This document shows, piece by piece, positions 1 through 64,000 of a stretch of 64,000 nt of DNA. Every line of letters starts with the position of its first letter. The first letter of the stretch is position 1. Source of the DNA: Sulfurisoma sediminicola (lineage in GTDB: Bacteria; Pseudomonadota; Gammaproteobacteria; Burkholderiales; Rhodocyclaceae); NCBI RefSeq assembly GCF_003865015.1, contig NZ_BHVV01000006.1, positions 62,001 to 126,000 of the forward strand, written 5' to 3'. The notes beneath the pieces were generated by a model. It did not search any database. It had not been told where the DNA came from and worked only from the letters and a program-made list of their open reading frames with translations. Position numbers and translations under genes: made by a program.

Positions 1-489
1 AATGGTCAGGCGTTCACCGGCCCTGCCGATCCCGGTCAGCCGCGCCCCCTTCTGGCCCCGCGCTCGCGCGGCCATCTCGTCCCAAAACGCGACGACCTCG
101 TCGCTTATCCCGTAGGCGAGGCCGGCCTCGACGAACACTTGGGCGATGTCGGAGCCCGCGAATGCGAGCACTCGGGCACGCCCGAAGGTCGCATTCTGTA
201 TCCAAGAGGGCCGAACCGTGTCGATATAGTCAAGCAACGCGCGGCGCAGCCTCGGCTCGTAGCCGCGCAGATCGACGAGTCTCGCGCCGCCGGGCGTCAG
301 GACGACGGTCCCGTCCTCGCTGGCTCGAAGCCAGTCGAGCGTCTGCGCCGTATCGACGACCCTGGCCGCCGGCATGCCACCGAGCCTAGCGAACTCGATC
401 GAGATTTGTCCGAATTGCAGCGCCCGACGTCCCGCCATTTCCAGCAGGTCGAAGCATCCCTGCGCGAGCCCCGGGGAAAACGCGATCAT
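1..489 (-). CDS. unknown protein of the restriction-like operon (5' part; runs off the window)
   Basis: This open frame starts with ATG at 489 and stays open to base 1, so 163 residues are visible and the C-terminus lies outside the window. The ATG overlaps the TGA of the upstream helicase gene (ATGA, 489-486), which indicates translational coupling in the same operon. The visible part looks helical. A segment reading DWLRASEDGTVVLTPGGARL (about residues 52-71) looks like a winged-helix wing, and GRAGERL near the edge resembles the linker that precedes C-terminal nuclease-like or DUF3883-type domains in some defence proteins. That resemblance is an inference. I cannot name the family. Its position makes it likely to be a working component of the methyltransferase/nuclease/ParB/helicase system. 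Confidence 0.7.
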   Translation of the reverse strand, partial: MIAFSPGLAQGCFDLLEMAGRRALQFGQISIEFARLGGMPAARVVDTAQTLDWLRASEDGTVVLTPGGARLVDLRGYEPRLRRALLDYIDTVRPSWIQNATFGRARVLAFAGSDIAQVFVEAGLAYGISDEVVAFWDEMAARARGQKGARLTGIGRAGERLTI

Positions 490-2318
490 CGACGAACCCC
501 GGCGAAATCCCGCAGCAGGACGTCGATGTCCTCTCGTGCAAGCCCGGTGCTGTATTCGTCAGCGTCCTCAATGTCGGTCGGGTCAAGGGCGATCGGATCC
601 GGTTTGAGCGACGAGTCTTCGAGGGCCTCGGCCATCTGGCCGATCTTGTATCCGAGACGCTCGCGGACCGTCTCGTCGACACTGTCCATGCATTCGACAA
701 TTTCGATCGTGGTGTCCTGGTCTGGCGGCAGGCCGAAGCGATGGATGCGGTCCTCCGATTGCAGGTAGTGAGCAGCATTGAAGGTCCGGTCGAGATACAG
801 GGCATGGTGGCAGACGCGATGAAGGCTCACGCCCTCGCCGGCTGCTGCCGGATTCGCCACCATCACGCGCGTATTCGGGTCGTCATGGAATAGTTTGATC
901 TTGCCCTCGCGGGTCTCATCGTCCTCCTCGTCGCCGGCGTCGACGCCGCCGTGGATGAACACGGCACCGAGATCGGACAGTCGCGCCGAGATGTATTCGA
1001 CGTTACGCACGAACGAGGACCAAACGAGAACCTTGCGGCCCTCGCGGGCGAGGGCCCTAGCCCTCTTCAGGACATATTTGAGCTTGGGCCCATCACCCTC
1101 CGCCAACACCGCAGCGAGCAGGTCGGGATGGGCGAAGCCAATCTCCGAGGAGAGCAGGGACGGATTTGAGACGAACTGCAACAACCGTGCGACAGAGCGC
1201 CCAAGGGACCGAAAAGCCTGCCGGCTCGGGATGCTCAACGCTGTGGCCGCCTCTCGGGCGACCTCGAACTTCATCAGCTTATAGAGTTCTGCCTGCATCG
1301 GCGCCATAGACAGGCGGGCCATCTGTCGCGTTACCGGCGGCAGGCCAAGTTCCGCCTTGTTCGTGCGCACATACACGGGGCGGATGAGTTCGACAACATT
1401 GTCGGCGGTCGCGGGTATCTCCGGGTAAAGGAACTGGAATTGCGGGACGAGATCCTCCGTCGACTGCGGCATCGGAGTTCCGGACATAATGAGTTTGCCG
1501 ACCGGAAGGTGGGAGAGGTTCAGCGCGGCACGGGCCGTCATCTTCCCAGAGCCGCTCTTGATCCGGTGGCTCTCGTCTAAAAAAACATGGACCCTGCGCC
1601 GAGCGCAATGGGCCGCGAGAAGATCGGGGACCCGCGCAAGTTGCTGGTAGGAGATAAGCATGAAGCGGGGCTCGTCGTCCAAGGCGCGCGCGATCTTGTC
1701 CCTACCTCCACGCAACCGGACAAAGACGTCATCGACACCCGGCATGCAGTCAGCGATCTGTTCGTCCCACGCGGCAAATGCGTTCTTCGGGGCCACGACG
1801 AGAAGATCCTCCTCGGGGCGAGCCCTGTAAAAGAAGCACGCGAGGGCCTCGGTGGTCTTGCCAGCCCCGGGGACGGAGAATGTCGCCGCGGCTGGCAGCG
1901 CGGCGATCCTGCCGACATTGCGCGCTTGCTCTGGGGAGAGTTCCCGGCCGAACCCGATTTCTCGCAGACGGGCGCGAAGATCGCCCTCGGGGACCGCGAG
2001 GGCGTTCTTGGCTGCCTCATGAGAATCGACGGCCCGCCTGGACTGGCGTAGCAGGGCCGAGGCAGCGTCCGAAACGACGATATCCCTGCCGGGGGCCAAG
2101 CCGTAGCCACCAAAGATTTGGAACAGGTGGGGACGCAAGGCCGCGAAGCCCCACCACGGCAACGAAATACGCCACGCGTCCTCCTGCGAGGCGTCCTCCG
2201 ATCGGTCGAATACGAGGCGCCGTAGCGCGTCGAGCCAATCGGCGCGCTCGTCGTCAGCGTCCCATGAAAGGCACGCCCGCCGATCGGATTCCCGATAGTC
2301 AATCCTTAGCATGCTCAT
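486..2318 (-). CDS. SNF2-type DEAD/H-box helicase of the restriction-like operon
   Basis: This 610-residue superfamily 2 helicase/translocase probably moves along double-stranded DNA using ATP. Visible motifs are Walker A SVPGAGKTT (about 148-156), a DESH box (about 248-251) inside VFLDESHRIKSG, motif III MSGTP (about 278-282), and a C-terminal helicase domain with VWSSF, HGG and the motif VI region EDRIHRFG. The DESH/HRFG pattern is typical of SNF2/RapA-like enzymes. I chose the start at 2318 (MSMLRIDY). It overlaps the end of the ParB-like gene by about 20 bases, and ATG 2312 is equally possible. A helicase fused into a methyltransferase/nuclease operon suggests DNA translocation or remodelling during restriction, as SNF2 proteins do in DISARM and type I/III systems. 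This role is inferred. Confidence 0.9.
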   Translation of the reverse strand: MSMLRIDYRESDRRACLSWDADDERADWLDALRRLVFDRSEDASQEDAWRISLPWWGFAALRPHLFQIFGGYGLAPGRDIVVSDAASALLRQSRRAVDSHEAAKNALAVPEGDLRARLREIGFGRELSPEQARNVGRIAALPAAATFSVPGAGKTTEALACFFYRARPEEDLLVVAPKNAFAAWDEQIADCMPGVDDVFVRLRGGRDKIARALDDEPRFMLISYQQLARVPDLLAAHCARRRVHVFLDESHRIKSGSGKMTARAALNLSHLPVGKLIMSGTPMPQSTEDLVPQFQFLYPEIPATADNVVELIRPVYVRTNKAELGLPPVTRQMARLSMAPMQAELYKLMKFEVAREAATALSIPSRQAFRSLGRSVARLLQFVSNPSLLSSEIGFAHPDLLAAVLAEGDGPKLKYVLKRARALAREGRKVLVWSSFVRNVEYISARLSDLGAVFIHGGVDAGDEEDDETREGKIKLFHDDPNTRVMVANPAAAGEGVSLHRVCHHALYLDRTFNAAHYLQSEDRIHRFGLPPDQDTTIEIVECMDSVDETVRERLGYKIGQMAEALEDSSLKPDPIALDPTDIEDADEYSTGLAREDIDVLLRDFAGVRR

Positions 2319-3609
2319 CCAAGTACGCGCGGATGCGCCCGACCTGGCCGGTGATCGCATCCAACTGCCTTGCCACGCCAGCGCGTTTCGACTCCGGGCG
2401 CAGGCCCTCCTTCACCGCGGCAGCCAGTTGCGCGTGGGCCTTGGTGCAGCAGTCCAGCAGGTAGCCGGCGTTCTTCGAGTCCTTTTTGAGTTGCCGTTGG
2501 CTCTCGATTTCCTCGACGATGATCCTGCGGGCCTTGTCCGAATTCTCAGGCTTCTGGATTTCCTTTGCGAGGGGAATCTTGTCTTCCTCACCACTCGGCT
2601 GCCCGCCCCCGAACAAGTCGCCCAGCGACTCCGGGATATCGCCCGCTGCGACCGGAAACTCGTCGCCGAGTTTCTCCACTATGGAGTCGAGATATTGCTG
2701 CATGTAGTTGATCGCGTCGTGGAGGCTGTCGCCGACCTCCCCGGGATTGTCCAGCAGGGCGAACGCCGCGTGCTTGAACAGTTCCTGCGAACCGACGCCG
2801 GAAATCTTCTGGCGCGAAGTCACGATTCGACGGAACGCCAGTTCGTCCCCGGATACAGAAGACCACATGTCTGCCTTGGCGCGCGAGCGCAAATACTCGT
2901 CCGCGTAGGAGCGCATGTCGAACAACTGCTGAACGTCGGATTCCTTCATCCCGTATAGGTCGGCGAGTTCCTTGTTGGAGAATCCGTCGCGTTTCTGCTT
3001 GTCGAGCAGCATGTTCGCCTGTGCATCCCAGCTGTAATCGGCCTTGATGTCCTTCTGGATTTGGAGCATCGCCTCGATCCGGTCGATCTCCCTCTCGTCG
3101 CAATGGGGGAGCATCGCGACGTCGATGTGGCGGTAGTGGCCGTATTTGTCTGGATCTTGGTGATACAACTCCCGCCAGCAGGACAGACGACGGTTCCCGT
3201 TGACGACGAACCCGCGCTCATCGAGGAGGATCGGGTCGATCTGCCTGTTGTCCGTATCCTCGAAGTATTTCTGCAAGTCCTGCTGCCGGGCCACTAGGAG
3301 GAGCAGAGTGTGCTGGACCTCCTGCGCGTCCCAAAGCTCCGCATCGCCAGAGAACAGGTCGTGGCGAACCTTGGGATTCTTCGCTAGATACTCGGCTTGG
3401 AGAGAGGCGGTCCGGCCGTTCGCCATCCGGTATTTCGGCAGTTCTATCGGAACCCTGACTATGCCGATGTCCGTGTTCCTCCCCTGGAACGGAACGCGGT
3501 GCGTCGCATTGGGTGGGACGGAATACAGTTGGCGCAGTTCCTCGCAGCGCCTGTTCTGCTGCCATCCGAACCGGGTGGTGGCGGGGGGGGGCGTCGACGA
3601 ATCGGTCAT
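2299..3609 (-). CDS. ParB/Srx-like domain protein
   Basis: This is a 436-residue protein. The N-terminal half contains IDPILLDERG followed by NGNRRL (about residues 137-142), the GxxR-type signature of ParB/Srx nucleotide-binding domains. KELADLYGMKESDVQQLFDM (about 215-240) looks like the helix-turn-helix that follows ParB domains. The C-terminal part is charged and helical. ParB-type folds act as CTP/ATP-dependent DNA clamps, and some prokaryotic members belong to DNA-modification or defence clusters. I chose ATG 3609 because GGAG lies five bases upstream; GTG 3615 overlaps the TGA of the nuclease gene and is an alternative. It sits between nuclease and helicase in one coupled operon. It is not a chromosome partition parB: there is no parA, and no parS site is visible nearby. 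Confidence 0.85.
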   Translation of the reverse strand: MTDSSTPPPATTRFGWQQNRRCEELRQLYSVPPNATHRVPFQGRNTDIGIVRVPIELPKYRMANGRTASLQAEYLAKNPKVRHDLFSGDAELWDAQEVQHTLLLLVARQQDLQKYFEDTDNRQIDPILLDERGFVVNGNRRLSCWRELYHQDPDKYGHYRHIDVAMLPHCDEREIDRIEAMLQIQKDIKADYSWDAQANMLLDKQKRDGFSNKELADLYGMKESDVQQLFDMRSYADEYLRSRAKADMWSSVSGDELAFRRIVTSRQKISGVGSQELFKHAAFALLDNPGEVGDSLHDAINYMQQYLDSIVEKLGDEFPVAAGDIPESLGDLFGGGQPSGEEDKIPLAKEIQKPENSDKARRIIVEEIESQRQLKKDSKNAGYLLDCCTKAHAQLAAAVKEGLRPESKRAGVARQLDAITGQVGRIRAYLDEHAKD

Positions 3610-3611
3610 GG

Positions 3612-4067
3612 TCACTCCAACGAAAACACGAGGGTAGGAACGGAATAGGCAAGTTTGAAGATTTCAAGCTCGCGCACCAAGCGATGAGCATTGGCAATGT
3701 TGTCGCCGAGCGTCTTCGCAACAGGACGGGAGGGGACGACCACGATCGCTGCCTTGATCGCCTTGTTCAGATACATGGTTTGCAGTTTGAGCAGGTCCGC
3801 ATACATGCGCCCCATGTTGCCAGTCTGCAAGCAGAGTCCGATTTCGTCCTTGGTCGAGGTGACGGTCATCTTCGAGTTCTTGGAGAGTTGAACCTCGGCA
3901 GGCCACCCGGACTCCTGGATTCCCTTGAGGAAGGCATCGCGCACCTTGGTCGTAGCCCCTTTAGCCGGCTTGACCCCGACGGCGGTAATTGCCGCGGCGA
4001 CCTCCCGTTGGACGACCTCCGGGACGGCATCAGATCCGCCCTCGTGGCTGTATGTGATGTGCTTCAT
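3612..4067 (-). CDS. BglII/BstYI-like restriction endonuclease family protein
   Basis: This 151-residue protein resembles the BglII/BstYI restriction endonuclease family around residues 74-100. The stretch has D74, then LCLQTGN (78-84), MYADLLKLQ (88-96) and a hydrophobic IKAAIVVVPS strand. In BglII-type enzymes the metal site is Asp, then Glu-x-Gln. Here the Gln (Q81) is present but the residue expected to be Glu is C79. The protein is also shorter than BglII (about 220 residues). Its ATG overlaps the TGA of the methyltransferase gene (ATGA), so the two are translationally coupled like a classical restriction-modification pair. Cleavage activity is uncertain because of the Cys substitution. 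Alternatively it may be a non-cleaving recognition subunit working with the helicase. Confidence 0.75.
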   Translation of the reverse strand: MKHITYSHEGGSDAVPEVVQREVAAAITAVGVKPAKGATTKVRDAFLKGIQESGWPAEVQLSKNSKMTVTSTKDEIGLCLQTGNMGRMYADLLKLQTMYLNKAIKAAIVVVPSRPVAKTLGDNIANAHRLVRELEIFKLAYSVPTLVFSLE

Positions 4068-4990
4068 TTCAGATCGTCCTTCGCCCACGCCTCCGGGGCC
4101 AGCGATAATTTGCTGCGTGTGTGGTCGTAGATCGGTTTGTCGTGGGGACGAAATTTGGCGTTCCCGTCCAGCGCGTCTTGCAAACGGGACAGTCCGGTTT
4201 TCGCGTACGCATCACCGATCTCACAGCCGACGAAACGACGGCCGTGGAGGGCGGCGGCGACGCCGGACGAGGCGACGCCAGCGAACGGGTCGAACACCAG
4301 CGCACTGGGCTCGGACAGCGAAAGGACGAGCCGTTCGATCAGACCGACGGGAAACTGGCAGGGGTGGTCGGTCTTCTCGACATGGTTGCTCTTGACGTTC
4401 GGGATACTCCAAACGTCCTCCGGGTTGACGCTCCAAACGTCCTCGGGGTTCTTGCCCATCGGGTTGCCCGACGGCTGGCCGGCGTTTGGCCCCTTGAAGT
4501 GCTTCTTGCCCGGATACTTCGCCGGCACGCGGACGGCGTCGAGGTGGAAGACGTAGTCGTCGCTCTTCGTATACCACATCACGGTCTCATAGCGCCCCGA
4601 GAAGCGGCGCTTGTTGTGCAAGCCGTGGCCGAAGTGCCAGATGATCCGGTTGCGCAGCTGGAGGCCGTGCTTCTTGAAGATCGGCGCGAACTCGATGTCA
4701 AGCGGGGCAATCTGCCCGTTGTCGACGAAGTTGCCAACCTGCCAGCAAAGGCTACCCGTGTCCTTCAAGCGCGGGATCATCAGGTCGATGATCCGCTCCT
4801 GCCATTCGAGATACTTTTCGAGAGCCTTCTTGTTCTCGTACGACTTGCCGATGTTGTAGGGGGGCGACGAGACGATTAGGTCGAAGATCGGCTCGCTCGG
4901 CAAGGCGGCGAGGAACTTCTCGACGTCGCCGTTCCAGATCGCGAAGCCCGGAAGAGTCGTCGGCAAGCCCTTCTTCCGGGGGCGCAGCAT
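4064..4990 (-). CDS. site-specific DNA methyltransferase (SPPY type, beta order)
   Basis: This 308-residue S-adenosylmethionine-dependent DNA methyltransferase carries the catalytic motif IV SPPY at residues 42-45, followed late by the AdoMet motif I DPFAG (234-238). That order is beta class, and SPPY is typical of N4-cytosine methylation, although N6-adenine enzymes of the N4/N6 family cannot be excluded. It is the first gene of the coupled operon and would protect host DNA from the nuclease encoded next. GTG 4993 is adjacent and also possible as a start. Oddly, the heptapeptide NPEDVWS occurs twice in tandem (about residues 180-195) because of a 24-bp near-perfect duplication. Confidence 0.92.
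   Translation of the reverse strand: MLRPRKKGLPTTLPGFAIWNGDVEKFLAALPSEPIFDLIVSSPPYNIGKSYENKKALEKYLEWQERIIDLMIPRLKDTGSLCWQVGNFVDNGQIAPLDIEFAPIFKKHGLQLRNRIIWHFGHGLHNKRRFSGRYETVMWYTKSDDYVFHLDAVRVPAKYPGKKHFKGPNAGQPSGNPMGKNPEDVWSVNPEDVWSIPNVKSNHVEKTDHPCQFPVGLIERLVLSLSEPSALVFDPFAGVASSGVAAALHGRRFVGCEIGDAYAKTGLSRLQDALDGNAKFRPHDKPIYDHTRSKLSLAPEAWAKDDLK
4407..4454 (-). repeat. 24-bp tandem near-duplication inside the methyltransferase gene
   Basis: Two adjacent 24-base units (4407-4430 and 4431-4454) begin identically with CTCCAAACGTCCTC and differ only near their ends. They encode a repeated NPEDVWS in the methyltransferase and keep the reading frame. Confidence 0.85.
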
Positions 4991-5113
4991 CACGGCCTTT
5001 TCCGCTTTGTCCGACTTCCCATCGACGGCGGGAACAACTGCGTTCTTGTCCTTCGTCGTTGATCGGCTTGGGTTTCCACTCGCTGGGGCCGACTTGAACG
5101 CACCCCCCCGTCC

Positions 5114-5323
5114 TTATTGGTTGATCTTGACACGAGCACCGCGGCCCCCTTTCTTCGTCGCTAGCGGCATCTCGACCTCGTGGCGCTTGTAATAGTCAGA
5201 AACCAAGCATTCGAGAGCGTTGACCATGCTGCGGTTTTCGCGCTCCGCGATGCCCTTCAATGCGAGCTTGGTTCCGGGGGAGACGCGCAGGTTCAGCGTT
5301 TCCGTCTTCAATTCCTTGGTCAT
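5114..5323 (-). CDS. ribbon-helix-helix (Arc/CopG-like) regulator
   Basis: This 69-residue basic protein has an N-terminal strand ETLNLRVSP followed by two predicted helices (TKLALKGIAERENRS, then MVNALECLVSDYYKRHEV), the ribbon-helix-helix pattern of Arc/CopG-type DNA-binding proteins. A strong ribosome binding site, GGGGAGA, lies a few bases before the ATG at 5323. It is encoded 120 bases upstream of the methyltransferase on the same strand, so it is a good candidate to control the operon, like controller proteins of restriction systems, although those are usually HTH rather than RHH. An antitoxin role is another option, but no toxin gene is adjacent. The tail KKGGRGARVKINQ is basic and may contact DNA. 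Confidence 0.75.
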   Translation of the reverse strand: MTKELKTETLNLRVSPGTKLALKGIAERENRSMVNALECLVSDYYKRHEVEMPLATKKGGRGARVKINQ

Positions 5324-5907
5324 TCCGTCTCCCCGGTAATGCGCAGCATTTGTCTGTGCAATTGCTTAATCGCGTAGCATACCATTTGCTGCGACCTCCG
5401 GCCGACCGAATCACGCGATGTTCTGAAACATGTGACATTCCGGAATGATTTCCACCTCAGCTACCGCTACGCTGCGATTGGGAACTTGCGAAGTAGCGTA
5501 TCGAGTGACTGCTGCGTTGGGGCATACGCGACTGTCTCTTGATCGCTGTGAGCGGAAGTCCCCCACCGCCCAACAGCCGTCATCGGAACGATCGGATCAC
5601 TCAAGTTTCCTCCGTATGGCTTACGTGTGCATGTCGGTCTCTGCTGACCCTTGGACGCCACCACGTGCTTTGGCGGTGTACCGGCTAGAAGGCAAGCGTG
5701 ACGACGCTTGGTGTGCGTTCGACCAGACCAGTCGCGACATTGACCAGCAAAAGGACGAATTACCGGGAAGATAGGGCTCCGACTGGAACAACACGTCGAG
5801 CGCGACGCGCTTTTTGTGCTGCGCTGGACGCTCCAATGAGCCAAAATACGCATTTTGCCGCGAAGACATGTACGCGGGATGGACGCATAGCGGATTCGGG
5901 AGTGCCC
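5324..5907. other. 584-bp divergent intergenic region without a confident gene
   Basis: This gap separates the minus-strand restriction-like operon from the plus-strand ATPase/PIN pair, so it should hold promoters for both. A perfect 12-bp palindrome, CATTCCGGAATG, lies at 5436-5447. Short open frames exist on both strands, for example 5445-5774 plus, but their translations show no domain and lack good ribosome sites. I therefore do not call a gene here. Confidence 0.5.
5436..5447. promoter_or_regulatory. 12-bp perfect palindrome, possible operator
   Basis: CATTCCGGAATG reads the same on both strands. It lies about 115 bases upstream of the ribbon-helix-helix gene start. RHH proteins bind short palindromes, so an autoregulatory site is plausible, but only the palindrome is actually seen. 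Confidence 0.35.
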
Positions 5908-7179
5908 ATGATTACGTCGTTGCAGTTGAAAGACTGGAAAAGCTTCGAACAGGCCACGCTGCATGTCGACCCTGTGACGGTGCTGATTGGCGCCAACGCC
6001 AGCGGTAAGTCGAATGCCCTCGATGCCCTATCGTTCCTGAACCGCATTGCAAATGGCGCGATGTTGACCGCGGCGCTTCAGGGCGATACCGGCTTGCCAG
6101 CCCTGCGCGGTGGCACGGAATGGGCAGCGCGCAAGCCGGGCAATATGTTCTTGCTGCATGCGACTATCCGCGCCGAGGATACGACCGACTACGAGTACAC
6201 CGTCGAATGCCGGGTCAGCGACAACCGTTGCGACCTCGTCGCCGAACAGCTTACCCGCGTCAAGTACCGGATCGACAAGCACAACGTGCGCAAGTCTGAG
6301 GTTGGGCGCATCAAGCTCTACCGTACCGATGCTTGCGGCAACGATTCGCCGACCATCGTTGCCCGTCTGTACAACGAGAAGCAGGGCACGCCGCGCCAGC
6401 TTGGCCGCGGTCACGCGGTGCTGTTCCAACTTGTCGGCCAGAAGCTGCGCCAGGAAATCCAAGATGGCGTAGCTGCTGTGGCCAACGCCCTGCGCGGCAT
6501 CTTCATCCTTGACCCGATTCCCTCGCACATGCGCGGCTATTCGTCGTTGTCCGACAAGCTCGAACCCGACGCCCGCAATATTGCCGGCGTAATCGCTGCA
6601 CTGCCGAAGGAAAAGAAGAAGGAAATCGAAACCACGCTGACGCGCTACGCGAGCCGATTGCCGGAGCGCGACATTCGTCGCGTCTATGCCGAGACTGTCG
6701 GCAAATTCAAGACCGACGCCATGCTCTACTGCGAGGAACACTGGCGCGATGTCGGTGAGCCGCCAACCGTAGATGCGCGCGGCATGTCAGATGGAACGCT
6801 GCGCTTCCTCGCGATCCTAACCGCGCTGCTGACGCGGCCGGCCGGTAGCCTGTTGGTGGTTGAGGAAGTCGATAACGGTCTGCATCCATCGCGAGCGAGG
6901 CTGATGTTGGAAATGCTCAGGGGTGTCGGCGGCAAGCGCGGTGTCGATGTGCTGGTGACAACCCACAACCCCGCATTGCTTGATGCGATGGGCATGGCGA
7001 TGGTGCCTTTCATTGCAGTCGCGCACCGCGACCCGGCGAGCGGGTTTTCCGTCTTGACGCTCCTAGAGGAAATCGCTCAGTTGCCCAAGCTTCTGGCCCA
7101 AGGGCCGGTAGGCAGGATTTCGAGCCAGGGCATGATCGAAGACACGCTGGAAAAGCAGGCAGCCGAGGCGCATTCGTGA
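5908..7179 (+). CDS. ABC/AAA_21-type ATPase of an ATPase-PIN pair
   Basis: This 423-residue ATPase belongs to the RecF/OLD-like AAA_15/AAA_21 group. It has a complete ABC-type site: Walker A GANASGKS (28-35), signature MSDGTLR (293-299), Walker B with catalytic glutamates LLVVEEVD (315-322) and an H-loop TTHN (351-354). I chose ATG 5908 because GGGAG lies at 5898-5902 and the protein then begins MITSLQLKDWKSF, the usual first strand of this family; the longer upstream frame has no ribosome site. The next gene, a PIN-like nuclease, overlaps its stop codon (GTGA). ATPases of this group act in several two-gene phage defence systems (Septu, PARIS, Gabija-like) as sensors that release or activate a partner nuclease. 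That role here is inferred. Confidence 0.92.
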   Translation: MITSLQLKDWKSFEQATLHVDPVTVLIGANASGKSNALDALSFLNRIANGAMLTAALQGDTGLPALRGGTEWAARKPGNMFLLHATIRAEDTTDYEYTVECRVSDNRCDLVAEQLTRVKYRIDKHNVRKSEVGRIKLYRTDACGNDSPTIVARLYNEKQGTPRQLGRGHAVLFQLVGQKLRQEIQDGVAAVANALRGIFILDPIPSHMRGYSSLSDKLEPDARNIAGVIAALPKEKKKEIETTLTRYASRLPERDIRRVYAETVGKFKTDAMLYCEEHWRDVGEPPTVDARGMSDGTLRFLAILTALLTRPAGSLLVVEEVDNGLHPSRARLMLEMLRGVGGKRGVDVLVTTHNPALLDAMGMAMVPFIAVAHRDPASGFSVLTLLEEIAQLPKLLAQGPVGRISSQGMIEDTLEKQAAEAHS

Positions 7180-7685
7180 GCCGGAAGGTTTTGATCCTCG
7201 ACACGTCCGTGCTTTGCTGTTGGCTGCAGGTTCCCGGCAAGGAAACCGCGGGGCCAGCCGACGACCTTTGGGATCATGCGCGCATTGCACAATTGCTCGC
7301 CGAGGAGCGACAGAACGGCAGTACTTTCGTACTGCCGATGGCGACGCTGATCGAAACCGGCAACCACATAGCCCAAGCACGGGCACACCGTTTCAAGTGC
7401 GCAAATGCACTCGCTGCGCATTTGCGCGATGCCGCAAACGCCAGCACGCCTTGGGCAGCATTCACTGATCAATCACCGTTGTGGGAAGCTGCCAATCTGC
7501 GTACTCTCGCAGGGACGTGGCCCAAAATGGCTAGGGGTGGCATGTCCATCGGCGATGCGACGATAAAAGACGTAGCCGAATACTACGCGCAGGGCGGTAT
7601 TTCGGTAGAAATCCTGACCGGCGATGCCGGCCTCAAAGCCTACGAACCGGCTAGGCCCGTGCAGATCCCGCGCCGCCGCCGTTAG
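7176..7685 (+). CDS. PIN-like nuclease domain protein, partner of the ATPase
   Basis: This 169-residue protein looks like a PIN-fold ribonuclease with all four expected acidic residues: D9 in LILDTSVL, E60 in LIETGNHI, D127 in SIGDATIKD and D150 in ILTGDAGL. The start is GTG 7176, whose bases overlap the ATPase stop (GTGA), so the two proteins are probably made in fixed ratio. The C-terminus is basic (IPRRRR). A PIN nuclease tied to an AAA_21 ATPase suggests an abortive-infection or toxin-like module in which the ATPase senses infection and the PIN protein cuts RNA. I do not recognise a named system with exactly this pair. Confidence 0.82.
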   Translation: MSRKVLILDTSVLCCWLQVPGKETAGPADDLWDHARIAQLLAEERQNGSTFVLPMATLIETGNHIAQARAHRFKCANALAAHLRDAANASTPWAAFTDQSPLWEAANLRTLAGTWPKMARGGMSIGDATIKDVAEYYAQGGISVEILTGDAGLKAYEPARPVQIPRRRR

Positions 7686-7720
7686 CGGCACCGGCATAGA
7701 AATTCCATTCGGATACTTCC

Positions 7721-7924
7721 ATGAACGACGAGCCCGAAAAGCTCGACTGTGCTTCCCTCGACATTGCCGACGAGCGACGGCTCCACTCAGAAATCAGCCG
7801 TAGTCCAGTTGAAGCTGGGAATGACAGCAGCGAGTCGGGATCCGCCGGTGGTGAATGCCGCATTCTGAGCGGCGGCTTTGAGAGCATTATCAGTGGCGGT
7901 TTTCACCAGAATATGCAGCTGTAG
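7721..7924 (+). CDS. small hypothetical protein
   Basis: This 67-residue acidic, Ser/Gly-rich frame starts at ATG 7721, 35 bases after the PIN gene. It ends with a near repeat, ILSGGFESIISGGF, and stops two bases before the convergent integrase stop. No domain is recognised and there is no strong ribosome site, only a weak GGATAC upstream. It could be a third gene of the ATPase-PIN module or a chance frame. The translation looks soluble and disordered. Confidence 0.35.
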   Translation: MNDEPEKLDCASLDIADERRLHSEISRSPVEAGNDSSESGSAGGECRILSGGFESIISGGFHQNMQL

Positions 7925-7926
7925 CT

Positions 7927-8961
7927 TCATCCGAGCTTCCGCGCGAGCTTCTCGGCCTGCAGATGCGTATAGCGCTTGAGCATTTGCAAGGTCTTGTGGC
8001 CGCTGACCGCAGCCATTTCCAACACGGAAAAATCCCCTCGTTCCGCCAAGCGGGACAATGCCTCATGCCTCAGATCGTGCCAGGTGAAGTCGGATATCTT
8101 GGCGCGTTCCAAAGCGCGCCGGTAAGAGCTCCAGAGCGTCGGGGCGGCAATCGGTATGACGCGGCCACCGATCGCGCGCGGCAGCGCCTCCAAGGTCGCC
8201 ATCGCGGTACTCGACAACGGCACGGCGCGCGGTTCCTGGTTCTTGATCTTGTCTGGATCGAGCAGCATGGCGAGGCGGCGTTGCTTGTCGATATGTTGCC
8301 ACTCCAACTGCAGCAGTTCGCCCCGCCGCATCGCCGTCTCGACAGCGAGCGCCAGGGCAGGGGCCAGCCAAGGATTTCCGCTGGCCTTGCACTCGGCTTC
8401 GAGGCGAGCCCATTCATCGGCGGTCAAGCGGCGGTTGCGAGACCGCGATCCCTTGGGTATGCGGATCTGCCGTACCGGGTTCCCGGCCGGAAGCGGTATG
8501 CCGAACTCTTTTTGCCCGACATCCAGCACCTTCGACAGCAGATCGAGCTCGCCCTTGACCGTTGCTGACGAGATGCGCGGCGCGGATTTGGCGTCCTTAT
8601 AGGCTTTGCATGGGTCGCGGAGCCGATCATCTCGATACTTTGCGAGCACCTGCGGGGTGATGGCCACCAGGGAATAATCGCCCAGGCGAGCACGCAAGGC
8701 GGTGAGCTTGCTTTGCCAGCCGCCAGCTCGATAATGATACGGAGCGAAGTCTTTTTCGAAGGCCGTGGCCAAGTCCTTGAACGTGGTGCCTTCGGCCCGC
8801 GCGGCAGAGATAAAACCGCCTCGATCCATTTCGGATTCGATTTTCCGAGCCCATGTGCGGGCGTCCAGCTGCAAGGGAAAGGTGCGGGACTGCGATGGAT
8901 GGCCCTTGCGACGGATGACGGCCTGCCAGCGGCCGGTTTTGAGTTGAGTGATCGTTGCCAT
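7927..8961 (-). CDS. tyrosine site-specific recombinase (phage-type integrase)
   Basis: This 344-residue integrase inserts and excises the island. An N-terminal SAM-like/Arm domain (MATITQLKTGRWQAVIRRKG) is followed by a core-binding region and the catalytic domain. The tetrad is visible: R212 in TAMRRGE, H295 and R298 in HDLRH, H322 in SGHKT and nucleophile Y331 in KRYTHL. I start it at ATG 8961 because GGGAGA lies just upstream; the longer frame from 9000 has no ribosome site. It lies beside a truncated tRNA-Ser gene, the usual target of this family. It is not an integron integrase: the IntI-specific extra helix region is not apparent, and the nearest cassette array is over 20 kb away. Confidence 0.95.
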   Translation of the reverse strand: MATITQLKTGRWQAVIRRKGHPSQSRTFPLQLDARTWARKIESEMDRGGFISAARAEGTTFKDLATAFEKDFAPYHYRAGGWQSKLTALRARLGDYSLVAITPQVLAKYRDDRLRDPCKAYKDAKSAPRISSATVKGELDLLSKVLDVGQKEFGIPLPAGNPVRQIRIPKGSRSRNRRLTADEWARLEAECKASGNPWLAPALALAVETAMRRGELLQLEWQHIDKQRRLAMLLDPDKIKNQEPRAVPLSSTAMATLEALPRAIGGRVIPIAAPTLWSSYRRALERAKISDFTWHDLRHEALSRLAERGDFSVLEMAAVSGHKTLQMLKRYTHLQAEKLARKLG

Positions 8962-9077
8962 TGAACTTCTCCCGAGAGGTGCACTGTCGTGAAAATGCAA
9001 CCGTAGGGGTTTTCAATTAACCGCGTATGGCTGAAAACCCGCATGGTTGGCGCGTTTCTCGGGCAAAATTGCACGGG

Positions 9078-9138
9078 CTGCTAAGGGCGCATCTGGGCAA
9101 AACCTGGATCGAGGGTTCGAATCCCTCCTTCTCCGCCA
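9078..9138 (+). tRNA. 3' fragment of tRNA-Ser(GCT), attachment-site remnant
   Basis: The sequence from the anticodon loop CTGCTAA (9078-9084) to CCA (9136-9138) matches the 3' half of a serine tRNA. It has the variable arm, a T-arm GAGGG-TTCGAAT-CCCTC (9111-9127), the acceptor strand CTTCTCC (9128-9134), discriminator G and an encoded CCA. The matching 5' half (acceptor GGAGAAG and D-arm) is missing upstream, so this is not a working tRNA. This is what remains after a tyrosine recombinase inserts an element into the anticodon region and restores the whole tRNA at its other end, which lies left of the window. Confidence 0.82.
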
Positions 9139-9220
9139 GCTATTCCAGCCCAGATCGCGCCGGCGCAATGTCGGCAGCAGCGCCAGTTTCGCTGCGCATT
9201 TCCGATGCTTTGAGGTGATC

Positions 9221-10189
9221 GTGCATACCGACAACCTGTCCGACTGGATGCACGACCACGTCTTCGACGCCGGCAGCCATGCGGCCGAACGCGGCACGCG
9301 TATGGTGATGTGGATCACCGCGGCGATGATGGTTGTCGAGATCGTCGCCGGCTGGTGGTTCAATTCGATGGCGCTGCTGGCCGACGGCTGGCACATGAGT
9401 TCGCATGCACTGGCCATCGGGCTCAGCGCCTTCGCCTACGCGGCGGCGCGGAAATACGCCCGCGACCCGCGCTTCGCCTTCGGCACCTGGAAGATCGAGA
9501 TTCTTGGCGGCTTCGCCAGCGCCATCTTCCTGCTCGGCGTGGCGGTGCTGATGATCGTCGGTTCGGTCGAGCGCATCCTCGCGCCGGCGCCGATCCATTA
9601 TTTCGAGGCGATCGTCGTCGCCTGCCTCGGCCTGGTCGTCAATGTTGTCTGCGCGCTGATCCTCGGCCGGGCGCATGACCATCATCACCATGGCGACGAA
9701 CACGGCCACCATCATGACCATCACGACGACCTCAACCTGCGCTCGGCCTATCTTCACGTCATCGCCGACGCGGCGACCTCGGTGCTGGCGATCGTTGCCC
9801 TGGCCGGCGGCTGGATCTACGGCTGGAGCTGGCTCGATCCGCTGATGGGCATCGTCGGCGCGATCCTCGTCGCCAACTGGGCGCGGGGCCTGCTGGCCGA
9901 GACCGGCAAGGTACTGCTCGATCGCGAGATGGACCATCCGGTGGTCGCGGAAATCCGCGAGGTCGTGGAAACGGGTCCGGAAGCCGGGGGCACGCGCATC
10001 ACCGACCTGCATGTCTGGCGCGTCGGCAAGGGCGCCTATTCCTGCGCCCTCAGCGTGCTCACCCACGACCCCGCGCTGACGCCGGCACGCATCCGCGAGC
10101 TGCTCGCCGTGCATGAGGAGATCGTGCACACCACCATCGAGATACAGCTCTGCCCCGAAGCGGCGATCGGCGGGGCGAATCCCGCGTGA
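9221..10189 (+). CDS. cation diffusion facilitator family transporter (DmeF-like)
   Basis: This 322-residue inner-membrane CDF transporter exports divalent metals (Zn, Co, Ni type) in exchange for protons. About six transmembrane segments are visible, with the metal-site pattern HMSSHALA near the second helix and a histidine-rich loop (about residues 150-175, HDHHHHGDEHGHHHDHHDD) typical of cytoplasmic metal-collecting loops. A second metal-site helix follows (SAYLHVIADAATS). The frame is open far upstream through the tRNA remnant, but the family begins near HTDNLSDWMHDH. GTG 9221 with GAGG five bases upstream gives that start. It is the first host gene after the island boundary. Confidence 0.92.
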   Translation: MHTDNLSDWMHDHVFDAGSHAAERGTRMVMWITAAMMVVEIVAGWWFNSMALLADGWHMSSHALAIGLSAFAYAAARKYARDPRFAFGTWKIEILGGFASAIFLLGVAVLMIVGSVERILAPAPIHYFEAIVVACLGLVVNVVCALILGRAHDHHHHGDEHGHHHDHHDDLNLRSAYLHVIADAATSVLAIVALAGGWIYGWSWLDPLMGIVGAILVANWARGLLAETGKVLLDREMDHPVVAEIREVVETGPEAGGTRITDLHVWRVGKGAYSCALSVLTHDPALTPARIRELLAVHEEIVHTTIEIQLCPEAAIGGANPA

Positions 10190-10923
10190 CGCCGTCCCGC
10201 TTCGCACCCCTTGGCGCCCTGATGCTGCTCGCCGCCTGTGCGCCGATGGCGCCGCAGGGGCCCACCGTGCCGGTCAGCTGGCAGCCCTCACCGAATTTCG
10301 ACGAACGGCGGCCGAACTTCGTCATCCTGCACCAGACCACCAACGACGATGCCGAGCGCGCGCTGCGCACGCTGACCGACCCGCTGAAGAAGGTCAGCGC
10401 CCATTATCTCGTCGGCCGCGACGGCGCCATCGCGCAGCTGGTCGACGAACGCGCCCGTGCCTGGCACGCCGGCGAATCGTGGTGGGGCGGGATGAGCGAC
10501 CTCAACTCCGCCTCCATCGGCATCGAACTCGACAACAACGGCGAGGAGCACTTCGCCTCGGCGCAGATCGCGGCGCTGCTGTCCCTGCTCGCGGATATCA
10601 AGGCGCGCTATCGGATCCCCGACGCCAACTTCCTCGGCCACGGAGATGTCGCGCCGCGCCGCAAGGTCGATCCGAGCCGGCACTTCCCGTGGCGGCACCT
10701 GGCCGAAAATGGCTTCGGCATCTGGTGTGACGCCCCGCCGCCCGCCCCGCCGGGGTTTGATGCGAGTCTCGCATTGCAGACGCTGGGCTACAGCCCGGCC
10801 GATGGCGACGCGGCGGCGCGGGCCTTCCGCCGCCACTGGGCCGGGGACGAAGCGACGGCCGAACTCACCGACGCGGACAAGGCCATGCTGTACTGTCTGG
10901 TCAAGCGGAAGGCGGGCGGCTGA
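10186..10923 (+). CDS. N-acetylmuramoyl-L-alanine amidase, lipoprotein (AmiD-like)
   Basis: This 245-residue cell-wall amidase of the Amidase_2 family has an N-terminal lipoprotein signal (LMLLAAC, lipobox Cys at residue 18). The catalytic domain carries zinc-ligand histidines in FVILHQTTN and FLGHGDVAPRRKVDP, plus SIGIELDNNG. A C-terminal region (about 180-245) resembles a peptidoglycan-binding helical domain. It cleaves the amide between MurNAc and L-Ala in peptidoglycan or recycled anhydro-muropeptides at the outer membrane. GTG 10186 overlaps the stop of the transporter gene (GTGA), so the two are cotranslated. Confidence in the family is high. Confidence 0.92.
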   Translation: MTPSRFAPLGALMLLAACAPMAPQGPTVPVSWQPSPNFDERRPNFVILHQTTNDDAERALRTLTDPLKKVSAHYLVGRDGAIAQLVDERARAWHAGESWWGGMSDLNSASIGIELDNNGEEHFASAQIAALLSLLADIKARYRIPDANFLGHGDVAPRRKVDPSRHFPWRHLAENGFGIWCDAPPPAPPGFDASLALQTLGYSPADGDAAARAFRRHWAGDEATAELTDADKAMLYCLVKRKAGG

Positions 10924-10977
10924 AGATCGGCGGAATCCGCAATCTGCCACGGGATTCTTGCGGTCGAACAGGTGCCG

Positions 10978-12396
10978 TCATTCATCGATTTCGAACGGCG
11001 ACACTCGCGAGACATTGGCCATCTCTGACGGAACGACCCACCGGTCGAATTCCTCCGCAGTGGTGTAGCCGAGCGCAAGCGCCGCCTGCTTCAGAGTCGA
11101 GTTCTCGCGGTCGGCCCTCCGTGCAATTTCCGCCGCCTTGTCGTATCCGATGTGAGGGACGAGCGCCGTCACCAGCATCAGTGACCGATCCATGTGTTCG
11201 GCAAGCCGCTCACGGTTGGCCGCGATGCCGCGTATGCAGTACGCCTCGAAGCAGGTCATGCCATCGGCAAGCAGACGAACGCTTTGCAGAAAGTTGTGGG
11301 CGACGAGCGGCTTGTAGACATTGAGTTCGAAGTTCCCCGAGGCGCCGCCGATGCCAATGGCGACGTCATTGGCCAGCACCTGGCAGCACGCCATGGTCAG
11401 CGCTTCGCACTGGGTCGGATTGACCTTGCCCGGCATCATCGAACTGCCCGGCTCGTTTTCCGGGATGGCGATTTCGCCCAGGCCGGATCGCGGACCGGAG
11501 GCAAGCCAGCGTATGTCGTTGGCAATCTTCATCAGGGCAACGGCCAATACCTTCAGGCCACCGTGGGCGGCCACCATGCCGTCATGGCTGGCCAGGGCAG
11601 CGAACTTGTTGGCGGCGCCATGAAACGGCAGGCCGCTGTAGCGGGCGATCTCGTCGGCTGCGCGGGCGCCGAACTGCGGATGGGTGTTCAGTCCCGTACC
11701 CACCGCCGTACCTCCGATCGCCAGCGGATGGAGCGAAGGCAGGCTGGCGTCGATGACCGACCGGGCATGGTCGAGTTGTGCGACATAGCCGGAAAACTCC
11801 TGCCCCAGTGTCATGGGGGTGGCATCCTGCAAATGGGTGCGGCCGATTTTCAGGATATCCGCAAAGGCGTCGGCCTTCTCCTGCAAGGTCGCACGCAGGC
11901 GATCCAGGGCCGGCAGCACGGTTCGGACGATGCCGGAGGCGGCCGCCAGATGCATGGCCGTCGGAAAGACATCGTTCGACGATTGACCGAGATTCACGTC
12001 GTCGTTGGGATGAACGAGCCGACCCTCGCCCACGTCGCCCCCGAGTAGCTGGGATGCGCGATTGGCGAGCACTTCGTTCATGTTCATGTGCGTCTGGGTG
12101 CCCGAACCCGTCTGCCAGACGGAAAGGGGAAACTCGTCGGCATGGCGGCCGGCTATCACTTCCTCGGCTGCGGCCTCGATGGCGGTTGCCTTGTCGGGCG
12201 ACAACAAACCAAGGCTGCGATTGGCAAGGGCGCCGGCGCGTTTGACTACCGCCAGCGCCAGGATCAGCTCGGCCGGCATGCGTTCGCCGGAAATGGCGAA
12301 GTGGTCGAGTGAACGCTGCGTTTGCGCTCCCCAGAGCCGTTCCGCCGGAACCTCGATTGCGCCGAATGAATCCCTTTCCCTGCGCATTGCCCTCAT
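10978..12396 (-). CDS. fumC: class II fumarate hydratase
   Basis: This 472-residue cytoplasmic enzyme converts fumarate to L-malate in the citric acid cycle without an iron-sulfur cluster. Diagnostic segments are [14 protein letters not shown] (about 95-110), [24 protein letters not shown] and the family signature [11 protein letters not shown] (about 326-336). Length matches the family (about 460-470). ATG 12396 is used; ATG 12387 (MRRERDSFG) is also plausible because GAGG precedes it. Downstream of a hemerythrin-like and a DUF2789 gene on the same strand, it may be induced when the oxygen-labile fumarase is damaged. That regulatory reading is inferred. Confidence 0.97.
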
Positions 12397-12411
12397 GGCC
12401 GAATCCTCGTG

Positions 12412-12654
12412 CTACCTGGCCCGCCCGCGCAACTCTCCGTTCAACGCATCGATCACTTCCGCCCAGTCGGCATCGCCGAGCAAGCCCTCCCGCAGAAATG
12501 CCGCCTGTCCCGCGGTCCAGAACGGCGCCTCGTACAACAGCATGGCCGGGGGCAGCGGGCTGTGGGATGCGATGAAGCGGTCAATGGCGCCGGGCTCGGA
12601 TGGCAGGCCGAGCTGGGCGAACAACTGGCTCATGGGGTGGACTGGCGCTTCCAT
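12412..12654 (-). CDS. DUF2789 family protein
   Basis: This 80-residue protein fits the DUF2789 pattern: MSQLFAQLGLPS near the start, IDRFIASHSPL, then FWTAGQAAFLREGLLGDADWAEVIDALN. The family is small, soluble, helical and of unknown function, and is widespread in beta- and gammaproteobacteria. It lies 15 bases before fumC and 46 bases after the hemerythrin-like gene, all on one strand, so the three probably form an operon. Confidence 0.85.
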   Translation of the reverse strand: MEAPVHPMSQLFAQLGLPSEPGAIDRFIASHSPLPPAMLLYEAPFWTAGQAAFLREGLLGDADWAEVIDALNGELRGRAR

Positions 12655-12700
12655 GTCCTATTTCGTTGTCGCCGCGGACGAACACGCCCGGCCGAAAGGA

Positions 12701-13114
12701 TTACGCGTGGATGAGAAGGCGCTCGTTCTGGTGCTCCTGTTCGTGCTCGAGCCAGGCCTCCTCTGCGGCCAGGTGGGCAAGCAGGGCATCGACGAAAAGG
12801 GCGGCTGCAGCGCCCGGGTCCGGGAGGTGGGAATTCCCGGAGGTAAATTCGAGACAGCGTCGGCGTGCCCGAGCGGCGGTGGACGTGACTGTTTTCGGTG
12901 GGCGGGTGAGGAAGGGGTGCGCGAAGAGCCGAGCCTCGGCGCTCTCATGCGCGGTCACGGCGTCCGCCAGGGACATGACATTGTCGGCGGAGAAGCCGGG
13001 CCGATCGGCCGCGGCAACGGCCAAGTGTCGAAGTATGGCGTGGTCGGAGAGAACGGCAGTCAAGATGCCGGTGAACGGCGAGCGACCATCGGGGGAAGGG
13101 GCGGTAGCGGTCAT
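12701..13114 (-). CDS. hemerythrin-like histidine-rich helical protein (tentative)
   Basis: This 137-residue predicted all-helical protein has His and Glu placed as in hemerythrin-like proteins: DHAILRHLAV, then TAHESAEARLFAHPF, then LLAHLAAEEAWLEHEQEHQNE. Hemerythrin-like proteins bind di-iron and sense or carry O2 or NO. The family call is tentative because spacing differs from the canonical H-HxxxE-HxxxH-HxxxxD pattern. I start at ATG 13114 (MTATAPSP) because GGAGATC precedes it; the frame is open to 13156. It is the first gene of the likely operon with DUF2789 and fumC, behind a palindrome at 13173-13186. Confidence 0.6.
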   Translation of the reverse strand: MTATAPSPDGRSPFTGILTAVLSDHAILRHLAVAAADRPGFSADNVMSLADAVTAHESAEARLFAHPFLTRPPKTVTSTAARARRRCLEFTSGNSHLPDPGAAAALFVDALLAHLAAEEAWLEHEQEHQNERLLIHA

Positions 13115-13172
13115 GACGATCTCCTTGATAAGGCGAAGCAGACAGCACGAACACAATGCAATAGTTTATTAA

Positions 13173-13186
13173 AATAGTCAACTATT
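13173..13186 (-). promoter_or_regulatory. operator-like inverted repeat upstream of the hemerythrin-DUF2789-fumC operon
   Basis: AATAGT-CA-ACTATT is a perfect 6+2+6 palindrome in an AT-rich patch that stands out from the GC-rich surroundings. On the minus strand it contains TTGACT, which could be a -35 box, so a repressor bound here would block the promoter. MarR/Rrf2-like factors use sites of this shape; the regulator is unknown. Confidence 0.5.
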
Positions 13187-13225
13187 ATCGATTTCCTGCG
13201 ACCATGTCGACCTGCTCTCCGGGTT

Positions 13226-14125
13226 CTAAAGGCCCCGTGCCCAGGCCGGGCGCAGCGGCGCGTTCTCCGGGTGGGCGAGGGCGGCGCGCACTTCGCCCAG
13301 CAGACGCTCCCTGTCGGCGCCGAGCGTGCCCTTGAGCACCAGCCAGTTCGAGGCGTGGTCGGAGCGGAAAACGGTGCGCCGCAGTTCGAGGCCCGACAGG
13401 AAACGCTCCATCTCGCCCAGCAGGCCGGGAATGGTCAGCGGGCTCCACTCGGGGAAGCCGGCGCGGAAGCGCTCTTCGCCGAGCGGAAAGCTGACGACGA
13501 GCGTGGCGAGGTATTCGGGCTGGGCCGCGCTGGCCAGCCGCGCCGAGTTGTCGGCATGCTGTTGCCACAGCGCTTCGCCGCCGAGTCCGTTGAGGATCAT
13601 GACCGAGCGCCGGATGCCGGCTTCGCCGAGCTTGTCCAGCGCATCGAGCGTCGTGGCATAGGTTTCTCCCTTGCCGACCTTCGCCAGCACTTCGTCGTCG
13701 CCCGATTCGGCGCCGACGTAGGCCAGCGCGAGGCCGGCATCCGCCAGTTCGCGCAGCTCGGCGACCGACTTCTTCTTCAGGTTGCGTGGCAGGCAGTAGC
13801 TGGAGATGCGATGCACGCCGGGCAGGTGCGCGCGTATGGCCTGCAGCACCTCGAGCAGGCGCCGCGTCGGCAGCACCAGCGCGTCACCGTCGGCGAGGAA
13901 GACGCGGCGCACCTCGGTGCCGAGCTGTTGCCCGCAGCGGCGGATGGCGTCGAGCGTCTCGGCCTCGTCGCGGGCGCGGAACCGCTTCTGCGGCGCCGTG
14001 TACATCTCGCAGAAGGTGCAGCGGTTCCACGAGCAGCCGTCGGTGACGGGCAGGATCAGCGAGTCCGCCTCCGACGGCGGGCGATAGACCGGATCGACGT
14101 AGCGGACCGGGAAGTCGCGGAACAT
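13226..14125 (-). CDS. radical SAM protein
   Basis: This 299-residue radical SAM enzyme carries the cluster motif CSWNRCTFC (C31, C36, C39), a CX4CX2C variant seen in one subgroup of this superfamily, and the downstream AdoMet-binding stretch VFLADGDALVLP. The body is a TIM-barrel type fold with GAESGDDEVLAKVGKG. Substrate and product are unknown. I start it at ATG 14125 (MFRDFPVRYVDP), 26 bases after the YeaD epimerase gene; the longer frame reads antisense nonsense into that gene. It is the last gene of a thioredoxin-yeaD-radical SAM operon. Confidence 0.88.
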   Translation of the reverse strand: MFRDFPVRYVDPVYRPPSEADSLILPVTDGCSWNRCTFCEMYTAPQKRFRARDEAETLDAIRRCGQQLGTEVRRVFLADGDALVLPTRRLLEVLQAIRAHLPGVHRISSYCLPRNLKKKSVAELRELADAGLALAYVGAESGDDEVLAKVGKGETYATTLDALDKLGEAGIRRSVMILNGLGGEALWQQHADNSARLASAAQPEYLATLVVSFPLGEERFRAGFPEWSPLTIPGLLGEMERFLSGLELRRTVFRSDHASNWLVLKGTLGADRERLLGEVRAALAHPENAPLRPAWARGL

Positions 14126-14151
14126 GGCCGCGCCGCCTGTCCCGGGCTCGC

Positions 14152-15057
14152 TCAGTACTTGACCGAGCGGTACTGCGCGACCATGCGATGGGTGGCGCCG
14201 GGGGCGAGCTGGATCACGTCCTCGACGGCGTTGGCGGTCTCGACGCAGACCATCGCGGTCCAGCCGTCGGTGCCGAAGTCGCCCATCTTGTCGGCCTTCT
14301 CGTTCCATGGGTTCCATACCACGGTCGAGCGGCTGCCGGTGCTGGTGATGACGATGCGGCGGCCGAGCACCGGGTCGTGGATCTCGCAGTGACCGTGCGT
14401 GCCGAGGTAGACGCGGTCGGTCTCCTGGGTGAAGCTCACCGCGCCGTGCTGTGCCTTGCGCGCGCTGCCGTCGACCTTGTCGATGAAGTCGCAGTTCGCG
14501 AGGCCCGTGATCGTGGTCTTGCGGATGTCGCCGATCTCGAAATAGGTGTGCAGCGCCTGGCCGAGTTCGAAGGGGGCGTTGCCGGTGTTGGTGGTGGCCA
14601 GCTCGAGCTCGAGCTCGGGGCCGACGGTGACGATGTTCCGCGCGGTGCAGGCATGCGGCCATTGCGCGCGGGTCGCCTCGGTCTGGATCAGCTCGAATTC
14701 GAGACGGACGCGATGGTCGGGCAGCACCCGGGCATCGGCCAACTGCCAGGGCACGGTGCGGGCGAAGCCGTGGCCGGGGAGCTTGGCATCCGTGGCATGG
14801 GCGCCGAACCAGGGCCAGCAGAGCGGCACGCCGCCGCGGATCGACTTGCCGGGGGCGAACTTGGCGAATTTCGACAGCCAGATCAGCGGCGGGTGGCCGG
14901 CCGGCTGGTAGGTCATGACATGGGCGCCCTGCAGCGCGACGCGAGCGGTGCCGAAGCGGGTGGTGACGTTGGCGACGGTGAAGCCCTCGGCGATGTCTTC
15001 GAAGCCAAGAAAGTCGGCGATGGCGAAACGGCTGTTGAGTTCGGTAGCGGTGCTCAT
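14152..15057 (-). CDS. D-hexose-6-phosphate mutarotase (YeaD-like aldose epimerase)
   Basis: This 301-residue beta-sandwich galactose mutarotase-like protein interconverts alpha and beta anomers of hexose-6-phosphates. Conserved pieces include GAHVMTYQP, GGVPLCWPWFGAH, HGFART, ALHTYFEIGD with the catalytic His, and VVWNPWNEKA. The start at ATG 15057 overlaps the TGA of the thioredoxin gene (ATGA). Length fits the YeaD group (about 290-300). It is cytoplasmic and has a role in sugar phosphate handling. Confidence 0.92.
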   Translation of the reverse strand: MSTATELNSRFAIADFLGFEDIAEGFTVANVTTRFGTARVALQGAHVMTYQPAGHPPLIWLSKFAKFAPGKSIRGGVPLCWPWFGAHATDAKLPGHGFARTVPWQLADARVLPDHRVRLEFELIQTEATRAQWPHACTARNIVTVGPELELELATTNTGNAPFELGQALHTYFEIGDIRKTTITGLANCDFIDKVDGSARKAQHGAVSFTQETDRVYLGTHGHCEIHDPVLGRRIVITSTGSRSTVVWNPWNEKADKMGDFGTDGWTAMVCVETANAVEDVIQLAPGATHRMVAQYRSVKY

Positions 15058-15410
15058 GGTTGCTTTCCTTGGGAATGTTTGGCGATGACGCCGTCGATGA
15101 ACTTGGTCAGGAAGCCCATCGTCTGCGAGCTGTGGAAACGGTCCACCTCGACGCCGTGGCTGTAGGCGATGACCGTCGGGAAGCCGCGCACCTTGTGGCG
15201 GCCGGCGATGCGCATGTTTTCGTCTGCATCGACGAGGGCGAGCAGGAACTTGCCAGCGTAGCCATTGACGGCCGTGTACAGCATCGGCGCCAGTACGCGG
15301 CAGGGCGCGCACCAGTCGGCGCTGATGTCGACCAGGATCGGGGTTTCGTGGGAGCGGGCGACGACCAGTTCGTCGAAGTCCGCTTCGGTGACGTCGAATG
15401 CTAGAGACAT
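15054..15410 (-). CDS. thioredoxin-family protein
   Basis: This 118-residue thioredoxin fold has active site WCAPC (about residues 33-37) and the cis-proline loop GFPTV. The catalytic pair is CAPC rather than the CGPC of classical thioredoxin, which changes redox potential somewhat; CAPC occurs in thioredoxin-like housekeeping proteins. It probably reduces protein disulfides in the cytoplasm, as no signal peptide is visible. Its stop overlaps the start of yeaD. Confidence 0.9.
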   Translation of the reverse strand: MSLAFDVTEADFDELVVARSHETPILVDISADWCAPCRVLAPMLYTAVNGYAGKFLLALVDADENMRIAGRHKVRGFPTVIAYSHGVEVDRFHSSQTMGFLTKFIDGVIAKHSQGKQP

Positions 15411-15491
15411 TGTCGGCAACAGGGTCGGCGGGTGGCGAAAGCCCGGTAGTATAGGGGCTCCCAACCCCTTAAAAAATACGGAGAGAAAAAC

Positions 15492-15737
15492 ATGGCAGAC
15501 AAGAATCCGGCCATCCCGCAGAAGGCGCCCTACGGCGTCAATGTCGAAGCCGGCAAGTCCTACTGGTGGTGCTCCTGCGGCCGCTCGAAGTCGCAACCCT
15601 TCTGCGACGGCTCGCATACCGGCACGGGCTTCGAGCCGGTAGAGTACAAGGCGACCACCACCGGTCAAGTCTGGTTCTGCGGCTGCAAGCACAGCCAGGG
15701 GGGCGTGCTCTGCGACGGTAGCCACAATAGTTTGTAA
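15492..15737 (+). CDS. CDGSH iron-sulfur protein with two zinc-finger-CDGSH motifs
   Basis: This 81-residue protein has two tandem motifs, [16 protein letters not shown] (27-42) and [16 protein letters not shown] (63-78). Each offers three Cys and one His to a redox-active, pH-labile [2Fe-2S] cluster. The double-motif form is the common bacterial/MiNT-like type. A ribosome site, GGAGAG, precedes the ATG. It is probably a cytoplasmic electron or cluster carrier; its partner is unknown. Confidence 0.95.
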
Positions 15738-15776
15738 CCCACCCCCCGGCCCCCGCCCTTGGGCGGGGGAGCCTTA
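15738..15776. repeat. GC-rich hairpin element (dispersed copy 1)
   Basis: After the CDGSH gene lies a run with CCCCCGCCC-TTG-GGGCGGGGG that folds into a strong hairpin. A similar element with CCCTGCCCTCAGGGCGGGGG occurs at 52515-52556, also between genes. It is probably a dispersed extragenic repeat; in this copy it may also act as a terminator. Confidence 0.55.
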
Positions 15777-15908
15777 TTGCTCGCTTCGCTCGAAAACAAA
15801 GGGGAACTCCGTAGGCATCGTTGGAGCGGGTTGCCGCTTCGCGGCGTGCCGCGTTTCCTTGGGGCGCCCCGGCGGAAACGCTCCATGGACCGTGCGGTCA
15901 GCGATCTG

Positions 15909-16535
15909 CTATCCGATCGCCCGCAGGAACTCGTTGCGCAGCTGGTCGGACTCCGCGAAGGCGCCGGTGAAGGCCTGGGTGACGACGCGCTCGTCGCCGC
16001 GGCGGTCTTCACCGAGCAGCAGGCAGAGTTGTTCCGCCTCGACCACGCAGGCACCGCCGCGCGCCTTACCGTGCTGCATCAACGCTTCGGCGATGTCGCG
16101 GGTCATCCACTCCTGATAGGTGAAGCGGTGGCCGATGGCGTCGACCAGGCGCGCGATGCGGCCGAAGCCGTGCAGGCGCCCGCCGGGCAGGTAGCCGACG
16201 TGGGCGACGCCGCGGAAGGGCACCAGGTGGTGGGGGCAGACGCCATGGACGGCGATGCCGCGTATCACCACCATGTCGGAGCGATGGTCGGCGAAGCCCT
16301 CGCCGAGCGCTTCCGCCGGGTCGATGTCGTAGCCGCCGAGCAGGCGCTTCTGCCAGAGCTCGCGCACGCGCTGAGCAGTGCGGCCCATGTGCGCGGCATC
16401 GGGCGCGATGCCGCAGGCGGAGAGCAGGTCGGCCACGGCGCGCTCGAAGGCTGCGGGGTCGAACGGGTCCCGGCGGGGAATGCCGATGCCGCCGGCAGCG
16501 CCGGGGACCGGGCAATGATCGTCACAGGTGGGCAT
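15909..16535 (-). CDS. folE: GTP cyclohydrolase I
   Basis: This 208-residue cytoplasmic enzyme converts GTP to 7,8-dihydroneopterin triphosphate, the first step of tetrahydrofolate (and queuosine precursor) synthesis. The zinc site is visible as C100, H102 and H103 in GVCPHHLVPF with the distal Cys in VEAEQLC; LHGFGRIARLVD and TYQEWMTRDIAEAL match the family. The N-terminus is slightly unusual (MPTCDDHCPVPG). A hypothetical gene ends six bases upstream, so they share a transcript. Sequence is more divergent than E. coli FolE but core residues are kept. Confidence 0.93.
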   Translation of the reverse strand: MPTCDDHCPVPGAAGGIGIPRRDPFDPAAFERAVADLLSACGIAPDAAHMGRTAQRVRELWQKRLLGGYDIDPAEALGEGFADHRSDMVVIRGIAVHGVCPHHLVPFRGVAHVGYLPGGRLHGFGRIARLVDAIGHRFTYQEWMTRDIAEALMQHGKARGGACVVEAEQLCLLLGEDRRGDERVVTQAFTGAFAESDQLRNEFLRAIG

Positions 16536-16541
16536 GTCGTG

Positions 16542-18068
16542 TCAGGCTGATTGCAGCAGATGGAATTCGATGGCCGTGCTGGTCGCGATGCGCGAACCCA
16601 GCCCATAATATTTCAGCGTGCCTTCCTGATTGTCGGTGATCACGCTCTGCGGCGTCAGCGCGCCGGCCGCGGTGATCAGGCCGGCGGCGTTGCCGAACCC
16701 GGGTAGCCGCGGCAGCAGCAGGCCCTGCTGGCCCATGGCGAGAATGTCCTCGGACGGCAGCGGCAGCACCGTGGCCTCCGAGCAGAGCAACTGCACGCCA
16801 AGCTCGGTGCCCTGTGGCGCCGGGCTTTGCCGGCGGACGAGACAGATGTGGAACTTGCCCTGTTCCCGCGGCCGCAGCATCACCAGGTCGCCGATGGCGA
16901 GTGGCGGCGCCGTTCCGCCGAGGTGGCGGATGCCGAAGCCGTCCGGACTTTCGTTGACCACCAGCCATTCGCTGGTGTCCCTTTCGTCGGCATGGGCCGC
17001 GTCGCTCTGACGCCGCCCCAGCGAGCGGCCGGACAGCAGGCGCAGGATCGCGGGCAGGCCGGCGATCACGTCGATGTGCTGCTTGAACTGGGTGCGCGAA
17101 AAGCGTCGTGCCGGCGCGGCGGCCGACCAGGCATCGTTCAGCAGGCGCATGACTTCCGGTGGCAGCGGCGCCGCCTCGCCACCGGCCCCGAGCAGCTGCT
17201 CGATCCGGGGTGGCAGCCCCGAGCAGTTGAGCACGAGGCTGTGCGGCGCCAGCGCCTTGTCGTCATCGATCTGGGCCAGCGGTTGGGCGGGACGACCCTT
17301 GTCGGTGGCGATGAGGAAGCGGCAGCTGGTGTCGTCGCGCGGCAAGGTGGCCGCCTCGATGCGTGCGTGCGGCGCCAGCCCGGCGATGAAGGCGTGCGCC
17401 GCCGCCAGGGCGGTCCGCGGCAGCCGGGCGGGGTCGGCCAGCGCCAGGAGCAGGGCGGCGACGTATTCGTGCTCGACCGCCGCCCCGTCCTTGTTCGGTC
17501 CGGCCACGCCCTGTGCGCGAGCGACCGAGTACACGTCCTGCATCAGCTTCCATGAGGCGGGCGACGGCACGGCATGGCCGCGGTAGGCGAGTACCTCGCG
17601 GCGGGCGAGGGCGTGCATCGCGCGCAACGCAGCAAGCCGCAGCAGTTCCCTGGCATCATCGGGCCCGCCAACCTTGTCCTGCAGGCCGAGGGCGAGACCG
17701 GCGTAATCGGTCGCCATGACTTTGAGCAGCGAGTCGGCGGCGACGGCGGCCTGCATTGCCGCTGCTGGCAGCGGCAGGGGGGCTATCTCGGTGGCGAGTT
17801 CGAGTGCGGCCAGGGTGGTGGCCGCGGCGGCTTCGCAGCCGTTGAGCAGCGCCAGGCGCTTGAGCGGTTCCCGCTCCCGCGCCAGGGCTTCGGTCAGGCG
17901 CTCGGCGAGCTCGATGGCAACCTTCTCGGGCGGCGCATCGTCGAGCCCGGAGAGCCACGCAGCCGCATCCTTTCTGCCGGCTTCCTTGCCGGCGAGCTTG
18001 ACGATGTCGCGGACATCGCTGAACAACAGCTTGGATACGTCGGCGAAGAGGATGTCGGATGCGGCCAT
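16542..18068 (-). CDS. hypothetical protein with possible PilZ-like C-terminal part
   Basis: This 508-residue soluble, alanine- and leucine-rich protein has no signal peptide. The N-terminal two thirds look helical. Residues about 370-420 contain SEWLVVNESPDGFGIRHLGG followed by LAIGDLVMLRP, a beta-barrel-like arrangement that resembles PilZ-type domains, although the RxxxR and D/NxSxxG motifs are not clearly intact. It sits six bases upstream of folE and may be cotranscribed with it. I cannot assign a function. Confidence 0.85.
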   Translation of the reverse strand: MAASDILFADVSKLLFSDVRDIVKLAGKEAGRKDAAAWLSGLDDAPPEKVAIELAERLTEALAREREPLKRLALLNGCEAAAATTLAALELATEIAPLPLPAAAMQAAVAADSLLKVMATDYAGLALGLQDKVGGPDDARELLRLAALRAMHALARREVLAYRGHAVPSPASWKLMQDVYSVARAQGVAGPNKDGAAVEHEYVAALLLALADPARLPRTALAAAHAFIAGLAPHARIEAATLPRDDTSCRFLIATDKGRPAQPLAQIDDDKALAPHSLVLNCSGLPPRIEQLLGAGGEAAPLPPEVMRLLNDAWSAAAPARRFSRTQFKQHIDVIAGLPAILRLLSGRSLGRRQSDAAHADERDTSEWLVVNESPDGFGIRHLGGTAPPLAIGDLVMLRPREQGKFHICLVRRQSPAPQGTELGVQLLCSEATVLPLPSEDILAMGQQGLLLPRLPGFGNAAGLITAAGALTPQSVITDNQEGTLKYYGLGSRIATSTAIEFHLLQSA

Positions 18069-18143
18069 GATGGGGTCGGTCAGTATGCTTCCCGGATTAT
18101 GCCGGCAACGACGGGGAAAGACGCATCTGCAGTCATTTGTCGC

Positions 18144-19283
18144 TCATTTGCCAAACAGGCCCTTCATCGCCTGGCCGACGCCGGACGCCGCGCCGCCGCC
18201 GGCTTCGAGGCCCTTCTGGCTCAGGCCGCCGGCACCCTTGGCGATGCCTTCGATGCTGACGCCCAGCGTATCGGCCATCGAGGCGCCGAAGCGCGTCGCC
18301 AGGCTCTCGTTGAGGGAGAACTTCGGATCGTCGATCCTGCCCTCGAGCACGAACTTGACCGAGATCTGGCCCTTGCCGTCCTTCATCATGCCGACCGCCG
18401 CCTGGCGCGGCATGCCCATGAAGCTGCCGCCGCGTTCGTCGAGCTCAAGCTGCCTGAGCGTGACGCTGCCGGGCGCGCGCAGGCGCTGGTCCTTGATCGT
18501 CGATTGCAGGTCGAGGTCGAGGGTGCCGCGCTTGACGCCGGTGTCCGCGGCCTTGAGCAGGTAGGGTTGCAGCGCCACCAGGTCGATGTTGCGCAGGCGG
18601 GTGGCGATATCGGAGTCCTTGTCGGCGAAGCGCATCCAGCCGTCGATCAGCAGGCTGCCGTCGTTGCGCTGGCCCTTGACCACGCCTTCGAGGTGCAGTT
18701 GCGACTTCTCCGTCAGCGCCGGCAGGGCGATGTCGGTGACATGGGCGTTGAGTTGTTCCAGGCGCACGAGGAACGGTCCCTTCTTGCCGGACAGGCTGGC
18801 GTCGTAGAAGGCCATGGCGCCGTTCTTCAGTTCGATGCGACCGATGTCGATCGCGGGCGCCGGTGCTGCCGCGGTGGCATCGGGTTTCTTTTCGAGCAGG
18901 CTCGGCACCACCCGCAGCTTTCCGTCGGCGGTGCGCAGGGCCGAGACGAAGGCGTCCTCGACGACGATGCTGCCGATGCGCACCCTGCCCGCGAGCAGGC
19001 TCGGCAGGTCCGGCTTGATCAGGATGCGCTTGGCGCGCAGCGTGTCCTCGGTCGGCCAGGCAGCCTTGCCGGTCTTTTCCGGCCTGGGCGCCTTCAGCCG
19101 CAAGTCATGCACCGCGACGCCATTCCAGCGCAGGGCGATCTCGCCGATCTCGCTTTCGGGGCCGAGCGCGGCCTCGACCCGGCCCTTGAGCACACGGGCC
19201 CCGATCATCATGCCGACAACCACGAGCAGCAGCAGGCCGATCAGACCCGCCGCGGCATAGACACCCAAGCGCTTGCCCGACAT
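18144..19283 (-). CDS. AsmA-like/DUF748 membrane-anchored protein
   Basis: This 379-residue protein has one N-terminal transmembrane helix (about residues 5-28) and a long periplasmic beta-rich part containing IGRIELKNGAMAFYDASL and similar segments, as in AsmA/DUF748 proteins linked to lipid transport and outer-membrane homeostasis. The C-terminal tail is glycine-rich (GGAASGVGQAMKGLFGK). I start it at ATG 19283 because GGGAGG lies nine bases upstream; ATG 19292 sits directly on that ribosome site and is unlikely. It is divergent from yaeQ. Confidence 0.82.
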   Translation of the reverse strand: MSGKRLGVYAAAGLIGLLLLVVVGMMIGARVLKGRVEAALGPESEIGEIALRWNGVAVHDLRLKAPRPEKTGKAAWPTEDTLRAKRILIKPDLPSLLAGRVRIGSIVVEDAFVSALRTADGKLRVVPSLLEKKPDATAAAPAPAIDIGRIELKNGAMAFYDASLSGKKGPFLVRLEQLNAHVTDIALPALTEKSQLHLEGVVKGQRNDGSLLIDGWMRFADKDSDIATRLRNIDLVALQPYLLKAADTGVKRGTLDLDLQSTIKDQRLRAPGSVTLRQLELDERGGSFMGMPRQAAVGMMKDGKGQISVKFVLEGRIDDPKFSLNESLATRFGASMADTLGVSIEGIAKGAGGLSQKGLEAGGGAASGVGQAMKGLFGK

Positions 19284-19351
19284 GACGAACATCCTCCCGA
19301 AGATTCGTTCAAGGCAAAGTATAGTGCGCGGCAATTCACCGCGCTTCCGTC

Positions 19352-19900
19352 ATGGCCCTCAAATCCACCATCTTCAAGGCAAGACTCAACATCGCCGACA
19401 TGGATCGCCCCTACTACGGCGAGCACACCCTCACCCTGGCGCGGCATCCCTCGGAAACCGACGAACGCATGATGGTGCGACTGCTCGCCTTCGCCCTGTT
19501 CGCCGACGAGCGGCTGGAGTTCGGTCGCGGCCTGTCGGCCGAAGACGAGCCGGCGCTGTGGCTCAGGGATTACTCGGGTGTCATCGAGCGCTGGATCGAG
19601 GTCGGCCTGCCCGACGAGAAGGCGCTGCGCAAGGCCGCCGGGCGCGCCGTCGAAGTCGTGGTCGTGGCCTACGGCGGGCGCGCCATGGACGCGTGGTGGG
19701 CGAAGGAGGGCGGCCCGCTGGCGCGCATGGACAAGCTGCAGGTCTGGGCGCTCGACGGCGAGCAGTCGGCCGCGCTCGCCGCGCTGGCGCAGCGCGGCAT
19801 GGACCTGCAATGCACGATACAGGACGGACAGGTGTGGCTGACCGACGGCACCGAGACGGTGTTGATCGAGCCGCGCCGCCTTGCCGGGAGGGGCGAATGA
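19352..19900 (+). CDS. yaeQ: YaeQ family protein
   Basis: This 182-residue protein matches the YaeQ family (MALKSTIFKARLNIADMDR start, LTLARHPSETDERMMVRLLAFALFA, then WIEVGLPDEKALRKA). YaeQ has a PD-(D/E)XK-like fold, and its cellular role is unresolved; a link to RfaH suppression was once proposed in E. coli. Length is typical. The stop overlaps the start of the next small gene (ATGA). Confidence 0.95.
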   Translation: MALKSTIFKARLNIADMDRPYYGEHTLTLARHPSETDERMMVRLLAFALFADERLEFGRGLSAEDEPALWLRDYSGVIERWIEVGLPDEKALRKAAGRAVEVVVVAYGGRAMDAWWAKEGGPLARMDKLQVWALDGEQSAALAALAQRGMDLQCTIQDGQVWLTDGTETVLIEPRRLAGRGE

Positions 19901-20127
19901 TGGCGAAGAAGACCGCAAGCATGAGTTACGAGGCGTATCTCGACGAGGTGACGACGCTGATCACCGAGAAATACGACATGAGCGACGACGATGCGATCCG
20001 CCTGGTGATGCGGGCGCAGGCCGCCGAATTCTTCGTCGCCCATGACGACGACGCCTCGCTGCGCACGCTGGACCGTGCCCACGAGGACGCGCGCACGGTG
20101 TTCAAGCTCAGGGACACGTTTCCCTGA
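19897..20127 (+). CDS. small hypothetical protein coupled to yaeQ
   Basis: This 76-residue protein starts at ATG 19897, whose last two bases belong to the yaeQ stop. It contains SYEAYLDEVTTLITEKYDMSDDDAIRLVMRAQAAEFF, a helical, acidic stretch, and ends at TGA 20127. No named domain is recognised. Similar short proteins often carry EAYL...AVxxLYxxGxSPxEAA-like helices; the role is unknown. Confidence 0.75.
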   Translation: MMAKKTASMSYEAYLDEVTTLITEKYDMSDDDAIRLVMRAQAAEFFVAHDDDASLRTLDRAHEDARTVFKLRDTFP

Positions 20128-20152
20128 GCGGCGGCCGGCCCGCCGCAGCGCC

Positions 20153-22198
<2,046 letters not shown>

Positions 22199-22297
22199 GG
22201 TGTACCCGCGGGCGGCGGGGAAGGAAAGAGTGGCCCAGGAAGGATCTGTGACCACAGAAAAGACCATTATCTCAGACGTGTCAAGTAGACTGAAAAC

Positions 22298-23548
22298 ATG
22301 AGCGAATTTCGAGGCGAAGCGTGCCGCGTTGCGGTGATCGGCGGCGGCCCGGCGGGGCTGATGGCGGCCGAGGTTCTGGCGCAGGGCGGCGCCGGCGTCG
22401 ATGTCTACGACGCGATGCCCTCGGTCGGGCGCAAGTTCCTCATGGCCGGCAAGAGCGGCCTCAACCTGACCCACGTGGAAGACTTCGCTGCCTTCGTCTC
22501 GCGCTACGGCGCGCAATCCGGCTGGGTGAGGCCGTGGCTGGAGGATTTCGGCGCCGGGGCGCTGCGCGAGTGGGCTCGCGGGTTGGGCGTCGCGACCTTC
22601 GTCGGCTCGTCGGGACGGGTGTTTCCGGCGGAGATGAAGGCCGCGCCGCTGCTGCGCGCCTGGCTGCACCGCCTGCGCGCGGCCGGCGTGCGCTTCCACA
22701 TGCGCCACCGCTGGCTGGGCTGGGAGGCGGATGGCGAACTTGCCTTTGCCACGCCATTGGGCCTCCGGAAAGTCGGCGCTGGCGCCACGGTGCTGGCGCT
22801 CGGCGGCGGCAGCTGGGCGAAGCTCGGCTCCGACGGCGCCTGGCTGCCTTGGCTGCTCAGCCGCGGCGTGGCCGTCGCGCCGCTGCGACCGGCCAACTGC
22901 GGCTTCGATGTCGGGTGGAGCGACCATTTTCGTGAGAAGTTCGCCGGCCAGCCGGTCAAGTCGGTGGTCGCAACGTTTGCCGGTCGCAGCCGGCAGGGCG
23001 AGTTCGTCGTCACCGATAACGGTGTCGAGGGCAGCCTGATCTATGCGTTCTCCGCGTCGCTGCGCGACGCGATCGAGGCGGACGGCGACGCGAAGCTGCT
23101 GCTCGACCTCGCGCCCGGCAAGACGTTGGAGCGCCTAACGACCGAGATCGCCCATCCGCGCGGCTCGCGCTCCATGGCCAGCCACCTGCAGAGCCGCGCC
23201 GGCGTCAGTGGCGTCAAGGCCGGGCTGCTGCGCGAATGTGCGGCGAAGGAAACCTACGCCGACCCCGCGCGGTTGGCGGCGGCGATCAAGTCGCTGCCAT
23301 TGCGGCTTGTTGCCCCGCGCCCGCTCGACGAGGCCATCAGCAGCGCCGGCGGCGTGACGCGGGAAGCGCTCGACGAGCACCTCATGTTGCGCGAACTGCC
23401 CGGCGTCTTCTGCGCCGGCGAGATGCTCGACTGGGAGGCGCCAACCGGCGGCTACCTGCTCACCGCCTGCTTCGCCAGCGGCTACGCCGCCGGGCGGGGC
23501 GTATTGAACTGGCTCCAGCCGAAGCGTTCGAGCAGCGCCGCGAACTGA
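22298..23548 (+). CDS. HI0933/TIGR03862-type flavoprotein
   Basis: This 416-residue FAD-dependent protein has an N-terminal Rossmann dinucleotide motif VAVIGGGPAGLMAAE (about 10-24) and the family markers VGRKFLMAGKSGLNLTH and the C-terminal FAD-closing GEMLDWEAPTGGYLLTACFASG. It belongs to the group of predicted flavoproteins around HI0933/YhiN with unknown substrate. Its 3' end overlaps the convergent truC gene by 67 bases. It is cytoplasmic. Confidence 0.92.
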   Translation: MSEFRGEACRVAVIGGGPAGLMAAEVLAQGGAGVDVYDAMPSVGRKFLMAGKSGLNLTHVEDFAAFVSRYGAQSGWVRPWLEDFGAGALREWARGLGVATFVGSSGRVFPAEMKAAPLLRAWLHRLRAAGVRFHMRHRWLGWEADGELAFATPLGLRKVGAGATVLALGGGSWAKLGSDGAWLPWLLSRGVAVAPLRPANCGFDVGWSDHFREKFAGQPVKSVVATFAGRSRQGEFVVTDNGVEGSLIYAFSASLRDAIEADGDAKLLLDLAPGKTLERLTTEIAHPRGSRSMASHLQSRAGVSGVKAGLLRECAAKETYADPARLAAAIKSLPLRLVAPRPLDEAISSAGGVTREALDEHLMLRELPGVFCAGEMLDWEAPTGGYLLTACFASGYAAGRGVLNWLQPKRSSSAAN

Positions 23549-24216
23549 TCTCCCGGCATGGCGCCAACGCCGACTTTTTCGTCGGTGACGGGATGGCGGA
23601 AGGCCAGATGCGTGCAGGCGAGCAGCAGCCGGCCGCAGCCGAATTCCTGCCGGAAGTGGCGGTTGTGGCGGCCCTTGCCGTGGGTGGCGTCGCCGATGAT
23701 GGGGTGGGCGATGTGCTTCAGGTGGCGGCGCAACTGGTGCTGGCGGCCGGTGAGCGGCTGCAGCTCGACCAGGGCATAGCGCGCGGTCGGATAGCGATCG
23801 ATGGCGACCGGCAGCTCGATGGTCGCGAGCCTGCGAAACCGCGTCTGCGCCGGCTGCGGCGGGGCGTCCGGCAGCGAACGCCCGTAATCGTCGAAGCGCC
23901 GCGACAGCGCATGGTCGATCAGTCCTTCCTCCGGCGGCCAGCCGCGCACCACGGCGAGGTAGGTCTTTTCGACCTCGTTGGCCTCGAACTGCCGGGAGAG
24001 CTCGCGCGTCACCCCGGCATCGAAGGCGAACAGCAGCACGCCCGAGGTGCCGCGGTCGAGCCGATGCACCGGCTGCACGCGACGGCCGATCTGGTCGCGC
24101 AGCAGCTGCACGGCGAAGCGCGTCTCGTGGCGGTCGAGGTCGCTGCGATGGACCAGCAGGCCCGGCGGCTTGTCGATGGCGATCAGGTGGTCGTCGCGGT
24201 AGAGGATGTCGAGCAT
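23482..24216 (-). CDS. truC: tRNA pseudouridine synthase C
   Basis: This 244-residue pseudouridine synthase of the RluA/RsuA superfamily has the catalytic Asp in HRLDRGTSGVLLFA (about residues 53-66) and matches TruC, which modifies U65 of tRNA(Ile/Asp). It starts at ATG 24216 (MLDILYRDDHL); the frame extends upstream but the family begins here. The 3' end overlaps the end of the flavoprotein gene on the opposite strand. Confidence 0.92.
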   Translation of the reverse strand: MLDILYRDDHLIAIDKPPGLLVHRSDLDRHETRFAVQLLRDQIGRRVQPVHRLDRGTSGVLLFAFDAGVTRELSRQFEANEVEKTYLAVVRGWPPEEGLIDHALSRRFDDYGRSLPDAPPQPAQTRFRRLATIELPVAIDRYPTARYALVELQPLTGRQHQLRRHLKHIAHPIIGDATHGKGRHNRHFRQEFGCGRLLLACTHLAFRHPVTDEKVGVGAMPGDQFAALLERFGWSQFNTPRPAA

Positions 24217-24255
24217 GGGGCTATGATGGCGGCCATCACCAAGCCGGAGTTTCGC

Positions 24256-24471
24256 ATGGCCCAGCATGACTTTCGCCTCGAAGGCGAGTACATCGAACTC
24301 AACATCCTGCTCAAGCTGCTGGCGCTGGCGCCCTCGGGCGGCGCGGCCAAGGCCATGGTGGCGGCCGGCGAGGTCATGGTCGACGGCGAGGTCGAGACGC
24401 GCAAGACGCGCAAGATCAGGGTCGGGCAGGTGGTCACGGTCGGCGCCGACGAGATCCGCGTCGTCGGCTGA
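24256..24471 (+). CDS. S4-domain RNA-binding protein (YbcJ/YaaA-like)
   Basis: This 71-residue protein consists of one S4 RNA-binding fold: EYIELNILLKLLALAPSGGAAKAMVAAGEVMVDGEVETRKTRKIRVG condenses to the typical helix-turn-helix plus strand. Similar proteins (YbcJ, YaaA) are associated with RNA or ribosome-related functions. It starts at ATG 24256, just divergent from truC. Confidence 0.88.
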   Translation: MAQHDFRLEGEYIELNILLKLLALAPSGGAAKAMVAAGEVMVDGEVETRKTRKIRVGQVVTVGADEIRVVG

Positions 24472-24512
24472 TGTATCGTTCTGCCCGGGCGCATTCGAAA
24501 GGGGAGGCAGCC

Positions 24513-25157
24513 ATGTTCGCAAGGATCGTGATGATCGCCGCCGTGACGTTCGCGTCGCTCGGCGCCGCCCGTGCGGAGACGCATCTGCTCTATCTGCACG
24601 GCTGCTGCATTCGGGATGCGAGCGATCCCAAGGCGGCGGCCTACGCGGCCGTGGTCGAGGAGCTCAGGCGATCCGGCTTCACCGTGTCCTTCGACCTGAA
24701 GACCGCCGACGTCGGCGACAGCGAATCCGGGCTGCAGCGGAAGCTGGCGGCGACGGCCGATCAGGTTCTCGGCCTGATCGCGGCGGGCGAGTTCGCGGAG
24801 AACATCACCGTGGTCGGCCACGGCCTCGGCGCGGCGACCGCCCTGGCCGCCTCCGGCGTGATCGCCAATCGCAGGATAAATGTCATCCTGCTCGGCGGTT
24901 GCCCAGCCAATCCGGGGATCGCCATCGATTACGCCAAGGTGATGGGGCGCTTCCTCTCGATCGTCGACACCCAGGACAGGGAATCCGGGTCCTGTCACGG
25001 CCGCATGCCGGAGCATGTGTTCTACAAGGAGAGCAGCGTGAGTTCCCCCGAGGGCGGGTCGCTGTTCCTGCGCACCGACGAGGAATCCCTGCGGCTCTGG
25101 CTGGATCCCCTCTTCTCCTTCGTCACCGGCAAAACCGGGCGGGGCCGCTTGCGCTAG
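24513..25157 (+). CDS. exported alpha/beta-hydrolase-like protein with degenerate nucleophile elbow
   Basis: This 214-residue protein has a signal peptide (MFARIVMIAAVTFASLGAARA, cleaved about residue 21). The mature part starts with a beta strand THLLYLHGCC and has an alpha/beta-hydrolase-like layout. The expected nucleophile elbow G-x-S-x-G reads VVGHGLGAA: residue 104, where Ser should be, is Gly. This suggests it is non-catalytic or uses another site. The start at ATG 24513 is set by the ribosome site GGGGAGG. It is probably periplasmic. Confidence 0.78.
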   Translation: MFARIVMIAAVTFASLGAARAETHLLYLHGCCIRDASDPKAAAYAAVVEELRRSGFTVSFDLKTADVGDSESGLQRKLAATADQVLGLIAAGEFAENITVVGHGLGAATALAASGVIANRRINVILLGGCPANPGIAIDYAKVMGRFLSIVDTQDRESGSCHGRMPEHVFYKESSVSSPEGGSLFLRTDEESLRLWLDPLFSFVTGKTGRGRLR

Positions 25158-25219
25158 GTAGCTTGCCGTGGCGGCGGCATAATGGCGGCCCTTACGTAAT
25201 CCTGCAATCCGCCCGCACC

Positions 25220-26128
25220 ATGCCCATCCAATGGTTCCCCGGCCACATGACCTCGGCCCGCAAGAAGGCGGCCGAGACCATGGCGCGCACCGACGTCGTC
25301 ATCGAGGTGCTCGACGCGCGCCTGCCCGAGGCCAGCGCCAACCCGATGATCCGCGAGCTGCGCGAGTTCCGCCAGCGGCCCTGCCTCAAGCTGCTCAACA
25401 AGGCCGACCTCGCCGATCCAGTCGCGACCAGGGCCTGGCTCGACTTCTACGACCGCCAGCCCGGTGTCAAGGCCGTCGCCATCTCCTGCAAGAAGCCCGG
25501 CGACGCGGCGAAGGTGCCGGCGCTGTGCCAGCAGCTGGCGCCGCACCGCAACGACAACATCAAGCCGCTGCGCATGATGATCATGGGCATCCCCAACGTC
25601 GGCAAGTCGACGCTGATGAACGCGCTGCTCAAGCGCCGCATCGCCGCCGTCGGCGACGAGCCGGCCGTGACCAAGAGCCAGCAGAGCTTCGATCTCAGCC
25701 CGAGCCTGTCCATCACCGACACGCCGGGCCTGATGTGGCCGAAGATCGAGCACGACGCCGACGGCTACATGCTCGCCGCCAGCCATGCCATCGGCCGCAA
25801 CGCCGTGATCGACGAGGAGGTCGCGGTCTTCCTCGCCGGCATCCTGCTCGAGCGCTATCCGGCCCTGTTGGCAGCGCGTTACAAATTCGACGTCGCAAGC
25901 GCCGATGCCGTCGGCGTGGTGGAGACCGTGGCGAAGAAGCGCGGCTGCATCGTCAAGGGCCGCGGTGGCGAGCTCGACCTGGAGAAGGCCGCGATGATCC
26001 TGCTCACCGACTATCGCAGCGGCGCGCTCGGCCGCATCAGCCTCGAGACGCCGGAAAGCCGCGCGGCGATGCTGGCCGCGTCAGGTGGCACTGCGGGCGG
26101 TGAAGAACCGCCGGGCGGGGACGAATAG
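25220..26128 (+). CDS. ylqF: ribosome biogenesis GTPase YlqF/RbgA
   Basis: This 302-residue circularly permuted GTPase has G4 NKAD (60-63) before G1 GIPNVGKST (123-131) and G3 DTPG (167-170), the diagnostic order of the YlqF/RbgA/YawG family. Start MPIQWFPGHM is the conserved N-terminus. In Bacillus RbgA matures the 50S subunit, and the proteobacterial homologue is presumed to act likewise. The Gly-rich tail is variable. Confidence 0.95.
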   Translation: MPIQWFPGHMTSARKKAAETMARTDVVIEVLDARLPEASANPMIRELREFRQRPCLKLLNKADLADPVATRAWLDFYDRQPGVKAVAISCKKPGDAAKVPALCQQLAPHRNDNIKPLRMMIMGIPNVGKSTLMNALLKRRIAAVGDEPAVTKSQQSFDLSPSLSITDTPGLMWPKIEHDADGYMLAASHAIGRNAVIDEEVAVFLAGILLERYPALLAARYKFDVASADAVGVVETVAKKRGCIVKGRGGELDLEKAAMILLTDYRSGALGRISLETPESRAAMLAASGGTAGGEEPPGGDE

Positions 26129-26130
26129 CC

Positions 26131-26454
26131 TCAGCTTTCCGTGCCGCGCAACGCCGCGTTGAGTGCCTGAACGCCGACCGCGGCGACGAGGCCCGTGAGC
26201 AGGATGCCGGTGAAGCCGATGGCGATGGCCAGCGTGCGCGCCAGCGGGCTCTTCGGCACGAGATCGCCGTAGCCGATGGTGAGGCCGGAAACGAAGGCGA
26301 AGTAAAGGCCGTCGCCGAGCGGCCAGCCGTCGAGGCGGGCGACGAGGATGCCGAGCGCGGCCATTATCAGGAGCAGGGCCGACAGGATCGGCCAGACGAC
26401 CTTGAGCCCGTTCCACAGCTCAAGCCGGAAGCGGACCCGCATCTGATTCGCCAT
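26131..26454 (-). CDS. two-transmembrane potassium channel subunit
   Basis: This 107-residue protein has two membrane helices (about 20-40 and 70-98) flanking a pore loop with selectivity filter TIGYGD (59-64), as in KcsA-like/Ion_trans_2 channels. It would assemble as a tetramer in the inner membrane. There is no cytoplasmic regulatory domain. The start at ATG 26454 (MANQMRVRF) has AGGAG upstream; the frame is open 20 codons further. Confidence 0.9.
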   Translation of the reverse strand: MANQMRVRFRLELWNGLKVVWPILSALLLIMAALGILVARLDGWPLGDGLYFAFVSGLTIGYGDLVPKSPLARTLAIAIGFTGILLTGLVAAVGVQALNAALRGTES

Positions 26455-26500
26455 GCCCTGGCTCCTGTCGCAATGTCGCCGAGCAACCTCGCCCGCGCCG

Positions 26501-27145
26501 TTACTTGCCTTCACATTCGGGGACGCGGATCGAGCTGTTGGTGCAGTAGCGCGCCTTCATGCGCTCGACGCAGAGGACCTCGGAAACCGGGTCCTTGGTG
26601 CCGCATTCCTTGAGCTTGCGGCGGAATTCGACCAGCCAGTCGGGCGCGGGGCCGGCGGGTGCCGCGCCCGCGGCCGCCGGCGACGAGCCGGCAAGAACGC
26701 AGTTCGTTTCCGCCGACTGCAGCGTGCTGCCCTGGCCGGCGAACAGCGCCATCACGGTGCGCTTGAGGCGCAGGCTGTCCAGCCGGATCTCGTAGGTGAT
26801 GGCCAGTGTCTGGCCCATGCCGTCGACCAGCGCGTCGCTGGCGTAGGCGAAGGCGAGGCGCTCGGAAGTGCTGCGCAGCAGCGCAGCCTCGCGCGTGCGG
26901 CCGTTGCTGGTGACGCGGATGTCGCTGGTCGCGCTGCCCGAGGCGCCGCGGCGGATATCGATGGAGAGTTCCTCGCTGCCGCTGCCGGCGATGCGCGTGC
27001 CGTCGGCATACATGCCCGAGACGTTGCAGCTCAGGCGGGCGCTGGTGTTGGCGCCGTCCAGCGCGGCGGCCGGCAGGCTCAGGGTCAGCGTCAGGGAGAA
27101 CGCGGCCGCGGTTGCCGGCAGCAGGCTTCGAAACGGTCGGGACAT
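26501..27145 (-). CDS. exported hypothetical protein
   Basis: This 214-residue protein has a signal peptide (MSRPFRSLLPATAAAFSLTLTLSLPAAA). The mature part contains a beta-rich region and a C-terminal Cys-containing segment (KECGTKDPVSEVLCVERMKARYC) typical of small periplasmic proteins of unknown function in betaproteobacteria. It is probably periplasmic and disulfide-linked. The start at ATG 27145 is taken because the signal peptide begins there. Confidence 0.8.
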   Translation of the reverse strand: MSRPFRSLLPATAAAFSLTLTLSLPAAALDGANTSARLSCNVSGMYADGTRIAGSGSEELSIDIRRGASGSATSDIRVTSNGRTREAALLRSTSERLAFAYASDALVDGMGQTLAITYEIRLDSLRLKRTVMALFAGQGSTLQSAETNCVLAGSSPAAAGAAPAGPAPDWLVEFRRKLKECGTKDPVSEVLCVERMKARYCTNSSIRVPECEGK

Positions 27146-27205
27146 GGCGTTTTCCTTTGGGGCGTCGGACAAGGCTAGCTTAGCTCAAATCCATGCGCCG
27201 GGTGT

Positions 27206-28228
27206 TCAGACCCGAAGCAGCGCGACCTTCAGCGGCGGCTTGTCGTCGGAGCTGGGGAAGTCGGCCTCGGGCAGGATCCATTCGACCTCGCGGATCGTCC
27301 GTCCCGCCTTAGTGGCGCTGCGCTGCAGCTGATCGAGCCACGGTTCGCGCTCGACCTCGGCGACGTTGTTGGTGCAGATCAGCGTGCCGCCCTCGGCGGT
27401 GCACAGCAGCGCCGGCTTGAGCAGGGCCGGGTAGTCGCTCACCAGGTCGACCACGCCGAAGGCGCTCTTGGCATAGCGCGGCGGGTCGAGGAAGACGATG
27501 TCGAACTGACGCGGCTCGAGCTTGGGGAAGGGGGGCATGCGCTTGCCGCGCACCATTTTTGGCTGGCCGATGCCGGAGAGCTGGCGCATGGCGGCGAAGG
27601 CGTCGCTGTGGATGAAGCGCGGGCGGATCGGCAACTCGTTGAGACGGGCGTTTTCCTTGCCGACGGCGAGGCTCGATTCGGCGAAGTCCACATTGACGAC
27701 GAATGTCGCGCCGGCCCTGGCGGCGGCGATGCCCACGCCGCAGGTATAGGCGAAGAGGTTGAGCAGGGTCTTGCCGGGGGCCTCGCGCATGACGCGGCGG
27801 CGCGCCGCGCGCAGGTCGAGGAACAGCCACGGGTCCTGGCCGGCGTGGCGCCCCTGGACGTGGTAGCTCACACCCATCTCGTGGGCGATGCGCGGCTGCA
27901 TGGCGACGGCCAGCGCCTCGCCCTCGAGCTTGTTGCCGATGCGCGAATTGGCGCGGCTGCGGTCGTTGTACACGAGCGCGAGGCCGGGCAGGGCGCCGGC
28001 GTAGAAGGCCTCCAGCTCGGCCAGGCGGTCGGCGTCCAGCGGCGAATGGAAGCTCTGCACCAGCAGCAAGTCACCGTAGCGGTCCACGGTCAGCCCGGGC
28101 AGGCCTTCGACGCTGCCGTGGAAGAGGCGGTAGGCATCGGTGTTCTCGGCGTGGAGCTGCTCGAGCAGCGGTTTGCGGGCGGCCAGGGCGGCCTGCAGCA
28201 GGGCGGAAAGGGGGGCGGTATCGGGCAT
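27206..28228 (-). CDS. class I SAM-dependent rRNA methyltransferase (RlmI/RlmK-like)
   Basis: This 340-residue protein resembles the RlmI/RlmK C-methyltransferase family that methylates C5 of a cytosine or N7 of a guanine in 23S rRNA. Visible markers are the N-terminal DAYRLFHGSVEGLPGLTVDRYGD, the AdoMet site LLNLFAYTCGVGIAA (about 160-174) and the substrate motif FLDPPRYAKS. The PUA domain of RlmI is shortened or missing here. It is cytoplasmic. Confidence 0.88.
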   Translation of the reverse strand: MPDTAPLSALLQAALAARKPLLEQLHAENTDAYRLFHGSVEGLPGLTVDRYGDLLLVQSFHSPLDADRLAELEAFYAGALPGLALVYNDRSRANSRIGNKLEGEALAVAMQPRIAHEMGVSYHVQGRHAGQDPWLFLDLRAARRRVMREAPGKTLLNLFAYTCGVGIAAARAGATFVVNVDFAESSLAVGKENARLNELPIRPRFIHSDAFAAMRQLSGIGQPKMVRGKRMPPFPKLEPRQFDIVFLDPPRYAKSAFGVVDLVSDYPALLKPALLCTAEGGTLICTNNVAEVEREPWLDQLQRSATKAGRTIREVEWILPEADFPSSDDKPPLKVALLRV

Positions 28229-28280
28229 GGCGCGGGGCGGGGTGTAAAGTGCGGGCTACATTGTGCCTGAGCCCACGGGA

Positions 28281-28481
28281 ATGGACGCGCGAATCAACGA
28301 ACTCGAAGTCAAATTGAGCTTCGCCGAGGACCTGCTCGAGCAACTCAACCTCACGGTTTTCCGGCAACAGCAGCAGATCGAGGGCCTGCAACGGGAGCTG
28401 CGCGCCCTGCGCGAGCAGATGCTGGCGTCGATGCCGGCCGAGAGCCGCAGCCTGCGCGACGAGATTCCGCCGCACTACTAG
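28281..28481 (+). CDS. slyX: SlyX family protein
   Basis: This 66-residue coiled-coil protein matches SlyX: MDARINELEVKLSFAEDLLEQLNLTVFRQQQQIEGLQRELRAL, ending in DEIPPHY, the conserved C-terminus. Function is unknown; slyX often lies near slyD in gammaproteobacteria. GTG 28263 is an alternative start, but ATG 28281 gives the conserved N-terminus. Confidence 0.92.
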   Translation: MDARINELEVKLSFAEDLLEQLNLTVFRQQQQIEGLQRELRALREQMLASMPAESRSLRDEIPPHY

Positions 28482-28512
28482 TTCCCGGCCGCTGCGCTCC
28501 GCAGACGGCCGA

Positions 28513-29814
28513 TCACGGCACCGTGTAGAAGATGCTGTCGCTGAAGCTCAGCGTGTTGGCCGTAACGGGGTAATCGACGATCATCGCCCGCGCCGGCACG
28601 TTCCCGAACATCATCGGCAGGCCATTGGCGGTGAAGAAGCTCTGGCCGTCCATCAGCTGGAAATGCAGATGGGGCGCGCTGGAGTTGCCGGTGTTGCCGA
28701 CCCTGGCGATGACCATGCCCTTCCTGGCCTTGTCGCCGGTGCGGACCCGGATCGAGCCCTCCTGCAGATGGCAATAGACGCTGAACTCGCCGTTGAAGTG
28801 GTCGATGACCACATAGTTGCCGGCGACGGCGTTGGTCCAGCCGATCTGCGGGATCAGCTCCTTGAGCACGCCCCTGACGTAGTCGGGCTGGTTGAACTTG
28901 ACCGGGTCGCTCATCAGCTTCTCCGGAAACCTGTCGCCCGTCTCCACCACGAGGCCGTCGCCGACGGCATGGACCTCGCGGCCCCAGATGCCGTAGTCCG
29001 TCAGCGCCATGGGATTGGGGCGCGATATATCGGTGAACGACGCCGCGTCCTTCTGGTTGGCGCCCACCAGGTCCATGGCGAACTCCTGCGAGGCCGCCGC
29101 GCGGTGGTGGATGTAGCTCAGCGGCAGGAAGGCCATCTGCACGTCGCCCTTGAGCGGGAACATGTACCTGCCCGTCACCTGGTAGGGCGTGAGCGCCACG
29201 GGGAACGCTGCCACGGTCCTCTCCCCGCCCGTGGCGACGGTCAGCCTGATCTCCAGCTCATCCACCTTCGTGTGGCCGACAAGGTGGACGAAGGCGATCT
29301 TCGAGAGCGGCAGGACGAGGCTCTGCCCGCCAGCCAGCGTGCCGTTATCCGATACCTTGCCCTCGGGAAGCGCGATGTTGCCGTAGGCGAGCTGCAAGGC
29401 GGGCAGCGGCCGCTGCTGGTTGTTGACGATGTCGGCGAACTCGACGATCGCATCCGCAAGGGGCTTGCCCGAGATCGTCAGGCGCAGCGCCTCGGCCCCC
29501 GCAGCCTTGACGACCACCTCCACCTGCTCGACGGTCACCGGCGGCTCCTGCGCATTCGTCGCCACCAGGTCGGGCAGCTTGATGTCCGTGATCTCCCAGT
29601 CGCCGATGCGGACGGAGACGGGGATCACCTTTTTTCCCTGCGCGAGATAGCGGATGCCCACCTTCTCGGCCGGCGAAGCCGGCGACGCGAATGCCGGCAG
29701 GGCCGTGGCCGAGACCGCGAGGGCGACCAGCCAGCCGAGCATGCCGGCCACCGTGCCTGCGGCAAGGAGCCGAAGGGGTTGTGGAACCTGTGCGGTGGTG
29801 ACCATCGGGTGCAT
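28513..29814 (-). CDS. M23-family metallopeptidase, exported
   Basis: This 433-residue protein has an N-terminal hydrophobic signal/anchor (about residues 14-40), a beta-rich middle part, and a C-terminal M23 (LytM/lysostaphin-like) domain with the zinc-site motif HLHFQL (about 376-381) and an upstream HH...MD element. M23 enzymes cut peptidoglycan cross-links or act as non-catalytic activators. The first His/Asp pair is less canonical, so activity is uncertain. It is periplasmic. Confidence 0.85.
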   Translation of the reverse strand: MHPMVTTAQVPQPLRLLAAGTVAGMLGWLVALAVSATALPAFASPASPAEKVGIRYLAQGKKVIPVSVRIGDWEITDIKLPDLVATNAQEPPVTVEQVEVVVKAAGAEALRLTISGKPLADAIVEFADIVNNQQRPLPALQLAYGNIALPEGKVSDNGTLAGGQSLVLPLSKIAFVHLVGHTKVDELEIRLTVATGGERTVAAFPVALTPYQVTGRYMFPLKGDVQMAFLPLSYIHHRAAASQEFAMDLVGANQKDAASFTDISRPNPMALTDYGIWGREVHAVGDGLVVETGDRFPEKLMSDPVKFNQPDYVRGVLKELIPQIGWTNAVAGNYVVIDHFNGEFSVYCHLQEGSIRVRTGDKARKGMVIARVGNTGNSSAPHLHFQLMDGQSFFTANGLPMMFGNVPARAMIVDYPVTANTLSFSDSIFYTVP

Positions 29815-29835
29815 TGTCGTGCGAGCGGCGGACGG

Positions 29836-30177
29836 CTATTTCCCCTCTTCGCAGAGGTCCGCCGAGCCTTCCGTGCAACCACCGAGGCATTTCACTTTTC
29901 CGTACAAGTCGACGGCCGCACCCCCGCCCGGCTCGGTGGAACACCAGACCTCAAGATAGGAGTCGCGCGCGCAGTTGCCCACTCCGCACTTGACGCTGCC
30001 GTACTTGTCCTTGACCGCCCCGCCACCGACCTTGGCGCAATAGACCTTGCGGTACGAGTCGGTCTCGCACTGGCCGTTGCCGCAGACCACCTTGCCATAT
30101 TGGTCCTTCACGCAATCGGCGTTCGCGCCGGGAGAGAAGACGGCCAGCGCAAGCAGGATGGCGGCAGCGATTTTCAT
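29836..30177 (-). CDS. exported cysteine-rich repeat protein
   Basis: This 113-residue secreted protein has a signal peptide (MKIAAAILLALAVFSPGANA) and four imperfect repeats built on D.Y.KV.C (DQYGKVVCGNGQC, DSYRKVYC, DKYGSVKCGVGNC, DLYGKVKCLGGC). Ten cysteines in the mature part imply a disulfide-rich fold. I do not recognise the family beyond short Cys-rich proteobacterial proteins. The start at ATG 30177 is fixed by the signal peptide and GGAGG nearby. It lies 21 bases downstream of the M23 gene start and may be independent of it. Confidence 0.78.
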   Translation of the reverse strand: MKIAAAILLALAVFSPGANADCVKDQYGKVVCGNGQCETDSYRKVYCAKVGGGAVKDKYGSVKCGVGNCARDSYLEVWCSTEPGGGAAVDLYGKVKCLGGCTEGSADLCEEGK

Positions 30178-30219
30178 TGGGGCCTCCTTCAGGTCATTCA
30201 GCATTCAAGCTCGGGCGTC

Positions 30220-30423
30220 CTATTCGCCGCGTGCCCGCCGCAGCGTTATCGACTCGCCGGCGATGCCCCAGTTGTCGGTGTCGACTTCGTCGATGACGAC
30301 GACCGTCGTCGCGGGATTCTTCCCGAGCACGTCGACCAGCAATTGGGTCGCGCCCTGGATCAGGCGGGCCTTCTGTTCCGGGGTGGCTCCTTCCTTGGTG
30401 ATCCTGATGTTCACGTAGGGCAT
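30220..30423 (-). CDS. 4-oxalocrotonate tautomerase family enzyme
   Basis: This 67-residue protein begins MPYVNIRITKEG, leaving Pro as residue 1 after Met removal; that proline is the catalytic base of 4-oxalocrotonate tautomerases. LIQGATQLLVDVLGKNPATTVVVIDEVDTDNWGIAG matches the family. The physiological substrate is unknown. The start at ATG 30423 is clear despite a longer open frame. Confidence 0.9.
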   Translation of the reverse strand: MPYVNIRITKEGATPEQKARLIQGATQLLVDVLGKNPATTVVVIDEVDTDNWGIAGESITLRRARGE

Positions 30424-30590
30424 GGCTTCTCCGAGGGGGTGTTGGAGGGGAAGGGGCGAAGCGAAAGGGCAAAGCCGCCGGCCGAATGTTCGCACGGATC
30501 CGCGCGGTCGATGATCCGGTTCGCGTCCGTGTCGGGCGAATTGTCGGGCAACACAGCCTATGCGCATCAATACGACCCGAGTCCGAAGCC

Positions 30591-31733
30591 TCAGTTCCCC
30601 GCCAGCACATTGACCTGATGTCCGATCTTGTCGCATCCATCGCTGCGATTGTCGGTGCCGGGACCAAACCACGAGACATAGGTGTTGTGGTCGATGAGCA
30701 GCGCGGCCGCCGGCTGCCCCGTGCTCTTGAAAGTGCTGTTGTAGGGGTCGTCGCCGTGGTCGAGGTAAACCCCTTCGGTAATGAAGCACGCCTGCGAGTG
30801 GCCGCACACCGTCGAGATATGCACGGGGATGTTTGCCGCTCTCAAGACGTTGCGGATGAATCCCGTCGTGCCATGGCAGCCGGCGGTCCAGTGATTGAAC
30901 TGTCCGCCCGCCCCGATGGCGGGATTGATCGTTCCCTCGATGATTCCGGTGATCGGCGGGTTGCCCCGGTACTGCCAGTGGTTCCCGGTCTCCAGGTACG
31001 TGAAGGCGCCGTAATAGTGGACGAGGTTGTCGCGGACCCATTGCAGGAGATTGCCGATGGTCCCGATGCGGGAGGCGCCGATGATGTGGCCATTGGCCAG
31101 GAAGGCATAGGTGTATCGGGGCGGCGCGATCAGCGATGCGCCGAGATTGTCCTTGCGCTTGACATAGTTGCCATGTCCCGGCGACCCGGTGGCGACGGTG
31201 AAGCTGTCATCCACCAAGCGCGACATGATCGCAGCGCTGTCGAACAGCACCTGGAGCTGTTCGTCGTTGTAGGCCGTGACGGACCACGGCACATGGTGGC
31301 CGATCTCCACCACGAGTTCCAGCGCGATCCACCGGGTGAAAAGATCCCAGGCGTAGGCAGCGCTGACGCCGGTCCAGGGGGAGTCGTTGTCGTTGGTGGT
31401 GTCCCGGACGTTGACCGGCGGGTAGGGCAGGCCCTCCGCGCTGGCCGAAAAAGTGCCGGACTGCGCCTGCATCCACTCCCACGCCTCGTCGAACGCCGTG
31501 TCGAGCCGGGCCCTTTCCTGCGACGACCAGTTCGGCCATGCCCGCTTGGCCGTTTCGGGAATGTCATAGGCCGAGACCTGAAACATCACCTGCCATTTGA
31601 TGGCGTTGGCGACGTTCGGATGTGCCCTTAACCAACACGACACGGAGGGGGGCCTGCCGAAAAGGCGTCGGAGGCGATTGATCATCCAACACCAGAGCCA
31701 GTCGATTCTGAACCATTTCAAGTACTCGGGCAT
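30591..31733 (-). CDS. transglutaminase-like domain protein (tentative)
   Basis: This 380-residue protein has no clear signal peptide but a hydrophobic N-terminus. Around residues 285-330 it shows TAGCHGTTGFIRNVLRAANIPV, then GHSQACFITEGVYLDHGDDPYN. This Cys, His, Asp order resembles the transglutaminase/protease-like core (Cys in a CxxxxxxxLLRAxGIP context, then H...W.E). The call rests on that pattern only. It could be a cysteine peptidase or an inactive homologue. It is transcribed on the minus strand beside, but outside, the cassette array. Confidence 0.5.
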   Translation of the reverse strand: MPEYLKWFRIDWLWCWMINRLRRLFGRPPSVSCWLRAHPNVANAIKWQVMFQVSAYDIPETAKRAWPNWSSQERARLDTAFDEAWEWMQAQSGTFSASAEGLPYPPVNVRDTTNDNDSPWTGVSAAYAWDLFTRWIALELVVEIGHHVPWSVTAYNDEQLQVLFDSAAIMSRLVDDSFTVATGSPGHGNYVKRKDNLGASLIAPPRYTYAFLANGHIIGASRIGTIGNLLQWVRDNLVHYYGAFTYLETGNHWQYRGNPPITGIIEGTINPAIGAGGQFNHWTAGCHGTTGFIRNVLRAANIPVHISTVCGHSQACFITEGVYLDHGDDPYNSTFKSTGQPAAALLIDHNTYVSWFGPGTDNRSDGCDKIGHQVNVLAGN

Positions 31734-31786
31734 CGGATCTTCCTTTCAGCGTCGAGGGCTGCGCACGACTTCGGGCGGCCCGGAGC

Positions 31787-32251
31787 TTACTGCCACTTGC
31801 ACTCCCGTACGAAGACCAGAGGTTCATCCACCAACTCCCCGATCGATACCGTTTCGCCCGTCTCTTTCTTCAACAATAAAGCCCGCTTCGTATCTGCCTC
31901 CTCCCTGAGGAGATACCGCATGCCCTTTTCCAGGTCGGCTTGCATCTTGTAACAGCGAATTCGTTGAGGCATGAGCGGGTGCGCATACGGCATGTTCTTT
32001 AGCCACAACACGTGGCGTCCAGAATTCACCACGTAGGCGTACTCGCCAAGGGCATTCGGCACCCGCAACGATTGGAGCGGAACGCCATCAAGCCCACGCA
32101 GCACTATCGGACGTTCCCGGTCTTCGGCTATCCGTGCGACCAGGGAAAGATCGTCTGTCGATGAGTCGCTCAGTGCGATCAGCGATTGGGGAGCATGAAC
32201 ACAGCCCCCGGCAAGAATCGTGAGGAGCAACAGCAAGGATGTGTTCCACAT
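31787..32251 (-). CDS. lipoprotein, hypothetical (probably in a cassette)
   Basis: This 154-residue lipoprotein has signal MWNTSLLLLLTILAGGC with the lipobox Cys at residue 17. No domain is recognised. It follows, in the gene direction, directly after the degenerate attC at 32292-32360, so it may be the fourth cassette, but no attC is visible after it. Confidence 0.75.
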   Translation of the reverse strand: MWNTSLLLLLTILAGGCVHAPQSLIALSDSSTDDLSLVARIAEDRERPIVLRGLDGVPLQSLRVPNALGEYAYVVNSGRHVLWLKNMPYAHPLMPQRIRCYKMQADLEKGMRYLLREEADTKRALLLKKETGETVSIGELVDEPLVFVRECKWQ

Positions 32252-32291
32252 ATTTCATCCGGCCATTTGCCTGCGGCGACTTCCTGGTTTT

Positions 32292-32360
32292 GCCCAGCGT
32301 TGCCGATAAGCGGCCTGCGGAAGCCGGCTGTAGCAGGCCCGGTTGAATAGCGGGTTCGGC
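32292..32360 (-). repeat. degenerate integron attC site (attC-3)
   Basis: This is a 69-bp element with outer boxes GCCCAGC (32292-32298) and GTTCGGC (32354-32360), close to the consensus GCCTAAC/GTTAGGC but each changed by one or two bases. Between them is an imperfect palindrome (GCGGCCTGCGGAAGCCGGCTGTAGCAGGCC region) typical of attC. It lies 11 bases after the DHFR-like stop, as expected for a cassette end. Confidence 0.7.
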
Positions 32361-32370
32361 GTCACCGTGG

Positions 32371-33018
32371 TCACTGCCGAGACAGAATCAAATGGGTGGC
32401 CCGTGCCGAGGCTTCGTGCTTGACGCAGGCATAGCCCAAGGCAGGAAGATTTACACCTTCGAAGAGTCGCTCACCGGAGCCGAGCAGGACTGGCGATATG
32501 GCTATGTGCATCTCATCGATAAGACGGTGGCGAAGATACTGTTGGATGACATTGACTCCCCCACCAAGGCGAACATCTTTGCCTTCGGCGGCTTCCCGGG
32601 CGCGTTCAAGTGCGACGGCAGTGCCTCCCGTCACAAAGTGGAAAGTGGTGCCCCCCTCCATGACAAGCGGTGCGCGCTCGTGGTTGGTCAGCACGAATAC
32701 CGGCACGTGATACACAGGGTTCTCGCCCCACCAACCCCGCCAGCTCTCGTCCGGCCATGGACCACGAACAGGCCCGAACATATTTCTGCCGAGGATCCAT
32801 GCGCCGATGTTCTGGAAACCTCGAGCGGCAAACTCATCGTCGACGCCCGTTTCCCCGCTATCGCTACCAAACAGCTTTTGCTGAAAGGTTCGCGTGGGGA
32901 GCGCCCAGCCATGAAGCGAAGTGCCGCCAACGCCCAGTGGATTGTCCATGTCCTGGTCTGGGCCAGCGCCGAAACCGTCTAGTGAAATGGTGAAACTCTC
33001 TACGCGAAGCTTGGACAT
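32371..33018 (-). CDS. dihydrofolate reductase/RibD C-terminal domain protein
   Basis: This 215-residue cytoplasmic protein of the RibD_C/DHFR-like fold has SFTISLDGFGAG at the start, WILGRNMFGPVRGPW (NADPH/substrate strand) and the Gly-rich LGGGVNVIQQYL, then IAISPVLLGSGERLFEG. It probably reduces a pterin- or flavin-like substrate with NADPH; it does not look like trimethoprim-resistance dfrA. The start at ATG 33018 is taken although the frame starts at 33027. It belongs to the same cassette as the toxin-antitoxin pair, since no attC separates them. Confidence 0.85.
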   Translation of the reverse strand: MSKLRVESFTISLDGFGAGPDQDMDNPLGVGGTSLHGWALPTRTFQQKLFGSDSGETGVDDEFAARGFQNIGAWILGRNMFGPVRGPWPDESWRGWWGENPVYHVPVFVLTNHERAPLVMEGGTTFHFVTGGTAVALERAREAAEGKDVRLGGGVNVIQQYLRHRLIDEMHIAISPVLLGSGERLFEGVNLPALGYACVKHEASARATHLILSRQ

Positions 33019-33036
33019 CGATGTCAAGGAAAGTCG

Positions 33037-33360
33037 TCAGTTGCTTCGTGCAGTACGGCGCTTCGGTGAAGGCTTGGGAGATTGCTTGGCGGTTCGCGGT
33101 TCGGCCAAGCGGCCGGTAACGTACTTGTGGAGCACGCTCGCGATGAGGGTTTGATATGGCACGCCTTCTTCAAGCGCCTTGACTTGAATGTCGCTCAGAT
33201 CGCCAGAGGACAGGCGGATGTTGACGCGGCGGTCCTTGATCGCGGTGGCGCGCGCCGCTGCCTTGAACTTCGCAAGCTCAGCCTTGGTCGCAACGGACTT
33301 CAGTTGGCCCTTATCAAAAGCAGTCAGGACTTCAAGTTCGTAGGAGTCAATTTTCGGCAT
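33037..33360 (-). CDS. antitoxin of a BrnT/BrnA-like pair (RHH-type)
   Basis: This 107-residue basic protein has a central RRVNIRLSSGDLSDIQVKALEEGVPYQTLIASVLHKY, a ribbon-helix-helix-like DNA-binding unit found in antitoxins of BrnA/CopG type. The N-terminal half should wrap the toxin. The start ATG 33360 lies inside the toxin gene (overlap of about 14 bases); GTG 33369 is an alternative. It has a Lys/Arg-rich C-terminal tail. Confidence 0.82.
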   Translation of the reverse strand: MPKIDSYELEVLTAFDKGQLKSVATKAELAKFKAAARATAIKDRRVNIRLSSGDLSDIQVKALEEGVPYQTLIASVLHKYVTGRLAEPRTAKQSPKPSPKRRTARSN

Positions 33361-33640
33361 CTGTTTCACCTTGATTCAAATAGTCCCTCGTCGCCTTGCG
33401 GCTCGGAATTGCTGTCTTGAGGAAGAAATACTCATCCTCTTCGACAAACGGCACCAAGTACGCGTAGTTGTCACACGCGACAACGAGAACGCGCTGCTTG
33501 GGGTATTTCGCCTGGTTCGGGTGAGCCAGGATGTCCAGCAGGCCGCCAGCCTCGATCGAGACAACAATGCTCTCGAACGAAATGCCCCGCTCGGCTTTGA
33601 TGGTCTCGTTCTTCTCTGGCGCCCAGCGAAACGGTTTCAT
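33347..33640 (-). CDS. BrnT-like toxin
   Basis: This 97-residue protein resembles BrnT (RelE-fold ribonuclease): FRWAPEKNETIKAERGISFESIVVSIEAGGLLDI, then QRVLVVACDNYAYLVPFVEEDEYFFLKTAIPSRKATRDY. The pair order (toxin before antitoxin, overlapping) is the BrnTA arrangement. It is carried in an integron cassette, where toxin-antitoxin pairs are thought to stabilise arrays. No ribosome site precedes the ATG; see the promoter feature upstream. Confidence 0.85.
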   Translation of the reverse strand: MKPFRWAPEKNETIKAERGISFESIVVSIEAGGLLDILAHPNQAKYPKQRVLVVACDNYAYLVPFVEEDEYFFLKTAIPSRKATRDYLNQGETDAEN

Positions 33641-33646
33641 GTGGGA

Positions 33647-33675
33647 ATATTACGCAAGTGTGTGCCTTTTGTCAC
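33647..33675 (-). promoter_or_regulatory. cassette promoter for the toxin-antitoxin pair, leaderless type
   Basis: On the minus strand, GTGACA (33675-33670) is followed by a 17-base spacer and TAATAT (33652-33647). The ATG of the toxin starts six bases later at 33640, about where transcription should begin, so the mRNA may lack a leader. Only the boxes are seen; activity is inferred. Confidence 0.5.
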
Positions 33676-33713
33676 CACGCTGCAGCGGGCGCCGTTTCAA
33701 GATGTCTAACGAC

Positions 33714-33841
33714 GCTGTAGAAAAAGTCGGCTCTGGCGAGACGGCGATCCGGTAATTCCGACGATGGAATGAAAATGGCGCGGTGAAATCCCCGCCATTT
33801 TTTTGTGCCTCGCGGCACGTGAAAAGGGGTTTTTCTACAGC
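33714..33841. mobile_element. 128-bp MITE with 12-bp terminal inverted repeats
   Basis: The ends GCTGTAGAAAAA (33714-33725) and TTTTTCTACAGC (33830-33841) are perfect inverted repeats. There is no coding capacity. AACG occurs just outside on each side (33708-33711 and 33845-33848), which may be a target duplication. Inside is a hairpin followed by T-residues. It is inserted in an attC. The parent IS is not identified. Confidence 0.75.
33772..33808 (+). terminator. terminator-like hairpin inside the MITE
   Basis: AAAATGGCG (33772-33780) pairs with CGCCATTTT (33793-33801), and the run of T residues continues to 33804. On the plus strand this looks like an intrinsic terminator; the A-run on the other arm makes it partly bidirectional. 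Confidence 0.5.
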
Positions 33842-33977
33842 TTCAACGTTTGAGCTGAGGGGCCGATGCCGTTATGGCGCTTGGCCCGCGAAGCGGATGA
33901 TGACAGCGAGCGCTTCGCGGGCCAAGCGCCATGCCGGTGGAGGTCCCGCTCCAGCGAAGGGTTAGGCGTCTCCCGCG

Positions 33978-34928
33978 TCACTCGAAGAAGCGGAGAAGGC
34001 TACGTTGAGATAGTTTGTCGCCGGAAAATGCCTCGCGCAGGCTACGCACGGTCACACCGATCAGGGGTATGTCGTCCAGGGGATTCGGTCCCTGAATCGC
34101 ATGGGTGGGGTAGCGGCGCAGCACGTCAAGGCCAGCGGGATTCACGAGATGCATCCGCATGCCGCGCTGCGCACCAGCCTGAACCAGTAGGTCGTTTATG
34201 TGGTTGTCTTGGAACCCATATCCAATGACCATGACTTTCGTGTCGCCAGCGTTGAGGTACTGAGCAAAGAGCTCCAGGTAGCGCCGAAGAAGAGGGTGCC
34301 GATCGATGGCCTACAGCTTTGCCCCACCCATCACCATGAGGTGATTGCCTGCGGGGTCCCGCCAGTTCGCGGAGCCGTGGAGCTTGAAGATTGGTTGAAA
34401 GTGGTCTTCAAGCCGTACTTCGCCGGCAGGCTGCCAAGGGAGTGCGATTCGCTCAGCTGGCTGAGCAGCCTGCCAGTTTGGTGGCGGAGCCATGCCCGGG
34501 TAGGCCGGACCCACCCAGCGCCGCTTGCCGCCAACCAGTTCGTTGCGGTAGTGGAGCTCAAGAAGCAGATCTTGGTTGAGGGTGAAGATTGCATCGAAGC
34601 GGGACAAAAAGGCGTCAATTGAGTCGCGAGCGTCGTTGGACAGCCCCCAGCCAGGAAACGCCGCAAACACTTGATTCATGTCCGTGAACGTTGCCATGAC
34701 GGCCTGCTCGAACGCCGCTAGGCGCGCAGTGGCCTCGGCAGATGCGCGAGTCCGAGCTTCGGCTTGAAACTCTGCGAGGGTGTCCTCAAAGTTGCCGCTG
34801 TTTCGAAGTCGCGAGTAGGTTTCCCTGTCGTTCGCAACGCGACTCAGCAGTTCCCCCAGGACTTCCGCAGCCAACCACCCACCCCAGTTTCTACTGAATC
34901 CAGCGCCAAGAAGTGCGATGTGTGACAC
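33978..34928 (-). pseudogene. SIR2-like (NADase/sirtuin fold) gene with an in-frame TAG
   Basis: The frame from ATG 34928 encodes a SIR2-like protein: LLGAGFSRNWGGW (Rossmann NAD site, about 6-18), TLNQDLLLEL, LHGSANW (active-site His), GGAKL. Then comes TAG at 34313-34311, and the same frame continues as AIDRHPLLRRYLELFAQYLNAGD, MVIGYGFQDNHIN to the stop at 33978. Both halves together give a normal SIR2 domain of about 316 residues, so TAG probably replaced a Gln codon (CAG). SIR2 proteins of this type deplete NAD in phage defence. It is the only gene of an integron cassette, now probably inactive unless the codon is read through. Confidence 0.85.
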
Positions 34929-34944
34929 AGACGGCTCCTGAGAC

Positions 34945-35016
34945 GCCTAACGTGCAAGCTCAGGGGCGCGAAGCCGGCTTGCCGGCGGAGCGTCCCTCTG
35001 GAGCGGCGGGTTAGGC
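34945..35016 (-). repeat. integron attC site (attC-1), intact
   Basis: This is a 72-bp element with consensus outer boxes GCCTAAC (34945-34951) and GTTAGGC (35010-35016). The interior (GGGGCGCGAAGCCGGC / GCCGGCGGAGCGTCCC) forms the imperfect hairpin of single-stranded attC folding. It lies seven bases after the lipoprotein stop. All three attC sites follow their gene in the same direction. Confidence 0.88.
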
Positions 35017-35022
35017 ATATAG

Positions 35023-35499
35023 CTATGCACCTTTCCTGAGAAAGACTGTTCTAATCAGATCACTCTCGCTTTGGTCCGCAGGGCAACTTTTTGAGGTCGG
35101 ATGGGCAAAGGCGATGAAGTCTCCACCAGACCGCCCATACGAAATGGCCTCCCCCATCAGTCTGCTGTTAGAACGTCGATAGATTCGGATGGAGAACCTA
35201 CGCAGTTCCCCTTCCCCTTTGAATGCGTCGCCTTTCTTCAGATCAGAAATGTCCATGATGTACCGGTATTCGGGGCCGAGGCGCTCGTCGTTTTTTCGCC
35301 CTCTCCATCCAGGAAATGGATCACCCCACTGATCAAACATGTCCGGTGGCAAAACTACCGTTTCGTAGACTTTGACGCCGCCATCCTTCTTACACAGCTC
35401 TTCCATTCGACGGTCGAGTGCAAATTTTTCACAGCCTGCAAGGAAAACACTGATGACTATGAGGTAGAGAATCGGCAGACGGCGCGGCAATAGATGCAT
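35023..35499 (-). CDS. cassette-encoded lipoprotein, hypothetical
   Basis: This 158-residue lipoprotein has signal LYLIVISVFLAGC with the lipobox Cys at about residue 23. The mature part contains charged and aromatic segments (GDPFPGWRGRKNDERLGPEYRYIMDISDLKKGD) but no recognised domain. It is the first gene of the array after the half-site at 35502-35508, and its attC follows at 35016-34945. Confidence 0.8.
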   Translation of the reverse strand: MHLLPRRLPILYLIVISVFLAGCEKFALDRRMEELCKKDGGVKVYETVVLPPDMFDQWGDPFPGWRGRKNDERLGPEYRYIMDISDLKKGDAFKGEGELRRFSIRIYRRSNSRLMGEAISYGRSGGDFIAFAHPTSKSCPADQSESDLIRTVFLRKGA

Positions 35500-35501
35500 A
35501 T

Positions 35502-35508
35502 GCCTAAC
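35502..35508 (-). repeat. cassette start half-site (GTTAGGC box)
   Basis: Read on the minus strand this is GTTAGGC, the recombination box that begins a cassette, directly upstream of the lipoprotein start. No matching GCCTAAC partner with an attC-like interior is visible to its right, and no integron integrase gene lies there. It is thus either a remnant of attI or of a truncated attC at the array's upstream end. Confidence 0.55.
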
Positions 35509-35628
35509 GTGATGTAGACGTCATCAAAGAATTCCAAATATGGAAATACACATCCATATGTGGGAATTGGTTGCCATAGGTGGCCATGGGGAAATGTCGA
35601 TATCTGGTCATGCGGCAAATCTCCATAT

Positions 35629-35994
35629 CTAGGTGTTTTCGACGACTCGATCTTCAAGACGGAGTTGTTTGATCGCGCGAACGGGGGCGCGCCAGAGGTG
35701 GCGCGCGCTGTCCCAGGCGCCGCCGGCCTGCCTGATGGCGCGGCGCAGTTCGGTTTCGTCGTAGGCGATTCGCAGCCAGGCTTCCCTGGGCTTTGCCGGG
35801 CGTTCGTCAACCACGAGTTCGACCGTGGTCAGGCGCCGGCGTGTGCCGTCCGGTGTCCGGATCTCCCGGTAGCGCACGCAGACCAATGCCGCGCCGTAGC
35901 GCTCCAACAGGCGTCGGGTGCCTGCGGTGCCGGGGGAAAGCTTCTTGATGACGGCGCCCGTAGTCGCGGGGGGCGGTGGTGGCGATGGGGGCAT
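35629..35994 (-). CDS. hypothetical protein (betaproteobacterial accessory family)
   Basis: This 121-residue protein starts with a Pro-rich segment, then VIKKLSPGTAGTRRLLERYGAALVCVRYR, TVELVVDERPAK, then WLRIAYDETELRRAIRQAGGAWDSARHLWRAPVRAIKQLRLEDRVV. Similar short proteins are frequent near transposons and other accessory DNA in betaproteobacteria (from memory). The role is unknown. ATG 35994 is chosen; the frame is open further upstream. Confidence 0.65.
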   Translation of the reverse strand: MPPSPPPPPATTGAVIKKLSPGTAGTRRLLERYGAALVCVRYREIRTPDGTRRRLTTVELVVDERPAKPREAWLRIAYDETELRRAIRQAGGAWDSARHLWRAPVRAIKQLRLEDRVVENT

Positions 35995-36071
35995 GGCCGT
36001 GCTGTCCGATGTCCAATGACGAAAGCTTACCCAACTTTCATGACAGCGGCAACGGCCGCGTGCTGCGCGAT

Positions 36072-37949
36072 TCAGGCGGCCTTGACGGTGATCGGTATGG
36101 CGCGGTGCTTCTTCAGCTTGCCGATCACGTGCATCTCGCACTTCTTGCAGTCGAAGCGCAGGGTGAGCTTTTCCTTGCCGTTGATCAGCGTCATCGGGTC
36201 GGGGCGGATGCCCTTCACTTCCTTGGGGCAGAGGTTGTAGCTGTATCGCAGGCAGTGCTTGGTGATCATCAACGACACCGCGCCCTTTTCCTGGTTGGCC
36301 TCGTAGGCGTCCTCGATCACGCGCACGCCGTGCCGGGCGTAGAACGCGCGGGCCTTGGTGTTGAGGACGTTGCCGAGGTAGCTGAGTTCGGCCTCGGGAA
36401 AAGTCGGCGTCGGCGATACGGCGATGGTGCGCACGGGCCGGCGGTAGGCGGCGATCCGTGCGGTTTCGAGCGCGGCGACGGCGTCGCGGCGCAGGGCGTT
36501 GATGGCGGAGGCGGGCAGGAAGCGGGGCTGCGCCAGCGCCAGCTCGATTTCGCCGGTGGCGTAGATGGTGTTGCCGAGCTTGCCCAGGCTTTCGCGCAGC
36601 GTGGCCAGCGCGCGCCCGGCGTCCTTGGCTGGTTCCTTGGCGTGGGGCAGGGTGGCGGTGGCGGCGATGCCGTCCTCGTCGGTCAGCGTCAGGGCGAAGC
36701 CGTCGGCGGTCTCGGCGAATTCCATGCGCACGCCGATGCGGCGCTCGGCGGATTTCTTCTCGAGCGCGCGCTCGAATTCCTGGTCGCGGTTGCGGTAGAG
36801 CGTCTTGCCGACGGCCAGTTCCTCGGGCATCGCGTTGGGGTAGAGGCGCTTGCCCTCGGCGCGGTTGATACGCATGCCGACCAGCTCTTCGTGGTCGTCG
36901 AAGAAGCTCACGCCGTCGCCGTTGGCGAGCTGTGTCGTGGCCTCGATGTCGCACCAGTCCGGGCCGACGGCGGTGACGGTGCCGATTTCCTCGCCGGCGA
37001 ACTTGGGCGTGTCGAAGGCGCCGATGTCGGCCTTGCGCTCGTTGACGAAGTAGTCGGTGGCGCCGCGGTTGAAGGTCTTCTCGGGCCGCGGCGTGAAGGT
37101 GTAGCTGCAACGGCCGGACGAAGCCCGGGCGTACCGCGCCCGGCTGTCCGGATGCTCGATGATGCCGTCGAGCAGCTGGCGGTAGTGGGCGGTGATGTTC
37201 TTGACGTAGCTGAGGTCCTTGAGCCGGCCCTCGATCTTGAACGAGCGGATGCCGGCGTCGGCCAGGGCGCGCAGGTTGGCGCTCTGGTCGTTGTCTTTCA
37301 TCGACAGCAGGTGCTTCTCGTGGGCGACGATGCGGCCGCTGGGGTCGGTCAGGGTGTAGGGCAGGCGGCAGGCCTGCGAGCATTCGCCGCGGTTGGCGCT
37401 GCGGCCGGTGTGGGCGTGGCTGATGTAGCACTGCCCGCTGAAGGCCACGCACAGCGCGCCGTGGATGAAGAACTCCAGCGTCGCCGTGGTGGCAGCGCCG
37501 ACTTTTCGGATCTCGTCGAGCGAGAGTTCGCGCGCCAGCACGATCTGCGAGAAGCCGACGTCCTCGAGGAACTTCACTTTCTCCGGCGTGCGGTTGTCGG
37601 TCTGGGTGCTGGCGTGGAGCTGGATCGGCGGCAGGTCGAGTTCGAGCAGGCCCATGTCCTGCACGATCAGCGCGTCGGCGCCCGCCTCGTATACCTGCCA
37701 GGCGAGGCGGCGCGCATCCTCGAGTTCGTCGTCCTTGAGGATGGTGTTGATGGCGACGAAGACCTGCGCATGGTAGCGGTGGGCATGGGCGGCGAGGCGC
37801 TCGATGTCGGCCACGGTGTTGCCGGCCGAGGCGCGCGCGCCGAAGGCCGGCCCGCCGATGTAGACGGCGTCGGCGCCGTGGTCGATGGCGGCGATGCCGA
37901 AGGCGGCGCTCTTGGCCGGGGCGAGGAGTTCGAGCCTGTTGTCGCGCAT
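36072..37949 (-). CDS. rlhA: U32-family tRNA/rRNA hydroxylation protein, RlhA-like
   Basis: This 625-residue peptidase-U32-family protein is not a real peptidase: relatives hydroxylate rRNA or tRNA bases (RlhA: C2501 of 23S rRNA). Markers: N-terminal LELLAPAKSAAFGIAAIDHGADAVYIGG, the Cys-containing FFIHGALCVAFSGQCYISH and GECSQACR (iron-sulfur ligands in the family), and C-terminal NLCPKEVKG, FDCKKCEM. Length is close to E. coli RlhA. It starts at ATG 37949, overlapping by one base the stop of a zinc-ribbon gene; the longer frame is an artefact. Confidence 0.88.
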   Translation of the reverse strand: MRDNRLELLAPAKSAAFGIAAIDHGADAVYIGGPAFGARASAGNTVADIERLAAHAHRYHAQVFVAINTILKDDELEDARRLAWQVYEAGADALIVQDMGLLELDLPPIQLHASTQTDNRTPEKVKFLEDVGFSQIVLARELSLDEIRKVGAATTATLEFFIHGALCVAFSGQCYISHAHTGRSANRGECSQACRLPYTLTDPSGRIVAHEKHLLSMKDNDQSANLRALADAGIRSFKIEGRLKDLSYVKNITAHYRQLLDGIIEHPDSRARYARASSGRCSYTFTPRPEKTFNRGATDYFVNERKADIGAFDTPKFAGEEIGTVTAVGPDWCDIEATTQLANGDGVSFFDDHEELVGMRINRAEGKRLYPNAMPEELAVGKTLYRNRDQEFERALEKKSAERRIGVRMEFAETADGFALTLTDEDGIAATATLPHAKEPAKDAGRALATLRESLGKLGNTIYATGEIELALAQPRFLPASAINALRRDAVAALETARIAAYRRPVRTIAVSPTPTFPEAELSYLGNVLNTKARAFYARHGVRVIEDAYEANQEKGAVSLMITKHCLRYSYNLCPKEVKGIRPDPMTLINGKEKLTLRFDCKKCEMHVIGKLKKHRAIPITVKAA

Positions 37950-38662
37950 CAGCGTTTGAACAGGTTCCAGACGATCTCGACGCCCGAAGTCACCAGGTCG
38001 CCGACGGACTCTTCTACGGGGCGGTTGAGCACGTTGGTCGCCTGGCGCTGGCTCTTCTGCTTCTCGGTCGCCAGCACCGCCTCGGCCAGTGCGTTGGGAT
38101 CGAGATGCGTGCGCTTGACCTCGGCCTGGTGATAGGTGGCGAGCGCCTGCTGCACGGCTTCGGGATCGAGGATGGCGATGGGCGCGCGGCAGTGGGTGCA
38201 GGCGGCGTCCTTGCGGATGTCGACCGGCGCGCCGCAGCCGGTGCAGCGCACGGTCTGGATGCGCGCCGCGAGCTCCGCGATTTCGAGCGGGCTCAGTTGC
38301 CGCACGAAGCCCTTCTCGATCATGAACTGGGCGAACACCGTGAAGCGGCCGTGGTTCTGCAGGCAGCGGTGGTAGGTGAATCTGCCGCTCTTGGCGACGT
38401 CGAGGCCGGCCAGCAGTTTCTCGTTGCAGCGCGGGCAGCGCAGCGGCTCGGCCAGCGGCATGCGCAGGTCGTCGCGGTGCTCGTGGATCAGCTTGAACAG
38501 CTCGACGATGCCGCCCGGCGCGATCTGTTCGCTTTCCCACTGGTCGAGCCAGATGCCCTGGCACGAAAAACAGAGGTCGAGCTCGACCGTGCCGAGCAGC
38601 TTGCCGGGCAGGTTCAGTGGCGTCATCGCGGCGCGACAGGAGGGGCAGTGGGTTTCGCTCAT
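37949..38662 (-). CDS. zinc-ribbon (TFIIB-type zinc finger) protein
   Basis: This 237-residue soluble protein carries three or four CxxC pairs: CPSCRAAM and CFSCQGIW at the N-terminus (zf-TFIIB type), CPRCNEKL, and CTGCGAPV...CTHCRAPI. Each pair set should bind zinc. The C-terminal part is helical. Function unknown, maybe nucleic-acid or protein binding. It starts at ATG 38662 (MSETHCPSC) and overlaps the rlhA start by one base, so the two form an operon. Confidence 0.85.
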   Translation of the reverse strand: MSETHCPSCRAAMTPLNLPGKLLGTVELDLCFSCQGIWLDQWESEQIAPGGIVELFKLIHEHRDDLRMPLAEPLRCPRCNEKLLAGLDVAKSGRFTYHRCLQNHGRFTVFAQFMIEKGFVRQLSPLEIAELAARIQTVRCTGCGAPVDIRKDAACTHCRAPIAILDPEAVQQALATYHQAEVKRTHLDPNALAEAVLATEKQKSQRQATNVLNRPVEESVGDLVTSGVEIVWNLFKR

Positions 38663-38751
38663 GGTGGGGCAGGGACAGGGCGGCAATTGTAGTCCAGCGC
38701 CGGTGCTAAGATGATTGCGTCGCCCCGGCGGGACTGCGAATGGAGGTTCAA

Positions 38752-39222
38752 GTGATTGCCCTGAACATCAACGATCGCCGGGTCGAGGTCGATGCCGCGC
38801 CCGACACGCCCCTGCTGTGGGTGTTGCGCGACCACCTCGGCCTGACCGGCACCAAGTACGGCTGCGGCGTGGCGCAGTGCGGCGCCTGCACCGTCCATCT
38901 CAACGGCGCCCCGGCGCGGGCCTGCATGACGCCCGTCTCGGCCGCCGTCGGCCAGAAGATCACCACCATCGAGGGCGCGAAGTCGAAGGCGGCGCGCGCC
39001 GTGATGGCCGCGTGGGAGAAACTCGACGTCGTGCAGTGCGGCTTCTGCCAGCCGGGACAGGTGATGTCGGCCGCCGCGCTGCTGGCAAGCAATCCGAAGC
39101 CGAGCGACGCCGACATCGACGCCGCGCTGGCGGGCAACCTCTGCCGCTGCGGCACCTACCAGCGCATCCGCGCCGCGATCCACGAGGCGGCGAAGACCCT
39201 GTCGGTAGGAGGCAAGTCATGA
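38752..39222 (+). CDS. (2Fe-2S) subunit of a molybdenum hydroxylase (IorA-like)
   Basis: This 156-residue protein has two [2Fe-2S] sites: [15 protein letters not shown], a plant-ferredoxin-like motif, and the C-terminal CGFCQPGQ...[11 protein letters not shown]. It carries electrons from the molybdopterin subunit. I chose GTG 38752 because GGAGG (38742-38746) sits five bases upstream and the protein then starts like relatives ([27 protein letters not shown]); ATG 38740 is an alternative start. First gene of an operon with the large subunit, XdhC and MocA. Confidence 0.93.
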
Positions 39223-41402
39223 CGACGACCATCGAAAATGTCAGCCGTCGCGACTTCCTCAAGGCCGGCGTCGTCGCCGGCGCCGGTCTCACCCTCGGCG
39301 TGTGGTTCGGACCGCACGCCGAGGCTGCCGCGACGTCCGCGGGCGGCGGCATCACCCCCAACGCCTTCGTCCGCATCGGCGCCGACGACAGCGTCACGGT
39401 GATCGTCAAGCACCTCGAGATGGGGCAGGGCACCTACACGGGGCTGCCGACGCTGGTGGCCGAGGAGCTCGATGCCGCCTGGTCGCAGATCCGCGTCGAG
39501 GGCGCGCCGGCCGACGCCAGGCGCTACAACAACCTGTTCTGGGGCCCGGCGCAGGGCACCGGCGGCAGCACGGCGATGGGCAACTCCTTCGAGCAGATGC
39601 GCCGCGCCGGCGCGGCGGCGCGGGCGATGCTGGTCGCGGCGGCGGCGAAGGAATGGCAGGTGCCGGCCGCGAGCATCCGGGTGGCGCAGGGCGTGGTCTC
39701 GCACGCCTCGGGCCGGAAGGCGACGTTCGGCCAGCTCGCGGCCAGGGCCGCGGAGCAGGAAGTGCCGGCCGAGGTGAAGCTCAAGGAGCCGGCGGAGTTC
39801 ATCTACATCGGCAAGCGCGCGCCGCGCACCGACAGCCGGGCCAAGGTGCGCGGCACGGCCATCTTCACCCAAGACGTGCGCCTGCCCGGCATGCTCACCG
39901 CGGTCGTCGCCCGTCCGCCGCGCTTCGGCGCGAGGGTCAAGTCCTTCGATGCGGCGCGGGCCAAGGCGGTCAAGGGCGTGGTCGAGGTCGTGGCGATTCC
40001 CAACGGCGTGGCCGTGCTGGCCAAGGACTTCTGGTCGGCGAAGAAGGGCCGCGATGCGCTGGCGGTGAGCTGGGACGAGAGCGGGGCCTTCCGCCTCGGC
40101 ACGGCCGAGATCCTCGCGCAGTACCGCGAGCTGGCGAAGCAGCCGGGCGCGGTCGCGGCGGAGCGCGGCGATGTCGCCAAGGCGCTTGCCGGCGCGGCGA
40201 AGGTGATCGAGGCCGACTACGAGTTTCCCTACCTGGCGCACGCGGCGATGGAGCCGCTCAACTGCGTGGTGCGGCTGGCGGACGACGGCTGCGAGGTCTG
40301 GAACGGCGAGCAGCTGCAGACCGTCGACCAGTACGCGCTTGCCGGCCTGCTCGGCCTCAAGCCCGAGCAGGTCAGGCTCAACATGCTCTATGCCGGCGGC
40401 AGCTTCGGCCGCCGCGGCAACCCGAAGTCGGACTACCTGCTCGAGGCCGCGAGCATCGCCAGGGCGCTGACGGGCGGGCCGCATGCCGGCAAGCCGGTCA
40501 AGATGCAATGGACGCGCGAGGACGACATGCGCGCCGGCTTCTACCGCCCGCTGTTCCTGCACCGGCTCAAGGGCGCCGTCGATGCCGATGGCAATCCGCT
40601 GGCCTGGTCGCAGCGCCTCGTCGGCCAGTCCATCGTCGCCGGCACCGCTTTCGAGGGGATGATCAAGAACGGCGTCGATGCCACCTCGGTCGAGGGGGCG
40701 GCCAACCTGCCCTACGCGATCCCGCACTTCCGCGTCGATCTGCATTCGCCGACGCTCGGCGTGCCGGTGCAGTGGTGGCGTTCGGTCGGCTCGACGCACA
40801 CGGCCTTCGCCACCGAGGTCTTCCTCGACGAACTCTGCCACGCGGCGGGCAAGGACCCGGTGGCGTGGCGGCGCGAACTGCTCGCCGCCCACCCGCGCCA
40901 TCGCGGCGTGCTCGACCTCGCCGCCTCGCAGGCGGGTTGGGACAAGCCGCTGGCGCCGGGCAAGGCCGGCGAGAAGCGCGGCCGCGGCATCGCGGTGCAT
41001 GAGTCCTTCCACAGCTACGTCGCCGAGGTCGCCGAGGTCACGGTCAAGGCCGACGGCAGCTTCGGCGTCGATCGCGTGGTCTGCGCCGTCGACTGCGGCA
41101 TCGCGGTGAACCCGGACATCGTGCGGGCGCAGATGGAGGGCGGCATCGTCTTCGGCCTCACCGCGGCGCTCTATGGCGAGGTGACGCTGCGCGAGGGCCA
41201 GGTCGAGCAGTCGAACTTCACCGACTATCCGCTGCTGCGCGTGCACGAGATGCCGAAGATCGAGGTGCACATCGTGGCCTCGAACGAGAAGCCGACCGGC
41301 GTCGGCGAGCCGGGGACGCCGGTGATCGCGCCGGCCGTGGCCAACGCGCTGTTCGCGGCGACCGGCAAGCGCCTGCGCAGCCTGCCGCTGCGGCTCTCGT
41401 AG
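39219..41402 (+). CDS. molybdopterin-binding subunit of isoquinoline 1-oxidoreductase type
   Basis: This 727-residue xanthine-oxidase-family large subunit, IorB-like, hydroxylates N-heterocycles or aldehydes using water. It begins with a Tat signal ([11 protein letters not shown]), implying export to the periplasm together with its small subunit. Mo-cofactor segments such as [16 protein letters not shown] and [18 protein letters not shown] (active-site Glu region) are present. ATG 39219 overlaps the stop of the [2Fe-2S] gene (ATGA). The true substrate cannot be told from sequence. Confidence 0.92.
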
Positions 41403-41403
41403 C

Positions 41404-42462
41404 GTGGATAGCGCCGACCGCCTGACGCTCGACACGGTCCTTGGCTGGCTCACCGCCGGGGATCGCGTGATGCTGGCCACGGTCGCCCGTACCTGGGGCT
41501 CGGCGCCGCGCCAGCCCGGCGCCTGGGCGGCGGTGCGCGCCGATGGGGCCGTGGTCGGCTCGGTGTCGGGCGGCTGCATCGAGGCCGACTTGATCGCCCG
41601 GGTGAGGAGCGGCGAGTTGCTGTCCGGCCCGGTACGCGCCCTGCGCTACGGCGAGACGCCGGAGGAGGCCGCGCGCTTCGGCCTGCCCTGCGGCGGCAAG
41701 CTGGAGATCGTGGTCGAGCCGGCGCCGCAGCGTGATGCCCTGGAAGCGCTGCGCCAGCGGCTGGCGGCGCGGCTGCCGAGCCGGCGCGTGCTCGACGTCG
41801 CCTCCGGGCTGAGCACGGTCGAGGCGGCGGCGGCCGACGTCGCGTTCGGCTGGGACGGCGCGCGGCTGCTCGTGCCCCACGGCCCGCGGCTGCGCCTGCT
41901 GATCATCGGCGCGGGGCAGATCTCGCTGCATCTGGCGCACCTGGCGCTGATGCTCGACTACGAGGTGCTGGTCTGCGATCCGCGCGAGGAATATCGAACG
42001 GCCTGGAACGTTGCCGGCGCGCGGCTCGTCGACGGCATGCCCGACGACGCGGTGACGGCGCTGGCGCCCGATGCGCGCACGGCCGTGGTGGCGCTGACCC
42101 ACGACCCCAAGCTCGACGACCTTGCCCTGCTCGAGGCGCTCGCCTCGCCGGCCTTCTACGTCGGCGCGCTCGGCTCCTTCCGCTCGAACCAGCGTCGCCG
42201 CGAGCGGCTGCGCGAGCATTTCGCCGTGGATGCCGCGGCGCTGGCGCGGCTGCGCGGCCCGGTCGGCTTCCGCATCGGCAGCCGCACACCGGCCGAGATC
42301 GCGCTGGCCGTCGCCGCCGAGATGACCGCGGCGAAGAACGGCATCGCGCTGGCCCCTGCCGGCACGGCGGAAAAGGTTATGCAAAGCGGTATCCACCCGG
42401 ACGGCGCCGGCGACGCCCCGAAGGAAGTCCCCTTGGGGGACACGGTGCCTTGCGCCGCGTGA
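41404..42462 (+). CDS. XdhC/CoxI-family molybdenum hydroxylase maturation protein
   Basis: This 352-residue cytoplasmic protein inserts or sulfurates the Mo cofactor of xanthine-dehydrogenase-like enzymes. XdhC-CoxI motif VVGSVSGGCIEADL is near the N-terminus, and a Rossmann NAD-binding-like part LLIIGAGQISLHLAHLA (about 164-180) follows, then GALGSFRSNQRR. The start is GTG 41404, one base after the large subunit stop. The C-terminal tail past residue 325 is variable. Confidence 0.9.
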   Translation: MDSADRLTLDTVLGWLTAGDRVMLATVARTWGSAPRQPGAWAAVRADGAVVGSVSGGCIEADLIARVRSGELLSGPVRALRYGETPEEAARFGLPCGGKLEIVVEPAPQRDALEALRQRLAARLPSRRVLDVASGLSTVEAAAADVAFGWDGARLLVPHGPRLRLLIIGAGQISLHLAHLALMLDYEVLVCDPREEYRTAWNVAGARLVDGMPDDAVTALAPDARTAVVALTHDPKLDDLALLEALASPAFYVGALGSFRSNQRRRERLREHFAVDAAALARLRGPVGFRIGSRTPAEIALAVAAEMTAAKNGIALAPAGTAEKVMQSGIHPDGAGDAPKEVPLGDTVPCAA

Positions 42463-43052
42463 CGGCGCCCGTCGGCATCCTGCTCGCTGCCGGGCGCGGC
42501 ACGCGCTTCGGCGGCCACAAGCTGCTGCACCCGCTGCCCGACGGCACGCCGCTCGGCGTCGCCAGCGCGCGGGCGCTGTGCGCGGCGCTCGATCGTGTGG
42601 TCGCGGTGGTGCGGGCCGACGATGCGGAACTCGCGGCCGCACTGCGGGCGGCCGGATGCGAGACCGTCGTCTGTTCGCGCGCGGAGGAGGGGATGGGCGC
42701 GAGCCTCGCCTGCGGCGTCGATGCCACGTCTGATGCTGCCGGCTGGGTGATCGCCCTGGCCGACATGCCCTTCATCCAGCCGGCGACCATAGCTGCCGTG
42801 ACGGCGGCGCTGGCGCAGGGCGCTTCCATCGCCGCGCCCGTGCTGGACGGCGGGCGGCGCGGCCACCCCGTGGGTTTCGCCGCGAGTTGGTGCGAAGCGC
42901 TCCGCGCCCTCTCCGGCGACCGCGGCGCTCGCGAGTTGCTGCATGGGCACCGCGACGAACTCAGGCTGGTCCCGACGGTCGATCCGGGCTGCGTCGCGGA
43001 CGTCGACAGCCCCGGAGACCTGGCCGGCGCCTGCGCACGTTCATCGCCTTAG
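42459..43052 (+). CDS. MobA/MocA-like nucleotidyltransferase
   Basis: This 197-residue nucleotidyltransferase has the N-terminal loop GILLAAGRGTRFGGHK and ADMPF metal-site motif. MocA-type enzymes add CMP to the Mo cofactor (making MCD), fitting its place after the molybdenum hydroxylase genes and XdhC. GTG 42459 overlaps the TGA of the upstream gene (GTGA); TTG 42450 is less likely. Confidence 0.88.
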   Translation: MTAPVGILLAAGRGTRFGGHKLLHPLPDGTPLGVASARALCAALDRVVAVVRADDAELAAALRAAGCETVVCSRAEEGMGASLACGVDATSDAAGWVIALADMPFIQPATIAAVTAALAQGASIAAPVLDGGRRGHPVGFAASWCEALRALSGDRGARELLHGHRDELRLVPTVDPGCVADVDSPGDLAGACARSSP

Positions 43053-43209
43053 GCGGCCCTCGCTTCTGGGCGGCTTGTTGCACGTGCACATCGGAAGTTC
43101 TGCATTCCCGGCGCGGCTCATCTATACAGCATAAGGGCCGGGGGGAACCCGAGCCCGACATGCGGCCGTTTTCGGCCGACGTCAGACCAGAGTCCAAAGG
43201 AGGCAGGCC

Positions 43210-43806
43210 ATGCAACTCTCAGATTTTCCGGACATGATCGTTTCCGAGGCGAGCGGCTGGGGCGAAGTGGATCGTGCGCACCGCCCCTATCGGTGGTATC
43301 TGACGCGGCTGGTGCTGCCGCTTTGCCTGCTGCCGTCGCTGCTCTACGTCTATGCCGAACTGGCCCATCCCGGCGCGGTGCTGCCGCTGACGACACCGGC
43401 GCTGACCGGTGCGCAATTGTTCGGCTCGGGATTGGTGCTCTATATCGCCCAGGTGGCCATGGTCGCCTACATGGCGATGCTGATCCAGCGCACGGCGCTG
43501 GCGCGTGACCACGATCCCGGCTTCGACGGGGCCTATGCCCTCGCGGCCATCGCGCCGCTGCCACTGTGGCTGGGCTCGCTGGCACTGGCCGTACCCAGCC
43601 TGCCTTTCAACATGGCGGTGCTGGTGGTGGCGCTGGGCTCGTCGATCGCGCTGATCCGCCACGGCGTGCGGCCGCTGCTGCATATCGACGACGACCGCAC
43701 GGCACACTTCGTCGCCGACATGGTGACCATGGCCGGGATGGCGGCCTGGATCGTCCTGCTGATGATGTCCGGCCTCGTGCTGAGCATGCTCTTCGGCCTG
43801 CGCTGA
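43210..43806 (+). CDS. Yip1 family (DUF1282) inner-membrane protein
   Basis: This 198-residue membrane protein has about five transmembrane helices. The N-terminal soluble segment (MIVSEASGWGEVDRAHRPYRWYLTRLVLPLCLLPSLLYVY) matches the Yip1/DUF1282 layout of proteobacterial proteins. Function unknown. A strong ribosome site (AAAGGAGG) precedes ATG 43210. Confidence 0.87.
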   Translation: MQLSDFPDMIVSEASGWGEVDRAHRPYRWYLTRLVLPLCLLPSLLYVYAELAHPGAVLPLTTPALTGAQLFGSGLVLYIAQVAMVAYMAMLIQRTALARDHDPGFDGAYALAAIAPLPLWLGSLALAVPSLPFNMAVLVVALGSSIALIRHGVRPLLHIDDDRTAHFVADMVTMAGMAAWIVLLMMSGLVLSMLFGLR

Positions 43807-43857
43807 GCGGTCGGCACACGCCGCGCGACGCGGCGTGTGCGTTCGGCCGAAAGGCGG

Positions 43858-45522
<1,665 letters not shown>

Positions 45523-45525
45523 GAA

Positions 45526-45843
45526 TCAGAATCCAGTGAAGAGGAAATCGAGCGCGGCGAGGATTTCGTCGCGTTGGGGGGAAAGGTTGGCGACGGGTTG
45601 CTTCAGCATGCGGCGCGGCAAGGCAGCGAGATCCTGGGTCAAAACGATCAGCGCCGTCTCGCCAACGCCGACTTTTGGGTTCAGGCGCAGGATGGGCAGT
45701 TGCTCGATGGCTTGCGGCAAGGCGAGCGGCACGACGATGGCCGATGGCAGAGCTCCGAGCAAGTCGCTTTGCACTTCGAGCACATAAGGAATCTCGCCGC
45801 GCGTCTTTGGATCGCGATTGGGATAGACGTCGAGATGTGCCAT
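45526..45843 (-). CDS. ccdB: CcdB-family toxin (DNA gyrase poison)
   Basis: This 105-residue protein starts MAHLDVYPNRDPKTRGEIPYVLEVQSDLL and ends LAALDFLFTGF, matching CcdB, which traps DNA gyrase. The C-terminal residues (Trp-Gly-Ile in F plasmid CcdB) are replaced here by LFTGF, a common chromosomal variant. The start overlaps the antitoxin stop by one base. Confidence 0.93.
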   Translation of the reverse strand: MAHLDVYPNRDPKTRGEIPYVLEVQSDLLGALPSAIVVPLALPQAIEQLPILRLNPKVGVGETALIVLTQDLAALPRRMLKQPVANLSPQRDEILAALDFLFTGF

Positions 45844-46085
45844 CAGTCTTCGCGCATGAATGTGCGGTAGTTGTCGGAAAAGACGCCATGGCGTTCGATG
45901 TGGCGGCCATACGCCGCGATGGCTTCCTTGTTCTGCTCGCGCCATTCGTCCTCGTGGCGTTTCTTGAGCTCGACTTGCAGGGCGGCTTCCAGGGTTTGCG
46001 ACAGGTTAATCTTGTAGGCGCGGGCTTCTTCGAGCAGGTCGGCGCGCACGCTGAGATTGGCGGCTTTCTTGGCGTTGCCAGTCAT
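45843..46085 (-). CDS. ccdA: CcdA-family antitoxin
   Basis: This 80-residue protein has an N-terminal ribbon-helix-helix (KKAANLSVRADLLEEARAYKINLSQTLEAAL) and a C-terminal toxin-binding tail (EWREQNKEAIAAYGRHIERHGVFSDNYRTF), the CcdA pattern. It is encoded in front of ccdB and probably represses the operon. The start at ATG 46085 is preferred to the longer frame from 46142 because GGAGG lies upstream. Confidence 0.93.
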   Translation of the reverse strand: MTGNAKKAANLSVRADLLEEARAYKINLSQTLEAALQVELKKRHEDEWREQNKEAIAAYGRHIERHGVFSDNYRTFMRED

Positions 46086-46138
46086 TGTGACCTCCTTTGT
46101 TCTGTATGCGCATAGATTACGCGCATCATCATTGCGCG

Positions 46139-46405
46139 TCAATCGGCGACGTCGACAGTCGCGATGACCTGGCCCTCGGCGAGTGTTTCACCCTCTGCGA
46201 CACGAACCTCGACGATACGCCCGGCCAGCGGCGAGGGAATGTCGAGGGCGACCTTGCCCGTTTCGAGGGTGATCAGGTTGTCGTCGGCGCGAATCGTCTC
46301 GCCGGGCTGAACATGCACCTCCTGCACCACGATATCGCCGCTGCCGCAGTCGCCGCAGGTCTCCCAGCACTCGGGATACTTGGGCATGCGGACTTCGCGG
46401 ATCAC
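46139..46405 (-). CDS. free-standing lipoyl/biotinyl-domain protein
   Basis: This 88-residue protein is a single biotinyl/lipoyl domain with the modification Lys in LETGKVALDIPSP (K51). It also has CWETCGDC (C13, C17, C20) absent from E2-type domains; a second Cys group could bind metal or form a disulfide. Encoded two bases after the ACT-domain gene at the end of the gcv operon, it may be an accessory lipoyl carrier in glycine cleavage. Start GTG 46405. The inference of function rests on context. Confidence 0.85.
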   Translation of the reverse strand: MIREVRMPKYPECWETCGDCGSGDIVVQEVHVQPGETIRADDNLITLETGKVALDIPSPLAGRIVEVRVAEGETLAEGQVIATVDVAD

Positions 46406-46407
46406 GT

Positions 46408-46924
46408 TCAGGCGATCTTCTCGTCGAGGTTGATGTCGACCATCAGATCGTTGGAGATGCGCTCGAGTTCGGCGGTCAGCGCGCGGGCGTCGAGGTCGGG
46501 GCCGGCCAGCAGGTCGATGTCGGCGTGGAACATGATCTCGGCCGACATCGGCGCGCTGGCGATATGGGTCGAGAGTTCCTCGACGTTCACGGCATGGTGC
46601 GCCAGCACCTGCGACACTTCCTTGACGATGCCGATGCGGTCGTGGCCGACGAGGCTCAGCTTGAGCCGGCGTCCCGCCGGCGCCGACTTTTCGCCGGCTG
46701 CGGTTTCGCCGGAGATCCTGAGGCCCGACAGGCCGGCCAGGGCCGCCTGCAGCGCCTCGGCGCGCTCGGCGGCGATGGCCACCTTGACGATGCCGGCGAA
46801 CTTGCCGGCGAGGTGCGACATCGACGACTCGAGCCAGTTGCCCTGGTGGGCGGAGATGGCGGCCGAGAGCTTGCCGACGAGGCCGGGGCGGTCGTCGCCG
46901 ATGACGGTGAGGATGAGGAACTGA

Positions 46925-46932
<8 letters not shown>
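46408..46932 (-). CDS. GcvR-like protein with two ACT domains
   Basis: This 174-residue protein has two ACT domains: [29 protein letters not shown] and [31 protein letters not shown], as in GcvR, which binds glycine and represses the gcv operon in enterobacteria. Its start overlaps the gcvP stop (46925-46932). In this organism a riboswitch already senses glycine, so this protein would add a second layer or respond to another ligand. Confidence 0.9.
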
Positions 46933-49783
<2,851 letters not shown>

Positions 49784-49795
49784 GGGCGGATTGGG

Positions 49796-50179
49796 TCAGG
49801 CTTCTTCGGCGACTTTGGTGTAGGCCGCGGCGTCGAGCAGCGCGTCGATCTGCGCGGCGTCGGCGGGCTTGAGCTTGAACAGCCAGGCGGCGTAGGCGTC
49901 CTGGTTCACGCTCTCGGGCGCGTCGAGCGCGGCATCGTTGCGGGCGACGACCTCGCCGGCGATCGGCGCGTAGATGTCGGAGGCGGCCTTGACCGATTCG
50001 ACCACGGCGCACTCCTCGCCGGCATTGACCTGGCGCCCGGCCTCGGGCAGGTCGAGAAAGACGATGTCGCCCAGCGCTTCCTGCGCGTGGTCGGTGATGC
50101 CGACGGTGACCGAGCCGTCGGCTTCGAGTTTCACCCACTCGTGGGACTTGGTGTATTTCAGATCGGCGGGAACGTTCAT
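49796..50179 (-). CDS. gcvH: glycine cleavage H protein
   Basis: This 127-residue lipoyl carrier has the lipoylation Lys in [15 protein letters not shown] (about residue 63). It shuttles the aminomethyl group between P, T and L proteins in the cytoplasm. It sits between gcvT and gcvP as is usual in betaproteobacteria. The start at ATG 50179 fits [17 protein letters not shown], the conserved N-terminus. Confidence 0.97.
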
Positions 50180-50180
50180 T

Positions 50181-51275
50181 TCATTTCTCCTGAATGAGGA
50201 CTTTTCCATTGCGCACGAAGGACGGCTTGACCACCTTCGCCCGCAGCAACTTGTCGCGAATCTCGACCTGCACTTCGTCGCCGGGCTTGACGCCGGCCGG
50301 TACGCGGGCCAGTGCGATCGACTGGTTCATGCTCGGCGCGAAACTGCCGCTGGTGGTCTCGCCGGAACCTTGGGCGGTGACGACCTTCTGGTGCGAGCGC
50401 AGCACGCCGCGGTCGATGAGCACCAGGCCGACGAATTGACGCAGCGCGCCCGCGGCTTGCCGTGCCGCCAGCGCCGACTTTCCGATGAAGTCGCGCGTCG
50501 CGTCCTTCATGTCGACCGTCCAGCTCAGTCCGGATTCGAGCGGATTCTGCGTCTCGTCCATGTCCTGGCCGTAGAGGTTCATGCCGGCCTCCAGGCGCAG
50601 CGTGTCGCGCGCGCCCAGCCCGGCGGGCTTGACGCCGGCGGCGGCGAGTTTGTTCCAGGCGTCGGCGGCCTGGGCGGCGGGCAGGGTGATCTCGAAACCG
50701 TCCTCGCCGGTGTAGCCGGTGCGGGCGATCAGCCAGTCGTTCCACTCGGCGGCCTGGAAGACGATCAGTCCTTCGCTGGCCGCGCGGCTCTCGGGGAATG
50801 CAGCCCAGAACTTTGCGCGGGCGTTCGGCCCCTGCACGGCGATCATCGCCAGCTCGGGGCGCGGCGTCAGGTCGACGTTGAAGCCGGCCGTCTGGCTGCG
50901 CATCCAGGCGATGTCCTTGTCGGCGGTGCCGGCGTTGACCACGATGCGGTAGTGCGACGGGCTGAAGAAATAGACGATCAGGTCGTCGATGACGCCGCCG
51001 TCCTCCTGCAGCAGGCAGGAATAGAGGGCCTTGCCGGGGGTGGTCAGCTTGGCGACGTCGTTGGCGATCAGCCGGCGCAGCCAGGCCTGGGCGTCGCAGC
51101 CGCGGACGTCGACGGCGCGCATGTGCGAGACGTCGAACATGCCGGCGTCGCGGCGCACGAGGTGGTGCTCCTCGAGCTGCGAACCGTAGTGGATGGGCAT
51201 GTCCCAGCCGGCAAAATCGACGATCTTGGCGCCGGCTGCGACGTGGAGGTCATACAGAGGGGTGTGTTTTCCCAT
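50181..51275 (-). CDS. gcvT: aminomethyltransferase, T protein
   Basis: This 364-residue tetrahydrofolate-dependent T protein of glycine cleavage contains [28 protein letters not shown] at the N-terminus and [12 protein letters not shown] in the middle. First gene of the operon directly below the glycine riboswitch. The stop lies one base from the gcvH start. Confidence 0.97.
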
Positions 51276-51321
51276 GGCTCAAAGGCTTATCCGAAGTTGT
51301 TCGCGTTGTTTCGCGGCAATG

Positions 51322-51362
51322 AAAAAGGGCGAAGGCCTATGATTTACCATAAACCTTCGCCC
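51322..51362 (-). terminator. intrinsic terminator of the gcv riboswitch
   Basis: On the minus strand GGGCGAAGG (51362-51354) pairs with CCTTCGCCC (51335-51327), followed by TTTTT (51326-51322). It lies between the riboswitch and gcvT, so it is the expression platform: glycine binding should prevent it and allow readthrough. Confidence 0.85.
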
Positions 51363-51530
51363 CATCTGTCCTTGGCGCCTGAGAGATTTCCCCCTTCGGC
51401 GGGCGGATAGGATCTCCGCCACTCTTCAGATTGCACTGCGTCGTCGGCCCTTTTGCCTGAGCGGTTCCTGGGCTTTGCGCCTTCGGCGGCAAGCCACCAT
51501 TCGGTGACCTGCTCTCTCCCGACGACCGCC
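51363..51530 (-). ncRNA. tandem glycine riboswitch (gcvT motif)
   Basis: Two consecutive aptamer-like domains occur on the minus strand. The first (about 51525-51431) reads GGGAGAGAGCAGG...CCGCCGAAGGCGCAAAGCCC...CCGCTCAGGCAAAAGG; the second (about 51430-51363) reads GGCGGAGATCC...GCCGAAGGGGGAAATCTCTCAGGCGCCAAGG. The CCGAAGG and TCAGGC cores recur in both, the hallmark of tandem glycine riboswitches. The terminator and gcvT follow. Confidence 0.93.
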
Positions 51531-51578
51531 GTGGATTATGCCGGCCGCCGCGAAGTGATGCAATGGCGGCAGGGTAGA

Positions 51579-52439
51579 ATGCGCAACTTTTCTCCGAGCC
51601 ACCTTTTGAACGCCGACCTCCACTGCCATTCGACCGTCTCCGACGGCCTGCTCGCGCCGGCCGCCGTGGTGCGTCGCGCCCATGGCAACGGCGTCGAACT
51701 GCTGGCGCTGACCGACCACGACGAGATCGGCGGCCTGGCCGAGGCGCGGGCGGCGGCGGATGCGCTCGGCGTGAAGTTCCTCGACGGCACCGAGATCTCG
51801 GTGTCGTGGGGCGACGACCAGACGGTGCATATCGTCGCGCTTGGCTTCGATCCCGCCTACGTCCCGCTGGTCCAGGGCCTGGGACAGGTGCGCGGCGGCC
51901 GCGACTCGCGCGCCATGCGCATGGCGGAGGAACTGGACAAGGTCGGCATCCACGGCGCCTATGAAGGCGCCCTCAAGTACGTCGGCAACCCGGCGCTGAT
52001 TTCGCGCTCGCACTTCGCCCGCTACATCGTCGAGCTCGGCCACGCCAGGGACGTCAAGTCGGTGTTCGACTGGTGGCTGGCCAAGGGCAAGCCTGGCTAC
52101 GTCTCGCACCCGTGGGCCACCTTCGAGGACGCGATGGGCTGGATCGCCGGCGCCGGCGGCATCGCGGTCATCGCCCACCCCGGGCGCTACCGCCTGTCCA
52201 GGGCCGAGCTGCACCAGATGTTCGGCGTCTTCAAGGACCTCGGCGGACGCGGCATCGAGGTCATATCCGGCTCGCACAACGCCGAGATGACGAGCGAGTA
52301 CGCCAACGTCGCGCGCAAGTTCGGCTTCCTCGCCTCGCGCGCCTCGGATTTCCACGGCCCCGGCGAGAGCTACGCCGATCTCGGCAAGCTGCCGCTGCTG
52401 CCCGAGGACCTGACGCCGGTGTGGTCGGAGTTCTTCTGA
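51579..52439 (+). CDS. PHP-domain phosphoesterase (RNase AM/YciV-like)
   Basis: This 286-residue PHP-fold enzyme has the metal-binding DLHCHSTVSDG (about residues 12-22) and the motifs LTDHDE and VIAHPGRY, RASDFHGPGE. Relatives (RnmA/YciV) hydrolyse 5' ends of RNA or 3',5'-nucleoside bisphosphates. The start at ATG 51579 (MRNFSPSHLLNADLHCHS) is chosen because the longer frame runs through the riboswitch. It is divergent from gcvT. Confidence 0.9.
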   Translation: MRNFSPSHLLNADLHCHSTVSDGLLAPAAVVRRAHGNGVELLALTDHDEIGGLAEARAAADALGVKFLDGTEISVSWGDDQTVHIVALGFDPAYVPLVQGLGQVRGGRDSRAMRMAEELDKVGIHGAYEGALKYVGNPALISRSHFARYIVELGHARDVKSVFDWWLAKGKPGYVSHPWATFEDAMGWIAGAGGIAVIAHPGRYRLSRAELHQMFGVFKDLGGRGIEVISGSHNAEMTSEYANVARKFGFLASRASDFHGPGESYADLGKLPLLPEDLTPVWSEFF

Positions 52440-52514
52440 TGTCCCGCCGCCGAGCCGCCTCAAGGCGGGACGAGCCAACGATCCGGAGGTCGCGCAATGC
52501 GCGACCGAACTTCC

Positions 52515-52556
52515 GTCACCCCTGCCCTCAGGGCGGGGGTCGGGGGGCGGGGGTTT
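52515..52556. repeat. GC-rich hairpin element (dispersed copy 2)
   Basis: Between the PHP and YciO genes, CCCTGCCCTCAGGGCGGGGG forms a hairpin similar to the element at 15738-15776. The surrounding 52441-52558 holds further inverted patches (for example GTCCCGCC...GGCGGGAC and GGTCGCGCAATGCGCGACC). These appear to be extragenic repeats. Confidence 0.55.
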
Positions 52557-52558
52557 AG

Positions 52559-53185
52559 GTGGCACAGTATTTTTCGATTCATCCGGTCCAGCCGCAGCCG
52601 CGCCTGATCAAGCAGGCGGCGGAGATCGCGCGCGCCGGCGGGCTGCTGGCGATTCCGACCGATTCTGCCTACGCGCTGGCCGGCCACATCGGCGACGCCG
52701 GCCTGCTCGACCGCATCCGCCGCATCCGCGGCGTCGACGAGCGCCACCATTTCACGGTGATGTGTCGCGACCTCTCCGAGATCGCGACCTACGCCCGCGT
52801 CGACAACGGCCAGTATCGGCTGCTCAAGGCGACCACGCCCGGCAGCTACACCTTCATCCTCGAGGGCACGAAGGAGCTGCCGCGGCGCGTGCTGCATCCC
52901 AAGCGCAAGACCATCGGCCTGCGCGTGCCCGACCATCCGCTGGTGCTGGCGCTCTTGCAGGAGCTGGACGAGCCGCTGCTGACCTCGACGCTGATCCTGC
53001 CGGGCGAGGCCGAGCCGCTGTGCGACCCGGAGGAAATCCGCGACCGCCTGGGCAAGCTGGTCGACCTCGTCATCGAGGCCGGGCCCTGCGGTGCGCAGAT
53101 GACCACGGTGATCAATCTCGCCGACGGCACGCCCGAGCTGGTGCGCGCCGGTCGCGGGCCGCTGGCCCCCTTCGGGTTCGACTGA
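52559..53185 (+). CDS. yciO: L-threonylcarbamoyladenylate synthase-like protein (YciO)
   Basis: This 208-residue Sua5/TsaC/YciO-family protein contains GGLLAIPTDSAYALAGHIGD at the N-terminus and LLTSTLILPGE. YciO is the paralogue that lacks part of the TsaC activity; both make or bind threonylcarbamoyl-AMP for the tRNA t6A base. The start is GTG 52559, right after a hairpin element. Neighbour gene content is typical. Confidence 0.9.
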   Translation: MAQYFSIHPVQPQPRLIKQAAEIARAGGLLAIPTDSAYALAGHIGDAGLLDRIRRIRGVDERHHFTVMCRDLSEIATYARVDNGQYRLLKATTPGSYTFILEGTKELPRRVLHPKRKTIGLRVPDHPLVLALLQELDEPLLTSTLILPGEAEPLCDPEEIRDRLGKLVDLVIEAGPCGAQMTTVINLADGTPELVRAGRGPLAPFGFD

Positions 53186-53189
53186 CGGC

Positions 53190-53849
53190 ATGGACAGCCT
53201 GATCCAGACGCTGGCGATCTATGCCATTCCGGTGATCTTCGCCATCACCCTGCACGAGGCGGCCCACGGCTACGTCGCGCGCCATTTCGGCGACCCGACC
53301 GCATGGCAGCTGGGCCGCATCACGCTCAATCCGATCAAGCACGTCGATATGATGGGCACCATCATCGTGCCGACGATGATCCTGATCGCGAGCAAGATCG
53401 CCGGCTCCTCCGGCATCCTCTTCGGCTGGGCCAAGCCGGTGCCGGTGAATTTCGGCCGCCTGCGCAATCCAAAGAAGGACATGCTCTGGGTGGCTGCGGC
53501 GGGTCCCGGCGCGAACCTCGTCATGGCGCTTGGATGGGCCGCGCTGCTCAAGTTGTCGGTGTCGATGCCGGAAAGCGTCTACAGCCTGCCCTTGGGCGAG
53601 ATGGCGCGCGCCGGCGTCAACGTCAATGCCGTATTGATGCTGCTCAATCTTTTGCCGCTGCCGCCACTCGACGGCGGCCGCATCGCGGTGAGCCTGCTGC
53701 CGCACCGTGCCGCCTGGCAGTTCGCCAAGCTCGAACCCTATGGATTCGTTATCCTTCTGGTTCTGTTGTTCACCGGCCTGCTCGATTTCTGGCTGATTCC
53801 GCTGATGCGGATCTTCCTCATGACCATCAAAGCCCTGTTCGGCTTCTAA
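53190..53849 (+). CDS. M50-family site-2 protease-like membrane protein
   Basis: This 219-residue inner-membrane protein has the zinc motif HEAAH (H22, E23, H26) in the first helix and a second metal motif NLLPLPPLDGG near residue 160, the site-2 protease pattern in a short form without PDZ domain. About five transmembrane helices. It starts four bases after yciO and precedes trpS by two bases. Confidence 0.9.
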   Translation: MDSLIQTLAIYAIPVIFAITLHEAAHGYVARHFGDPTAWQLGRITLNPIKHVDMMGTIIVPTMILIASKIAGSSGILFGWAKPVPVNFGRLRNPKKDMLWVAAAGPGANLVMALGWAALLKLSVSMPESVYSLPLGEMARAGVNVNAVLMLLNLLPLPPLDGGRIAVSLLPHRAAWQFAKLEPYGFVILLVLLFTGLLDFWLIPLMRIFLMTIKALFGF

Positions 53850-53851
53850 CC

Positions 53852-55054
53852 ATGTACGCTGAAAAAGTCCTCTCCGGCATGCGCCCCACGGGCCGCCTCC
53901 ACCTCGGCCATTACCACGGCGTCCTTGCCAACTGGATCAAGCTGCAGCACGAGTACCCGTGCCTGTTCTTCGTCGCCGACTGGCACGCGCTGACGACCAG
54001 CTACGACGAGCCCGGCACCATCACCCAGAATGCCATGGACATGGTGATCGACTGGCTCGCCGCCGGCGTCGATCCCTCGCAGGCCACCATCTTCATCCAG
54101 TCCAAGGTGCCCGAGCATGCCGAACTGCACCTGCTGCTGTCGATGATGACCCCGCTGGGCTGGCTCGAACGCGTGCCGACCTATAAGGACCAGCAGGAAA
54201 AGCTGACGCACAAGGACCTGGCCACCTACGGCTTCCTCGGCTATCCGCTGCTGCAGGCCGCCGACATCTTGATCTACCGCGCCGACAAGGTGCCGGTGGG
54301 CGAGGATCAGGTGCCGCACATCGAATTCACCCGCGAGATCGCGCGCCGCTTCAACCACCTCTACGGCAAGGAGCCGGGCTACGAGGAGAAGGCCAGGGAG
54401 TCGGTGAAGAAGCTCGGCAGTAAGCGTGCCAAGCTCTACGAGGAACTGCGCACCCGCTTCCAGGAGAAGGGCGAGGAGGAGGCGCTGGAGCAGGCCAAGG
54501 CCCTGCTCAACGAGACGCAGAACCTTTCGCACGGCGACCGCGAGCGGCTGTTCGGCTACCTCGAGGGTGGCGGCAAGATGATCCTGGTCGAGCCGGGCGC
54601 GCTGCTGACCGAGGCCTCGCGCATGCCCGGCCTCGACGGCCAGAAGATGTCCAAGTCCTACGGCAACACCATCGCGCTGCGCGAGGACGCGGAGTCGATC
54701 ACCAAGAAGATCCGCACCATGCAGACCGACCCGCAGCGCGTGCGCCGCACCGATCCGGGCGATCCCGAGAAGTGCCCGGTGTGGCAGTTTCACCAGATCT
54801 ACTCGAACGACGAGGTGCGCAGCTGGGTGCAGACCGGCTGCCGCTCGGCCGGCATCGGCTGCATCGAGTGCAAGCAGCCGGTGATCGAGAGCGTGCTGAA
54901 GGAACAGGAGCCGATGCGCGAGCGCGCCAGGATGTACGAGGAGGACCCGCAACTGGTGAAGAACATCGTCGCCGACGGCTGCGAGAAGGCGCGCAAGCTC
55001 GCCCAGGAAACCATGCGCGACGTGCGCGAGGCGATCGGCCTGGATTACAACTGA
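53852..55054 (+). CDS. trpS: tryptophanyl-tRNA synthetase
   Basis: This 400-residue class Ic aminoacyl-tRNA synthetase charges tRNA(Trp) in the cytoplasm. Class I signatures are HLGH (about 17-20) and KMSKS (about 265-269). It is longer than E. coli TrpS (334) because of an insertion of about 70 residues (170-245, with KEPGYEEKARESVKKL...LLNETQNL) before KMSKS, a form seen in betaproteobacteria (from memory). Confidence 0.96.
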   Translation: MYAEKVLSGMRPTGRLHLGHYHGVLANWIKLQHEYPCLFFVADWHALTTSYDEPGTITQNAMDMVIDWLAAGVDPSQATIFIQSKVPEHAELHLLLSMMTPLGWLERVPTYKDQQEKLTHKDLATYGFLGYPLLQAADILIYRADKVPVGEDQVPHIEFTREIARRFNHLYGKEPGYEEKARESVKKLGSKRAKLYEELRTRFQEKGEEEALEQAKALLNETQNLSHGDRERLFGYLEGGGKMILVEPGALLTEASRMPGLDGQKMSKSYGNTIALREDAESITKKIRTMQTDPQRVRRTDPGDPEKCPVWQFHQIYSNDEVRSWVQTGCRSAGIGCIECKQPVIESVLKEQEPMRERARMYEEDPQLVKNIVADGCEKARKLAQETMRDVREAIGLDYN

Positions 55055-55060
55055 ACGACG

Positions 55061-55951
55061 ATGCACGCCGCCGGCTCCATCCCCATCCCCGCCTGGCATC
55101 CGCTGCCGCCCGCCGTGGCGCCAGCGCCGACTTTCGACGCCAATGCACCGCACTGGCCGAAGGTGTACGGCGAGTCGATGATGGAGATGCCGCGCGATCT
55201 CTACATCCCGCCGGACGCGCTGGAAATCATTCTCGAATCCTTCGAGGGTCCGCTCGACCTGCTGCTCTACCTGATCCGCAAGGCCAACATCAGCGTCCTC
55301 GACATCCCGATGGCGCCGCTGACGGCGCAGTACCTCAAGTACGTCGAGGAAATGCGCCAGCACAATCTGGAGCTCGCCGCCGAATACCTGCTGATGGCGG
55401 CGATGCTGATCGAGATCAAGTCGCGCATGCTGCTGCCGCGCCCGCCCAAGGCCGAAAGCGGCGAGCCGGAGGACCCGCGTGCCGAGCTGGTGCGCCGCCT
55501 GCTCGAATACGAGCGCATGAAGGCGGCGGCCAAGGCCATCGACGAGCTGCCGCAGGTGGGCCGAGATTACGAATGGGTCTCGGTGTGGATCGCCGACAAG
55601 GTGGTCGAGCGCCAGCCCGAGGTCAGCCTGAACGACCTGCAGGTGGCGTGGTTGACGCTGATGAAGCAGGCGAAGGTCAAGGCCCACCACCGCGTGCGGC
55701 GTGACGAACTGTCGGTGCGCGAGCACATGGGGCACATCCTGCGCCGGCTGCAGGGCCAGGGCTTCGTCGGCTTCGAGCGCCTGTTCGACGTGAGCGCGGG
55801 CGTGGCGAGCCTCGTCGTCAGCTTCCTCGCCGTGCTCGAGCTGTCGCGCGAACTGCTCATCGAAATCACGCAGAGCGAGGCGCTGGCGCCGATTTACGTA
55901 AGGTCCAGGGAATTCATGGAGTCCGCCGATGCTGCAACTGTACAAGCCTGA
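55061..55951 (+). CDS. scpA: segregation and condensation protein A
   Basis: This 296-residue kleisin of the bacterial SMC-ScpAB condensin has the N-terminal [32 protein letters not shown] (about 64-95) and a C-terminal winged-helix part. Its N-terminal 45 residues form an extension before the usual start. It overlaps scpB by 23 bases. Together they aid chromosome compaction and segregation. Confidence 0.94.
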
Positions 55952-56519
55952 AGACTACAAGCGGGTGATCGAAGCGGCCCTGCTGGTCGCGCCCGAGCCG
56001 GTGTCGCTGGCCGAGCTCAAGAAATTGTTCGAAGAGGACTTCGACGACGACACATGGCGCACCCTGCTCGACGACCTGCGCCGCGACTGGTCGCAGCGCG
56101 GCGTCGAGCTGATCCAGCTGGCGACCGGCTGGCGCTTCCAGACGCGGCCCGAGTATCAGAGCTACCTCGAGCGCCTCAAGCACGACAAGCCGCCGAAGTA
56201 CTCGCGCGCGGTGCTGGAAACGCTGGCGATCATCGCCTATCGCCAGCCGGTGACGCGCGGCGACATCGAGGACATCCGCGGCGTCGCGGTGTCGCCCAAC
56301 GTCCTGAAAACGCTGGAATCCCGCGGTTGGATCGACGTCGTCGGCCACCGCGACGCGCCGGGCCGCCCGGCGCTGCACGCCACGACACGAAAATTTCTCG
56401 ACGATCTCGGGCTGCGCAGCCTGTCCGAGTTGCCGCCACTGACCGAAATCGAACGGGTGATGGAACTTGGAAACACGGAACCCCCAGAACAAGAAGAAGC
56501 CGTCGAGCAGCAAGCGTAG
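55929..56519 (+). CDS. scpB: segregation and condensation protein B
   Basis: This 196-residue ScpB has two winged-helix domains: [25 protein letters not shown] and [24 protein letters not shown]. It binds ScpA in the condensin complex. The start lies within the end of scpA. Its end overlaps the TTG start of the pseudouridine synthase gene. Confidence 0.94.
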
Positions 56520-57411
56520 CCCGCTGCGGGCGCCGACGAAGCGCACCGCCGATGGCGAGGCCAGGCCCGCGCGCGGCGCAGTCGCGGAGGCGCCGCGTCG
56601 CGGCCCTGGCCGCAACCGGCCGCCGGCGGCGCCCGAGGACACGATCAAGCTGCAGAAGGCGCTGGCCGACGCCGGGCTTGGCTCGCGCCGCGAGATCGAG
56701 GAATGGATCGGGGCCGGGCGCGTCAATGTCAATGGCGAGCCGGCCCACGTCGGCCAGCGCATCGGCCCCGGCGACAAGGTCAAGGTCAATGGCCGGCTGG
56801 TGAGCCTGCACCTCGGCCAGCAGCGGGCGCCGCGCGTGCTGCTCTATCACAAGCCCGAGGGCGAGATCGTCTCGCGCGACGACCCGCAGCACCGCGCAAG
56901 CGTCTTCGACAAGCTGCCGCGCATCCGCGGCGGGCGCTGGATCGCCATCGGCCGGCTGGACTTCAATTCCTGCGGCCTGCTGATATTCAGCAGCAGCGGC
57001 GAACTGGCCAACCGCATGATGCACCCGCGCTACGCCATCGAGCGCGAGTACGCGGTGCGCCTGCTCGGCGAACTGTCGGAGGAGGCGACGAAGCAGTTGA
57101 CGAGCGGCATCCAGCTCGACGACGGCATGGCACGCTTCCAGCGCCTCTACCCGACGGGCGGGGAGGGGGCCAACCGCTGGTACGAGGTGACGATCTCGGA
57201 GGGGCGCTACCGCGAGGTGCGGCGCATGTTCGAAGCGGTCGGCGTCACCGTCAGCCGTCTGATGCGGGTGCGCTATGGACCGCTGGCGCTGCCGCCGCGC
57301 CTGAAACGCGGCCAGATGATGGAATTGTCGCCCGTCGATGTCCAGGCGCTGCTCAAGGCGCTGCCACCCGCGGGTCAAGCCCCGGAAAGTCCAGAAGAAT
57401 CCGCAACATGA
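56467..57411 (+). CDS. rluB: 23S rRNA pseudouridine synthase RluB-like
   Basis: This 314-residue RsuA-family pseudouridine synthase has a basic N-terminal extension (about residues 1-55), an S4 domain ([22 protein letters not shown]), and the catalytic Asp in [13 protein letters not shown] (about 160-172). RluB modifies U2605 of 23S rRNA. The start TTG 56467 gives a 53-base overlap with scpB; a later start would remove the extension. The scpA-scpB-rluB order is conserved. Confidence 0.9.
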
Positions 57412-57441
57412 TTGCATCGCATCGGCTTATGTTGCTATAAT
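57412..57441 (+). promoter_or_regulatory. sigma-70 promoter of the rimP-nusA-infB operon
   Basis: TTGCAT (57412-57417), an 18-base spacer, then a perfect TATAAT (57436-57441). It starts right after the rluB stop and about 95 bases before rimP. The leader that follows contains an inverted repeat CCGTGGCATTGCCACGG (57467-57483) and the terminator-like hairpin at 57499-57524. Confidence 0.75.
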
Positions 57442-57498
57442 TGTCCTGATTTTTTCGGTGCCGGCCCCGTGGCATTGCCACGGAGTGGATCGGCAGGG

Positions 57499-57524
57499 AA
57501 ATGGGCAGTGTGCCCATTTTTTTT
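57499..57524 (+). terminator. attenuator-like intrinsic terminator just upstream of rimP
   Basis: AAATGGGCA (57499-57507) and TGCCCATTT (57511-57519) form a perfect nine-pair stem with a GTG loop, followed by T residues to 57524. It ends 11 bases before the rimP ATG, so it can only act as a premature terminator in the leader, as in described rimP-leader attenuators. Confidence 0.8.
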
Positions 57525-57535
57525 GTGCTTTCGAC

Positions 57536-57997
57536 ATGCAACTGGATGACCTGATCGACAAGGCGGTAAGCGGTCTCGGCTACGAGTGCGTGGACTTCGA
57601 AACGAGTCCGCGCGGCCGGCTGCTGCGCGTTTTCATCGACAAGCCGGACGACGAGAAGGGCGTGACCATCGACGACTGCGTGGCGGTCAGCAACCACCTG
57701 ACCCGGCTGTTCGCGGTGGAAAACGTCGATTTCGACCGTCTCGAGGTGTCGTCGCCGGGCATGGACCGGCCGCTGAAGAAGCCGGCCGACTTTGCCCGCT
57801 TCGCCGGCCACGAGGCGCAGTTCAAGCTGCGCGTAGCGGTCGGCAACCAGCGCAACTTCAGCGGCGTCATCCTCGGTCTGCGCGAGGGCGATCAGCCCGA
57901 CGAGGGGGCCGGTGCGGTGGCGATCAAGGTCGGCGACGCCGAGCATGTCTTCGCATTCGACGCGATCGAGAAGGCGCGTCTGGTGCCCAAGTTCTGA
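57536..57997 (+). CDS. rimP: ribosome maturation factor RimP
   Basis: This 153-residue RimP starts [20 protein letters not shown] and has [19 protein letters not shown], the conserved family core. It is needed for 30S subunit maturation. The start at ATG 57536 is preferred to the longer frame. First gene of the operon. Confidence 0.95.
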
Positions 57998-58012
57998 TGC
58001 AGGAGGATTGAA

Positions 58013-59494
58013 ATGAGCCGCGAATTGCTGTTGCTGGTGGATGCCCTGGCGCGCGAGAAGAACGTCGACAAGGACATCGTGTTCACGGCGCTGGAAATGG
58101 CCCTCGCCCAGGCGACGAAAAAGCGCATCAACGACGAGGCCGATGTCCGCGTCGAGATCGATCGCGAGACGGGCGAGTACGAATCCTTCCGCCGCTGGCT
58201 GGTGCTGCCCGATGACCAGGTCGACAACGACGAGTCCCAGATCGGCCTCATCGACGCGCGCGAACAGCTGTCAGACGTGCAGGAAGGCGACTACATCGAG
58301 GAGGACCTCGAGCCCATCGACTTCGGCCGCATCGGCGCCCAGGCCGCCAAGCAGGTGATCCTGCAGAAGATCCGCGACGCCGAGCGCGAGCAGGTCCTGA
58401 ACGACTTCCTCGAGCGCAAGGAGCACCTCGTCACCGGCACCGTCAAGCGCATGGAACGCGGCAACGCCATCATCGAGGCCGGCCGCATCGAGGCGCTGCT
58501 GCCGCGCGACCAGATGATCCCGAAGGAAAACCTGCGCCCCGGCGACCGCGTCCGCGCCTGGCTGATGAAAATCGACCGCCAGGCCAGAGGGCCGCAACTG
58601 ATCCTGTCGCGTACCGCGCCGCAGTTCATCATGAAGCTGTTCGAATTGGAGGTTCCCGAGATCGAGGACGGCCTGCTCGAGATCAAGGCGGCGGCACGCG
58701 ATCCCGGCGTGCGCGCCAAGATCGCCGTCAAGTCCAACGATCCGCGCGTCGATCCGATCGGCACCTGTGTCGGCATGCGCGGCTCGCGCGTCACCGCCGT
58801 CACCAACGAACTGGCCGGCGAGCGCGTCGACATCGTGTTGTGGTCGGCCGACCCGGCGCAACTGGTCATCGGTGCGCTGGCACCGGCGGAGGTCAGCTCC
58901 ATCGTCGTCGACGAAGAGAAGCACGCGATGGACGTGGTGATCGACGAGAACAACCTGGCCATCGCCATCGGCCGCGGCGGCCAGAACGTGCGCCTCGCCA
59001 CCGAAATGACCGGCTGGACCATCAACCTGATGACCCTCGAGGAATCGGCGCAGAAACAGCAGCAGGAATCGGCGACGACCCGCCAGCTGTTCATGGAAAA
59101 GCTCGACGTCGACGAGGAAGTCGCCGACATCCTGATCGATGAGGGTTTCTCGACGCTGGAAGAGATCGCCTACGTGCCGCTGGCCGAGATGCTGGAGATC
59201 GCGGCCTTCGACGAGGCCACGGTGAACGAGCTGCGCGAGCGTTCCCGCAACGTGCTGTTGACCGAGGCCATCGTCGACGAGGAGCAGCTGGAGAAGGTGC
59301 AGGACGACCTGCTCGAACTCGAAGGCATGGACAAGCCGCTCGCAGCCAGGCTGGCCAAGAACGGCGTCTGCACCCGCGACGACCTGGCAGATCTGGCTGT
59401 AGACGAGCTGACCGAAATGACTGGAATCGACGAGGATCGCGCCAAGGCGCTGATCACCACCGCGCGCGCCCACTGGTTCGCGGAAGAAGAATGA
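58013..59494 (+). CDS. nusA: transcription termination/antitermination protein NusA
   Basis: This 493-residue NusA comprises the N-terminal RNAP-binding domain, an S1 domain ([26 protein letters not shown], about 140-200), two KH domains (GxxG motifs, for example VGMRGSRV and IGRGGQNV), and two C-terminal acidic AR repeats with helix-hairpin-helix-like segments. It modulates pausing, termination and antitermination. It sits 15 bases after rimP. Confidence 0.97.
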
Positions 59495-59507
59495 GGATGG
59501 CACGACC

Positions 59508-62177
<2,670 letters not shown>

Positions 62178-62195
62178 GCGCGGCGAAAGGTGGCG

Positions 62196-62600
62196 ATGGC
62201 GGCACGGCAGAATTCTGGGCACGGCTATTCGCGGGCGGATCGGGTCACCGAACAGATCCACCGCGAACTGTCGGAGCTGCTGCGGCAGGTCAAGGACCCG
62301 CGTGTCGCCCACCTGCTGCCGCTGGTGACCCTCACCGGCGTCGAGATCACGGCCGACTACGCCCACGCCAAGGTGTTCTACACCTCGCTGGCCGGTCACG
62401 AGCGCGACGAGGAGATTGCCAGGGGCCTGCGCCACGCGGCCGGCTTCCTGCGCCGCGAACTCGGCCGGCGCGTGCGCATCCATCACACGCCGGAACTGCA
62501 TTTCACCTTCGACGCCTCGGTCGAGCGCGGCAGCTGGCTGTCGCGCCTGATCGACGAGGCGGTCGAGTCAGACAACAAGGGTGAAAAAACGGGTGAATAA
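62196..62600 (+). CDS. rbfA: ribosome-binding factor A
   Basis: This 134-residue KH-like protein of 30S maturation has RADRVTEQIHRELSELLRQVKDPR near the start and YAHAKVFYTSL. ATG 62196 with GGTGG a few bases upstream is preferred to GTG 62190. It overlaps truB by 20 bases. Confidence 0.94.
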   Translation: MAARQNSGHGYSRADRVTEQIHRELSELLRQVKDPRVAHLLPLVTLTGVEITADYAHAKVFYTSLAGHERDEEIARGLRHAAGFLRRELGRRVRIHHTPELHFTFDASVERGSWLSRLIDEAVESDNKGEKTGE

Positions 62601-63510
62601 GCCGCGCCGCGCACCACGCCGTCAGGTCGATGGCGTGCTGCTGCTGGACAAGCCCGCCGGCTTGAGCTCGAACACCGCGCTGCAGGTCGCGCGACGCCTG
62701 TTCAACGCCGAAAAGGCCGGGCACACCGGCACCCTCGATCCATTGGCGACCGGCCTGCTGCCGCTCTGCTTCGGCGAGGCCACCAAGTTCGCCGGCGAGT
62801 TGCTCGACGCCGACAAGGCCTATCGCGCCACCCTCAAGCTCGGCATCACCACCGACACGGCCGACGCCGAGGGGCAGGTCTTGGCGACGCGGCCGGTGAG
62901 CGTGACAGTCGACGCTTTCGACGCGGTGCTGCGGCAATTCCTCGGCGAAATCGACCAGGTGCCACCGATGTATTCGGCCCTCAAGCGCGATGGCAAGCCG
63001 CTCTACGAATATGCCCGGCAGGGCATCGAACTCGAGCGGGCGCCGCGGCGGGTGACTCTGCACGAACTGCGCTGCCTCGCCTTCGCCGGCGACACGGCCG
63101 AGATCGAGGTGGCCTGCAGCAAGGGCACCTACGTCCGCACGCTGGCGGCCGACATCGGCGAGGTTCTCGGCTGCGGTGCGCATCTGACGGCGCTGCGACG
63201 CATTCGCATCGGCGAACTCGGGCTCGCCGGCGCCGTGACGCTGGAACAGCTCGAAGGGCTGGAAATGACGGCACGGGAAGTCTGCCTCGCCCCGGCCGAC
63301 GCACTGGTGTCGAAACTGCCGTGCGCGGAGCTGTCCGGCCAGGAGGTCGCCCGCGTCCTCCACGGCCAGGCCGTGTGCTGGAACGGCGTGCCCGGCCAGC
63401 GCTGGCGGCTTTACGGCGAGGGGCGCTTCCTTGGCCTCGCCAGCGTGACGGCCGATGGCTGGCTGCAGCCCAAGCGTCTGCTGGCCGCAAATTTCGCCGC
63501 CGGTTCTTGA
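62581..63510 (+). CDS. truB: tRNA pseudouridine(55) synthase
   Basis: This 309-residue TruB makes pseudouridine 55 in the T-loop of tRNAs. The catalytic Asp is D53 in GHTGTLDPLATGLLP. It starts at GTG 62581 inside rbfA; GTG 62593 is an alternative. A PUA-like C-terminus is present. Confidence 0.95.
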   Translation: MKKRVNKPRRAPRRQVDGVLLLDKPAGLSSNTALQVARRLFNAEKAGHTGTLDPLATGLLPLCFGEATKFAGELLDADKAYRATLKLGITTDTADAEGQVLATRPVSVTVDAFDAVLRQFLGEIDQVPPMYSALKRDGKPLYEYARQGIELERAPRRVTLHELRCLAFAGDTAEIEVACSKGTYVRTLAADIGEVLGCGAHLTALRRIRIGELGLAGAVTLEQLEGLEMTAREVCLAPADALVSKLPCAELSGQEVARVLHGQAVCWNGVPGQRWRLYGEGRFLGLASVTADGWLQPKRLLAANFAAGS

Positions 63511-63536
63511 GCTTATCCGTGGTGCGCGTGTATAAT
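63507..63536 (+). promoter_or_regulatory. sigma-70 promoter of rpsO
   Basis: TTGAGC (63507-63512), an 18-base spacer and TATAAT (63531-63536), about 44 bases before the rpsO start and beginning inside the truB stop region. It matches the usual separate promoter of rpsO. Confidence 0.7.
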
Positions 63537-63579
63537 CGCGCGCTTTCCGAAGTCAGACTGTTCGCAAGGATTCAAGAGA

Positions 63580-63849
63580 ATGGCCATTTCCACTGCCGAC
63601 AAGGCGAAAATCGTTACCGATTACCAGCGTGCCAAGGCCGATACGGGTTCCCCCGAGGTTCAGGTCGCGTTGCTGACCGCCCGCATCAATGACCTGACCG
63701 GCCACTTCAAGGCTCACGTCAAGGATCACCACTCGCGCCGCGGGCTGCTCAAGATGGTCAGCCAGCGTCGCAAGATGCTGGACTACCTCAAGGGCAAGAA
63801 CACCGACAGCTATCGCGCCCTGATCGAGCGCCTTGGCCTGCGCAAGTAA
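63580..63849 (+). CDS. rpsO: 30S ribosomal protein S15
   Basis: This 89-residue S15 has the full conserved sequence pattern ([22 protein letters not shown], then [21 protein letters not shown]). It binds 16S rRNA early in 30S assembly. It lies between truB and, by usual synteny, pnp. Confidence 0.98.
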
Positions 63850-63909
63850 GTTTTCCTGCAACGGATCTCAAAATCGAGTTTCGCGCCATGCGCGAGGCCT
63901 GAATCAAAT

Positions 63910-63944
63910 GCCGGCACTGCCCACGCGGTCGTGCCGGCTTTTTT
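63910..63944 (+). terminator. intrinsic terminator after rpsO
   Basis: GCCGGCAC (63910-63917) pairs with GTGCCGGC (63931-63938), followed by TTTTTT (63939-63944). It separates rpsO from the next gene; AAAGGA at 63992-63997 is a ribosome site whose gene (pnp by synteny) begins outside the window. Confidence 0.85.
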
Positions 63945-64000
63945 GTGCTGTGCATTGACTGCCAGTGCGGCGTTGGCCGCACGCTGATCAGAAAGGATTG

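What the first reader, a model, noticed from the sequence alone, without database searches (positions are those of the whole stretch)
1..4993. Five-gene coupled operon: methyltransferase, BglII-like nuclease, ParB-like protein, SNF2 helicase and an unknown protein
Gene junctions overlap: ATGA between methyltransferase and nuclease, GTGA/close spacing into the ParB-like gene, about 20 bases into the helicase, ATGA into the fifth protein. This tight coupling suggests one functional machine rather than a simple type II restriction pair. A BglII-like pair alone needs neither helicase nor ParB clamp. The combination of a ParB/Srx domain with an SNF2 translocase recalls the translocating logic of DISARM or type I/III systems, but I do not recognise a named system with this composition. 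It is my best candidate for an undescribed system here.
Basis: partly seen in the sequence, partly recalled or inferred. Interest (0 to 1): 0.75.

Follow-up and report, generated by a model that had tools for sequence, protein, structure and literature searches.

The report
Restriction operon with dead nuclease sensor
This five-gene bacterial operon looks like an undescribed DNA-restriction machine in which a protein descended from a restriction enzyme has lost its cutting residues and probably only reads the target site, while a DNA motor and a different nuclease do the work; an unrelated restriction-enzyme family shows the same change in the same operon slot.

Summary
The operon is real. Its five tightly coupled genes encode a beta-class amino-methyltransferase, a BglII/BamHI-fold protein, a ParB-like protein, an SNF2 helicase and a fifth protein that runs off the window. 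Completed from the genome, the fifth is a DUF3883/NOV_C protein of PD-(D/E)XK type. All five recur in the same order in an order-mate, in a genome of another class and on a Paracoccus megaplasmid. Genes 2-5 recur in four more alphaproteobacteria, where a C5-methyltransferase replaces the amino-methyltransferase.

The family's catalytic acids are replaced in all eight copies, yet the gene is under purifying selection. In four plasmid relatives the same slot holds an unrelated REase family that has lost both acids too, while twelve copies outside the operon keep both. The DUF3883 active site is invariant in all 13 copies aligned.

Best reading: an ATP-dependent restriction-modification system with an exchangeable, catalytically dead REase as site sensor, a ParB-like switch or clamp, an SNF2 motor and a DUF3883 nuclease. 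I found no PADLOC, NCBIfam or open-access description of this set. The sensor role and the ParB step are inferred. Nothing was tested experimentally.

The parts
4064..4993 (-). Beta-class amino DNA methyltransferase (N4-cytosine or N6-adenine), motif SPPY and DPFAG; predicted self-protection enzyme
   Evidence: Pfam N6_N4_Mtase 1e-47; PADLOC MTase_II 8e-74; 75% identical in G312, 58% in Paracoccus
3612..4067 (-). BglII/BamHI-fold protein (151 aa from ATG 4067) without the family's catalytic acids (LCLQTGN instead of LEWETGN/IEVQFGK); predicted site-recognition subunit
   Evidence: Pfam PF09195 2e-7; alignment to BstYI/OkrAI/BamHI; AF2 model closest to BglII 1es8, TMq 0.72; substitutions in all 8 operon copies
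2299..3615 (-). ParB-like protein (438 aa) with NGNRR box and C-terminal coiled region; predicted NTP-dependent clamp or switch
   Evidence: [D/N]GNRR box in all relatives compared except Streptomyces (GNTRR) and the mis-framed L032 row; profile match to canonical ParB, modest; NCBI annotation 'ParB/RepB/Spo0J' in relatives. No Pfam hit; AF2 failed
486..2318 (-). SNF2-family SF2 helicase/translocase (about 610 aa, start ATG 2318 or 2312); Walker A, DESH and motif VI present; no fused nuclease
   Evidence: Pfam SNF2-rel_dom 6e-16, Helicase_C 8e-6; alignment A4
1..489 (-). 5' part of the DUF3883/NOV_C protein (full gene 292 aa, G000:C6:61611-62489, beyond the window); PD-(D/E)XK-type nuclease
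   Evidence: Pfam NOV_C 2e-9 on the full protein; GxxxE, GYD, ExK invariant in 13 homologues
5114..5323 (-). Small protein (69 aa) upstream of the methyltransferase, ribbon-helix-helix-like by eye; possible controller (tentative part)
   Evidence: ORF; no Pfam hit; a CopG regulator sits in the same position before the C5-MTase in two stand-alone R-M relatives

Best explanation
This is an ATP-dependent, multi-subunit restriction-modification system. The methyltransferase marks the host's own sites. The BglII/BamHI-like protein has lost catalysis and reads the unmodified site (by homology a GATC-centred palindrome such as RGATCY; not tested). Site binding loads or licenses the ParB-like protein and the SNF2 translocase, and the DUF3883 PD-(D/E)XK protein cuts the DNA. 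The recognition subunit and the methyltransferase are exchangeable cassettes on a conserved ParB-SNF2-DUF3883 core. Shown: gene set, order, recurrence, substitution of the REase catalytic acids, invariance of the DUF3883 active site, swapping of REase and MTase families. Inferred: defence function, dead-REase-as-sensor, the order of events, the ParB role and the target sequence.
For: Recurrence: all five genes in the same order in G312, in G918 (another class) and on a Paracoccus plasmid; genes 2-5 in the same order in four more genomes with a convergent C5-MTase. Dead sensor, family 1: the BstYI/OkrAI catalytic Glu aligns with Cys (6 copies) or Gln (2), and BstYI Asp119 with Thr, Ala or Phe. 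Dead sensor, family 2: four plasmid operon copies read (V/I)Y...IIQKG, while twelve copies outside the operon read HDY...I(E/D)xKG, one with K to N; an independent instance in the same slot. Not decay: dN/dS 0.05-0.09 for the BglII-like gene in the closer pairs, like ParB-like (0.04-0.07) and helicase (0.06-0.09). Active nuclease elsewhere: the only invariant residues of the DUF3883 subunit in 13 diverse copies are G, E, GYD, E-x-K, E and W, and DUF3883 was called a REase domain in PMC3710099. MTase-linked: 17 of 19 ParB-SNF2 loci have a DNA MTase within about 10 kb (hand count from the locus tables). Precedent: CglI/NgoAVII couple a site-reading protein to a separate ATPase (PMC4267653). The window locus sits beside an integrase and a PADLOC candidate defence pair.
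Against: No experiment and no known member. The BglII-family alignment is remote (E about 1e-3 to 1e-2 against PDB sequences; 2e-7 against Pfam), and an active site rebuilt from other residues cannot be excluded, though no acid is conserved at the substituted positions. The helicase tree does not rule out a single origin of the BglII slot, so its eight copies are few independent events. Core loci without any REase-like protein exist (G614, G1030, Streptomyces), so the sensor is not universal and something else reads the site there. The ParB assignment is weak at sequence level, and the AF2 model failed. In R. ruizarguesonis and Kozakia the MTase may primarily belong to the stand-alone R-M pair.
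Confidence: 0.6

Rival explanations
1. Ordinary type II R-M pair with a diverged but active BglII-like nuclease, plus ParB/SNF2/DUF3883 accessory genes of separate function that travel along.
For: MTase and BglII-like gene are adjacent and overlapping, as in type II pairs; the fold is BglII-like.
Against: Both catalytic acids are replaced in all eight copies and no acid is conserved at those positions. In L002-L005 the BglII-like gene stays with ParB-SNF2-DUF3883 while the MTase is replaced and moved, so the nuclease-like gene belongs to the core and not to the MTase.
Confidence: 0.12
2. ParB-SNF2-DUF3883 is an autonomous defence module that senses something other than missing methylation (for example replication forks), and the dead REase and MTase tune or restrain it.
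For: The core occurs without a REase-like protein (G614, G1030) and in Streptomyces without a nearby MTase; a related ParB-SNF2 pair follows type III R-M genes in Lactococcus and a type III Res-like ORF in Lactiplantibacillus.
Against: 17 of 19 loci lie within about 10 kb of a DNA MTase; all five genes overlap head to tail in the window.
Confidence: 0.18
3. The dead REase is a controller or decoy: it binds the target sites and blocks or times cleavage (immunity/regulatory protein), with the motor-nuclease recognising sites some other way.
For: Catalytically dead but conserved REase paralogues could shield sites; in R. ruizarguesonis a copy of the same family with catalytic residues intact lies upstream of the operon on the same plasmid.
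Against: No other candidate recognition subunit is encoded in the window operon; on the Kozakia plasmid the stand-alone REase copy is split into two short ORFs while the operon copy is intact.
Confidence: 0.1

Closest known systems
BglII/BamHI/OkrAI/BstYI type II restriction-modification
   Same: Beta-class MTase next to a BglII-fold protein; the TGN segment after the catalytic strand is conserved
   Different: Catalytic Glu and Asp replaced in every operon copy; extra ParB-like, SNF2 and DUF3883 subunits; MTase exchangeable for a C5 enzyme
CglI / NgoAVII ATP-dependent R-M (PMC4267653)
   Same: Type II-like MTase plus a site-binding protein plus a separate SF2 ATPase; recognition triggers ATP hydrolysis and then cleavage
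   Different: There the site-reading protein (B3) also carries the PLD nuclease and the ATPase is DEAD-Z1; here the sensor is a dead REase, the nuclease is a separate DUF3883 protein, and a ParB-like protein is added
DISARM class 1 (DrmD SNF2 helicase plus MTase)
   Same: MTase plus SNF2-type helicase
   Different: No DrmA, DrmB or DrmC in the operon; the helicase scores far below the DrmD cut-off (25.7 vs 610 bits)
BREX-related (DUF499) R-M systems with SNF2-DUF3883 (PMC3710099, PMC12839542)
   Same: SNF2 helicase coupled to a DUF3883/REase nuclease and an MTase
   Different: No DUF499/BrxC ATPase; the DUF3883 protein is a separate gene; ParB-like and dead type II REase subunits present
Type I and type III R-M
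   Same: ATP-driven translocase and nuclease guarded by methylation
   Different: No HsdS/HsdR or Res/Mod proteins; recognition apparently by a type II-derived protein

Membership tests
Type II R-M of the BglII/BamHI family | REase with PD...(E)xQ/E catalytic acids | tested here: not met
   Glu to Cys/Gln and Asp to Thr/Ala/Phe in all eight operon copies
Type II R-M of the BglII/BamHI family | Cognate MTase adjacent | tested here: met
   Amino-MTase overlaps the gene; in L002-L005 replaced by a convergent C5-MTase
Type II R-M of the BglII/BamHI family | ATP-independent cleavage within or near a palindrome | not testable with these tools
   needs biochemistry
DISARM | DrmA helicase, DrmB (DUF1998) and DrmC (PLD) core | tested here: not met
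   None of the five proteins matches a Drm model except a short, low-scoring helicase-domain overlap
CglI/NgoAVII | PLD-B3 R-protein and DEAD-Z1 N-protein | tested here: not met
   Pfam finds neither PLD, B3 nor Z1 in the operon proteins
Type I / type III R-M | HsdS/M/R or Mod/Res subunits | tested here: not met
   Pfam, PADLOC and NCBIfam scans
DUF3883/NOV_C nuclease family | PD-(D/E)XK signature | tested here: met
   NOV_C 2e-9; GYD...ExK invariant in 13 copies
SNF2 SF2 translocases | SNF2_N plus Helicase_C with Walker A, DE(S/A)H and motif VI | tested here: met
ParB/Srx (ParB-CTPase) fold | GERR-type P motif and ParB_N domain | tested here: inconclusive
   [D/N]GNRR box in all but one of the readable ParB-like rows; hhalign to canonical ParB E=5e-4 but probability 32%; no Pfam hit; AF2 pLDDT 47
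ParB/Srx (ParB-CTPase) fold | CTP/ATP binding and sliding-clamp behaviour | not testable with these tools
   needs biochemistry; relatives of the fold bind CTP, ATP or GTP (PMC12704722)

The most novel reading that the evidence does not exclude
A distinct class of restriction system built on a ParB-SNF2-DUF3883 core, into which type II restriction enzymes from unrelated families have repeatedly been recruited and disarmed to serve as interchangeable site sensors, with a ParB-type nucleotide clamp linking recognition of an unmethylated site to a DNA motor and a separate nuclease.
Probability: 0.4. Interest if true: 0.85.

Novelty: new variant of a known kind. Interest (0 to 1): 0.72.

Why it matters
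If right, restriction enzymes can be recycled as interchangeable recognition subunits for an ATP-driven nuclease, which would link type II specificity to type I-like action. It would also give ParB-like proteins a concrete job in defence, extending the NTP-switch idea beyond chromosome segregation. Genes annotated as type II nucleases, or as orphan ParB and DUF3883 proteins, would need re-reading. The two-family parallel loss of catalytic acids makes the idea directly testable with simple binding and cleavage assays.

Tried and rejected
AlphaFold of the ParB-like protein failed (pLDDT 47), so no fold search was run on it. Pfam and PDB sequence searches with the ParB-like profile gave only chance hits. 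PDB profile hits to designed pentatricopeptide repeats were rejected as repeat artefacts. Palindrome counting in 91 kb of the host genome for a GATC-type target was uninformative (AGATCT rank 13 of 64, GGATCC rank 21). No relatives were found in viral contigs or phage genomes. Literature searches for ParB+SNF2+DUF3883, BglII+SNF2 and inactive REase+ATP-dependent restriction found no description. SPPY as proof of N4-cytosine methylation was dropped, because PMC8259958 gives motif IV of m4C type III enzymes as DPPY/F. The first helicase tree held one mis-framed row and was rebuilt. In the extended ParB alignment the L032 row was mis-framed and should be ignored. The L010-L031 ParB dN/dS comparison used a wrong frame and was dropped.
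Full report
OBSERVATION. The five minus-strand genes are there and the junctions read ATGA, GTGA, a 14-20 base overlap and ATGA. The fifth gene leaves the window. Its complete form is L006:9611-10489 (G000:C6:61611-62489), 292 aa, with a NOV_C/DUF3883 domain. Domains of the others: N6_N4_Mtase, Endonuc-BglII (also weak BamHI), no Pfam hit for the ParB-like protein, SNF2 plus Helicase_C. PADLOC labels the first a type II MTase and the second weakly a type II REase, and gives only partial helicase-domain overlaps for the SNF2 protein and nothing for the ParB-like protein. NCBIfam has no model over its cut-off for any of them. So no library names the set.

RECURRENCE. A ParB-like search of 84,980 species' contigs (pattern-based, close relatives only) gave four alphaproteobacterial loci: a Nitratireductor MAG, a Rhizobiales isolate, a Sphingomonas MAG and Aurantimonas manganoxydans. 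All keep BglII-like, ParB-like, SNF2 and DUF3883 in this order (52-53, 53-57, 62-66 and 45-47% identity). They lack the amino-MTase; instead a C5-cytosine MTase runs convergently, ending beside the DUF3883 gene in three of the four (L002, L003, L005) and lying about 0.6 kb further on in L004. Profile searches of whole genomes found the complete five-gene set, same order, in an order-mate (G312 = L029) and in a different class (G918 = L031); a Paracoccus denitrificans plasmid (L010) has it too. Hit rate is low: about 1 in 400 genomes per sampled rank for close forms. Window, L029, L031 and L010 share the amino-MTase (75% and 58% identity to the window's); within the BglII-type helicase clade the four C5-MTase loci form one well-supported branch.

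THE 'NUCLEASE' IS PROBABLY DEAD. Profile alignment to solved enzymes places the window's LCLQTGN on OkrAI LEWETGN and BstYI IEVQFGK. From established knowledge of the family (BamHI D94/E111/E113, BglII D84/E93/Q95; not re-read here) the Glu is catalytic. It is Cys in six operon copies and Gln in two (L010, L031); the position of BstYI Asp119 is Thr, Ala or Phe. No acid is conserved at the substituted positions. The AlphaFold model (pLDDT 75) nevertheless has BglII as its best PDB match (1es8, E=1.8e-5, TMq 0.72), then OkrAI and BamHI. The gene is not decaying: dN/dS 0.05-0.09 in the closer pairs, like its neighbours. The asparagine of the TGN segment is invariant, consistent with retained DNA reading (inference).

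AN INDEPENDENT SECOND CASE. More distant ParB-SNF2-DUF3883 operons on plasmids of Azospirillum, Kozakia, Rhizobium ruizarguesonis and Mesorhizobium (DUF3883 domains confirmed in three of them) carry another protein in the same slot. PADLOC assigns two of them to a different type II REase family (PDLC03501, 1e-18 and 4e-19), and the four align at 57-67% identity. The R. ruizarguesonis plasmid also holds a copy beside a C5-MTase that scores 455 bits. The four operon copies have TVY/TIY and IIQKG or VIQKG, that is, both acids lost. The 12/12 versus 0/4 contrast is not phylogenetically independent, but the operon slot has received two unrelated REase families and both are disarmed. On the Kozakia plasmid the stand-alone copy is split into two short ORFs while the C5-MTase and the operon are intact.

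THE ACTIVE NUCLEASE. Across 13 DUF3883 subunits (window, L002-L005, L029, L031, L010, L032, L011, L013, L030, Streptomyces) the invariant columns are G154, E158, G184-Y185-D186, E202-x-K204, E220 and W265 in the numbering, a PD-(D/E)XK signature. DUF3883 has been called a REase domain fused to SNF2 in other R-M operons (PMC3710099).

WIDER FAMILY. ParB-like/SNF2 pairs were also seen with DUF3883 and a D12 adenine MTase (G614, L030); with DUF3883 and an amino-MTase 50% identical to the window's but no REase, beside a divergent GHKL-type ATPase and Methyltransf_35 (G1030, L032); with DUF3883 alone in Streptomyces (L015); with an SNF2 protein carrying an N-terminal PLD domain in Exiguobacterium (L016); directly behind type III Mod/Res genes in Lactococcus (L018) and behind a Res-like ORF in Lactiplantibacillus (L017); and in reversed order with a DGQHR protein in R. 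leguminosarum (L019). Of 19 ParB-SNF2 loci examined, 17 have a DNA MTase within about 10 kb. This was counted by hand from the tables; the loci were found by ParB-like or helicase similarity, not by MTase. In a helicase tree of 17 rows each REase type forms one group, so the present sample shows one recruitment per family.

PARB-LIKE PROTEIN. Evidence is moderate: a [D/N]GNRR box corresponding to the GERR box, in all readable rows compared except Streptomyces (GNTRR), an upstream N-x-R box, and an alignment to canonical ParB with E=5e-4 but 32% probability. NCBI calls two relatives ParB/RepB/Spo0J. The fold is known to bind CTP, ATP or GTP (PMC12704722). The clamp/switch role here is inference.

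MECHANISM (committed, about 0.6). MTase protects sites; dead REase reads unprotected sites; ParB-like protein is loaded or switched there; SNF2 translocates; DUF3883 cuts. Closest functional analogue: CglI/NgoAVII, where a site-binding R-protein stimulates a separate ATPase and cleavage needs ATP hydrolysis (PMC4267653). It is not a member of that system, nor of DISARM or type I/III, because defining subunits are absent.

NOVELTY. Within the libraries and the open-access papers searched no description of this set was found. Subscription papers, REBASE and newer DefenseFinder models could not be checked. I rate it a new variant of ATP-dependent R-M, with a real possibility that it deserves a class of its own.

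Noticed in passing
window 5698-7685 (+): AAA_21 ATPase plus 169-aa partner matching PADLOC candidate system PDC-M07A/B (3e-169, 1e-50); divergent from the restriction operon, with an integrase at 7927-9000 (-): a defence island.
   Followed up: partly
L006:945-6992 (+), L006:7068-8162 (-), L006:8263-9303 (+) (just left of the window): A 2015-aa NTPase with AAA_22/AAA_16-type (weak NACHT) matches, a DUF4238 protein and a 346-aa protein without Pfam hit flank the operon on the other side.
   Followed up: partly
L018:1486-9500; L017:4174-9599: ParB-like plus SNF2 pair directly behind type III Mod/Res genes (L018) or a Res-like ORF (L017) in lactic acid bacteria plasmids; looks like an add-on to an active ATP-dependent R-M system.
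   Followed up: partly
L032:5780-8160 (-): Methyltransf_35 and a GHKL-type (HATPase_c_3) ATPase divergent from a ParB-SNF2-DUF3883-MTase operon that has no REase; possibly an alternative sensor module.
   Followed up: no
L034:6295-9336 (-), L035:5890-8984 (-): ParB-AAA_15/21 fusion proteins (724-731 aa) followed by similar-looking partner ORFs in two unrelated genomes; possibly an OLD-like defence pair.
   Followed up: no
L016:6852-9488: PLD nuclease domain fused to SNF2 behind a ParB-like gene: the nuclease module appears exchangeable too.
   Followed up: no
L002:11961-13586, L005:11994-13619 (-): The partner C5-MTase carries a C-terminal extension of about 200 aa without a Pfam match, conserved among L002-L005.
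   Followed up: no
L019:7962-11577: R. leguminosarum plasmid: SNF2-like helicase, ParB-like and DGQHR (DndB-like) genes in a row, no MTase seen.
   Followed up: no
L045:6676-7534 with L012:599-5493: Kozakia plasmid: the stand-alone REase copy is split into two short ORFs, while its C5-MTase and the ParB operon with the inactivated homologue are intact.
   Followed up: partly
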